Source: a virus
IMG/VR virus record: IMGVR_UViG_3300007735_000664
Coordinates: 1-35,583 of that record
Length of the DNA: 35,583 nt
Direction: 5' to 3' (one strand)
Positions 1 to 35,583 of this stretch are shown piece after piece. The position numbers and the translations under genes are program-made. How positions within the stretch are numbered: the stretch's first letter is position 1; the number at the start of each line of letters is the position of its first letter. The notes under the pieces were generated by a model. It did not search any database, was not told where the DNA came from, and was given only the letters and a program-made list of their open reading frames with translations.

Positions 1-23
1 ACAGTTCACGGATAGGACAAACG

Positions 24-194
24 ATGGCAAACTATAAAATCATCAGCGAGAATTGCACACTCGGCGCACAAGGCTCAAACATTTCAGGTGATGATCTTGA
101 AGGTTTGAATGTTGATGCGCTTGTTGAAGGTGGACATTTGGCTGAAGTTAATGTTAAAGTTTCCAAACAAGAACCAAAAGAAAGCGACAAATAG
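24..194 (+). CDS. Small hypothetical protein upstream of the tail tube gene
   Basis: A 56-residue open frame starts at ATG 24 (MANYKIISENCTLG) and stops at TAG 192-194, two bases before the tail tube gene. It begins with a short beta-like segment and ends in a charged Lys/Glu-rich tail, with no cysteines, membrane segment or recognisable domain. Upstream bases contain GGATAGGA, a plausible ribosome binding site. Position directly before the tail tube gene suggests a small structural or connector-associated protein, but I do not recognise a family. The gene upstream is outside the window. Confidence 0.6.
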   Translation: MANYKIISENCTLGAQGSNISGDDLEGLNVDALVEGGHLAEVNVKVSKQEPKESDK

Positions 195-196
195 TT

Positions 197-604
197 ATGG
201 CAGTTTTAGTTTTGACAGATGCTTCAATCACAGTGAACGCAATCGCCTTGAGCGACCACGCCAACAGTGTGACATTGAATTACGAAATTGACAGCGTTGA
301 GACAACGGCATTCGGCAGCACAGGACATAAGTTCACTGGTGGTTTACAAAACAATTCGCTTGACATTGAGTTTATGCAAGATTTTGCAGCAGCAAATGTT
401 GAAGCAACTATTTATCCACTTGTTGGAACGACAACAACTGTTGTCATTAAACCAACATCAGCAGCAGTAAGTGCCACGAACCCAAGTTATACCCTGACTG
501 GGACATTCCTTGCAGCACATACACCTGTGGCAGCAGCCGTTGGTGAGTTGGCGATGACAAGTCTAAGTTTCGCTGGCGGAGTTTTAACAAAAGCGACATC
601 TTAA
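197..604 (+). CDS. Major tail (tail tube) protein, probable
   Basis: This 135-residue protein is rich in Ala, Thr, Val and Ser with alternating beta-strand-like segments and a closing stretch SLSFAGGVLTKATS, as expected of a small tail tube subunit. It has no membrane segment or catalytic motif. It lies immediately before the tail assembly chaperone pair and the tape measure gene, the usual place for the tube protein in siphophages. The assignment rests mainly on this gene order and the composition. The start at ATG 197 follows the preceding stop by two bases, which suggests translational coupling. It could instead be another abundant tail structural protein. Confidence 0.6.
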   Translation: MAVLVLTDASITVNAIALSDHANSVTLNYEIDSVETTAFGSTGHKFTGGLQNNSLDIEFMQDFAAANVEATIYPLVGTTTTVVIKPTSAAVSATNPSYTLTGTFLAAHTPVAAAVGELAMTSLSFAGGVLTKATS

Positions 605-630
605 TAAACAACAATTAGAAGGAGATCACA

Positions 631-894
631 ATGAAAATTGCGTTAAAAGTTGAATATCTAGACGGCACAGTTGAACCTGTAGAAGCGGTGTTCGCTGACT
701 TCGTTGGCTTTGAGAGAACTTGGCAGCGTAGCGTTGTTCGTCTTGAAACAGAGATGCGCCTAACCGATCTTGCTTGGCTTGCTTGGTCTGCTCTCACACA
801 CAGAGGCAAAACGAAACTGAAGTTTGACCCTGACTGGATTGCAACAGTCGCTCAAGTTACACCAGCAGATGAAGGTGATTCCCCAAAAGAATAA
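631..894 (+). CDS. Tail assembly chaperone, short (G-like) form
   Basis: An 87-residue protein starts at ATG 631 behind a strong GAAGGAGATC ribosome binding site. The N-terminal half resembles tail chaperones (a beta segment with VEYLDGTVEP, then Trp-rich helices around LTDLAWLAWSALTHRGK). Its family binds and protects the tape measure during tail assembly in the cytoplasm. It ends at TAA 892-894, just after a C CCA AAA slippery heptamer. A conserved-looking second part follows in the -1 frame, the hallmark of the lambda G/GT type of chaperone pair. Tube gene upstream and tape measure downstream fit this role. Confidence 0.82.
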   Translation: MKIALKVEYLDGTVEPVEAVFADFVGFERTWQRSVVRLETEMRLTDLAWLAWSALTHRGKTKLKFDPDWIATVAQVTPADEGDSPKE

Positions 895-1052
895 AGTTTG
901 GTGACGATTCAGCGCATTGGCTGATCGCTCACCTAGCGCACGAGTATCATATTGCGCCATCTTTATTGCTCGCTGAAAGCGAAGAGATGCTTGAAACAAT
1001 GTTGGCGTATCAGCGTTGGCTTGTTAAACAGGCGAATCGTAAGCGCAGATAG
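631..1052 (+). CDS. Tail assembly chaperone, long (GT-like) form made by -1 frameshift
   Basis: If ribosomes slip back one base at 882-888, reading continues as R-I-K-F-G-D-D-S-A-H-W-L and on to TAG 1050-1052, giving about 140 residues instead of 87. The extension has the sequence character of chaperone C-termini (HLAHEYHIAPSLLLAE, then EEMLETMLAYQRW) and ends in a basic tail. It has no start codon or ribosome binding site of its own, and otherwise 895-1052 would be an unexplained gap. The long form is known in other siphophages to recruit tail tube subunits to the chaperone/tape measure complex. Frameshifting here is inferred from sequence. Confidence 0.8.
882..888 (+). promoter_or_regulatory. 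-1 ribosomal frameshift site (C CCA AAA)
   Basis: The heptamer CCCAAAA sits in the zero frame as C CCA AAA, matching the X XXY YYZ rule for -1 slippage: both tRNAs can re-pair as CCC AAA. The zero-frame stop follows two codons later (GAA TAA). The next 160 bases are open in the -1 frame and encode the chaperone extension. I did not identify a convincing stimulatory pseudoknot by eye. Confidence 0.82.
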
Positions 1053-1069
1053 TTGTATGATGTGCGCCT

Positions 1070-1618
1070 ATGGCAAACGAAATTAAGTTCTACGGGATAA
1101 ACGAAACCCTGTTTTATCTAAAGAACTACGAGAAAGAACTGTTTAACGAGTTCAAAAAAAGTCTTAGCGATGCTGCAAAACCGTTGGCTGACCTTGTTGG
1201 TTCTCGTTTTCCTAGTTCACCACCTTTAGAAAATTGGCATAGTTCTGGTGGTCGTGTCGGTGTTAAACGAATGCCACCATATAACTCGTCTGCCACAACA
1301 AAAGTTAAAGCAATTTCAGGTGGCACAACAAGGCGTAATGCTGCAGGCGGTAGAGGCATTTTGCGTATTCAGCAAATGGACGCTGGCGGTCAAGTTTATG
1401 ATTCGGCAGGTAGTGGCTCATACGAATCAAGCGGTTCAACATTTATAAAAAACCTTGATAAACACACAAAAGTTAAAAGCAAGCGTGGCACTACCCGATC
1501 TCGTATTATGTTCGGTGCGGTTAAAAACAATCAGGCTATGGTTGAAGAAGCGGTGTTGAAAGTCGTCAAAGAAGTTGATGACCTAACCACAAAACGAATT
1601 AACGGACAAGGCATATAG
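1070..1618 (+). CDS. Tail-module protein between chaperones and tape measure, function unknown
   Basis: The 182-residue protein starts at ATG 1070 (MANEIKFYGINETLFYLKNY). It has an amphipathic, charged N-terminal helix region (KELFNEFKKSLSDAAKPLADLV), a Gly/Ser/Arg-rich middle and a C-terminal helix (EEAVLKVVKEVDDLTTKRI). The N-terminal helix followed by a basic, beta-rich core recalls HK97 gp10-like neck/tail-completion proteins, but those normally lie upstream of the tube gene, so the match is tentative. No good Shine-Dalgarno sequence precedes the start. Position between chaperones and tape measure suggests a tail assembly role. Confidence 0.55.
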   Translation: MANEIKFYGINETLFYLKNYEKELFNEFKKSLSDAAKPLADLVGSRFPSSPPLENWHSSGGRVGVKRMPPYNSSATTKVKAISGGTTRRNAAGGRGILRIQQMDAGGQVYDSAGSGSYESSGSTFIKNLDKHTKVKSKRGTTRSRIMFGAVKNNQAMVEEAVLKVVKEVDDLTTKRINGQGI

Positions 1619-1625
1619 GTAACTG

Positions 1626-4028
1626 ATGGCTGTTGGCATAAACATACTCACCGATTTTGATGCGAAGGGCATATCTAAAGCCATTACCGAGTTCAAAAAA
1701 CTTGAAACGACAACAGAACAAGCATCGTTCTTGTTGAAGAAAGCGTTTCTGCCTGCTGTTGCTGCGCTTGGTGGTTTAGCGTATGCAGGTTTCAGGGCTG
1801 CTGAGGCTGCTGCTGCTGACGAATTAGAGCAAGCAAAACTGGCTCAAACTCTACAGAATGTGGTCGGTGCTTCATCAGCAACCGTTGCCTCTACGGAAGC
1901 ATTGATAACGGCGATGTCTCGTGCTTCTGGCACGGCTGACACAGAACTTCGTGCTGCTCTTTCCTCGCTAGTTATCGGCACTAAAGATTTGACTAAAGCC
2001 CAACAAGGCTTAATTTTAGCGCAAGACATTGCAACAGCCTCAGGGATACCGTTGCAGGCTGCTGCTGATGCGCTCGCTAAAGCATATGCAGGTAACTATA
2101 AAGCCTTACAAAAGTTGTCGCCTGCATTGCGTGACCTGATTAAAGATGGCGCAAGCACAGAAGTTGTTTTTGCTGATCTCGCACAAACTTTTAGTGGTGC
2201 TACCGCCAATGCTGCTGATACTGCTGCTGGCAAAATGAAAATCTTAAAAAACAATATCGCTGAGTTTCAAGAAAGTTTAGGTGCAGCATTATTGCCTGCT
2301 CTTGAAAAAATAACTTCGGTTATGACTGTTGTGTTCGGTTTTATGGCAGACAATGAGAAAGTGGTTTTGGCTTTGGCTGGTGCTGTCGGATTCTTAGCAT
2401 TAGCAATTGTCGCTTACAACATCGCATTAAAAGTTGCCACTATCGTAAATGTGGCGTTCGGTGCTAGTGCTGCTGCTGCTGCTGTCGCTGCTGCACCACT
2501 CGCTGCATTTGCAGCAGTTTTAATTATTACTATTGTCGCCCTTGCTGCTGCTGTCGTTTTGGCATATAACCGCTTTGAAGTGTTCCGTGACATCGTACGA
2601 GCAGTCTTTAATGGGCTTATCCAAATCGTTGAAGTGTTCGTAAATCTTTTTGTTGCTGCTTGGAATGTTGTTGCAAATGTCATTAACGCAGCAATTACTG
2701 TCGCCAATTTCTTTGGTGCAGATTTGAAAAAACTTGGAACTGTCGGCTGGGTGTCTTTAGGTCGTGTTGGTGAAGCATCACAAATGACGGAACAACAATT
2801 AAAGAACCTTGAGCGTCAAGCGTTAAATACTGCTGGTGCGATCAGAATGATTGTTACACCTGAAAAACAATTACAGACACAAGCAGACCGATACCAAAAT
2901 ATGGCTTTGAGTATGGGCAAGTTCTTGGATTACACAGGTAAAGGCTACAAAGAAATTAAAAGTGGTGGCGGTGCTGTTGAATCGGCTGCCGAGAAATTAC
3001 AGAAATATGTTGATGCGATTAAGGGTGTGACTTCGGCTCAGCGTTCGTTGCGTGACGCTAACAAGGCTGTTGATGAATCAAACCAGACTTTGCTTGAGAA
3101 AACTAAAGCACTAACAGAAGCACAAAAGCGTTTCAACCTTGTCACTAAAGGTTACGGCAAGGATTCTAAGCAGGCTAAAGACGCTGAGAATGAGCGTTCT
3201 AAAGCAGAGCGAACAGCAGAGCGAGCCAAATATGCGCTTGAAGAAGCGATCTTTGCTGTCAAAGAGGCTGAGCAAGAGTTAGCAAAAGTTCGTTTAGACC
3301 CTGAATCAACACCTCAAATGGTTCGTGAAGCAGAAATCAAATTGGCTCAAGCGAAACTTTCTGTTGCTGACGCTACAGATCAGCAGCGTGAATCATCTGA
3401 TGCTTTGGCTACTGCTCAAGAGCGTTTGAATGAGGCTGTTAATGGGGCGCAAAAAGGTAGCGATGCTTATAACGATGCATTGAAAGAATTAACTGATGCC
3501 GAGAAAGCACAAAGCGATGCAATCTATGCGAGGGTTCAAGCGTATGAGCGTTTGAAAGATGCCACTGATGCTTTGAAAGAAGCAGAGAAACAACGCTTTG
3601 AGGCTGGCTTAAAGATTTCTAAGAAAGCAAAAGCGGAGGCTGACGCAAACGCAGTGGTTGTTGTTCCCGAAACTGCCACTGGCGGTGGCGGTGGTGCTGG
3701 TGGCACGGGTGTTGATTTCGGTTTCGGTGAAATAACTTTTGAAGATTTAAAGAACATTCGTGTTCCTACGCTTGAGGAATTGTTGGGTGGCGGTATCGGT
3801 GTGTTCGCTAACGGTGGCATTGTGACGAAAGCGATGTTGGGTCTTGTCGGTGAAGCAGGCGCAGAAGCAATTATCCCTCTTGACCGTATGGGTTCTATGG
3901 GCAGCACTTACAACATTCAAGTCACGGCTGGTATGGGTGCTGACGGTAAAGATATTGGCACACAGATCGTTAATGCTTTGAAGCGTTATGAGCGAACGAA
4001 CGGTGCTTTGCCTTTGACGGTGGCATAA
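1626..4028 (+). CDS. Tape measure protein
   Basis: An 800-residue protein, by far the longest in the tail region. Residues 1-200 are Ala-rich helices. Around residues 230-370 there are several strongly hydrophobic segments (for example VVLALAGAVGFLALAIVAYN). Residues 450-680 form long Lys/Glu/Ala coiled coils. A Gly-rich linker (GGGGGAGG) is followed by a C-terminal GLVGEAGAEAIIPL motif typical of tape measures. Such proteins set tail length, fill the tail tube and help DNA enter the cell through their hydrophobic part. By the common ratio of about 1.5 angstrom per residue the tail would be near 120 nm; this is an estimate only. Confidence 0.93.
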   Translation: MAVGINILTDFDAKGISKAITEFKKLETTTEQASFLLKKAFLPAVAALGGLAYAGFRAAEAAAADELEQAKLAQTLQNVVGASSATVASTEALITAMSRASGTADTELRAALSSLVIGTKDLTKAQQGLILAQDIATASGIPLQAAADALAKAYAGNYKALQKLSPALRDLIKDGASTEVVFADLAQTFSGATANAADTAAGKMKILKNNIAEFQESLGAALLPALEKITSVMTVVFGFMADNEKVVLALAGAVGFLALAIVAYNIALKVATIVNVAFGASAAAAAVAAAPLAAFAAVLIITIVALAAAVVLAYNRFEVFRDIVRAVFNGLIQIVEVFVNLFVAAWNVVANVINAAITVANFFGADLKKLGTVGWVSLGRVGEASQMTEQQLKNLERQALNTAGAIRMIVTPEKQLQTQADRYQNMALSMGKFLDYTGKGYKEIKSGGGAVESAAEKLQKYVDAIKGVTSAQRSLRDANKAVDESNQTLLEKTKALTEAQKRFNLVTKGYGKDSKQAKDAENERSKAERTAERAKYALEEAIFAVKEAEQELAKVRLDPESTPQMVREAEIKLAQAKLSVADATDQQRESSDALATAQERLNEAVNGAQKGSDAYNDALKELTDAEKAQSDAIYARVQAYERLKDATDALKEAEKQRFEAGLKISKKAKAEADANAVVVVPETATGGGGGAGGTGVDFGFGEITFEDLKNIRVPTLEELLGGGIGVFANGGIVTKAMLGLVGEAGAEAIIPLDRMGSMGSTYNIQVTAGMGADGKDIGTQIVNALKRYERTNGALPLTVA

Positions 4029-5288
4029 ATGGCTACCACTCTCGCTTCAGGCGAGCAGATTACAGTTCTTGCCGAAGTAGGTTTCATCACGAACTTTTTT
4101 GTGCTTGACGATGTTGATGCAGGTGTTTTAGATAACACAGAGTTTGTTCTTGACGGAAACCTTGTCGGTGTAGATATCACCGAATACTGTCAAGAGATTT
4201 CTATTACTCGTGGCAGACAAGATCAATTCGCACAATTCAACGCAGGTCAATGCTCTATCAAGTTATTGAATAACGACAGACGCTTTGACCCGATCAACGA
4301 GGCTTCACCTTATTGGGATACTGCTGCTGGTCGTTCAGGTGTTGTGCCACGCCGAAAAGTTACCGTCACTTCGGGCGCAAACTATTTATTCACGGGGCGT
4401 ATCACCGACATAGATGTTGTTTATGACCACAACTTAAGCACGGTTACGATTACAGCAGCAGACGATTTCGTGTTGCTAGCAAACACAGTTATCCAAACTG
4501 ACACAACGCCATCAGTTGAATTGTCGGGCGCACGAGTCAATTATCTTTTGGACTTGCCAGAGATTGATTACCCTTTAACAACACGAAACATCTCTACTGG
4601 TTTGGCGACATTAGGTGCATATCAGATTAATGCGAACACGAACGCTTTAACTTATTTACAGCAGATCGCTACAAGTGAGCAGGGTGCTTGCTTTATTGCT
4701 GCGAATGGTGATCTAACTTTTACTGATCGTCTTGATGCTTCTTTTGCGACTATCGCAGCCGAGTTCTCTGATACAGGTTCAAACATTCCCTATACGGCGT
4801 TAGCGGTTATTTACGGTCAAGAGTTCCTCTACAACCGTATTCAAGCAACGATTCAAGGTGGCACAGTTCAGATCGCTGATGATGCTGCTTCACAAACAGA
4901 GTTCGGCATCACCACTTATTCGCTACCCGATCTGCTACTTCAATCAGATAGTGAAGCCTTAACTTTGGCAAACTATCTAGTTGGTTTGTATGCGAACCCT
5001 CAGTATCGTTTTGATGATCTAGGGCTGGTCACTTCGGCTATGTCCGCACCTAACCGTAACGCTATTAACGCTCTTGAATTGCAAGATGTTGTTACCGTTA
5101 CCCGAACCTATACGACTGGTTCACCTCTTTCGGTTACGGAGTATTATGCGGTGGAACGGCTGACGCATTTGATTACGGCTGGTGAACATCGGGTTACTGT
5201 CGGCTTGTTTAATACCGAGATTTTGTTTGAGTTGATTCTTGATGACGCAATTTTTGGTGTGCTAGATAGCACGAATGCGTTGGCGTAG
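4029..5288 (+). CDS. Minor tail protein, baseplate-hub-like
   Basis: A 419-residue beta-rich protein directly abutting the tape measure stop. The central part resembles tail hub or distal tail proteins of actinophages: an EYCQEISITRGRQDQFAQFN segment followed by LLNNDRRFDP, then VTVTSGANYLFTGRITDID. This pattern is typical of proteins that form the ring at the tail tip to which fibres attach. The N-terminal 45 residues and the C-terminus each carry a VLDxxxxGVLD-type segment (DDVDAGVLDN and DDAIFGVLDS), shared with the small protein at 8678-8827. No catalytic motif is visible. Gene order supports a tail-tip role; the exact hub identity is inferred. Confidence 0.75.
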   Translation: MATTLASGEQITVLAEVGFITNFFVLDDVDAGVLDNTEFVLDGNLVGVDITEYCQEISITRGRQDQFAQFNAGQCSIKLLNNDRRFDPINEASPYWDTAAGRSGVVPRRKVTVTSGANYLFTGRITDIDVVYDHNLSTVTITAADDFVLLANTVIQTDTTPSVELSGARVNYLLDLPEIDYPLTTRNISTGLATLGAYQINANTNALTYLQQIATSEQGACFIAANGDLTFTDRLDASFATIAAEFSDTGSNIPYTALAVIYGQEFLYNRIQATIQGGTVQIADDAASQTEFGITTYSLPDLLLQSDSEALTLANYLVGLYANPQYRFDDLGLVTSAMSAPNRNAINALELQDVVTVTRTYTTGSPLSVTEYYAVERLTHLITAGEHRVTVGLFNTEILFELILDDAIFGVLDSTNALA

Positions 5289-5304
5289 GTTACACTAGGC
5301 GACT

Positions 5305-5736
5305 ATGGCAAGACAGACCTTTACCGCAGCGCAGGTGCTAACCGCAGCACAAATGAACACACTGCAATCATCGGTTTGGTCAGATGATGTAAACGCTCAA
5401 ACAGGCACTTCTTACACACTTGTTTTAACTGACGCAGGCAAACAAGTAACAATGAATAACGCTTCGGCAAGCACTCTTACAATTCCACCTAACGCTTCTG
5501 TTGCTTTTGATGTCGGTGTAAGAATCGTTGTCATTCAGTTAGGTGCAGGCGCAGTAACCTTGACGGCTGGCGCAGGCGTAACGATCTCAACACAGGCAAC
5601 ATCACTTGTGATGGCACAATATCAAGTTGCTACACTCATCAAGCAGGCAACAAATACTTGGATTGCTAATCTTGGTGGTTCTGGTGCTGCTGCTGACAGC
5701 GATCAAAATGTTTTAGTCAGTCAGATTTTTAGTTAA
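5305..5736 (+). CDS. Tail fibre-like minor tail protein
   Basis: This 143-residue protein starts MARQTFTAAQVLTAAQMNTL, an opening seen in many actinophage minor tail proteins. A repetitive beta region follows (TSYTLVLTDAGKQVTMNNAS, then TLTIPPNAS, GAGAVTLTAGAGVTIST), typical of trimeric fibre or head-fibre folds. It has no cysteine, signal peptide or enzyme motif. It sits between the hub-like protein and further adhesin-like genes, so a peripheral tail or host-contact role is likely. No clear Shine-Dalgarno sequence precedes ATG 5305; a TACACT hexamer ends eight bases before it, which could mean a short-leader transcript. Confidence 0.65.
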   Translation: MARQTFTAAQVLTAAQMNTLQSSVWSDDVNAQTGTSYTLVLTDAGKQVTMNNASASTLTIPPNASVAFDVGVRIVVIQLGAGAVTLTAGAGVTISTQATSLVMAQYQVATLIKQATNTWIANLGGSGAAADSDQNVLVSQIFS

Positions 5737-5745
5737 AGGACAACA

Positions 5746-6117
5746 ATGGCAACATTCACAAAATTAGCGTTACAGCCAGCAGGCACAACAGGCACAGGTT
5801 TGGCGATCAAAGTTGCTGCGACTGCAACTGCTGGCACAGCAATTCATACCGCATCAACTACGACCACAACGATTGACGAGATTTGGTTGTATGCGGTGAA
5901 CAGTTCGGCTTCGTCAGTTAAATTGACGATTGAATGGGGCGAAGCAACTGCACCCGATGGCAACATTGAATTAACAGTTCAACCCGAAGCAGGTCTTGTG
6001 ACTGTAATTCCAGGTTTGTTGTTGCAAGGTAACGCTACGGCGAAGGTCGTGAGAGCATTTGCGGCGACTGCGAATGTGATTTGTGTTCACGGTTTCGTTA
6101 ATAGAATTACGGTTTAA
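5746..6117 (+). CDS. Phage structural protein, beta-sandwich-like
   Basis: The 123-residue product is Ala/Thr/Val-rich with short alternating hydrophobic strands (DEIWLYAVNSS, SVKLTIEWGEAT, GLVTVIPGLLLQG, ANVICVHGFVNRITV). I recall similar short proteins next to tail fibre genes in marine and freshwater phages, but I know of no assigned function. It begins at ATG 5746 behind AAAGGACAAC and ends two bases before the next gene. A virion surface or fibre-associated role is inferred from its location. Confidence 0.6.
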   Translation: MATFTKLALQPAGTTGTGLAIKVAATATAGTAIHTASTTTTTIDEIWLYAVNSSASSVKLTIEWGEATAPDGNIELTVQPEAGLVTVIPGLLLQGNATAKVVRAFAATANVICVHGFVNRITV

Positions 6118-6119
6118 CT

Positions 6120-7007
6120 ATGCCGAACAGGCGTGAACTTGGCTATGTGAGCGCAGGCTCAACTTCTACTATTGTTGCGACTACTGGTTACGGTGTAGCA
6201 ACAGGTGGAACTTCGTCAAGTATTACTGTTGGTGGTCAGAACTATACGCTGCTGACATTTACGAGTGACACGAATCTTGTTGTTTCTACTGCTGGTTTGT
6301 TTGATGTTCTGCTTGTTGCTGGTGGTGGCGGAAGTTCAGGCGCACGAAGCACTTTTTTGAATCGTGGCGGTAGTGGCGGTGGCGCAGGTGGATTGGTTCA
6401 AACAACGGTTTATTTGACCGCAGGCACATACGCAGTTGATGTCGGTGCAGGTGGCACAGGTGGTGCAAACAACGCTTACGGCACAGCAGGATTGGGCTCT
6501 AGTATCGGCACGATTATTGCAGTTGCAGGCGGTGGTGTTGGCGGTAGTGGCAATGAAGACAATATGAATGTGACTGCTGTAAATGGGCAAAACATTCGTG
6601 GTGGTTCAAACGGCGGTAGCGGTTTCAATCAAACAGCAGCAACAACAACCATTGATGGTGTAACAGGTAAAATTGGCGGAACACAAACTGGTGCTGGTGC
6701 AGGCGGTGGCGGTTATTCAGCAGCAGGCGCAAACAATAGTGGCGACAATGGTGGTGCAGGCGGCAATGGATACGATGTAAGCGCTTTTATTGCTGGTTCT
6801 GCGCTTTATAAAGCAACGGGTGGCGGTGGTGGCGGTAATGGTGGTACACCAGGCGCAGGTGGAAATAGTTCAGCAAATAGTAACGCTGGTTCAACTGGTT
6901 CAACTGGCAATTCTGCTACTGCTAATTCAGGTTCTGGTGGCGGCGGTGCGGCTGGTACTGGCGGTGCTGGTGGTTCGGGCATCGTGTATGTCAGGTTTAA
7001 GGTTTAA
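6120..7007 (+). CDS. Glycine-rich tail adhesin-like protein 1
   Basis: A 295-residue protein with an N-terminal beta domain (LGYVSAGSTSTIVATTGYG to about residue 75), then a long Gly/Ser/Ala/Asn-rich region to residue 285 and a short closing strand (GSGIVYVRFKV). This is the glycine-rich domain architecture found in phage tail adhesins and bacterial surface proteins, where glycine-rich loops can bind the host surface. Its N-terminus resembles that of the second glycine-rich protein at 7240. It is followed after two bases by a small partner gene. Receptor binding is inferred from composition and position. Confidence 0.7.
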   Translation: MPNRRELGYVSAGSTSTIVATTGYGVATGGTSSSITVGGQNYTLLTFTSDTNLVVSTAGLFDVLLVAGGGGSSGARSTFLNRGGSGGGAGGLVQTTVYLTAGTYAVDVGAGGTGGANNAYGTAGLGSSIGTIIAVAGGGVGGSGNEDNMNVTAVNGQNIRGGSNGGSGFNQTAATTTIDGVTGKIGGTQTGAGAGGGGYSAAGANNSGDNGGAGGNGYDVSAFIAGSALYKATGGGGGGNGGTPGAGGNSSANSNAGSTGSTGNSATANSGSGGGGAAGTGGAGGSGIVYVRFKV

Positions 7008-7009
7008 TT

Positions 7010-7237
7010 ATGAGCGCACAATATTTTGCACAAATCAATGACAATAATATTGTCACCGATGTTCGTGTAGTGCAAAGAGAGTTCCTAGAAGCAAACCCGC
7101 AACGCTACACAGGTCGTTGGGTTGAAACCTTTTTTGATACGGCAGGCAAAACTTATGCTGGTGTCGGTTTCACTTATGATGAGGTGTCACAGGATTTTGT
7201 TGCGCCTGTAAGTCCTGATATCGAGAGTGAGGTTTAG
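7010..7237 (+). CDS. Small tail-associated partner protein 1 (YAGVGFTYD type)
   Basis: A 75-residue protein: MSAQYFAQINDNNIVTDVRV, a Trp-containing middle, and a C-terminal segment TYAGVGFTYDEVSQDFVAP. The product of 8076-8354 has the same layout (FLDSNNVVVKVIVG, VYAGIGYTYDAVNDVFVAP), so the two are paralogues. The closing Y-A-G-[VI]-G-[FY]-T-Y-D pattern is familiar from small proteins beside tail fibre genes of aquatic phages, where the function is not known. Each copy follows a glycine-rich gene directly, which suggests a fibre-tip chaperone or cap; that is inference. Confidence 0.65.
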   Translation: MSAQYFAQINDNNIVTDVRVVQREFLEANPQRYTGRWVETFFDTAGKTYAGVGFTYDEVSQDFVAPVSPDIESEV

Positions 7238-7239
7238 GT

Positions 7240-8076
7240 ATGGCTGCGAGGTTGATGGGTTATGTTTCAGCAAGCAACACACCAACCGTAATTGCACCTT
7301 ATCCTGATACAGTTCTCGCTGATTATCTAATTATTGCGGGTGGTGGCGGTTCAGGCGACACCACAGGTCCAACTAATGCGGGTGGTGGTGGTGCTGGCGG
7401 TTATATAAGTTCTTTAACTGCATCGGGTGGTGGCGCTGCTGCAACGCCGCCTATTGCGTTCAATAAAGGCACAAACTATCCAGTTGTTGTCGGTGGTGGT
7501 GGTGCGGCATTGGCAAGTGGCACTAATTCAAGCATTGCAACGCCTTTTATCATTGCTGTTGGTGGTGGTCGTGGTGGTGGTACGACTGCGCCTGCAACTG
7601 GTTCTGTTGGTGGTTCGGGCGGTGGTGGCGCAAATGTTTCGGCTGGCGGTGCTGGCACAACTGGTCAAGGTTTTGCGGGCGGTAACGGTTCAGGCAGTAA
7701 TGTTTCAGGTGGTGGTGGCGGCGCTGGCGAAGCAGGAAACACCGACGGTAACGGTGCAGGTGGCGACGGTTTAGCAAATTCAATAACGGGTACAAGTGTT
7801 ACTCGTGGCGGTGGCGGTGCAAACAATTTCGGAAATCAACCAGGCGGTGATGGCGGCGGTGGCGGTACAGGCGTAGCAGGCACGGCAAACACAGGTGGCG
7901 GCGGTGGTGCGGGCAGTTCAGGTCAAGCAGGCGGAAGCGGCGTAATAATTTTGCGATATTTGACCAGCGCAGGAACAATAACAATCGGCGCAGGTTTAAC
8001 AGGAAGCACAGCCACAGACGGTTCATATACAGTTGCCAGCATTACCGCTGGCTCGGGCAATTTAAGTTGGGCATAA
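7240..8076 (+). CDS. Glycine-rich tail adhesin-like protein 2
   Basis: A 278-residue protein with a short N-terminal segment (MGYVSASNTPTVIAPYPDTV) matching the start of the protein at 6120, then DYLIIAGGGGSGD and a Gly-rich region of about 180 residues. GSGVIILRYLTSAGT ends that region, and a short beta tail ends in SGNLSWA. It is a second copy of the glycine-rich adhesin type. Its stop (TAA 8074-8076) overlaps the ATG of the partner gene by one base. Two related adhesins could broaden receptor range or form a mixed tip; this is inference. Confidence 0.7.
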   Translation: MAARLMGYVSASNTPTVIAPYPDTVLADYLIIAGGGGSGDTTGPTNAGGGGAGGYISSLTASGGGAAATPPIAFNKGTNYPVVVGGGGAALASGTNSSIATPFIIAVGGGRGGGTTAPATGSVGGSGGGGANVSAGGAGTTGQGFAGGNGSGSNVSGGGGGAGEAGNTDGNGAGGDGLANSITGTSVTRGGGGANNFGNQPGGDGGGGGTGVAGTANTGGGGGAGSSGQAGGSGVIILRYLTSAGTITIGAGLTGSTATDGSYTVASITAGSGNLSWA

Positions 8077-8354
8077 TGGCACATTACGCATTTTTAGATA
8101 GCAACAATGTTGTGGTCAAAGTAATTGTGGGCGTTGATGAAACAGTTACACAAGATGATAACGGCACACCTGTTGGCGGTTCAACTGAGGCATGGGAACA
8201 ATTCTATGAGAACCAACCGTGGCACTCAGGGCTAACTTGTAAACGCACTTCATACAACGGCAACTTTCGTGGCGTTTACGCTGGTATCGGTTACACCTAT
8301 GACGCTGTGAACGATGTGTTCGTAGCCCCACAAGCCCCAGAAGCCGAATCGTAA
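8076..8354 (+). CDS. Small tail-associated partner protein 2 (YAGIGYTYD type)
   Basis: A 92-residue paralogue of the protein at 7010, with an insertion in the middle (WEQFYENQPWHSGLTCKRTS). I chose ATG 8076, which overlaps the previous stop as TAATG, over an in-frame TTG nine bases upstream. The C-terminal YAGIGYTYDAVNDVFVAP block is the conserved part. A role linked to the preceding glycine-rich protein is inferred from the repeated gene order. Confidence 0.65.
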   Translation: MAHYAFLDSNNVVVKVIVGVDETVTQDDNGTPVGGSTEAWEQFYENQPWHSGLTCKRTSYNGNFRGVYAGIGYTYDAVNDVFVAPQAPEAES

Positions 8355-8366
8355 TGTACTCGTTAG

Positions 8367-8396
8367 TTGATTTCCGACAAAAGATTGTGAGATAAT
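8367..8396 (+). promoter_or_regulatory. Probable promoter with leaderless start for the gene at 8403
   Basis: TTGATT at 8367-8372 and GATAAT at 8391-8396 are separated by 18 bases. Transcription would begin around 8403, which is the A of the next ATG. No Shine-Dalgarno sequence precedes that ATG (the bases are CCCCGT), so the message is probably leaderless, a common arrangement in Actinobacteria. Confidence 0.5.
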
Positions 8397-8402
8397 CCCC
8401 GT

Positions 8403-8672
8403 ATGCCTGCAACAGATTCATTTTCAAGATTTCAAACTCAAGCGTCTGACCCTGCAACTAACGCAGTTTTGGTCACGCCTTCAGATTCAACCGATTTAAC
8501 TTATGTTTCTCGTGCCGTTTATGTTGGCACAGGTGGAAATATGAAGGTCACTATGGCGGATTCGGGAACGGTTTTGTTCACGGGTGTGCCTTCAGGTACT
8601 ACTTTGCCGATTAGGGTTTCTCGCATTTGGAGTACCACGACTACCGCATCCACAATTATCAATTTGTTTTAA
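8403..8672 (+). CDS. Spike-base-like protein (RCAP_Rcc01079-type)
   Basis: This 89-residue protein has the ordered pattern ASDPATNAVLVTPSDSTDL, YVSRAVYVGTGGNMKVTMAD, VLFTGVPSGTTLPIRVSRIW, TTTTASTIINLF. The pattern matches small spike-base proteins of gene transfer agents and phages (TPSD.TDL, R.LYVGGGG, V.GVPAG..LPIRV, T..TTA). That family forms a small beta structure holding head or tail spikes. A promoter appears to end right before its ATG, suggesting it can be expressed separately from the upstream tail operon. The family assignment is by remembered motif; the location in the fibre region agrees. Confidence 0.65.
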   Translation: MPATDSFSRFQTQASDPATNAVLVTPSDSTDLTYVSRAVYVGTGGNMKVTMADSGTVLFTGVPSGTTLPIRVSRIWSTTTTASTIINLF

Positions 8673-8677
8673 GCGCC

Positions 8678-8827
8678 ATGAAAATTGGCGTTTCGGTTGG
8701 GGTGGCGAACAATATCGGTTGGTTCGCTTCCATTCTTGCCGACCTGATTGAAATTGCTGAAGATGTTTTTGAGTTTGTTCTTGATTCGTTGACACGAGGC
8801 GTTTTAGATAACGACATTTTGGGTTAG
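8678..8827 (+). CDS. Small protein with C-terminal VLDxxxxGVLD motif
   Basis: From ATG 8678 this encodes 49 residues, beginning MKIGVSVGVANNIGWFASI and ending EFVLDSLTRGVLDNDILG. The C-terminal motif also occurs at both ends of the hub-like protein at 4029-5288 (DDVDAGVLDN and DDAIFGVLDS), so it is probably a tail-related module. The open frame extends upstream to 8627 inside the previous gene, but ATG 8678 lies five bases after that gene's stop and is the better start. Function is unknown. Confidence 0.5.
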   Translation: MKIGVSVGVANNIGWFASILADLIEIAEDVFEFVLDSLTRGVLDNDILG

Positions 8828-8829
8828 TC

Positions 8830-10422
8830 ATGCGAATACCTAGGTGGGTTATACCTTTGCCTGCAATTTTTCTTTCGTTTTTTTCTATTTCAGCGAAAGC
8901 CGAACCGATATCAGGGTTAAACGCAGTTGGTTACAGCATTTCTGCTATACCTCCAATTCGGTCTGATGACGAATATCCGACTTGTGGTAGCGAGTTAGAA
9001 AACAATATCAATCGCAATTTTAATGGAGAGCCGTTTCAGCAATGTGGCAATGATTTGTTTATGATTCATTACACGGGCTACATCACGATTCCTGAAAACG
9101 AAACAATCAAATTTATGATTGCAGGAGATGACGGTGCAACCGTAAAAATTGGTACAGAAGAATTTGGTACTTGGAATGACAAAGGGTGTTCTTGGTCGGC
9201 GCCAACCACAAGTAGTTTTCCTGCCGACTCGTATGCCTTAGACGGTTGGTTTTACGAACATGGTGGTGGCACTTGTTATATGTTGGCTTGGAACATCAAC
9301 AATGCAGGGTGGGAAATTGTTCCCGATGATGCGTTTACTACAACGGCGGTTATTCAGACGACTACTACGACTACTCCTTCAACCACCACAACGAGTACGA
9401 CAACAACAACAACAACACAACCACCAACATCAACGACCTCATCTACAACAACCCTTCCCATATCAACGACCACAACCACAGAGCCAACTCAGACAAGCAC
9501 AACCACATCAACTGTAGATACCACGACAACGACAACCACAACAACTTCAACGACTGTTCCCCAAACGACAACAACGACTGAAGCCCCTTATACACCGCCT
9601 CAAACAACGACAACTACTCCCACCAACTATTCTGAACCCGTAACAACCACAGTTGCACCCGATACTTCAGAACCCGAAGACGAATCCAAAGACGAGACGG
9701 CATCTTCTACAACCTATCCTGACGATTCTCTTGAAGAACCTGTTGAGTCAACCAATCCTGAGACAACCGTTCCCGAGAACGAGGATGCGACTCTTCCCGA
9801 CGAATCAGAACAGCCAACAAACACAACAGAGCCACAGGAAAATACAACAGATACAACAATGTTAGAAGAAAAGGCTTCATCGGAAGAGACAATAACAGAG
9901 TCTTCGGAGGAAAGCGTGGATAGCACAATTCCCGAAAGTGAGCCGATTTTGACTGATGAAGAGGTTGCTGAAGTGATTGAAGAGGTGAAGGTTTTAAGTG
10001 TTATTAACGATGAACTTTTTGAAGAAATTTTGGATGTTTTGGATTCGGTGACCGCCGACCAAGTGGTTCTTGTTGTTGAGGCTTTGCTGAAGGCTGATTT
10101 AAGTGAAGAACAAGTGGTGAGTCTCGCTTCTAGTTCAGAGGTATTAGAGAATGTGAATGTTGAGCAAGCCGAACAAATCTTTGAAAGCCTCAACGAAGAT
10201 GCGTTGACTTTGGAGCAAGGGGCGGAAATTGTGGAAGCGGTGCAGTCGGCTCCTGAGGCAATTCGTCAAACTTTTGAGGAAAAAATTGATGTGTTTTCGG
10301 GTGTTTTTGATTCCTATGTGCCTGTTGGTTCTTTGATTCCTGTGAGCGCCCGTCGGACTCTTGTTGTCGTTGGTGCTGTTCTTTCTATGCTTCCTGCACC
10401 TAACCTCCCTAAATTCAGATAA
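8830..10422 (+). CDS. Secreted PA14-like, Thr-rich surface protein
   Basis: A 530-residue protein with a signal peptide: basic start MRIPRW, hydrophobic core VIPLPAIFLSFFSI and a likely cleavage after SAKA. Residues of about 30-170 look like a PA14 carbohydrate-binding domain (MIHYTGYITIPENETIKFMI, then AGDDGATVKI) with several Cys. Residues of about 175-285 are a Thr/Pro/Ser linker suited to glycosylation, followed by an acidic Ser/Thr/Glu region. A helical domain (around SSEVLENVNVEQAEQIFESL) and a hydrophobic, Arg-flanked C-terminus (TLVVVGAVLSMLPAP) finish it. From memory, the C-terminal half resembles secreted proteins of freshwater Acidimicrobiia. It may be a host-derived cell-surface protein made during infection, or a virion adhesin; it lies just before the lysis genes. 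Confidence 0.6.
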   Translation: MRIPRWVIPLPAIFLSFFSISAKAEPISGLNAVGYSISAIPPIRSDDEYPTCGSELENNINRNFNGEPFQQCGNDLFMIHYTGYITIPENETIKFMIAGDDGATVKIGTEEFGTWNDKGCSWSAPTTSSFPADSYALDGWFYEHGGGTCYMLAWNINNAGWEIVPDDAFTTTAVIQTTTTTTPSTTTTSTTTTTTTQPPTSTTSSTTTLPISTTTTTEPTQTSTTTSTVDTTTTTTTTTSTTVPQTTTTTEAPYTPPQTTTTTPTNYSEPVTTTVAPDTSEPEDESKDETASSTTYPDDSLEEPVESTNPETTVPENEDATLPDESEQPTNTTEPQENTTDTTMLEEKASSEETITESSEESVDSTIPESEPILTDEEVAEVIEEVKVLSVINDELFEEILDVLDSVTADQVVLVVEALLKADLSEEQVVSLASSSEVLENVNVEQAEQIFESLNEDALTLEQGAEIVEAVQSAPEAIRQTFEEKIDVFSGVFDSYVPVGSLIPVSARRTLVVVGAVLSMLPAPNLPKFR

Positions 10423-10463
10423 AACTTTTAGAACGCTTAATATGATGCGTTTTAGGAGTTTTT
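10421..10463 (+). terminator. Long hairpin over the lysis-gene ribosome binding site (terminator or RBS lock)
   Basis: Bases 10421-10436 can pair with 10447-10462 as a continuous 16-bp RNA stem (three G-U pairs) around a 10-base loop, followed by a U run (10459-10463). The 3' arm contains AGGAG (10454-10458), the Shine-Dalgarno sequence of the GTG start at 10464. The element could end transcription of the tail operon, hide the ribosome binding site of the first lysis gene, or both. Confidence 0.55.
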
Positions 10464-10637
10464 GTGAAGATTTTAAAAGACATTCATAGCCTTATTTGGA
10501 CGGTGGTTGGCACAGGTTTGTGTCTCATTACCTTGTCGGGCGCTACCCGCCGTTCGGGGCTTTTCATTACCGCTATTGGGTTGACTTTGCATTTTGTTGG
10601 TTTATTATTGCCTGAAGATAAAGACTCCTCAGATTAG
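10464..10637 (+). CDS. Small two-helix membrane protein, holin candidate
   Basis: A 57-residue frame starting at GTG 10464 (AGGAG five bases upstream) and ending TAG 10635-10637. It has two hydrophobic stretches, around LIWTVVGTGLCLITL and GLFITAIGLTLHFVGLLL, joined by a short basic turn (ATRRSG), and an acidic tail PEDKDSSD. This topology fits a small holin or antiholin. It is the first gene of the lysis cassette and its ribosome binding site lies in the hairpin described above. Family identity is not recognised. Confidence 0.6.
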   Translation: MKILKDIHSLIWTVVGTGLCLITLSGATRRSGLFITAIGLTLHFVGLLLPEDKDSSD

Positions 10638-10648
10638 AAAGATTTTTT

Positions 10649-10906
10649 ATGAAAAAAGCACAGGATATTGCTCAAAGACTTCTATCGCTTTTTATGGCGA
10701 ACGCTTTAGCGATAGTTACAGGTTCGGCAATTGTTGGCGGTATTCCCGTTTGGAAAGCGGCGGCACTTGCAGGTTTCACGGCTGTTGCACAAGTTGCGGA
10801 ACGCCTTGCCAAAGCATCGGTTGATGGCAACCTGACTGCACAAGAAATCTCTGATGCGTTTGGTGGTAATGGTAAACCTGTTGCTAAGAAACGACTCAAG
10901 AAGTGA
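10649..10906 (+). CDS. Holin-like membrane protein
   Basis: An 85-residue protein with one or two hydrophobic segments (LLSLFMANALAIVTGSAIVG and WKAAALAGFTAVAQVA), an amphipathic stretch and a strongly basic C-terminus (KPVAKKRLKK). This matches the layout of small phage holins of the r1t-like group in actinophages. It overlaps the endolysin start by four bases (GTGA), so holin and endolysin are translationally coupled. It would form holes or depolarise the membrane to time lysis. Which of the three nearby membrane proteins is the true holin cannot be decided from sequence. Confidence 0.65.
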   Translation: MKKAQDIAQRLLSLFMANALAIVTGSAIVGGIPVWKAAALAGFTAVAQVAERLAKASVDGNLTAQEISDAFGGNGKPVAKKRLKK

Positions 10907-11457
10907 GTCCTGTCGTTAGTTCAAGCGCTTTTCCAATCATCAAGGTCAAGTTACCTGCTGATTTAGAAGGCGTTAAGTGGGGGTTTTTGCCTGAATCTTT
11001 GTTGAAAGAGATTGAACCTTACGGCAAACTTCATTGGCGGGCGGCTGAATCTTGGGAAGCGATGCGACAGAAAGCCTTAGATGATGGTCTTGATTTTTTT
11101 AAACCGACTTCAGCAGGCGATACTTATAGGTCTTATGAGAGTCAAGAAACGGCTTTTCGTCAAAGATATCAACTAAAGCCGATAGCGAATAGTTCGTCAC
11201 GCACTTTTGAGGGCAAGACATGGTTTCTGAAAAGGGGTTTGGCGCCTTTAGCGGTTCCTGGGACGAGTAATCATAATTTGGGTTTGGCGGTAGATATTCA
11301 TACTGCTAGTGGTGACAGATTGAAATGGATGCAACAAAACATCGTCAATTTTGGCTGGTCTTGGGAAATGGTTCCAAAAGAACCTTGGCATATAAGGCTA
11401 GTTACGGGTGATGAACCTACGGAAGCGGTAAAAAATTATTGGGCTTCTAAAGGGTGA
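10903..11457 (+). CDS. Endolysin, M15 D-Ala-D-Ala carboxypeptidase-like peptidase
   Basis: A 184-residue zinc peptidase of the VanY/M15 type that would cut peptide cross-links in host peptidoglycan. The metal site is visible: SNHNLGLAVD with His124 and Asp131, and EPWHIR with Glu160 and His163. The substrate-binding Arg lies in TYRSY (Arg76). There is no signal peptide, so it depends on the holin for export. No separate cell-wall-binding domain is present; the N-terminal 70 residues could serve. The GTG start overlaps the holin stop by four bases. The domain is complete. Confidence 0.88.
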   Translation: MSPVVSSSAFPIIKVKLPADLEGVKWGFLPESLLKEIEPYGKLHWRAAESWEAMRQKALDDGLDFFKPTSAGDTYRSYESQETAFRQRYQLKPIANSSSRTFEGKTWFLKRGLAPLAVPGTSNHNLGLAVDIHTASGDRLKWMQQNIVNFGWSWEMVPKEPWHIRLVTGDEPTEAVKNYWASKG

Positions 11458-11463
11458 TTCTCT

Positions 11464-11667
11464 ATGGATGCGGGGGTCATAAGTATTATCGTTGCTCTCA
11501 TTGGCGGGTTTTCAGCAATTTTGGCTAATTTGGTTTCTTTCAGGAAAGAGAATAAAGACGACCACGAAACGGTGAATTTGCGTCTTACACATTTGACACA
11601 ATCGGTTGACAGGGTGGGAGAAAAACTTGATGAACATATCCACGACCACGCCAAGGGCATGATGTAA
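11464..11667 (+). CDS. Membrane-anchored coiled-coil protein of the lysis cassette
   Basis: A 67-residue protein with an N-terminal membrane helix (VISIIVALIGGFSAILANLV) and a charged, heptad-like tail (ETVNLRLTHLTQSVDRVGEKLDEHIHDH). Small proteins of this type are common beside actinophage lysins and are often called holin-like or compared with spanins. An outward-facing tail could act on the cell wall or envelope. It starts at ATG 11464, seven bases after the endolysin stop. Function is inferred from position and topology only. Confidence 0.6.
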   Translation: MDAGVISIIVALIGGFSAILANLVSFRKENKDDHETVNLRLTHLTQSVDRVGEKLDEHIHDHAKGMM

Positions 11668-11698
11668 GGTAGTTCTACCAACTTTTAAGAGGGGTGCC

Positions 11699-11977
11699 GT
11701 GCCTACCCATAAAACTGAACCAAGTGCTTTGCTAATTGAGTTGACCACCGATTTGAAACCTTGTCGTATGTGTCAAGTTTTAGAGCAGTTGCCTGCATCA
11801 GAAAAAGATGCTTTGTTGCTCGTTGTGAAAAAGATGCGGGAAAAGAACACGACGCAACATGGTCGTTCACAACACACTTATTCGTATTCGTGGCTTGCCA
11901 ATGTTTTGACAAAGCACGGTTTTCCGATGGAGAGAAAAGATGTCAGAAATTATGTGACAGGCAAGTGTGAGTGCTAA
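11699..11977 (+). CDS. Small Cys-containing HTH-like DNA-binding protein
   Basis: A 92-residue protein with a CRMC pair near residue 22, a Leu/Lys-rich helix, a helix-turn-helix-like part (YSWLANVLTKHGFPMERKDV) and a final CEC. In many actinophages a protein of the same plan (CxxC, HTH, closing CxC) lies just upstream of the metallophosphoesterase, as here. It may bind zinc and DNA. The start is GTG 11699, behind AAGAGGGG. Its stop overlaps the next ATG by one base (TAATG). Target and role are unknown. Confidence 0.6.
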   Translation: MPTHKTEPSALLIELTTDLKPCRMCQVLEQLPASEKDALLLVVKKMREKNTTQHGRSQHTYSYSWLANVLTKHGFPMERKDVRNYVTGKCEC

Positions 11978-13140
11978 TGAGTTTTGAATCGGAGTTAAAA
12001 AACGGTCAGTTCACCGCAAAAGAAAAATTGTCTAAAATTGCGGCGCTTCTTGAACGCTCAGGAATTGATGCCGAAGAAATTGGTCGGATTGAACGGGTCA
12101 ATGTTTGGCAAGGTTTTATCAAAAACGGGGATGGTGAACCTGAACTTGTTGATTTGACGAGCATTATGTTGTCGCCGTCTTGGGCTGAAGAACCCCAATA
12201 TCCTGTGGTTCAACCCGCTAAACCAACAGTCATCAAACCTGTTCCTTCAAAACCCAAGATAGTTGATGCGACTGTGACCGTGATTTTGCCTGACCCACAA
12301 ATCGGTTACCGCCGTTTGGCTGACGGAACAATGTTGCCGATGCACGACGAGAAAGCAATGAATCTGTGCTTGCAGATGATGCGATTCATTAGACCCGACA
12401 AAGTTGTGAATCTTGGTGACTTTATAGATTTGCCTGAATGGTCGGCAAAGTTTTTAGTTTTGCCTGAGTTTGTTTTAACAACTCAACCATCCATTGACAG
12501 GGCGCACAAATTTTTGGCTGAGCAACGAGCAGTAGTTGGCGATTCGGCTGAAATGGTTTTGATTGCAGGCAACCATGATGCCCGTTTACCGATGGCGATA
12601 ACCCGAAACGCAATCTCTGCATTGAGATTGAAAAGAGCGAATCTGCCCGACAGTTTCCCTGTTCTTTCAATGGGTTTCTTGTTGAGATTAGATGAATTGA
12701 AGGTTAAATATTTGGGTGCCTATCCTGCACACAAGTATAAAATTGCCAAAGGCGGTAAAGGTCAGACTCCGCTCTATGCGATTCATGGCGACAAACTTGA
12801 TGTTGCCAAAGTTGCCAAAAGCGAACGGCAGTCCTTTGTGCAAGGTCATATACACCGAATTGCTCTTCACTCCGAAACCTATGAAGTCGGTGGTGAAAGA
12901 GAACAGGTTGTGGCTTTTTCCCCAGGATGTTTATGCCGTGTGGATGGCTATGTGCCTTCAACAAAGTCGGCTGTAAATGATGACGGTATCCCTGTGACTC
13001 GTTTTGAATCTTGGCAACAAGGTATGGCTGTAATCACGGAAACAAAAGATGGATTTTGGTCTTTAGAAATGGTGTCAATTACCGATGGAAAGGCGATTTA
13101 TCGTGGAAGAGTTTTCACATCTGACGGCAAAAACAAATAA
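11977..13140 (+). CDS. Metallophosphoesterase (calcineurin-like)
   Basis: A 387-residue protein with the full metal-binding motif set of calcineurin-like phosphoesterases: DPQ (residues 106-108), GDFID (147-151), GNHD (198-201), HGD (270-272) and GHIH (290-293). The first 95 residues form a separate helical and Pro-rich segment. Relatives in actinophages are often annotated as Mre11-like nucleases because they sit with recombination genes; the substrate of this one is unknown. I chose ATG 11977, overlapping the previous stop, over an in-frame GTG at 11971. Neighbouring YqaJ exonuclease and ssDNA-associated genes make a DNA processing role plausible. Confidence 0.85.
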   Translation: MSFESELKNGQFTAKEKLSKIAALLERSGIDAEEIGRIERVNVWQGFIKNGDGEPELVDLTSIMLSPSWAEEPQYPVVQPAKPTVIKPVPSKPKIVDATVTVILPDPQIGYRRLADGTMLPMHDEKAMNLCLQMMRFIRPDKVVNLGDFIDLPEWSAKFLVLPEFVLTTQPSIDRAHKFLAEQRAVVGDSAEMVLIAGNHDARLPMAITRNAISALRLKRANLPDSFPVLSMGFLLRLDELKVKYLGAYPAHKYKIAKGGKGQTPLYAIHGDKLDVAKVAKSERQSFVQGHIHRIALHSETYEVGGEREQVVAFSPGCLCRVDGYVPSTKSAVNDDGIPVTRFESWQQGMAVITETKDGFWSLEMVSITDGKAIYRGRVFTSDGKNK

Positions 13141-13396
13141 ACCAACTTTGTTGGAAGCGGCGTCTGCCGTAGTCGTTTTATGGGCGGATATTTATGATTA
13201 CAAGCACGAAACTTGGGTTGATTTCCCGTTGGATTTAACGAAATTCAAACCTGCCGAGATGCGAACGATTGGATACCTGATTGGTTCTACGGGTGATTCA
13301 ATCATTGTTTGTTCCACGATTGATTTGCAAGATGATTTGTGTTCAACGGTCAGCGTGATTCCAAATGGTTGCATAAGAAGCATCACTGTGTTATAG
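13103..13396 (+). CDS. Hypothetical protein
   Basis: About 97 residues from GTG 13103, or 103 from an in-frame ATG at 13085; both overlap the phosphoesterase gene. GGAAAGG at 13087-13093 suits the GTG start. The protein is acidic with a Trp-containing region (VVLWADIYDYKHETWVDFPL) and a compact C-terminal part (YLIGSTGDSIIVCSTIDLQD). I recognise no family. A promoter for the next gene lies within its last codons. Confidence 0.5.
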   Translation: MEEFSHLTAKTNKPTLLEAASAVVVLWADIYDYKHETWVDFPLDLTKFKPAEMRTIGYLIGSTGDSIIVCSTIDLQDDLCSTVSVIPNGCIRSITVL

Positions 13397-13397
13397 T
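13369..13397 (+). promoter_or_regulatory. Promoter TTGCAT-N17-TATAGT
   Basis: A -35 hexamer TTGCAT (13369-13374) and a -10 hexamer TATAGT (13392-13397) are separated by exactly 17 bases. They precede the zinc-ribbon/YqaJ/ssDNA-protein operon. The same TATAGT -10 occurs at 19547 and 27435. A good ribosome binding site (GGAAAGGA) follows before ATG 13426. Confidence 0.65.
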
Positions 13398-13425
13398 CGT
13401 CGCATTGAATTGGAAAGGAACCAAT

Positions 13426-13608
13426 ATGACGGATTGTTTGCATTGTTTAGGGACAAAACAAATACTTGTACCGACTCGGGATGGCACCGATTTCGCCTTA
13501 TGTCCGAACTGTTTTAAGAATTTACCGAGAGGAAGGCACCCGTCAATAACCGTGCAACACCCCTCGGGCAAGATGATAATTAAACAAACCAAAGGAGAAA
13601 AAGGATGA
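13426..13608 (+). CDS. Small zinc-ribbon protein
   Basis: A 60-residue protein starting at ATG 13426 behind AAAGGAACC. Two cysteine pairs (Cys4/Cys7 and Cys26/Cys29: DCLHC and LCPNC) form a likely zinc ribbon; the basic C-terminus (KMIIKQTKGEKG) could contact nucleic acid. It is first in the operon and overlaps the YqaJ start by four bases (ATGA), suggesting coupled synthesis. No specific function is recognised. Confidence 0.65.
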   Translation: MTDCLHCLGTKQILVPTRDGTDFALCPNCFKNLPRGRHPSITVQHPSGKMIIKQTKGEKG

Positions 13609-14567
13609 CATTTCAACTGTTAGAAAAACCAACACACGGAAGTGTGGCATGGTTACGACAAAGATGGAAGGACAGCGAAGGGCGTTGTGTTTTTGGTGCC
13701 TCAGATATTCCTGTGTTGATGAACGCTTCACCTTGGCGCAATCGTGCCGAGTTGTTCATTGACAAAACAACTGAACCAACTTTAAACGAAGAAACACCCG
13801 CCATGCGAAAAGGAAACCTGCTAGAGCCAATTTTGTTGGCAGAAGCAGAAAGATTGTTGGGTGTTCCTATTTCAACTCCGTCCAAACAGTACAAGAAAGG
13901 TCGGCTCGTCGTTTCTTATGATGGGCTTCCAACTGAGCAGTTGGAGAAACCCGATTTTGTCATTGAGGCGAAAACAACTTCCTACAAGAATGTTGAATCG
14001 CTTGAAGATATCGGCATGGATTGGCGATGGCAGGCTTGGGCGCAATCAGAAATTTTTGGTGGCGTCCCTGTGTTCTTCGTCGTTTTTGACCGACGACAAA
14101 ACATCACGATTCACGAACTGCCCGATAACCCTTCAGCCCGAAATCAGTTGGTTGAAGAAAGCGAATTTTTCGGCAACAGGGTTGATTCAAAAGAACCTTT
14201 AACCAATTTCATTAACGAGTTGGATGCCGAGCAAATCGCTCAGTTTTTCCCGAGTACGAAACGAACCGTTGAACTACCCGTCAATGCGACGAATTGGTTG
14301 ACGGCTTTGGAGATGGCTCGTGAAATGAAAGCCGATGCAGAGAATCAAGAAAAACTTGCAAAGGATGAATTGGCACGATTATTGCAAGATGCCGATGTTG
14401 GCACCTTGAACGGAGTTTCTGTTGTATCTTGGAAAGAAACGGCAGGGAGGGCATCTTTGGATGTGAAGGCTTTGAAAGCCGACCATCCTGAGATACACGA
14501 CAAATACATCAAACAAGGGGCGCCGTATCGCACGATGCGTATGCTCAATTCAAAAAAGGAGAAATAG
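13605..14567 (+). CDS. YqaJ-like viral recombinase exonuclease
   Basis: A 320-residue nuclease of the YqaJ/lambda-exonuclease-like PD-(D/E)XK group. Motifs in order: GASDIPVLMNASPWRN (31-46), the Glu-containing MRKGNLLEP (67-75), YDGL with Asp106, and the catalytic EAK (121-123). The C-terminus (about residues 240-315) is a helical region ending TYR/MRML-like, as in actinophage relatives. Such enzymes resect double-stranded ends 5' to 3' for single-strand-annealing recombination. The next gene, likely an ssDNA-binding partner, is one base downstream. All catalytic residues are present. Confidence 0.85.
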   Translation: MTFQLLEKPTHGSVAWLRQRWKDSEGRCVFGASDIPVLMNASPWRNRAELFIDKTTEPTLNEETPAMRKGNLLEPILLAEAERLLGVPISTPSKQYKKGRLVVSYDGLPTEQLEKPDFVIEAKTTSYKNVESLEDIGMDWRWQAWAQSEIFGGVPVFFVVFDRRQNITIHELPDNPSARNQLVEESEFFGNRVDSKEPLTNFINELDAEQIAQFFPSTKRTVELPVNATNWLTALEMAREMKADAENQEKLAKDELARLLQDADVGTLNGVSVVSWKETAGRASLDVKALKADHPEIHDKYIKQGAPYRTMRMLNSKKEK

Positions 14568-14568
14568 A

Positions 14569-15276
14569 ATGGCGTTCAATAACAGCGATTACATTGATGT
14601 TGCAACAAGAATCGGAATGTTTCGGGACAAGCATCCCGAGGGTTCTTTGCAACCCGCTAATTTAAGTAAACCGTATGAGATTGTGACCGTTGGCGATAAA
14701 ACTTTTATCGTCGTGGTTGCTTGTGCATACCGCAATCAAGAAGACACCCGACCTGGGGTGGGCATGGCTTGGGAGCCATTCCCTGCAATGAACCAACAGA
14801 TGAGAGGTTCAGAGTTGATGCTCTGTGAAACTTCTGCTTGGGGTCGTGCAATCGTCGCCGTTTTAGCGGCTGATACCAAACGAGGTATCGCTTCTCAAGA
14901 CGAGATTGTTGCCCGAAACAACACTCAGTTAATCAACAATGCTTTCCCAAATTCGGTTGAAGTTCAACCATCGGCATCTGCAAGTTACCCGCAACGAAAC
15001 TCGTCGGGTGGCTCACAGACTCAAGGTGGCGCCTCACCCAAGCAACAAAACTTCATTAAAAAGTTGTGTCAGGATAACAATGTGACTGACCCGATGGCTT
15101 TTGTGTCGGGGTTATTGGACAGAAATGTTGATTCGTTGAGCGAGTTATCAGGGCGTGATGCGTCCAAGGTTATTGAAGGTTTGTTGAATCCTGCGGGTCA
15201 AAAGTCGGCTCCTGCCGTGACGAAGAAACCTGTAGCACAAACACCTTTGTATCTTCCTGACGAAGAACCGTTCTAA
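14569..15276 (+). CDS. ssDNA-binding/annealing-associated protein, probable
   Basis: A 235-residue protein. The N-terminal domain (YIDVATRIGMFRDKHPEGSL, then TRPGVGMAWEP, RGSELMLCETSAWGRAIVAV) matches a family widespread in actinophages beside YqaJ exonucleases. A Gln/Ser/Gly-rich linker (residues 145-165) joins a small C-terminal helical domain (SPKQQNFIKKLCQDN, then ELSGRDASKVIEGLL) and an acidic end DEEPF. An acidic tip on a flexible tail is typical of ssDNA-binding proteins. Together with the upstream exonuclease it would form an exonuclease/annealing pair. The biochemical role is inferred from context; I do not know a tested member. Confidence 0.65.
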   Translation: MAFNNSDYIDVATRIGMFRDKHPEGSLQPANLSKPYEIVTVGDKTFIVVVACAYRNQEDTRPGVGMAWEPFPAMNQQMRGSELMLCETSAWGRAIVAVLAADTKRGIASQDEIVARNNTQLINNAFPNSVEVQPSASASYPQRNSSGGSQTQGGASPKQQNFIKKLCQDNNVTDPMAFVSGLLDRNVDSLSELSGRDASKVIEGLLNPAGQKSAPAVTKKPVAQTPLYLPDEEPF

Positions 15277-15288
15277 GGTCATGGTGTT

Positions 15289-15314
15289 GGTGGGTCGCCG
15301 TGCTACGACCCACC
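15289..15314 (+). terminator. Strong hairpin after the recombination operon
   Basis: GGTGGGTCG (15289-15297) pairs perfectly with CGACCCACC (15306-15314) around an 8-base loop, 12 bases after the preceding stop. There is no U run behind it, so it may be a processing or 3'-stabilising hairpin, or a terminator that works without a U tract. The rest of 15315-15399 is the leader of the next gene, with AAGGAGCGG as its ribosome binding site. Confidence 0.5.
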
Positions 15315-15399
15315 ATCAACCGTTAACCCGACGGATTTTAGGATGATGGACGACAAAAAATTTTAAAGGTAAGTTTCGTTTAGTGTAAGGAGCGGTTCG

Positions 15400-16137
15400 G
15401 TGTCTATTGAGGCGATAAATTGGGCGCTGAACCATGCACCATGCGAAAACAGTACGCAAAAGTTGGTGCTTTTTGCGCTCGCCAACCATGCTCATCCTGA
15501 CGGAACTTCGGCTTTCCCTTCGGTAGCGAGAATTATGCGGTACACACTTCTTTCGGAGCGGGCAATTCGTTTGCATCTTGCAGGTTTAGAAGAATTAGGT
15601 TTGATTGAGCGTGGCGATGCGTTTGTCGTCGCTTCATATATCAATCGTCCTGACCGTCGCCCGCAGAGTTGGAATCTTCGTTTGGACAAGGTTAGCGAGG
15701 TGCAACCTGTGCAGGTCGTGAATGAACGGGGTGCATCTAGTGCAGGTAACGGGGTGCATTTGGTGCATGAACGGGGTGCAGGAGATGCACCCAAACCATA
15801 CATAGAACCATCAATAGAACCATCAAGTGTTTTCATGTCTGAAGCGGTGAATCTTTGTAATCTTTTGGCGCATCTGATTCACGAGAACGGTAGCCGTTTA
15901 CCGAAGGTAACAAACAAGTGGATTCAGGACATGGAGAAAATTATGAGGCTTGACGGTAGGACACCTCAGCAGGTTGAGATGGCGATTCGTTGGTGTCAAA
16001 AAAATTCTTTTTGGAAGGCAAACATTTTGTCACCTTCAAAGTTGCGGGACAAGTATGACCAATTAAGGTTGCAGGCTTCTCGTGAAATGACAAGTCATCC
16101 TTTGAGTGGATTGTCGGATTTTTTGGCTGAGTCGTGA
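15400..16137 (+). CDS. Winged-helix replication initiator-like protein
   Basis: A 245-residue protein starting at GTG 15400 behind AAGGAG. Residues 1-95 form a helix-turn-helix domain like phage and plasmid initiators (STQKLVLFALANHAHPDGTS, FPSVARIMRYT, RAIRLHLAGLEELGLIER). Residues 100-143 are a low-complexity linker. Residues 145-240 form a second helical domain (KWIQDMEKIMRLDGRTPQQV, WCQKNSFWKANILSPSKLRD) typical of replisome organisers that recruit the helicase loader. The linker DNA carries ordered repeats that could be the origin, as in lambda O. A loader-like gene follows at 16722. The overall plan is well supported; the origin is inferred. Confidence 0.75.
   Translation: MSIEAINWALNHAPCENSTQKLVLFALANHAHPDGTSAFPSVARIMRYTLLSERAIRLHLAGLEELGLIERGDAFVVASYINRPDRRPQSWNLRLDKVSEVQPVQVVNERGASSAGNGVHLVHERGAGDAPKPYIEPSIEPSSVFMSEAVNLCNLLAHLIHENGSRLPKVTNKWIQDMEKIMRLDGRTPQQVEMAIRWCQKNSFWKANILSPSKLRDKYDQLRLQASREMTSHPLSGLSDFLAES
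15700..15825 (+). repeat. Iteron-like array within the initiator gene (candidate origin)
   Basis: ACGGGGTGCA occurs at 15726, 15749 and 15771 (23 and 22 bases apart, two helix turns). GTGCA also occurs in pairs nine bases apart at 15700/15709, 15731/15740 and 15754/15763, and again at 15776. GGGTGCA (15774-15780) and TGCACCC (15786-15792) form a perfect inverted repeat. Two tandem copies of ATAGAACCATCA follow (15802-15813, 15814-15825). The second decamer is in a different reading phase from the other two, so it is conserved as DNA, not as peptide. Confidence 0.65.
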
Positions 16138-16559
16138 GCAAAGTTTTTGACGATGCTCATTATGATGAGGACGATTGGGCGAAGTACAAGGTAATTCGTT
16201 GGTTGCAAAAACACGGTTATCGGGCGTGGGTGAATCCTGACCAATATGGAATTGATGTGCTTGCCACCAAAGACGGCAAGGCTTATGCGTTTGAAGTGGA
16301 GGTCAAACACATTTGGGTGGATTTTGATTTCCCTTTCAACGAAGTTCATTTTTCTGCTCGGAAGTTAAAGTTTGTTCTTTATCCTGCGGAAGTTTGGTTT
16401 GTGATGTTAAACAATGAGTTGACTAATTCGTTGTTTGTTTCGGCTGAGGATTTTAACAATGCGCCGATTGTGCGGAAAAATACGGTGTATTCGTCGGACG
16501 AAATGTTTGTGGAGTTGCCTGTAGATTTGGTTCGTTTTATTGATTTTTCGGAGGTTTGA
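16134..16559 (+). CDS. PD-(D/E)XK nuclease-like protein
   Basis: A 141-residue protein with the layout of a small restriction-endonuclease-fold nuclease: an N-terminal helix (WAKYKVIRWLQKHGY), then YGIDVLATKDGKAYAFEVEV followed by KHIW. Here Asp41 and Glu56-Val57-Lys58 (possibly Glu54) would be the catalytic D...ExK. The C-terminal half is beta-rich with many aromatics. It may resolve branched DNA, nick DNA or repair it. The GTG start overlaps the initiator stop by four bases, so it belongs to the replication operon. The catalytic pattern is visible, but the substrate is unknown. Confidence 0.62.
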   Translation: MSKVFDDAHYDEDDWAKYKVIRWLQKHGYRAWVNPDQYGIDVLATKDGKAYAFEVEVKHIWVDFDFPFNEVHFSARKLKFVLYPAEVWFVMLNNELTNSLFVSAEDFNNAPIVRKNTVYSSDEMFVELPVDLVRFIDFSEV

Positions 16560-16720
16560 TGAAAGTTAAATGTAATTCGTGTGGGCATATTTTTGCGCCT
16601 GAACCACGACGAACAACGGGTTGTTTATGCGATAGCGATGCACCGACTTGGATAGGTCTGACGGCTGACGGCAAGTTGATTACGATGAGTTATGCAAATT
16701 ACGAGACGGTAGAGGAGTGA
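16559..16720 (+). CDS. Small Cys-rich protein
   Basis: A 53-residue frame starting at ATG 16559, overlapping the previous stop as TGATG, and ending at TGA 16718-16720. It has a CNSCG pair near the N-terminus and a CLC pair near residue 24, suggesting a small zinc-binding fold, followed by a beta hairpin-like part (WIGLTADGKLITMSY). Position between nuclease and loader-like genes puts it in the replication operon. The family is not recognised. Confidence 0.55.
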   Translation: MKVKCNSCGHIFAPEPRRTTGCLCDSDAPTWIGLTADGKLITMSYANYETVEE

Positions 16721-16721
16721 T

Positions 16722-17225
16722 GTGGAGAAAAGGGAAACTGCGGAGGTGTTGGCGATGTTGGCGTCGGCATACCCCCATATAAAAATTACGAAAGAAACAG
16801 CCGAGATTTACCATGATGTCCTACAAGATTTAGACATTGGGCAATGCGTTCAGGCGTCACGAAGTATCGTCAGGTTCTCACAGTTTTTCCCGTCAGCGTC
16901 GGAGATTCGTCGTGCTGTTTTGAAGGAAATGAATTTGTTGTCGCCGTTGCCGATTGAAGCATGGGGTGAAGTTATCGCCGTTGCAACAGGTGAGGGATTG
17001 AGGAAGACCCACGAGTGGTCACATAAAACTATTGAAGAAGTCGTGCAAGCAATCGGTTGGAGGGAGATTTGTGTTGCAGAAAATCAAGGTGTGTTGAGGG
17101 CGCATTTTCTTAAACTTTATGAGAGTCTTGCTACGAAGAACGACCAAGAAATTTTGGTCGGGTCATCAGTTAAAGAATTGGGGTTTGGTGTGAGGAAAGC
17201 ATTAGGGCGGGCAGGAGCCGAGTGA
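16722..17225 (+). CDS. Helicase-loader-like replication protein
   Basis: A 167-residue mostly helical protein from GTG 16722. The N-terminal part (TAEVLAMLASAYPHIKIT, ETAEIYHDVLQDLD, then SQFFPSASEIRRAV) matches the phage replisome-loader type seen in actinophages and in the G39P-like group, where it delivers replicative helicase to the initiator. The C-terminal part has the pattern VVQAIGWREICVAEN and HFLKLYESL. No ATPase motif is present, so it is not a DnaC-type loader. It follows the initiator gene in the same operon. No phage helicase is seen here, so the partner would be the host DnaB. Confidence 0.6.
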   Translation: MEKRETAEVLAMLASAYPHIKITKETAEIYHDVLQDLDIGQCVQASRSIVRFSQFFPSASEIRRAVLKEMNLLSPLPIEAWGEVIAVATGEGLRKTHEWSHKTIEEVVQAIGWREICVAENQGVLRAHFLKLYESLATKNDQEILVGSSVKELGFGVRKALGRAGAE

Positions 17226-17566
17226 AGAAACGGGCTAAACCGTTACGGCGAACCCCGTTGAGGTCTAAATCATCCCCTAAACGCTCTCCTTTGCGCTCTA
17301 AGCGTCGTGTTGACCCCGAATGGCAGAAGGCTAGGAAAGAGGTGTTGAAACGCTCAGAGGGGCGTTGTGAAGCCCGCATCCGAGGTTGCCAAGGGGTCGC
17401 AAACCATGTCCACCACATTTTGCGCCGTTCTCAAGGCGGAAAGCATGAAACAGAGAACCTATTGAGTGTGTGTCATCGGTGCCACGAATACATTCATGCG
17501 AACCCGAAAGAATCGGCTGAAAAGAAATTTCTCAAAATCAAGAAATATGAGGATGACGAAAACTAA
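17222..17566 (+). CDS. HNH endonuclease
   Basis: A 114-residue protein with a very basic N-terminus (about 30 residues of Lys, Arg, Pro, Ser) and an HNH/zinc domain. Cys49, Cys56, Cys84 and Cys87 are likely zinc ligands; HVHH (62-65), Asn79 in ENLL and His88/His92 form the beta-beta-alpha metal catalytic site. In many phages a similar HNH protein lies beside the terminase and helps packaging; here it lies in the replication operon, so a role in recombination or DNA processing is as likely. GTG start overlaps the upstream stop by four bases. Confidence 0.78.
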   Translation: MKKRAKPLRRTPLRSKSSPKRSPLRSKRRVDPEWQKARKEVLKRSEGRCEARIRGCQGVANHVHHILRRSQGGKHETENLLSVCHRCHEYIHANPKESAEKKFLKIKKYEDDEN

Positions 17567-17575
17567 CATCCTTGG

Positions 17576-17977
17576 ATGGAATTAGGTCGTTCAAGTTATC
17601 AGTTCACTTTGGTGGAAAGACCTTGGACGGTTAACGCTGAGCGAGCGGGTAATCGTTGGGAGCGGGCTAAGAAAACAAAACATTGGCGAGAACAGTTTTG
17701 TTTGTTATGTCGGAGTCAGGCACCGTCAACCTTGACTGATGCTGTCGTTGAGGTACGGCTTACTTTGAAGGGTCGGCTTCAAGATACTTCTGCCTGTATG
17801 CCTGCCGTCAAAGCGGCGATTGACGGGCTTGTGGATGGCGGTCTTTTCGTGGATGATACGGGTGACCATGTGAAATGTATTGTGTTTTGGGCGCCCGTGA
17901 AGGCAAAGGTTGATGCGTTGACAATTTTCGTTGAGGGGATAGAGATGGATAGAGCGGGCTATACTCAACCCAAGTAA
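17576..17977 (+). CDS. RusA-like Holliday junction resolvase
   Basis: A 133-residue protein resembling RusA endonucleases, which cut four-way DNA junctions as dimers. The typical pattern is present: Asp70 in RLQDTSACMP (replacing the more usual DxDN), Asp83 in AAIDGLVDGGLF, and VDD (92-94) before a final beta-rich region. It would resolve recombination intermediates from the exonuclease/annealing system before packaging. ATG 17576 has GGAT close upstream and starts nine bases after the HNH stop. The second acidic position deviates from the family norm, so activity is likely but not certain. Confidence 0.72.
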   Translation: MELGRSSYQFTLVERPWTVNAERAGNRWERAKKTKHWREQFCLLCRSQAPSTLTDAVVEVRLTLKGRLQDTSACMPAVKAAIDGLVDGGLFVDDTGDHVKCIVFWAPVKAKVDALTIFVEGIEMDRAGYTQPK

Positions 17978-17993
17978 ATCTCAGGAGGATGTA

Positions 17994-18248
17994 ATGCCAA
18001 AACTAGGTGAAATTGATGTACCCGAATTTAAATCGGAAAACGATGAAAGCGATTTGCAAAAGGTGAAGATGTTGACGCAGATGATGAGAGAACATCAACA
18101 GTCTGTAATTCGGTTGGGCAAGCAACGAAGAAAAGTGGTGAGGAAACTTCGTTCTCGCCGTGTGCCTTATCGTCAGATTGCTGACTCGTGTGGCGTGACC
18201 GACCAAGCCTTGTTCGCTGATTTAAGGAAACACCCAACAGACGAATGA
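17994..18248 (+). CDS. Small HTH protein
   Basis: An 84-residue protein behind an excellent AGGAGG ribosome binding site, starting at ATG 17994. A charged N-terminal helix precedes a helix-turn-helix-like C-terminus (RRVPYRQIADSCGVTDQALF), with many Arg and Lys in between. It could be a transcription regulator or a DNA-binding accessory factor. It overlaps the next gene by four bases (ATGA). The upstream GGGCTATACT at 17956-17965 resembles a -10 element but lacks a suitable -35. Confidence 0.55.
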   Translation: MPKLGEIDVPEFKSENDESDLQKVKMLTQMMREHQQSVIRLGKQRRKVVRKLRSRRVPYRQIADSCGVTDQALFADLRKHPTDE

Positions 18249-18586
18249 AAAACCAACCAATTATTCAAGTTGATGTTGAAAACGAGTTGCTGAGATTAGT
18301 CAATTTGTTGGAACAAGAAACTGAAAATTTTGAGGCGCTCGCCATTGATGGGGCGAAGAAAGAATCGGCGTTCAAAAAAGTTTGGGCTTCAACATATTTG
18401 ACTGCTGAGGGTTCTATTCGTAATCGTGAGGCGATGGCGGATTTGGGGAATTCGGACGCCATGTTTCAGTACAAGTTGTCTGAGGCGTTGGTTAAAGCCA
18501 AGCGGGAGAAACTTTTGTTTTTGAGGACGAGCATTGATGCGTTGAGGTCTTTGAACGCAAATGTGAGGGTTCAAACCTTTGATTGA
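18245..18586 (+). CDS. Helical hypothetical protein of the replication operon
   Basis: A 113-residue protein composed almost wholly of charged helices: ENELLRLVNLLEQETENFEA, then AFKKVWASTYLTAEGSIRNR, and a closing LLFLRTSIDALRSLNANVRV. I recall similar proteins beside RusA or recombination genes in actinophages, with the same closing DALRSLNANVR pattern, but no function is known to me. It is the last gene before a gap containing a new promoter. Confidence 0.55.
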   Translation: MKNQPIIQVDVENELLRLVNLLEQETENFEALAIDGAKKESAFKKVWASTYLTAEGSIRNREAMADLGNSDAMFQYKLSEALVKAKREKLLFLRTSIDALRSLNANVRVQTFD

Positions 18587-18612
18587 CCGTTTCTTTACTT
18601 TTTGTTAAAAAC

Positions 18613-18641
18613 TTGACCTTGGTATAGTTTTGCCATAAGAT
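18613..18641 (+). promoter_or_regulatory. Promoter TTGACC-N17-TAAGAT with strong leader
   Basis: TTGACC (18613-18618), a 17-base spacer and TAAGAT (18636-18641) precede a leader ending TGTCCGAAGGGAGGACAAATG. The leader is nearly identical to that of the gene at 28766 (TGTCCGAAGGGAGGGCAAATG), so the two operons share a duplicated promoter/ribosome binding site unit. Confidence 0.6.
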
Positions 18642-18664
18642 GAGATTGTCCGAAGGGAGGACAA

Positions 18665-19066
18665 ATGCAAAAACTTGAAAAAGTAATTTACCAAGAGGCT
18701 TTACAAAAAGCCGAAGAAGTAGCAAAAGCAACAATTCCCGAACCGATGATTGTCGGTACAGCAAAAACATTTTTCGGCAATGAAATTGATGAAACCAAAA
18801 AAACTTATTTCGTGGAAGGCGGTGTTTGCGGATTTGCTTGGATAGTTGTCAAACCCGCTCTCGGCAAATTCGTGAAATGGTTGAAATTGAATCAAATCGG
18901 TTACAAAAATTATGGTGGTGGATGGGCAATTCCCGCCCGACCCGAATTTACAAAAAACAATCCACTTGCTCAATCTCTAGCCATCAACGAAGCGTGGGCT
19001 AGGGCGTTCGCCCAAGTGTTGAGAGATAACGGGCTTGACGCTTACGCAGAAAGCAGGATGGATTGA
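18665..19066 (+). CDS. Conserved-looking hypothetical protein
   Basis: A 133-residue protein with an N-terminal Lys/Glu/Ala helix and a core containing GVCGFAWIVVKPALGKFVKW, GYKNYGGGWAIP and a C-terminal helix AINEAWARAFAQVLRDNGLD followed by ESRMD. The compact Gly/Trp-rich middle with conserved-looking spacing is familiar from hypothetical proteins of actinobacteria and their phages. I know no function. It is the first gene behind the promoter at 18613 and overlaps the zincin gene by four bases (TTGA), so the two products may act together. Confidence 0.55.
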   Translation: MQKLEKVIYQEALQKAEEVAKATIPEPMIVGTAKTFFGNEIDETKKTYFVEGGVCGFAWIVVKPALGKFVKWLKLNQIGYKNYGGGWAIPARPEFTKNNPLAQSLAINEAWARAFAQVLRDNGLDAYAESRMD

Positions 19067-19512
19067 AATATCATCGGCGCTACAAACACTTCAACAAAAA
19101 AACTCTTCGTGCCACAAAAGAATTGATGAAAAATTGGGGCAACGATGACGAAGAAAAAAACTTGGCAAAAATGAAGAAGTGGATTCGGGAAGTTTCTGAA
19201 ATTTATCAAATCAATTTCCCGATGCTCAAAATTATCCGCTTGGCAGGCGAGGGCTGTTATTCCCCGTTGCTGAACGAAATTTATATGGCTCGGTTATCAA
19301 TCGTGACCCTGTTGCACGAATTTCGCCACGCAATGCAGGCTCAAGGTAAGGCACCTCAATTTCGTCGCAATCGTCCTTTGGAAGCCAAGGGAGGGGCTGA
19401 GGATGATGCGAGGGCATGGTCATTGAGTCTTTACTACAAAGTTGCACCACGAAGTTTTAAACGCCTTGCCTCGGCAAATCAGATTTATTTCGTAAGTGCA
19501 GAGGATGTTTGA
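19063..19512 (+). CDS. Zincin-like metalloprotease/metalloprotein
   Basis: A 149-residue protein with a clear HExxH zinc motif (VTLLHEFRHAMQAQG, His/Glu at about residues 86-90) and a downstream helix with acidic residues (GAEDDARAWSLSLYYKV) that could give the third ligand, as in gluzincins. The N-terminal half is basic and helical. The plan is close to small ImmA/IrrE- or SprT-like phage metallopeptidases. It starts at TTG 19063, overlapping the upstream stop. Its target is unknown; it lies just before the amidoligase operon. It might cut a host regulator or process a peptide, but this is speculation. Confidence 0.6.
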   Translation: MKYHRRYKHFNKKTLRATKELMKNWGNDDEEKNLAKMKKWIREVSEIYQINFPMLKIIRLAGEGCYSPLLNEIYMARLSIVTLLHEFRHAMQAQGKAPQFRRNRPLEAKGGAEDDARAWSLSLYYKVAPRSFKRLASANQIYFVSAEDV

Positions 19513-19523
19513 AAATAGGTGAT

Positions 19524-19552
19524 TTGACAATCGGACTAAAGGATGGTATAGT
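19524..19552 (+). promoter_or_regulatory. Promoter TTGACA-N17-TATAGT
   Basis: Perfect -35 TTGACA (19524-19529), 17-base spacer and TATAGT -10 (19547-19552). It drives the amidoligase and glutamine amidotransferase genes. The leader contains GAGGAAGGGGAA as ribosome binding site before ATG 19577. Confidence 0.75.
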
Positions 19553-19576
19553 TTAAGTATGAGGAAGGGGAACTAG

Positions 19577-20695
19577 ATGCCACAAACAACAAATCAAACA
19601 CTTCAGCGTGACCGTGATGCGTGGGAACTTCGTCATTCAGAACATCAAACTTGGGCGACTATCGCTCAAGCACTTGGCTTCACTCAAGAGTCTGTAGCCC
19701 GAGCGGCGGCACGACGCCACGCTAGACGCCTCGGCATGGTTCCGCAGGTAAACCCGAACCGTTCAAACGCAGGACGCCGAGCGGCAAATTTACGATTCGG
19801 TCAAGCAACTCCATTACCGAATGTCAACGCTCCGCTTGGTCAATTTCTTCCAATCAATCAACGAACATTCGGTGTTGAGATTGAGTTCAAAACTGTGGCA
19901 AAACATTTTGCCGCCGCAAAAGTTGCTGAGGCTTTAGGTGTCAATCACATTCACTCTTTCGCCTATCACAACAATCGTTGCGAAGTTTGCCATCAGTTAG
20001 TTCCGACTCACGAGATTTACACTCAATGGAAGGTTGAGCGTGACGGCTCGGTAACTACGGTGATGGGTGGTTGTGAATACGGCGGTGAACTCGTTTCGCC
20101 AATTCTCACCATAGATGGTGACGGACTTCAACAAATCAAAACTGTCACTCAAGCATTAAAACAAGCAGGAGCGACTGTTGACCGACGATGTGGTTTGCAC
20201 ATTCACATTTCTGTCAAAGATTTTGACAACCAACAGAGGGCGAACATCGTAGATTTGTGGGCGCTTCAAGAGCGAGTGATTGAACGCTTCGTTGCCAAAA
20301 GCAGAATCAACAATCAATATTGCGCTCGTATGAATCCTCGTAGGGTGGATGATTTGGTTGACGCCCTAAAGCGAGGCAGAAGCGTGTCGGGCATGATAGG
20401 CAAGATGCAATCCCTCAATATTCTTCCCTACGAAACACCGAAGAAAACCTTTGAGGTCAGGTTGCACCAAGGTACGCTCTCGGGCAAAAAGATAAACACT
20501 TGGGTCAAACTGCTGTTAGCGTTCTTTCAAAACTCGGCGCTGAATGACCGTTTACAAACAGACTTCCCGATGCCCGACCCGAACGATATCAATGTACGAC
20601 CTTTGCTCGGGGTGTTAGCAGGCAAAGGATTCATAAATCAACGAGATGCAGATTATTTAACCGAGAGAGCAGATGCTCTAGCAAGGAGAAACTAA
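19577..20695 (+). CDS. Amidoligase family enzyme with N-terminal HTH-like segment
   Basis: A 372-residue protein. Residues 10-55 look like a helix-turn-helix (TWATIAQALGFTQESVARAA). Residues 61-76 contain NRSNAGRRAANLRF, similar to a motif repeated near the terminase. From residue 97 the amidoligase (glutamine-synthetase-like fold) signature appears: FGVEIEF (98-104), RDGSV and CEYGGELVSPIL (155-177), RRCGLHIHI (203-211), then EVRLHQGTLSGKKINTWV. These enzymes use ATP to form amide or isopeptide bonds, with Glu/His residues binding Mg-ATP. The next gene, two bases downstream, is a class II glutamine amidotransferase that could supply ammonia. The substrate is unknown. Confidence 0.78.
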   Translation: MPQTTNQTLQRDRDAWELRHSEHQTWATIAQALGFTQESVARAAARRHARRLGMVPQVNPNRSNAGRRAANLRFGQATPLPNVNAPLGQFLPINQRTFGVEIEFKTVAKHFAAAKVAEALGVNHIHSFAYHNNRCEVCHQLVPTHEIYTQWKVERDGSVTTVMGGCEYGGELVSPILTIDGDGLQQIKTVTQALKQAGATVDRRCGLHIHISVKDFDNQQRANIVDLWALQERVIERFVAKSRINNQYCARMNPRRVDDLVDALKRGRSVSGMIGKMQSLNILPYETPKKTFEVRLHQGTLSGKKINTWVKLLLAFFQNSALNDRLQTDFPMPDPNDINVRPLLGVLAGKGFINQRDADYLTERADALARRN

Positions 20696-20697
20696 GT

Positions 20698-21516
20698 ATG
20701 TGTGGTATCGCAGGTTTTTCAATAAGCAACAAAGACCACCGCAAACTGAAGTCCCGTAATCTCGCTGAGAAACTTTTGTTAGAGATTGTGGCTCGTGGTG
20801 AGGACGCCACAGGAGCGGCATGGACAGAAGATGTCAACGGCAAAAGCGAAGTTTATTTCGCCAAAGAAGCATTGCCCGCCGAACTGTTCGTGGAGTACAC
20901 CTCGGAGATGATTCCACGATTTACGAGAACAGCAATTCTGCACACGAGGTATGCGACCAAAGGTACGCCAAACAATAACGACAACAATCACCCGATAGTG
21001 ATTCCAAACAAAATTGTCGGTGTCCACAATGGTGTCATTGCCAACGATGACGAGTTGTTTGAAACAAATAATTGGGACAGAATTGCTGAGGTTGACTCGG
21101 AGGCAATCTTCCAAATAATTGCCAACTGCAAAAAACCGTTACACAGACTTCTTGACTTGAAGGGCAGAGCGGCTATCGCTTGGCTTGATGTGGCTGACCC
21201 AAAAACTTTGCACTTGGCGAGGTTGGAAGGTTCACCTTTGTTCATTGGTCACACCTACGGTGACTCGCTCATCTTCGCTTCCACAGAGGCGCTCCTCAAA
21301 CAAGCGGCAAAAGAAGCCAAAGTTTCGTTGGCAACCGTTTGGGAAGTTCCCGAAATGATGTACCTTAAGGTGCAGGCAGGCAAAATCATTGAACGAAAAC
21401 CGCTCGGAGATAAACCGAAGCAGTTGCCGATTCGCCCGAAGCCTTTTGGTGGTAGGGAGTTGTTCCCTCTGTCGGGCTATCCCGTAAGACCTTACAGACA
21501 CTACAGCGAACGATAA
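20698..21516 (+). CDS. Class II glutamine amidotransferase
   Basis: A 272-residue Ntn-type amidotransferase beginning MCGIAGF, so Cys2 becomes the N-terminal nucleophile after Met removal. Further family marks are LHTRYATKGTPNNNDNNHP (glutamine-site Arg in LHTRYA, about residue 82) and VGVHNGVIANDDEL. It would hydrolyse glutamine and pass ammonia to a partner. It lacks the synthetase or isomerase domain found in PurF, GlmS or AsnB, so the partner is probably the amidoligase encoded two bases upstream. The C-terminal 40 residues are Pro/Arg-rich. Phage-encoded amidoligase/amidotransferase pairs are known from genomic surveys, but their products are unknown to me. Confidence 0.85.
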   Translation: MCGIAGFSISNKDHRKLKSRNLAEKLLLEIVARGEDATGAAWTEDVNGKSEVYFAKEALPAELFVEYTSEMIPRFTRTAILHTRYATKGTPNNNDNNHPIVIPNKIVGVHNGVIANDDELFETNNWDRIAEVDSEAIFQIIANCKKPLHRLLDLKGRAAIAWLDVADPKTLHLARLEGSPLFIGHTYGDSLIFASTEALLKQAAKEAKVSLATVWEVPEMMYLKVQAGKIIERKPLGDKPKQLPIRPKPFGGRELFPLSGYPVRPYRHYSER

Positions 21517-21553
21517 ACCTCAAAGCCGTACACCCGTCGGCTAAGGTTTGGAA

Positions 21554-21991
21554 ATGACTTGGTATTTGAAAGCGTCGTGTCGGGGTATGGATACCAAAAT
21601 CTTTTTTCCGACGGATGATGAACGCACGGCGATGCGACGGAAACGAGAACGGCAAGCAAAAGACATTTGCGCTCGTTGTGTCGTAACCGAAGAATGTTTG
21701 AAGGCAGGAGAGTTTGAGGACGGCATTTGGGGTGGTTTGACCCGAGCCGAACGATTAGGAGCGTCTCGTCATCGGGTGCCGTTAGAACGCCCGATGGCGG
21801 TTGCTCAGGTGGAGAACGAATCGCCTTGGGTCATCATTGAAACGAGCGGTGATTACTGTATTTGGCAACGAGATTCTGATGCGACATGGCATGGGGCTGA
21901 ATGGGCAGTTGTTAAAAACGAACAGATTCTCAAAATTTTTGATGACCTCAATAACGCTTACACGAGTTATGGGCATTTGCTACACTCCTAA
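21554..21991 (+). CDS. WhiB-family transcription regulator
   Basis: A 145-residue protein from ATG 21554 (a TTG six bases earlier is in frame). Four cysteines in the WhiB pattern (Cys9, Cys39, Cys42, Cys48) would hold a 4Fe-4S cluster, followed by GIWGGLTRAER, the usual Gly/Trp turn. An unusual C-terminal part of about 75 residues (IIETSGDYCIWQRDSDATWH) follows, rich in Trp/Asp. WhiB proteins occur only in Actinobacteria and their phages and act through the principal sigma factor, so this gene is the best host marker. It may redirect host or phage promoters. Confidence 0.88.
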   Translation: MTWYLKASCRGMDTKIFFPTDDERTAMRRKRERQAKDICARCVVTEECLKAGEFEDGIWGGLTRAERLGASRHRVPLERPMAVAQVENESPWVIIETSGDYCIWQRDSDATWHGAEWAVVKNEQILKIFDDLNNAYTSYGHLLHS

Positions 21992-22017
21992 ACGCCAAGG
22001 CGGGGTAGGCTTCCCTT

Positions 22018-22056
22018 CCCCTCACGGTGAGCGTTTCCTTTCCGCCCCGTGAGGGG
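22018..22056 (+). promoter_or_regulatory. Perfect inverted repeat in the leader of the ParB-like gene
   Basis: CCCCTCACGG (22018-22027) is matched by CCGTGAGGGG (22047-22056), a perfect 10-bp inverted repeat around 19 bases. It lies in the 87-base gap between the WhiB stop and the GTG at 22079, shortly before the TAAGGAAA ribosome binding site. It may be an operator, an RNA hairpin or a terminator without a U run. I see no promoter hexamers of the phage type here. Confidence 0.5.
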
Positions 22057-22078
22057 CTACCTCCTAAGGAAAATTATC

Positions 22079-22633
22079 GTGCAACAACAAATTAAAGAAA
22101 CAAAAATTAATTCTTTAAAATCTCATCCCGAGAATCCTCGGCGTGGTGACATAGACAAGATTGTTCAATCCATTAGAGCGAACGGATTTTTTGGCGCTCT
22201 GATAGTTCAACGGTCAACGAATTATATTTTGGCGGGCAATCATCGTTGGCAAGCGGCGAAACGAGTGGGTTTGGAAACGGTGCCATGTATTTTTATTGAT
22301 GCCGATGATGCGTTGGCTCGGAGAATTTTGTTGTCGGATAACCGAACCTCGGACTTTGGTTCTTATGACACCGACAATTTGACGAACTTGTTGAAACAAG
22401 TGATGGCTGAAGATTCGTTACTTGGAACAGGTTTTGATGTGACCGACTTACAGAAGTTGATAGGCGATGTGGTTGATGAACCTAACGACAAACGAAAGCG
22501 GAACCTTGAACCTTTTCATAATTCTTATTGGTTGGTGAAGGCGCCGATTACAAGTCAAGGCGAAGTTACCGAAAAGTTGAGTATTGCTTTATCAGGTTTG
22601 GAGGGTGTGGAGGTAGTCTCCGCAACTAACTGA
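22079..22633 (+). CDS. ParB-like (ParB/Srx nuclease-fold) protein
   Basis: A 184-residue protein from GTG 22079 behind TAAGGAAAATT. Motifs: INSLKSHPENPRRGDIDKIV, then GALIVQRSTNYILAGNHRWQ with the GNHR box (here NTP/phosphate binding in ParB folds), VPCIFIDADDALARRILLSD and NRTSDFGSYD. In phages such stand-alone ParB-like domains usually sit next to DNA or RNA methyltransferases and are thought to assist DNA modification or regulation. No helix-turn-helix or dimer domain of true partition proteins follows. Here a methyltransferase-like gene overlaps by one base, and a C5-methyltransferase is close. Confidence 0.75.
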   Translation: MQQQIKETKINSLKSHPENPRRGDIDKIVQSIRANGFFGALIVQRSTNYILAGNHRWQAAKRVGLETVPCIFIDADDALARRILLSDNRTSDFGSYDTDNLTNLLKQVMAEDSLLGTGFDVTDLQKLIGDVVDEPNDKRKRNLEPFHNSYWLVKAPITSQGEVTEKLSIALSGLEGVEVVSATN

Positions 22634-23208
22634 TGAGACGCCAAGTGATGACGGAGAACTCACATCTCCGCACAAAAATCAGGATTCGGCAAGACGCCAT
22701 CAATTTGATTGGCAAAGATTCAATCAATGTTCTTGATGCGTATGCGGGTGAGGGCATCGTGTGGAATCGGATACGGAAAGAAATGCCCGACATAAAGATA
22801 ACGACTCTCGGGATAGAGAAACGAAAGTATTTGAACCCCGCAGTCATCATGGGCGACAACCGCAAAGTGATGAAAGGTTTAGATTTAAACCAATTTGATT
22901 TGATAGACCTTGATGCGTTTGGTTGCCCTTGGGAGCAGTTGGCGATTTGCGCCAAAACCGCAGTTCAAGTGCCTGTGGTTGCAACCCATATCATTGTCAC
23001 GCTTGGTCCTGTCCCTAAACCGTTGCTTGCAATGGCAGGGATTCCCGACGAATGGTGTGACAGACGAAAGGTTCCGCAAGCCCTGTTTAACCGTTGGCGT
23101 TGGGAGTGGTGGGAGAACTATTGCGCCAATCTTGGCTATAAACAGACAAGTTACGAGATTCATTTGGATAAGTCGGCAGTCAAGAGGTACGAACTTTTGA
23201 CGGCTTGA
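22633..23208 (+). CDS. Rossmann methyltransferase-like protein, Trm1-like
   Basis: A 191-residue protein with a SAM-dependent methyltransferase fold. Motif I reads VLDAYAGEGIVW, a following acidic strand IEKRKYL marks the SAM ribose site, and motif IV reads FDLIDLDAFGCPWEQL, recalling the DLDPFGSP box of Trm1-type tRNA guanine methyltransferases. The C-terminal part is Trp-rich (WRWEWWENYC). It is much shorter than Trm1, so the substrate may be different RNA or DNA. It starts at ATG 22633 overlapping the ParB-like stop. SAM-binding character is fairly clear; the Trm1 link is tentative. Confidence 0.55.
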   Translation: MRRQVMTENSHLRTKIRIRQDAINLIGKDSINVLDAYAGEGIVWNRIRKEMPDIKITTLGIEKRKYLNPAVIMGDNRKVMKGLDLNQFDLIDLDAFGCPWEQLAICAKTAVQVPVVATHIIVTLGPVPKPLLAMAGIPDEWCDRRKVPQALFNRWRWEWWENYCANLGYKQTSYEIHLDKSAVKRYELLTA

Positions 23209-23231
23209 CAATGCTTGCATTGGGCTATACG
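23205..23231 (+). promoter_or_regulatory. Possible promoter TTGACA-N15-TATACG
   Basis: A perfect TTGACA (23205-23210) is followed after a short 15-base spacer by TATACG (23226-23231). Spacing is below optimum, so strength is doubtful. A GGAGG ribosome binding site (23231-23235) follows directly for the TTG-started gene. Confidence 0.4.
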
Positions 23232-23242
23232 GAGGTGTATTG

Positions 23243-23455
23243 TTGCAACCAATCATTATGAGCGCTACAGACCCAACAGAAATATTGAGCCACAAACTCG
23301 CAGAGGCATTGAACGAGAACGAGTCGTTGCGGGTTGCTTGTCGTGGTTTAGCAGAGCAGTTGGAAGCGGCTGAAGAAATCATCATGCGTTTGCAATCAAA
23401 AGATTTAACTTGGGAATCCCCAACAGAAACGGTGCATCATTTAAATCATCATTAA
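23243..23455 (+). CDS. Small coiled-coil protein
   Basis: About 70 residues from TTG 23243, seven bases after GGAGG; ATG 23258 is an alternative without a ribosome binding site. The protein is one long acidic coiled coil (ILSHKLAEALNENESLRVAC, then LAEQLEAAEEIIMRLQSK), with a His-rich end. It begins the transcription unit of the C5-methyltransferase. No family or function recognised. Confidence 0.5.
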   Translation: MQPIIMSATDPTEILSHKLAEALNENESLRVACRGLAEQLEAAEEIIMRLQSKDLTWESPTETVHHLNHH

Positions 23456-23479
23456 GTATTTTTAGAAAGGAAATGAAAG

Positions 23480-24556
23480 GTGAAATTCATTGAGTTGTTC
23501 GCAGGTATCGGCGGATTTCGGTTAGGGTTGGAGCGCTCAGGACACACTTGTGTTTGGGCAAATGAATGGAATGAGAAAGCGGGAAGGATTTATGGCAAAA
23601 ATTTCGGAGAACGACCCGACGGACGAGACATTAAGTCTCTTTCCGAACGAGACATTCCAGACGCAGATATCATTTGTGGAGGATTTCCTTGTGCCACTTT
23701 TAGCGTTGCTGGAAAGCGAACAGGATTCTCCTTGGAAGACACTAGAGGCACACTCGCTTTTGAAATGTTTAGACTTGCTCGGGATAAAAGAATACCTTAT
23801 ATCTTCTTTGAGAATGTCAAAGGACTCCTCAACCACGACGGAGGAAAAACCTTTGAAGTCATCCTCCAAGTCTTGGATGACATGGGGTATGACTGTCAAT
23901 GGGAGTTGCTTGACAGCCAAAACTTCGGAGTCCCACAACACCGAGAAAGGATTTTTGTTATCGCAAATCTTAGAGGAAAACCCCGACCCAAAGTATTTCC
24001 TCTCGGAATCCTCAGTGGAAGCGCTGTTGAGAAGAACGAACAAAAACATAGAGGAAGGGAGGGGTTTTTTTCCGACATTTCTCCGACCTTAGACGCCCAC
24101 TACAACCATACGGGCGGAGGCGCACGACCTTATGTAGTTGAAATGGAAAGCCGTCGTGACAAGGAAATGAGAACTTACGAAAATGGAATTGTGCCAACGA
24201 TTACGGCGCAATGGGGTACAGGTGGAGGCAACATCGCCTATGTACGCCCGATGTTAGATGTTTCTCGGTTTAACAAAAGCCCAAATGGGCGAATGATAAA
24301 AGAACACGACGAACCGATGTATTGCATGACCGCCCAAGACCGTCACGGCGTACAGATTGGCAACGAGAACCTTTTTTGGATTAGGAAACTGACTCCTTTG
24401 GAATGTGAAAGACTTCAAGGATTGCCCGATAATTGGACAGAATTTTACGACGATGGAAGCAAGGTACCGAATCATCAGAGATATGAGCGGTGCGGACGCA
24501 CGGTAACAATCCCCGTGATTGAAGCAATAGGAAGAAAATTGCATGATTCCTACTAA
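23480..24556 (+). CDS. C5-cytosine DNA methyltransferase with altered motif X
   Basis: A 358-residue C5-cytosine methyltransferase. Motif I FAGIGGFRLGLE (7-18), motif IV GGFPCATFS with nucleophile Cys71, motif VI ENV (111-113), motif VIII QHRER (153-157) and motif IX-like RKLTPLECERLQGLPDNW (302-319) are present. The target recognition region (about 180-300) has repeated PTLDAHYNH / PTITAQWG / YCMTAQDRHG elements. Motif X reads RCGRTVTIPV instead of the usual GNSV: Arg340 replaces Asn. A Lys at this Asn is reported to allow use of carboxy-SAM in a related enzyme. The next gene, a CmoA homologue, overlaps by 14 bases. Start at GTG 23480 (GAAAGG upstream). Product 5-methylcytosine or a carboxymethyl derivative is open. 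Confidence 0.92.
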   Translation: MKFIELFAGIGGFRLGLERSGHTCVWANEWNEKAGRIYGKNFGERPDGRDIKSLSERDIPDADIICGGFPCATFSVAGKRTGFSLEDTRGTLAFEMFRLARDKRIPYIFFENVKGLLNHDGGKTFEVILQVLDDMGYDCQWELLDSQNFGVPQHRERIFVIANLRGKPRPKVFPLGILSGSAVEKNEQKHRGREGFFSDISPTLDAHYNHTGGGARPYVVEMESRRDKEMRTYENGIVPTITAQWGTGGGNIAYVRPMLDVSRFNKSPNGRMIKEHDEPMYCMTAQDRHGVQIGNENLFWIRKLTPLECERLQGLPDNWTEFYDDGSKVPNHQRYERCGRTVTIPVIEAIGRKLHDSY

Positions 24557-25199
24557 CGGATTTTCTTTTGAAACAATAGAAAACTTTGACGAACACATCG
24601 CTCAATCAATCCCGAACTATGACCTCTTGGTTCAATCCATTGTTTCTTTGGCGCCATACTTCCTGACACCCGAGCCTGCAATCATTGATTTAGGTTGCTC
24701 AACAGGAAAACTACTTGAAGCAATCCCTTTTGAGGGACGGAAACTCGGTTACGACAAATCAGAAAACTTACTACCCACCTCACACGGCAAAACAAGTTAT
24801 ATGTTGAGAGACATAACAACTGTCAGCAGTTTCGTTGATGCGTCCATCGTTTTATCCATTTTTACGATGCAATTCATAGACCGTCAAAAACGCCAAAATT
24901 TGTTGAATCAAATCTATTCCTGTTTGGTTGATGGTGGGGCGTTCATTTGGGCAGAAAAGGTTTACGCAGACAATTCGTATTGGGAGCATCTGTTTACTTC
25001 TGCTCATTACGATTTCAAACGAAAATCTTTTAGCGCTCAAGAAATTTTAGACAAAGAACAAGATTTGAGGAGCGTGATGCGTTTGCAAACTTCAGACGAG
25101 AACAAAGAAATGGCTTGGAAAGCAGGTTTCAGGAGGAGCGCTTTGTTGTGGAAGTTTTTTAACTTTGAATGTCATGTATTCGTGAAAAACGGGATTTAA
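24543..25199 (+). CDS. CmoA-like carboxy-SAM synthase/methyltransferase homologue
   Basis: A 218-residue class I SAM enzyme. It follows E. coli CmoA along most of its length: an N-terminal HIAQSIPNYD (CmoA RSVPGYS), SAM motif IIDLGCSTG (47-55), VLSIFTMQFIDRQKRQNLL (103-121; CmoA NFTLQFLEPSERQALL), AEKVYADN (137-144), YDFKRKSFSAQEI and AGFRRSALLWKFFNF (194-208). CmoA turns SAM and prephenate into carboxy-SAM for tRNA wobble uridine modification. No CmoB homologue is seen. The position of CmoA Arg199, which binds the carboxylate, is Glu172 here in my alignment, so carboxy-SAM synthesis is not assured. Overlap with the C5-methyltransferase gene suggests joint action. Confidence 0.75.
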   Translation: MIPTNGFSFETIENFDEHIAQSIPNYDLLVQSIVSLAPYFLTPEPAIIDLGCSTGKLLEAIPFEGRKLGYDKSENLLPTSHGKTSYMLRDITTVSSFVDASIVLSIFTMQFIDRQKRQNLLNQIYSCLVDGGAFIWAEKVYADNSYWEHLFTSAHYDFKRKSFSAQEILDKEQDLRSVMRLQTSDENKEMAWKAGFRRSALLWKFFNFECHVFVKNGI

Positions 25200-25203
25200 A
25201 TTT

Positions 25204-25968
25204 ATGCCCTTGTTGACACAAAACAGCGACTTGAAACCACACCACATTTTTAATTGGACAATTCCCGCTTGGTACATTCGTCGTGAAGACGGCTCAATCT
25301 TCAAAACCTGCCCGAACGCAGGCATCTGCGCCAAACTTTGTTACGCCCGTAACGGCACCTACCTCTTCTCCAATGTTTTGAAAGCCCACACCCGCAACCT
25401 CATGTTCGTTTTAGAAAACGAAACAGGGTGGTTTGATGCGATGAACACCGAATTGAAATCTAAAAGAATGAAACCCAAACAACCACGCCTTTTGCCTGAC
25501 GGTTTAAGTTTTGATGACCTTGACCCTTGGATGAGGTCATGGTTTGAATCAGGTCATCCCGCCATCCGCATACATGATGCAGGCGATTTCTACGACGAAC
25601 ATTATCTACGATTGTGGATAAAATTAGCGGAAGAAAACCCTCAACTTTTGTTCTATGCCTACACAAAAGAGGTGGCAATGTTCAAAGCCTTCGGGGTATT
25701 CCCAATCAACTTTCGGTACCTGTTTTCAACGGGCGGTTTACAGGACGATTTAATAACCGCCGATGACAGACACGCCGATGTTTTCCCGACACTTGATGCG
25801 ATGATTCAAGCAAATTACTCAAGCCAAGACGCTAGTGATTTGTTGGCAATCATGTTGCCGACCAACCGAATCGGAATAACCGCCAACAATATCCCTCATT
25901 TCAACAAAAAACTTGCAGGAAAAACTTTCAGTGAGTACGGAAAGAAAAATAATGCCACGACCAACTAA
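25204..25968 (+). CDS. Gp88-like phage protein with Cys cluster
   Basis: A 254-residue protein resembling the phage Gene product 88 family: IFNWTIPAWYI near the start, a Cys cluster CPNAGICAKLCYARNGTY (Cys at about residues 38, 44, 48), then AIRIHDAGDFYDEHYLRLW and LLFYAYTKEVAMF. The Cys spacing and the barrel-like alternation of strands and helices recall radical-SAM enzymes, and I think a metal or iron-sulphur cofactor is likely, but chemistry is unproven. It starts four bases after the CmoA-like gene, so it may belong to the same modification pathway. The family is known in mycobacteriophages without an assigned function. Confidence 0.65.
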   Translation: MPLLTQNSDLKPHHIFNWTIPAWYIRREDGSIFKTCPNAGICAKLCYARNGTYLFSNVLKAHTRNLMFVLENETGWFDAMNTELKSKRMKPKQPRLLPDGLSFDDLDPWMRSWFESGHPAIRIHDAGDFYDEHYLRLWIKLAEENPQLLFYAYTKEVAMFKAFGVFPINFRYLFSTGGLQDDLITADDRHADVFPTLDAMIQANYSSQDASDLLAIMLPTNRIGITANNIPHFNKKLAGKTFSEYGKKNNATTN

Positions 25969-26242
25969 AGAACCTCGGTTTGTTTCGTTTCTTTCCCCGA
26001 TTCCTTTGATGCGTTTATTCCGAGAACAAGAATCCAACGCCGAGATAGCAGAAAAGTTGCAAATCAATGCAACAACAGTTTCAAATTATCGGAACAATAA
26101 AGTTTTGATTAGATATGGCGTAGCAGATGAGTTGGCTTGCAGGTTGGGTTTACACCCGTCAAGTATTTGGGGTGAAGAATGGGTGAGAATCATTGAATCT
26201 AAACCCCGCACGACCAAGAAAAAAGCGAGGCGTTTGAACTAA
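25952..26242 (+). CDS. Small HTH DNA-binding protein
   Basis: A 96-residue protein starting at ATG 25952 inside the end of the previous gene. A helix-turn-helix is visible (NAEIAEKLQINATTVSNYRN), followed by RYGVADELACRLGLHPSSIW as in Cro/C1-type or WhiD-like regulators, and a basic Lys/Arg-rich tail (TTKKKARRLN). It may regulate the modification or accessory genes. An upstream in-frame TTG/ATG extension to 25913 is less likely because it lies deep in the neighbour and lacks a ribosome binding site. Confidence 0.6.
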   Translation: MPRPTKEPRFVSFLSPIPLMRLFREQESNAEIAEKLQINATTVSNYRNNKVLIRYGVADELACRLGLHPSSIWGEEWVRIIESKPRTTKKKARRLN

Positions 26243-26256
26243 GGTCGCTTGTCCCT

Positions 26257-26400
26257 ATGAGGATTCAAGACCTACTCAACGCTCTCAAATTTCTACAAAA
26301 AACTTATGTAGGCAGGGGCGACGAAGAGGCTTTAATTCAAACAATAGACGCTCTCAACCGTGAAATAGCGAGACGCCAAAAAGACAAGGCGAAATCGTGA
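26257..26400 (+). CDS. Small hypothetical protein
   Basis: A 47-residue helical protein from ATG 26257 (MRIQDLLNALKFLQKTYVGR) with a charged C-terminal helix (ALNREIARRQKDKAKS). It fills the gap between two other genes and overlaps the next one by four bases (GTGA). The upstream AAGG is weak as a ribosome binding site. Function unknown. Confidence 0.5.
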   Translation: MRIQDLLNALKFLQKTYVGRGDEEALIQTIDALNREIARRQKDKAKS

Positions 26401-26582
26401 AAGGGTCAATGAGATGGATTTGGGTTTACAGCGTAGATGGCGTTGATGAACGAAACCGTCCCACCAAAAAATCGTTGTCGTGTGAAACAAGCAATCACGG
26501 AGGAATCAGAACCTATGTCAGATTCATCGCCCCAAAAGGCTATGTGTATGGCAGGTGTATGTGTTCAAGTCAATCTCAATAA
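26397..26582 (+). CDS. Small hypothetical protein
   Basis: A 61-residue frame from GTG 26397, or 57 residues from ATG 26409, which has AAAGGG upstream. It encodes a Trp/Tyr-containing, basic protein (MRWIWVYSVDGVDERNRPTK, then TYVRFIAPKGYVYGRCMC). It resembles short phage proteins of unknown role. An alternative frame over the same bases would lengthen the next gene; I prefer this one because it leaves a normal start for the next gene at 26599. Confidence 0.4.
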   Translation: MKGSMRWIWVYSVDGVDERNRPTKKSLSCETSNHGGIRTYVRFIAPKGYVYGRCMCSSQSQ

Positions 26583-26598
26583 ATTTGAAAGACAAAAA

Positions 26599-27249
26599 AT
26601 GAGCAATTATCTAAATGTGAATATCCCAACTTTTTTTGCGGGACTTGACTCAGGGTTTCTTTACGACGGTGACCCGTCGCCTAAAAACGAAATGATTCCC
26701 GTAGAAGTATTCGCTTTCACTTCTATTCCGCAAAGGTGTGGTTTATTTAGCGTGATGACCGAGTATGGAACTCAACACGCTCGGGTGCCGATTCATTACC
26801 TTTGGTCGCTTGAAACCGACAAGTACAGCGCCTACCCGTTGGATTGGATTCAACTTTGGGACTCTATTTCTTATTATGCGTCCGTCACAATTCTTGAATA
26901 CTGCAAAAATCGGGCGGCGATGATTTGGTTGAAAGACCACACTCAACACCAAGGCAAATATCTTTTCACGATTGATTGGTGTCTCGGTCCACAGTATTCA
27001 AACGGATACGGGGAGTACGCCGCAGGGCATAAATGTGGTCATGTGTTTCAGGGCGAAGGTGGACAATATTTCATCCAACCGAATAACCGAATCCTTTGGA
27101 TGGACGGCGGGAGTTGGATTACGAAAACCTTGGAGAAACCTGATTGGAAGATTTTTAGCCAAGAGTTCTCATGCGAACACACAGGAAGCCGTTGGGTGAG
27201 TGAATCGGACGAAGAACTCTATTTTTACACCTTCAAGGAGCGCACCTAG
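26599..27249 (+). CDS. Hypothetical protein, Trp/Tyr-rich
   Basis: A 216-residue protein from ATG 26599 (MSNYLNVNIPTFFAGLDSGF). It is rich in Trp, Tyr and acidic residues, with segments such as WSLETDKYSAYPLDWIQLWD, YGEYAAGHKCGHVFQGEGGQ and DGGSWITKTLEKPDWKIF. I recognise no domain or catalytic motif. The frame is open upstream to 26437, but that part overlaps another small gene and has no good ribosome binding site. Its position after HTH and small genes marks it as an accessory gene. Confidence 0.6.
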   Translation: MSNYLNVNIPTFFAGLDSGFLYDGDPSPKNEMIPVEVFAFTSIPQRCGLFSVMTEYGTQHARVPIHYLWSLETDKYSAYPLDWIQLWDSISYYASVTILEYCKNRAAMIWLKDHTQHQGKYLFTIDWCLGPQYSNGYGEYAAGHKCGHVFQGEGGQYFIQPNNRILWMDGGSWITKTLEKPDWKIFSQEFSCEHTGSRWVSESDEELYFYTFKERT

Positions 27250-27252
27250 CCC

Positions 27253-27408
27253 ATGACCGATTCTGACCCGAAAGAGCCTGAAATGGCTCAAATGATGGAT
27301 TTCAGCACCCTTTGCCCGCATTGTTATGGGGCGATGCGACCCGAACACGCCCATTATCGGTGCCATAACTGCGGGGAGCGGGATTCTTGTTGTGAGGGGA
27401 TTTATTAA
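27253..27408 (+). CDS. Small zinc-ribbon protein
   Basis: A 51-residue protein from ATG 27253 with paired cysteines CPHC and CHNC about 18 residues apart and extra Cys near the end (DSCCEGIY), typical of a zinc ribbon. The N-terminus is acidic. It ends four bases before a strong promoter. Several other small Cys-pair proteins lie in this phage (13426, 16559, 29303, 30479). Function unknown. Confidence 0.55.
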   Translation: MTDSDPKEPEMAQMMDFSTLCPHCYGAMRPEHAHYRCHNCGERDSCCEGIY

Positions 27409-27411
27409 AGA

Positions 27412-27440
27412 TTGACATTCGGGCTAAACCTCGCTATAGT
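27412..27440 (+). promoter_or_regulatory. Strong promoter TTGACA-N17-TATAGT giving a leaderless transcript
   Basis: Perfect TTGACA (27412-27417), 17-base spacer and TATAGT (27435-27440). The next GTG start begins seven bases after the -10 (27447), where transcription is expected to begin, and there is no Shine-Dalgarno sequence, so the message is probably leaderless. Confidence 0.75.
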
Positions 27441-27446
27441 TAAATC

Positions 27447-28709
27447 GTGGACGAGACACGACAGACGATGATTCAGCCCGCTTATTTACTTGGTGAACTT
27501 CTTGCCAAAGAAAAAAAACTCGCTAAGCGTTGCCAAAAACTCGGTGTTGAAGCCCCGAAGGTAATCATCTTGAGGCAGTTCGTCCAAAAAATTACCGACG
27601 ACATTGGTTGGGACAAGTTTGAGCCGATGTTTGAATATGAAGTTGTCGGCGTCAACCCTGTTCTCGCAGGTGGATGGCAGATTGTGGCGAGCGTTCAGCA
27701 CACAGACATCGGCAACATCGTCAAGGTTGCCCCAAAATTCCAAGAAACTTTCACCCAAAACCTTTTCAACGCTCCTGACACTTGTGAGCATTGCAACAAG
27801 AACCGCAACAGAAAATTGACCATCGTGGTTCAAGACGCCGAAGGCAAGATGTTCAGGGTCGGCACAGATTGCCTCAAAGATTTTACAGGACACAACTTGC
27901 CCGCCGTTTGGGAAACATTTGAAGACGATGTTGACCTTGAGAACCTCGGCGGTGGCGGTTACAGAGAATATGACTTGACTCAAGTAATCACGCTCGCTTA
28001 CGCCACTCAAAGACTCAGGGGTTGGAAGGGCGCTCAGACGGAGTTCGGTAAACCAACTTACCAAATGGTGCAAGAAGCCCTCGCAAAATGCACCTGTGTT
28101 CGTCAGACAACGGGTTTACCGACGGGTGATTGCCCTCGTTGCCTCATCGTGCCGAACGAGGCAGATGCAGAGAAAGCAGGCAAGGCGATTGAGTGGATTG
28201 CCCAAACAACTGAAGAGACGGGCTACATCGCAAACTTGAGGGTGGCGGTGTTGACTCTCGCTTTCAAGAAAAACTTCCCTCTCATCGTTTCTCTCATCAG
28301 GGGTTACGACAACTTCATCAATGGTGAGGCTCAAAAAAAGATTTGGGAAGCCGAGAAAAAACTTCGTGACGAGGCTAAGGCTTTAGAGGTGAAGGTGCCT
28401 TGCCCTGACGGTAAACAGCGAATCGTCGGTGAGATTGTCAAGTTAGGTGTCAGCGAAAACGCTTACGGTGTTCGTCAAGTGATGACGGTTAAGGATGCGA
28501 AAGGTTTCAAGGTGTGGGGTACGGTGCCTACCGCCCTTGCTGACGCTGAGGTTGGCGACAAGGTGGAGTTCAACGCTGAGGTGACCCGCTCGGATAAGGA
28601 TGAGTGCTTTGGTTTCTTTAAGCGCCCAACCAAGGCGTTGTTAAACGGTGTCAAGCCCGTTGAAGGAAAGGTTTTGGTTGATGCGACAGGCGGTGACGAA
28701 GAGTTCTGA
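27447..28709 (+). CDS. Large Cys-motif phage/plasmid-type hypothetical protein
   Basis: A 420-residue protein from GTG 27447. The first 100 residues are helical and beta mixed; then CEHCNKNRNRKLTIVV and VGTDCLKDFTGH form a likely zinc site (CxxC...C). A second Cys group lies around residues 213-230 (KCTCVRQ, GDCPRCL). The last 100 residues resemble an OB-like beta domain (GEIVKLGVSENAYGVRQVMT, then WGTVPTALADAEVGDKVEF and DECFGFFKRPTKA). Proteins with the same CxxC/DCL pattern are, from memory, widespread on actinobacterial plasmids and phages. Function is unknown; nucleic acid binding is plausible. Strong, leaderless expression suggests an early and abundant product. Confidence 0.65.
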   Translation: MDETRQTMIQPAYLLGELLAKEKKLAKRCQKLGVEAPKVIILRQFVQKITDDIGWDKFEPMFEYEVVGVNPVLAGGWQIVASVQHTDIGNIVKVAPKFQETFTQNLFNAPDTCEHCNKNRNRKLTIVVQDAEGKMFRVGTDCLKDFTGHNLPAVWETFEDDVDLENLGGGGYREYDLTQVITLAYATQRLRGWKGAQTEFGKPTYQMVQEALAKCTCVRQTTGLPTGDCPRCLIVPNEADAEKAGKAIEWIAQTTEETGYIANLRVAVLTLAFKKNFPLIVSLIRGYDNFINGEAQKKIWEAEKKLRDEAKALEVKVPCPDGKQRIVGEIVKLGVSENAYGVRQVMTVKDAKGFKVWGTVPTALADAEVGDKVEFNAEVTRSDKDECFGFFKRPTKALLNGVKPVEGKVLVDATGGDEEF

Positions 28710-28713
28710 AGAC

Positions 28714-28742
28714 TTGACTTAGGTTTAGTCATTAGATATAAT
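28714..28742 (+). promoter_or_regulatory. Promoter TTGACT-N17-TATAAT with strong leader
   Basis: TTGACT (28714-28719), 17-base spacer and consensus TATAAT (28737-28742). The leader TGTCCGAAGGGAGGGCAAATG matches that at 18650-18667 in all but one base over the last 21, giving a strong GGGAGGG ribosome binding site. It drives the small-gene cluster 28766-30981. Confidence 0.75.
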
Positions 28743-28765
28743 GAAAGTGTCCGAAGGGAGGGCAA

Positions 28766-28966
28766 ATGGTTGAAGGGATGACAATAAAGGATTTCTTTCA
28801 ATGGGGCGTTTACGAAGGCGCCAAAAAGTATGACAAAAAAATGCTCAAGAAATATATCAAGTTTTATTTTCTTGAAAAGAAGTATGAAACTTACGAAGAA
28901 ATGATGAGAGCAAGATGGGCGTTGGAAGTTTACAGCAAACTACTTTTACCAAAGGCGGTGATTTGA
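28766..28966 (+). CDS. Small hypothetical protein, Lys/Tyr-rich
   Basis: A 66-residue basic, helical protein from ATG 28766 with GGGAGGGC directly upstream. It is unusually rich in Lys, Tyr and Phe (KKYDKKMLKKYIKFYFLEKK) and has no cysteine. As first gene of a strongly expressed early-type operon and small and basic, it could be a host-takeover protein; this is inference. No family recognised. Confidence 0.6.
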   Translation: MVEGMTIKDFFQWGVYEGAKKYDKKMLKKYIKFYFLEKKYETYEEMMRARWALEVYSKLLLPKAVI

Positions 28967-28967
28967 A

Positions 28968-29303
28968 ATGACAGACCTTCAATGGTTCGTTACTTACGAC
29001 CCGATTCAAAACGCTTGGATTGGCACAGGCAAAACATTCACAATCGGGGAGCAGATAAAACGCTTCTACGAACGAGAGGGCAATTACAAGAATCGTGACG
29101 AGTGGCGTGTTTTCTTACAAGCGTTTACTTTTTACAAGAATCAGGCTTGGGAAGAACTCAGGGCGCAAAGCGCAGAGTTTGACGCTTTGGTTGAGAAGTT
29201 GCACCTGAAGATTCTTTACAACAAGAAACAGGAGTTGGGCAAATTGTTTGATGAACTTGCACGACTCGCAGATTTAATCAACCAACCGAAGGAGGGGCAA
29301 TAA
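28968..29303 (+). CDS. Hypothetical helical protein
   Basis: A 111-residue protein from ATG 28968. The N-terminal part (MTDLQWFVTYDPIQNAWIGT) is beta-like; the remainder is helical, with a coiled-coil C-terminus (ELRAQSAEFDALVEKLHLKI, then KLFDELARLADLINQ). It overlaps the next start by one base (TAATG). No domain recognised. Confidence 0.6.
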   Translation: MTDLQWFVTYDPIQNAWIGTGKTFTIGEQIKRFYEREGNYKNRDEWRVFLQAFTFYKNQAWEELRAQSAEFDALVEKLHLKILYNKKQELGKLFDELARLADLINQPKEGQ

Positions 29304-29476
29304 TGGATAAGGCAACATTGGAAGGTTTGATAGCGTCGGTGCCGAAGAAACCGAAACAACCCGAGGGACACGAAAGCAAATGTTTGTGTGGGCGATGCGA
29401 AGCATGGGCTGAGGCTCACCTTGATTGGCAACACGAGATGCTCGCACTCGGACACAACCCGTTCGCACGACGATGA
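29303..29476 (+). CDS. Small Cys-containing protein
   Basis: A 57-residue frame from ATG 29303, overlapping the previous stop, to TGA 29474-29476. A CLCGRC cluster lies in its middle, after a Lys/Pro-rich segment (PKKPKQPEG), followed by a Trp/His-rich helix (WAEAHLDWQHEML). A small metal-binding protein is likely. It overlaps the next gene by four bases (ATGA). Confidence 0.55.
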   Translation: MDKATLEGLIASVPKKPKQPEGHESKCLCGRCEAWAEAHLDWQHEMLALGHNPFARR

Positions 29477-29988
29477 GCGACTTAGTTGATTTTTGGCTGT
29501 TTGCCTTGCTGACGAGTATCACCTATTTTGGTTTCACTTTAGGTAAGATTTCGGAATTAACGAGGGTGACTAGAAAGGAGAAGCAGGTGCAGGAAACCGT
29601 TGACCGTGTTTTCGGTTTGGAGATTAAACCGTCAGGGGAAACTAAGGTTCTTGACTTGACGGGTCGGGAAGTTGAGGTGTTACAGGAATCTATCGGCGGT
29701 TGGATTGAGGGGATAGCGCTCTCAGACAATGCGATGATGTGGTGCAATGAGGACGGTTACCGTTTGAAGTTGTTACGCAACTCGTTCGCTGAGATGATTT
29801 GGGACGCCTATGTTGACCGCAAAAACCCGATTGTTGGCACAGTCGTGTTGACGGGCGGAGTTGACGAAAGAGGAGAATTGTTTTCGTTGACTAAGAAACA
29901 GATAGATAGAGTAGTAAACGACATAAAATTTATTCAAGTAATTCAACCATTGAAAGGAAATCATTCAAATGAGTTTGGAATTTATTAG
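29473..29988 (+). CDS. Membrane-anchored DUF3846-like protein
   Basis: A 171-residue protein from ATG 29473, overlapping the previous stop. Residues 5-25 form a membrane helix (DFWLFALLTSITYFGFTLG), followed by a basic linker. From residue 45 the domain resembles DUF3846: GGWIEGIALSDNAMMWCNED, then RLKLLRNSFAEMIWDAYVDR and NPIVGTVVLTGGVDERGE. DUF3846 proteins are common in phages and their function is not known; the N-terminal membrane anchor is unusual in my experience. The frame is open further upstream to 29425 but inside the neighbouring gene. Confidence 0.65.
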   Translation: MSDLVDFWLFALLTSITYFGFTLGKISELTRVTRKEKQVQETVDRVFGLEIKPSGETKVLDLTGREVEVLQESIGGWIEGIALSDNAMMWCNEDGYRLKLLRNSFAEMIWDAYVDRKNPIVGTVVLTGGVDERGELFSLTKKQIDRVVNDIKFIQVIQPLKGNHSNEFGIY

Positions 29989-30226
29989 TAATCCAAAGTT
30001 GGTTAAGAAAAAAAATTATATCCAACAATTCGTGGAAGAGTTGAAGAAACATCCGCTTCAATGGGCATTGTTGAGAACAAGCCCTGAGAAAAGCCAATAT
30101 TGGGGCAACCGTTTCTCAATGGAGTTAGGCACTTTGAAGAGAAGGTTTCCTGATGTTGATTGGCACAAAGCCGAAACCGATGAAGCATGGCAAATCGTTG
30201 CTTGGTACCAACCCGAGGAGGAATGA
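29969..30226 (+). CDS. Small hypothetical protein
   Basis: An 85-residue protein from ATG 29969 behind GAAAGGAAA, overlapping the previous gene by 20 bases. It is basic in the N-terminal half and contains KKHPLQWALLRTSPEKSQYW and a GTLKRRFPDVDWHKAETDEA segment. The spaced basic and aromatic residues recall small DNA-mimic or DNA-binding phage proteins of unknown role. It overlaps the next start by one base. Confidence 0.6.
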   Translation: MSLEFISNPKLVKKKNYIQQFVEELKKHPLQWALLRTSPEKSQYWGNRFSMELGTLKRRFPDVDWHKAETDEAWQIVAWYQPEEE

Positions 30227-30501
30227 TGAAAGTTAAGGATGCGATTACTTGTTTGAAAGGGCTTGACCCCGATGACGAAATTTTGGTTGATTGGCTGAAT
30301 CGGGAGGTTTTTTCTATCCAAATTGTCGTGGATGGTGAGGTGACTCGTCGGACGCCGACGGAGGCTGAATGGCAGTTGGCTTTGAAAGACCTTGACTACG
30401 ACGATTACGGGCTTTTGGATGATTACATAATTAAAGTCATGGGGGAAAGGTTGAAGAAAGTTTTTGAGGAGGTTGACAATGGTAAAGAAACCTCACGCTG
30501 A
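30226..30501 (+). CDS. Small acidic hypothetical protein
   Basis: A 91-residue acidic protein from ATG 30226 (ATG 30223 is in frame too) behind GAGGAGGA. It begins MKVKDAITCLKGLDPDDEIL, a pattern seen in small phage and plasmid proteins that start with a helix followed by a DPDDE/I-beta strand. The rest is acidic helix (LALKDLDYDDYGLLDDYIIK). It could mimic nucleic acid charge; this is a guess. It overlaps the next gene by 23 bases. Confidence 0.55.
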   Translation: MKVKDAITCLKGLDPDDEILVDWLNREVFSIQIVVDGEVTRRTPTEAEWQLALKDLDYDDYGLLDDYIIKVMGERLKKVFEEVDNGKETSR

Positions 30502-30670
30502 AATTCCTTGTGACGGGATGGACGGCATTTGCCCTGAGGTTTTCTCGGCTCCGCACCTTGACCTTAAATCGTTTTTTGAGGAGTTCAGGTTGGAAGGTTG
30601 GCGGAAGAAAAACGGTTTCAGGTATTGCCCGAACTGTGTTGAACGAGAGAACATAAAGGTGTTTGTCTGA
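30479..30670 (+). CDS. Small Cys-containing protein
   Basis: A 63-residue protein from ATG 30479 behind GAGGAGG. Cysteines at IPCDG, GICPE and YCPNC suggest a zinc site with the C-terminal CPNC pair. The middle is charged (FFEEFRLEGWRKKNGFR). Its stop overlaps the next ATG by one base. Function unknown. Confidence 0.55.
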   Translation: MVKKPHAEIPCDGMDGICPEVFSAPHLDLKSFFEEFRLEGWRKKNGFRYCPNCVERENIKVFV

Positions 30671-30981
30671 TGCGACGACCTGACCCAAATTTTTTGGCGG
30701 CGAAACCTGATTCTGCGGTTATCGGGAATCCCACAGTAGAAGAACTGAACTTTACTGATTGGTTGAACTACGGGATACAACACAACTATTGCGGAACCCT
30801 AGTCTGTTACAACCATGATGGTGTACCGATGACAGTAGAAGAAGAACAAGACGAAGAGCCATGCGTCCCAATTCTCAGAATTTATGACACAGTTGAACAG
30901 AAAACTGAGGTAGAAAACAACCATTCACCGTCAATATGGCGACAAACCAACCTCAAACACACCACAAAACACACCAACTAA
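30670..30981 (+). CDS. Hypothetical protein with low-complexity C-terminus
   Basis: A 103-residue protein from ATG 30670. The first 75 residues look globular (FTDWLNYGIQHNYCGTLVCY), then an acidic patch (EEEQDEEPC) and a C-terminus (HSPSIWRQTNLKHTTKHTN) read from a strand almost free of G and T. The gene may really end earlier in related phages; the C-terminal 20 residues are composition-driven. No family recognised. Confidence 0.5.
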   Translation: MRRPDPNFLAAKPDSAVIGNPTVEELNFTDWLNYGIQHNYCGTLVCYNHDGVPMTVEEEQDEEPCVPILRIYDTVEQKTEVENNHSPSIWRQTNLKHTTKHTN

Positions 30982-31296
30982 ACCCCACTCAACACACCAA
31001 AACAACACCAAACAACAAAACCAAACCCACCAAACACAACAAAACACCCAAAAACCACGCCTCCGCACACGATTCAAACGCTCGTTTTTTTTGGTGGTTT
31101 GTGTCAGTATGGGGTATGTCTAAATCTTCGGGTCGGCTGATTTGTCCTTGTGATGTTGGGGTTTTGCCGTGTCATCCTGTGTGTGACGGGAATGAGGATG
31201 ATGATGATGATTGACGAACAGGTGTTCACTCGCTGCTAGGTTTTTTGTCGTTTTTGTTGATGCGACGAAGTTTTTGTGCTAACTTCGGCTCTCATT
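30982..31296. other. Gap before the terminase genes with abrupt strand-composition change
   Basis: No convincing gene. Bases up to about 31078 are almost only A and C on the + strand. From about 31080 the strand becomes rich in G and T. A frame of 32 residues at 31116-31214 (MSKSSGRLICPCDVGVLPCH, ending in a run of Asp) has three to four Cys but a poor ribosome binding site. A possible promoter, TTGATG (31257-31262)-N17-TAACTT (31280-31285), precedes the small terminase. A packaging site here is possible because of its position. Confidence 0.4.
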
Positions 31297-31710
31297 ATGG
31301 CAAGACCAGCGAAACTCACTCCCGAAGTTCAGGCACGAATTGTTGAAGCGGTGCAGGCAGGCAACTATATGGAGACCGCCGCTCAGTACGCAAATATAGG
31401 GCTTTCTACCTTTTATCGGTGGATGGCTGAGGGTGAAGGTGAGAAGGCGCCTAAGCGTCAGCGAGAGTTTAGAGAAGCGGTTTTGCAGGCGAGGGCGCAA
31501 GCAGAGGTTCGTAATGTAACTCTTATTCAGAGAGCCGCTAATGATGGCTCATGGCAAGCAGCGTCTTGGTTCTTGGAGCGTTCTTTCCAAAACAAGTGGG
31601 GTCGCACAGGGAAAGTTGAGTTGACGGGCGCTAATGGTGACCCGATGAAGGTTGAGGTTTCGGTTGACCAACTGAACAACAAAATTGAGGAATTGCTTGC
31701 TAAAGAATGA
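31297..31710 (+). CDS. Terminase small subunit-like protein
   Basis: A 137-residue protein from ATG 31297 (an in-frame GTG at 31276 is less likely). The N-terminus has a helix-turn-helix pattern (KLTPEVQARIVEAVQAGNYM, then YANIGLSTFYRWMAEG) as in DNA-recognising small terminases. A helical middle (EVRNVTLIQRAANDGSWQAA) and SWFLERSFQNKWGRTGKVEL follow, the latter common in phage TerS proteins. The end is an acidic/amphipathic helix (DQLNNKIEELLAKE) that could contact the large subunit. It would select phage DNA for packaging. It lies directly upstream of and overlaps TerL. Confidence 0.8.
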   Translation: MARPAKLTPEVQARIVEAVQAGNYMETAAQYANIGLSTFYRWMAEGEGEKAPKRQREFREAVLQARAQAEVRNVTLIQRAANDGSWQAASWFLERSFQNKWGRTGKVELTGANGDPMKVEVSVDQLNNKIEELLAKE

Positions 31711-33484
31711 TGAGGGATTAAGCGGGGAAGCGAAACTTTTATCTTTTTTGCGTGATGCGACGAGTGTTGAACGCAAAATTTGGTTGTCAAAGTTAAGTGT
31801 TGAGGAAAGGCAAACTGTTCACCAACTTTTGCGCCGTGTGGAAGAGAATCCTTGGACGCAATGGTTAACTGACCCTATCGGGTTCGTGGAACTCGGGTTG
31901 AAAGAAACGCTTTGGTCTAAACAGCGTGAAATTTTGATGTCGGTGAGGGATAACAAGAGAACTGCTGTACCTGCTTGTCACGCCCCAGGAAAAAGTCATT
32001 TGGCGGCGAGAATCGTTGCTTGGTGGGTGATGTGCCAACCAACAGGCACCGCTCAAGTGGTGACTACAGCAACATCTTTCAGACAAGTACGCAACATCTT
32101 GTGGTCACACATAAGAAAACTTCATGCGACACACAATCTGTCGGGTGACTGTCTCACAGTGGAATGGAAACAAAACAACAGCGTCGTCGCCTTCGGTTTC
32201 GCACCTGCACAATACAACGAGACAGCCCTACAAGGCATCCACGCACCCAATTTGCTTGTCGTGGTAGATGAGGCGGGAGGCATATCCCAAACAATCGGAA
32301 ACGCCCTAGAAGCCCTAATGACGGGCGGTAACACACGCCTACTACTCTTAGGCAACCCACCAACCGACCAAGAAAACTCATGGTTTGAACAAGCCTGCAA
32401 CAGCGACCTCTACAACACAATCAAAATCAGCGCACACGACACACCAAACTTCACCCACGAAGACACAGGAAACTGCACAACCTGCCCAAAATCGGTACCA
32501 ACACACAAAGTATCAACACATCTCGTAGATGAATCATGGGTAAAAGATGTAATCAAAGAACTAGGCAACGATTCACCCTTCGCACAAGCAAGAATCTACG
32601 CAAACTTCGTCAAAAACACCACAAACCGAGTAATACCCTCAACATGGATAGAAGAAGCCTCAAAAAACCTCTCACCCGCACACGACACACGAATCAGACT
32701 CGGAATAGACATCGCCTCAGACGGAGGAGACGAATTCGTAATAGCACGAGCCGACGGATACACCGTAACCATCGCCCACACCTCAAGCGGAGCCGAAAAC
32801 TCCAACGCCGTCCAAGTAGCCCAAGTCTGCCTACGACACATCCAACAAGCCGAACACGACCTAGCAACTTTACATAACAAAACCGAACACCCGTTCGCCC
32901 CCGAACACCCGTTCGCCGCCGCCGACCCACAAAACCCATATAACATAAGGGTTTCCGACCCCACCAAACCCTTATGGGATAAGGGTTTCCGAGGGGGTGG
33001 GGGGGCTTTCACCCGACTTTCCGAGGGGGGCTTCACCGATACCGTGTCTGTGAAAATTGATGCGATTGGTGTGGGTTGGGGGGTGGTTAGTTTGTTGGAG
33101 TCGTGGGGTCGTGAGGGTTTGCATTCGGCTCGGATTGTTGGTGTGAATGTTGCTGAGCGGGCTGTTGATGTTGGTCGGTTTAGGAATCAGAGGGCTGAGA
33201 TGTGGTGGAATGGTCGGGTTTTGTTGGAACCTGATGTGGATGGTTTTCAGGTGGTGAGGTTGGATGTTGACCGTAGGTGTTTGGGTCAGTTGGGTGTTGC
33301 GGAGTTTGTTTCGGATTCTTCGGGTCGTGTGAAGGTTGTGTCTAAGGGTGAGTTGCGGGTTCGTGGTGTTGGTTCTCCTGATAGGGCTGAGGCGGTTTTG
33401 TTGGCGTTGTATGAGCCTTCTCCTTGGGTTGTTCCTGTTGTTGCTCCTGTGGGGTTGGGTCAGGTTAATCCTTGGCGGGTGTGA
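31697..33484 (+). CDS. Terminase large subunit with repeat-bearing insertion
   Basis: About 595 residues from TTG 31697 (GAGGA five bases upstream; TTG 31685 also possible). The ATPase part shows Walker A ACHAPGKSH (about residue 95) and Walker B NLLVVVDEAGG (about 185). The nuclease part shows acidic sites GIDIASDGGDEFV, VKIDAIGVGWG and SPDRAEAVLLAL. Between the first and second nuclease acidic sites lies an extra segment of about 50 residues with two EHPFA repeats, encoded by DNA full of direct and inverted repeats (32883-33029). Base composition flips from C/A-rich to G/T-rich there. TerL cuts and pumps DNA into the head. All key residues seem present, so it should be functional. Confidence 0.9.
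   Translation: MLKNDEGLSGEAKLLSFLRDATSVERKIWLSKLSVEERQTVHQLLRRVEENPWTQWLTDPIGFVELGLKETLWSKQREILMSVRDNKRTAVPACHAPGKSHLAARIVAWWVMCQPTGTAQVVTTATSFRQVRNILWSHIRKLHATHNLSGDCLTVEWKQNNSVVAFGFAPAQYNETALQGIHAPNLLVVVDEAGGISQTIGNALEALMTGGNTRLLLLGNPPTDQENSWFEQACNSDLYNTIKISAHDTPNFTHEDTGNCTTCPKSVPTHKVSTHLVDESWVKDVIKELGNDSPFAQARIYANFVKNTTNRVIPSTWIEEASKNLSPAHDTRIRLGIDIASDGGDEFVIARADGYTVTIAHTSSGAENSNAVQVAQVCLRHIQQAEHDLATLHNKTEHPFAPEHPFAAADPQNPYNIRVSDPTKPLWDKGFRGGGGAFTRLSEGGFTDTVSVKIDAIGVGWGVVSLLESWGREGLHSARIVGVNVAERAVDVGRFRNQRAEMWWNGRVLLEPDVDGFQVVRLDVDRRCLGQLGVAEFVSDSSGRVKVVSKGELRVRGVGSPDRAEAVLLALYEPSPWVVPVVAPVGLGQVNPWRV
32883..33029 (+). repeat. Direct and inverted repeats inside the terminase gene
   Basis: CCGAACACCCGTTCGCC occurs twice (32883-32899, 32901-32917; period 18). 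ATAAGGGTTTCCGA occurs twice (32945-32958, 32979-32992). AAACCCTTAT (32966-32975) and ATAAGGGTTT (32979-32988) make a perfect 10-bp inverted repeat around GGG. TTTCCGAGGGGG occurs at 32986-32997 and 33018-33029. The repeats lie in the insertion between nuclease motifs. Confidence 0.8.
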
Positions 33485-33496
33485 TATTTTTTTGGG

Positions 33497-35341
33497 ATGT
33501 TTTTGCCTGTTGATGTTGCGGTGATGGTGGAGATGCGACGGCGAGCCGTCGCTAATGCCGCCGCTAAAAAATTTTTTTCTTTTTCTCGGGCGGGCGTGGG
33601 GGCGTTTAGTAAGGCTTCGTTTGGTGGTAACAGAAGTGAGGCAGGGCGATATGCCGCTAATGTGCGGTGGCAAGGTGAGTCTGTTGATTCTGACCGTTCT
33701 CGGAGGTCGGATGTTGCACGGGCGAAGTTAGTTGAGGCAGGCACCAAGTTGAGGAAGGCTTTAAGTGTTGATAGGGGGGCGTATTTGGCTCGGGCGAAGG
33801 AGTCGCTCAGGTTGATGGGTGTTGAGGAGGAGGTTACGGGTGAGGTTGAAAAGTTTTTTGATGATGTGAGGGATGAAACTTTGAGGGCGTTCGTGAAAGC
33901 GGAAACAAGCATTGTTGCTTCGTTGGATGGTTTGGATTCGGATGAAAATTCTCGTTCTACCCGTTATGAGACGGAAATTAAGAACGCTCAGAAGGCTTTT
34001 GTGGCTTTGGCTAACAAGTTTGAGAAAGAGTTACGGAGGATTGACCCTAATGCGTTTGTTAATCCTGATAACCCGTTTGGTGTGGAAGCGAAAAGGTCAA
34101 AAAATTTTTTTCCGAAGCGTTACCCTCGCAGTTTGAAGGGCAGTATTTTGTCGGTTTTTGATGGGACGATTCGGTTGATTGCTACCGATTTGGAACAGGT
34201 GGCGAAAGATGTTTATGCGGTGGAAAAGGCGTCTTTTGGGGGTAATCGGAGCGAGGCAGGCAGATATGCGGCGAATATTCGTTGGCAGGGGCAAACAGTT
34301 GACGACCCTTCTTTAGTGGGGTATAGTGGAGATGTGGACGGGAAGCAAAAAAGCGAACTACACATTTTGGCTTCAACGACAGACACAAAACTTGCTGAAC
34401 TAAACCTCAAATTGCGTAGAACGGAAGATAATTTTCGTGACTCTGTTGAAGTCATCAACAGATTGGCAGGCGTTTTTGAAGAAACAAACTTGAGGCAATT
34501 TTCTCGTGAATGGTATCAATTCATGTCAAAACAAGAACGAGACAATTTTTTCAATTTTAAAAGAGCAACACCCGAGGAACGCCAACGATTGATTGACCTC
34601 GCCAAACAAAACGCTAAACCCTACGACCTACAAAATTTAGAACGGGTCTTAGAAAACATTGCTTCACAGGAAACCGAAATTGCCCGACTCAAAGCCGAAA
34701 TCGCACCACTAAACGACCTTTTCCAAGCGAATCAATGGCAACGATTCTTCCTCGTCACCAACACCAACGGTCATGTTCACAGAAGCATGAATTGCTCAAC
34801 AACCTACGAAACAACCGAATGGCGATGGTTGCCTCACCTGAGCGGTTTAACCGACAAAGAAGCAGTTGACGACCAAGGCGGAATCCTTTGCACACATTGT
34901 TTCCCTGACGCACCATCGGATTACACCTCGGGTGAAAGCAGAGAAAAACGAGAAGCACGAGAAAAACGAGCAGAAGAAAAAAAGATTCGTGATGCAAAAA
35001 AGTTGGCGAAAAAAATTACTGCCGACGGTTCCGATGTTCGTTTGACAGCAACAAGAACAAGAACCGACTACAGGACAGGCACACCATACGCCCCGACCAC
35101 AACAATCTCCTCCATCACAGGGGCGAAAGAGTTCCTCAGGGATGCGATGGAGTTCAAGAGACTTCCAAAACCGCCTTTCGTGAATTGGTCGGACGAAGAT
35201 TGGAAAGACGGCATGGACGGTTTACACACCGACGAGAATGTTGCCCTGATAGCAGGTTTGCTCTCCGAAAAAACGGGTGACCCGATAGACAAGATTTTGG
35301 ATGATGCCGAAAAACGGGCAAGGAAATACCGAGGAGAATAA
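33497..35341 (+). CDS. Large modular protein next to terminase with repeated SFGGNRSEAGRYAAN motif
   Basis: A 614-residue protein from ATG 33497. The 22-residue motif beginning KASFGGNRSEAGRYAAN occurs at residues 39-60 and 244-265. Helical regions follow each (60-240, 270-430). Around residue 435 comes a Cys/His domain (HVHRSMNCSTTYETTEWRWL, HLSGL, then GGILCTHCFPDAPSDY) known to me from actinophage proteins close to head morphogenesis genes, with a likely zinc site. A basic coiled coil (EKREAREKRAEEKKIRDAKK) and a last acidic domain follow. It occupies the place where a portal gene might be expected, but does not resemble a portal. Head-associated or injected protein is inferred. The motif is at its strongest as peptide: codons differ between copies. 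Confidence 0.55.
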   Translation: MFLPVDVAVMVEMRRRAVANAAAKKFFSFSRAGVGAFSKASFGGNRSEAGRYAANVRWQGESVDSDRSRRSDVARAKLVEAGTKLRKALSVDRGAYLARAKESLRLMGVEEEVTGEVEKFFDDVRDETLRAFVKAETSIVASLDGLDSDENSRSTRYETEIKNAQKAFVALANKFEKELRRIDPNAFVNPDNPFGVEAKRSKNFFPKRYPRSLKGSILSVFDGTIRLIATDLEQVAKDVYAVEKASFGGNRSEAGRYAANIRWQGQTVDDPSLVGYSGDVDGKQKSELHILASTTDTKLAELNLKLRRTEDNFRDSVEVINRLAGVFEETNLRQFSREWYQFMSKQERDNFFNFKRATPEERQRLIDLAKQNAKPYDLQNLERVLENIASQETEIARLKAEIAPLNDLFQANQWQRFFLVTNTNGHVHRSMNCSTTYETTEWRWLPHLSGLTDKEAVDDQGGILCTHCFPDAPSDYTSGESREKREAREKRAEEKKIRDAKKLAKKITADGSDVRLTATRTRTDYRTGTPYAPTTTISSITGAKEFLRDAMEFKRLPKPPFVNWSDEDWKDGMDGLHTDENVALIAGLLSEKTGDPIDKILDDAEKRARKYRGE

Positions 35342-35583
35342 TGATGCGATTACCACGAGAAGCAGAAATCAAAATTGAGATGCGGAAAGCATCGTTCGGT
35401 GGTGACCGCTCCGAAGCAGGTCGTTATGCGGCAAATGTAAGGTGGCAAAATCGTGAAGGTGAGCAGTTGAAGGAGTCGGGAGAGAACACAACAACACCAA
35501 ATTTGACGGCACAATCAGGCAAAGTAATTGACATTGAAAAAATTGCGCCTGATAAACGCAACGAGATTCAAGACATTAAAGAT
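35341..35583 (+). CDS. Partial protein with third copy of the SFGG.RSEAGRYAAN motif
   Basis: The frame opens at ATG 35341 (overlapping the previous stop as TAATG) and runs off the window after 81 codons. Residues 16-36 read KASFGGDRSEAGRYAANVRW plus Gln, nearly the same as in the upstream gene. After the motif a Ser/Thr/Asn-rich linker leads to KVIDIEKIAPDKRNEIQDIK. The complete length and function are unknown. Two consecutive genes sharing this motif suggest a set of modular proteins with a common tag. Confidence 0.6.
   Translation, partial: MMRLPREAEIKIEMRKASFGGDRSEAGRYAANVRWQNREGEQLKESGENTTTPNLTAQSGKVIDIEKIAPDKRNEIQDIKD

Follow-up and report, generated by a model that had tools for sequence, protein, structure and literature searches.

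Where an uncultured virus starts copying its DNA is rarely known, and the question is raised here by a cluster of repeats located inside a gene of an uncultured phage. The window, i.e. the whole stretch of DNA that was analysed, comprises the 35,583 bp of a virus record in IMG/VR. This phage very probably starts DNA copying from the array inside its own initiator gene, and the putative origin is readable from that gene because its DNA is more repetitive than the peptide alone would call for. A preliminary description of the sequence had proposed an iteron-like origin at 15700-15825; the array and the A+T-rich tract that follows it really extend over about 15694-15828, and the interpretation of the array as a candidate iteron origin is supported by the comparisons presented here (Table 1).

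The product of the gene has the layout of a replication initiator, with an N-terminal DNA-binding domain, a flexible middle and a C-domain of lambda O type that is predicted to recruit the helicase. It matches the winged-helix domain PF13730 (HTH_36, E 4e-11) in a Pfam scan and the 'replication initiation O-like' families of PHROG (E 3e-29). The Rep_3 domain (PF01051) was not found in the Pfam scan, which sets the protein apart from iteron plasmid initiators of the Rep_3 type, and a match of the N-domain to RP-C is weak and below the cut-off (E 0.006). An AlphaFold2 model built from 31 sequences comprises a winged helix, a disordered linker and a helical C-domain. Both domains are modelled with confidence, and in the N-domain the helices 18-29, 42-49 and 53-66 and the strands 69-71 and 91-93 follow the winged-helix order. 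The C-domain matches lambda O directly (tblastn 36%, E 5e-5, against J02459.1 39343-39510; pairwise alignment 36% over 56 aa), in agreement with the gene O-like placement of the origin suggested in the preliminary description. A PDB sequence search with the family profile gave no useful match, and a Foldseek search gave no E below 0.001; the structures retrieved are mostly generic winged helices, with a DnaD model and the initiator-domain entries 4pql and 4pt7 among the top 50.

Table 1. Positions of the initiator gene, the elements of the repeat array and the candidate loader gene in the window
Feature	Position	Strand	Description
Replication initiator gene	15400..16137	+	245 aa, GTG start; PF13730 HTH_36, O-like PHROG
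Predicted recognition helix, aa 53-66	15556..15597	+	AlphaFold2 helix, pLDDT about 95; starts at E of SERAIRLHLAGLEE
Site 1, AGCGAGGTGCA	15694..15704	+	RNCGRGGTGCA match; same-place site in relatives L060-L070
Disordered linker, codons 105-138	15712..15813	+	Contains the larger part of the array; pLDDT below 50 (aa 105-138)
Site 2, AACGGGGTGCA	15725..15735	+	RNCGRGGTGCA match
Site 3, AACGGGGTGCA	15748..15758	+	RNCGRGGTGCA match, other reading phase
Site 4, AACGGGGTGCA	15770..15780	+	RNCGRGGTGCA match; left arm of terminal dyad
Terminal 19-bp dyad, GGGTGCA-GGAGA-TGCACCC	15774..15792	.	Left arm 15774-15780, right arm 15786-15792
A+T-rich tract, 12-bp tandem repeat AACCATCAATAG	15793..15828	+	Candidate DNA unwinding element; stability, TRF
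C-terminal domain, aa 174-229	15919..16086	+	Homologous to lambda O C-terminal region; tblastn and pairwise alignment
Candidate helicase loader (G39P-like)	16722..17225	+	phrog_2289 E 2e-9; PF11417 E 0.002, below curated cut-off

According to Pfam and PHROG, a RecE-like exonuclease gene (at 13605) and a RusA-like resolvase gene (at 17576) are located near the initiator gene. A G39P-like loader is weakly suggested for 16722-17225, and a P-type loader gene was not identified in the window. Other features of this genome deserve mention in their own right. At 19577-21516, an amidoligase (PF12224) gene adjoins a class II glutamine amidotransferase gene, an unusual phage cargo whose two products could act as a pair. 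A secreted-looking protein of 530 aa with a long threonine-rich linker and without a PHROG match is encoded at 8830-10422. About 100 nt at 30955-31052 consist almost entirely of A and C, in roughly 4.5 copies of a 22-23 nt unit, and are followed by a T-rich stretch; both lie upstream of the terminase large subunit gene, and the A/C stretch is possibly a packaging signal or a structured leader. Repeats in tandem, of 18 and 33-34 nt, are present at 32883-32992 within the ORF of the terminase large subunit, where GC and AT skew swing sharply.

The array can be described by an 11-mer, RNCGRGGTGCA, which occurs exactly four times when both strands of the window are searched, each time in the array and on the + strand. 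The expected number for the window is 0.30, and none of 100 shuffles reaches four. The four direct sites follow one another at steps of 31, 23 and 22. Three of them had been described earlier as ACGGGGTGCA decamers at 15726, 15749 and 15771 with steps of 23 and 22; these stand, including the different reading phase of the middle one, and the site at 15694 had been missed. Pairs of GTGCA nine bases apart had also been reported and are present (15700/15709, 15731/15740, 15754/15763), but relatives do not retain them. Each of sites 1-3 is a single half-site without a conserved inverted half, and only the last site forms a 19-bp dyad, the arms of which are the perfect inverted repeat already recognized in the preliminary description. 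In the window, the distance from the last direct site to the inverted half is exactly +12, and the same value holds for most of the relatives examined, other families included.

Immediately 3′ of the terminal dyad comes AAACCATACATAGAACCATCAATAGAACCATCA, and it is there that the 40-bp stretches of lowest stability in the gene have their starts (15793-15799). The 12-bp tandem repeat noted earlier was recovered by TRF at 15794-15826. It is best read as the A+T-rich tract, with the least stable 40 bp of the gene, and not as a protein-binding array. Several iterons about two helical turns apart in mid-gene (four sites), with an easily melted A+T-rich tract directly downstream, correspond to the arrangement of lambda-type origins. 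Array and tract mostly coincide with the disordered linker; being disordered, this peptide would tolerate the array, which could therefore be maintained as DNA whatever the reading phase. As the 11-mer forms no second cluster on either strand of the window, a second origin elsewhere in it, of the kind found in SPP1, was rejected. A single-strand hairpin as the main feature of the array was also rejected, since its folding is only weakly better than that of shuffles (z -1.8). GC skew does not change sign at the array and is uninformative as an origin marker.

It had been argued from the reading phases that DNA sequence is maintained here rather than peptide, and several independent comparisons point the same way. 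In a recoding test, the same protein was encoded 20,000 times with synonymous codons drawn from the phage's own codon usage. The three decamers recur in 0/20,000 recodings, and identical 8-mer pairs number 23, against a mean of about 1 in the recodings. Applied to the N- and C-terminal parts of the gene, the test gives a flat result. Lambda O, used as a positive control, behaves in the same way, its linker giving 0/5000 and its other segments being flat. Chance repeats are rejected by these recodings together with the shuffles. Synonymous sites are frozen in comparison with relatives L001 and L002, whose proteins are 84-85% identical to that of the window: codons of conserved residues are identical to those of L001 at 34/35 positions in 15694-15825 versus 93/164 elsewhere (Fisher p 6e-7), and 15766-15825 shows no synonymous change (19/19 codons identical).

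The same property extends to more distant relatives. A set assembled protein-first comprises 67 non-redundant N-domain relatives, with 132 segments from other ORFs of the same loci as controls. At a significance of p below 0.005, DNA repeats beyond those explained by the peptide are found in 50/67 linkers versus 4/132 control segments. The persistence of repeat number and spacing, one of the checks proposed in the preliminary description, is observed in close and intermediate relatives, and no close relative with the same domain was seen to lack the repeats. Relatives L060-L070 (58-64% protein identity) have 5-6 sites, one or two more than the window, at steps of about 31-23-21-22 or similar, and keep the inverted half at +12. 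Across the family of the window, actinobacterial elements and a Gordonia phage, the steps are near 30-34, 22 and 22, and with steps of 22 bp one and the same word passes through all three reading phases. In many of the 67 relatives the word itself differs, being for example GGGGCGTCA in L035 and L040, GGGGGGCA in L231 and L243, GGGGTGACA in L053 and AGTACGNAA in L006 and L027. A weak A+T-rich tract follows the array in nearly all families checked. Two further observations concern single groups. In the related initiator of the Streptomyces plasmid pCQ4 (L059), words of the ACGGGGG type recur every 22 bp along the linker and occupy three reading phases. Marine virus relatives (L003-L030) have dyad-like iterons, AGTACGNAA..TACT or ATTGGGCC, at steps of about 24 bp, and a conserved CTAACCACCATAGAACCATCAATTAACCACC-like tract comes next.

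A search in the opposite direction started from the DNA. IMG/VR was scanned for CGGGGTGCA-N5-TGCACCC, which gave at least 120 stretches. Among the matches listed, the dyad lies in an ORF with the initiator N-domain in 109/120, a figure that is not a count of independent events, many of the contigs being near-copies; the C-domains of these ORFs vary. Eight of the remaining 11 listed matches are at contig ends. A scrambled control pattern gave 19 stretches, 2/19 in such initiator ORFs. The control matches L216:4504-4524 and L217:2761-2781 lie in HTH initiator ORFs and seem to belong to another iteron array (TGGCAAA/TTTGCCA). For two rarer iteron types, the corresponding patterns fall in such ORFs in 8/23 and 1/27 cases, with total matches close to the scrambled control; a 16-base dyad alone is thus not diagnostic for every iteron type.

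The iteron sequence is linked to the N-terminal domain, and the co-variation predicted in the preliminary description is observed: among relatives, the repeat sequence changes along with this domain. In natural domain swaps, the iterons go with the N-domain. Between L003 and L023, identity is 94% in the C-domain but falls to 63% in the N-domain and 12% in the linker; between L017 and L023, it is 86% in the N-domain, 80% in the linker and 67% in the C-domain. At a finer scale, a T-to-G change in the iteron accompanies changes in the recognition helix. Iterons of the GGGGTGCA or GGGGGGCA type are present in 47 non-redundant rows. In these, columns 59 and 61, both in the predicted recognition helix, are the most informative on iteron type of all N-domain columns, and no residue pair of the N-domain other than R57 with R61 separates the GGGGTGCA from the GGGGGGCA types. 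The rule is perfect in these rows but was chosen after looking, and for three of the eight GGGGGGCA rows the type was assigned by eye. When the helix columns are left out of the tree, four changes are counted for each trait, and the two agree in direction in every independent pair; this amounts to only 3-4 independent events (sign test p 0.25). Given the few independent changes, the partial typing by eye and the post hoc rule, a code between helix and iteron is to be taken as a lead.

Altogether, it is highly likely that 15694-15828 is an origin of theta replication embedded in the initiator gene and used through steps of binding, opening and loading. These steps, and the use of the array as an origin, are proposed by analogy with lambda (PMC7466680) and SPP1 (PMC6316719), where binding of the array by the initiator, opening of the tract and helicase loading are established. 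The winged-helix N-domain would bind the GGGGTGCA iterons, which, with steps of 2-3 turns, would be stacked along much the same face of the helix, and the terminal 19-bp dyad would be bound as a pair. The assembled complex would then strain and open the adjoining A+T-rich tract, and the lambda-O-like C-domain would recruit the replicative helicase via a loader, probably the G39P-like product of 16722-17225.

Other roles of the array have to be weighed against this origin. The main rival is that the initiator does bind the array, but chiefly to restrain expression or copy number, the array being an operator or titration site and the origin lying elsewhere. Repression is a common role of winged-helix proteins with this fold, and MarR/Fur-type regulators make up most of the best Foldseek matches (E above 0.1). 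In iteron plasmids, initiators can be regulators as well. Against this, the array lies 300 bp inside the gene, there is no second cluster in the window, and internal arrays serve as origins in lambda, SPP1, pSK41 and pPR9 (PMC7466680, PMC6316719, PMC5703833). The role is improbable, as it leaves unexplained the weak tract present in nearly all families checked, the conserved spacing and terminal dyad, and the position of the array. It is still less probable that the array is a site for a different DNA-binding protein of host or phage, or for partition, packaging or recombination. Clustered repeats can also be found at par and pac sites, and nothing more specific speaks for such a site; against it, the iteron type tracks the N-domain of the same gene in the swaps and in the co-change with the helix, and the GGGGTGCA dyad lies almost only in such initiator genes among the DNA-first matches listed. 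Least credible of all is a repetitive linker (ERGA/GVH and EPS motifs) selected as peptide, its DNA having no role, since, although the linker words RGA, NGV and EPS are common to relatives, one DNA word persists in two or three phases of reading and thus encodes different peptides, recoding of the same peptide loses the repeats, synonymous sites are frozen and the linker is predicted to be disordered.

Beyond this phage, the origin layout recurs in many unrelated phages and looks general and readable from sequence. It is somewhat probable, as a joint proposition, that HTH_36 initiators make up a very large family of modules in which reader and origin are portable together, spread over phages and plasmids of Actinobacteria and Pseudomonadota and over marine viruses, with a shared spacing grammar (steps of about 31-22-22, a terminal 19-bp dyad, a weak tract, three phases) and a partly readable code in which helices with R57..R61 go with GGGGGGCA-type sites and other residue pairs with GGGGTGCA. 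If true, origins and origin specificity of uncultured viruses would be predictable from sequence alone. The natural swaps and the helix/iteron co-change lend themselves to concrete and cheap tests of origin specificity, and could help to obtain compatible minimal replicons for hosts that are poorly tractable. In the literature searched, no paper was found that describes the array or its spacing grammar; the generality of the arrangement in PF13730 initiators, the independence of the grammar from reading phase and the helix/iteron co-change apparently have not been described there either.

An origin embedded in an initiator gene is itself of a known kind, with precedents in lambda O, SPP1 gene 38, pSK41 rep, repC and pPR9. 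In lambda, ori-lambda is located in the middle of initiator gene O (PMC7466680). Its four iterons, at steps of 20, 24 and 23 (J02459.1), are about two turns apart and precede an A+T-rich region as in the window; the C-domains are homologous, and in both cases extra iterons lengthen the protein. The two systems differ in the N-domain, which is PF04492 (Phage_rep_O) in lambda O and PF13730 here, in the iterons, each of which is a 19-bp imperfect dyad in lambda whereas only the last site is a dyad in the window, and in the loader, which is of P-type in lambda, none of this type having been identified in the window. In SPP1, oriL lies inside gene 38 and consists of direct repeats and an A+T-rich tract (PMC6316719), again within the initiator gene. 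SPP1 has a gp39-type helicase loader, for which the window offers the weak candidate of Table 1, and a second origin, oriR, about 13 kb away (PMC6316719), whereas the window has a single cluster. For the N-domain, the comparison is with L057, the replisome organizer from another Bacillus phage, which has an N-terminal PF09681 in place of PF13730. In repABC plasmids, oriV is found within the repC coding sequence beside a large A+T-rich region, and of the features looked for in repC, namely iterons, DnaA boxes and an A+T-rich region, the last alone was detected (PMC3155836). The likeness to the window is the location within the initiator coding sequence beside A+T-rich DNA, together with the weak RP-C match; the window has four sites where those authors detected no iterons.

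In the case of pSK41, the N-domain binds four boxes central in rep, and the protein middle encoded by the origin is a dispensable linker (PMC5703833). In pPR9, a PF13730 domain and its origin stand in place of the corresponding portion of a pSK41-type rep gene, and the pPR9 mini-replicon replicates and is compatible with pSK41 (PMC5703833). These are Firmicutes plasmids with a C-domain unlike that of the window, and the likeness is one of layout. With a PF13730 N-domain in a replication initiator, and with an origin exchanged together with that domain, pPR9 can be regarded as the closest experimental precedent for an HTH_36 domain-plus-origin unit, with which the natural swaps and the array in the family of the window are consistent, as judged from sequence alone.
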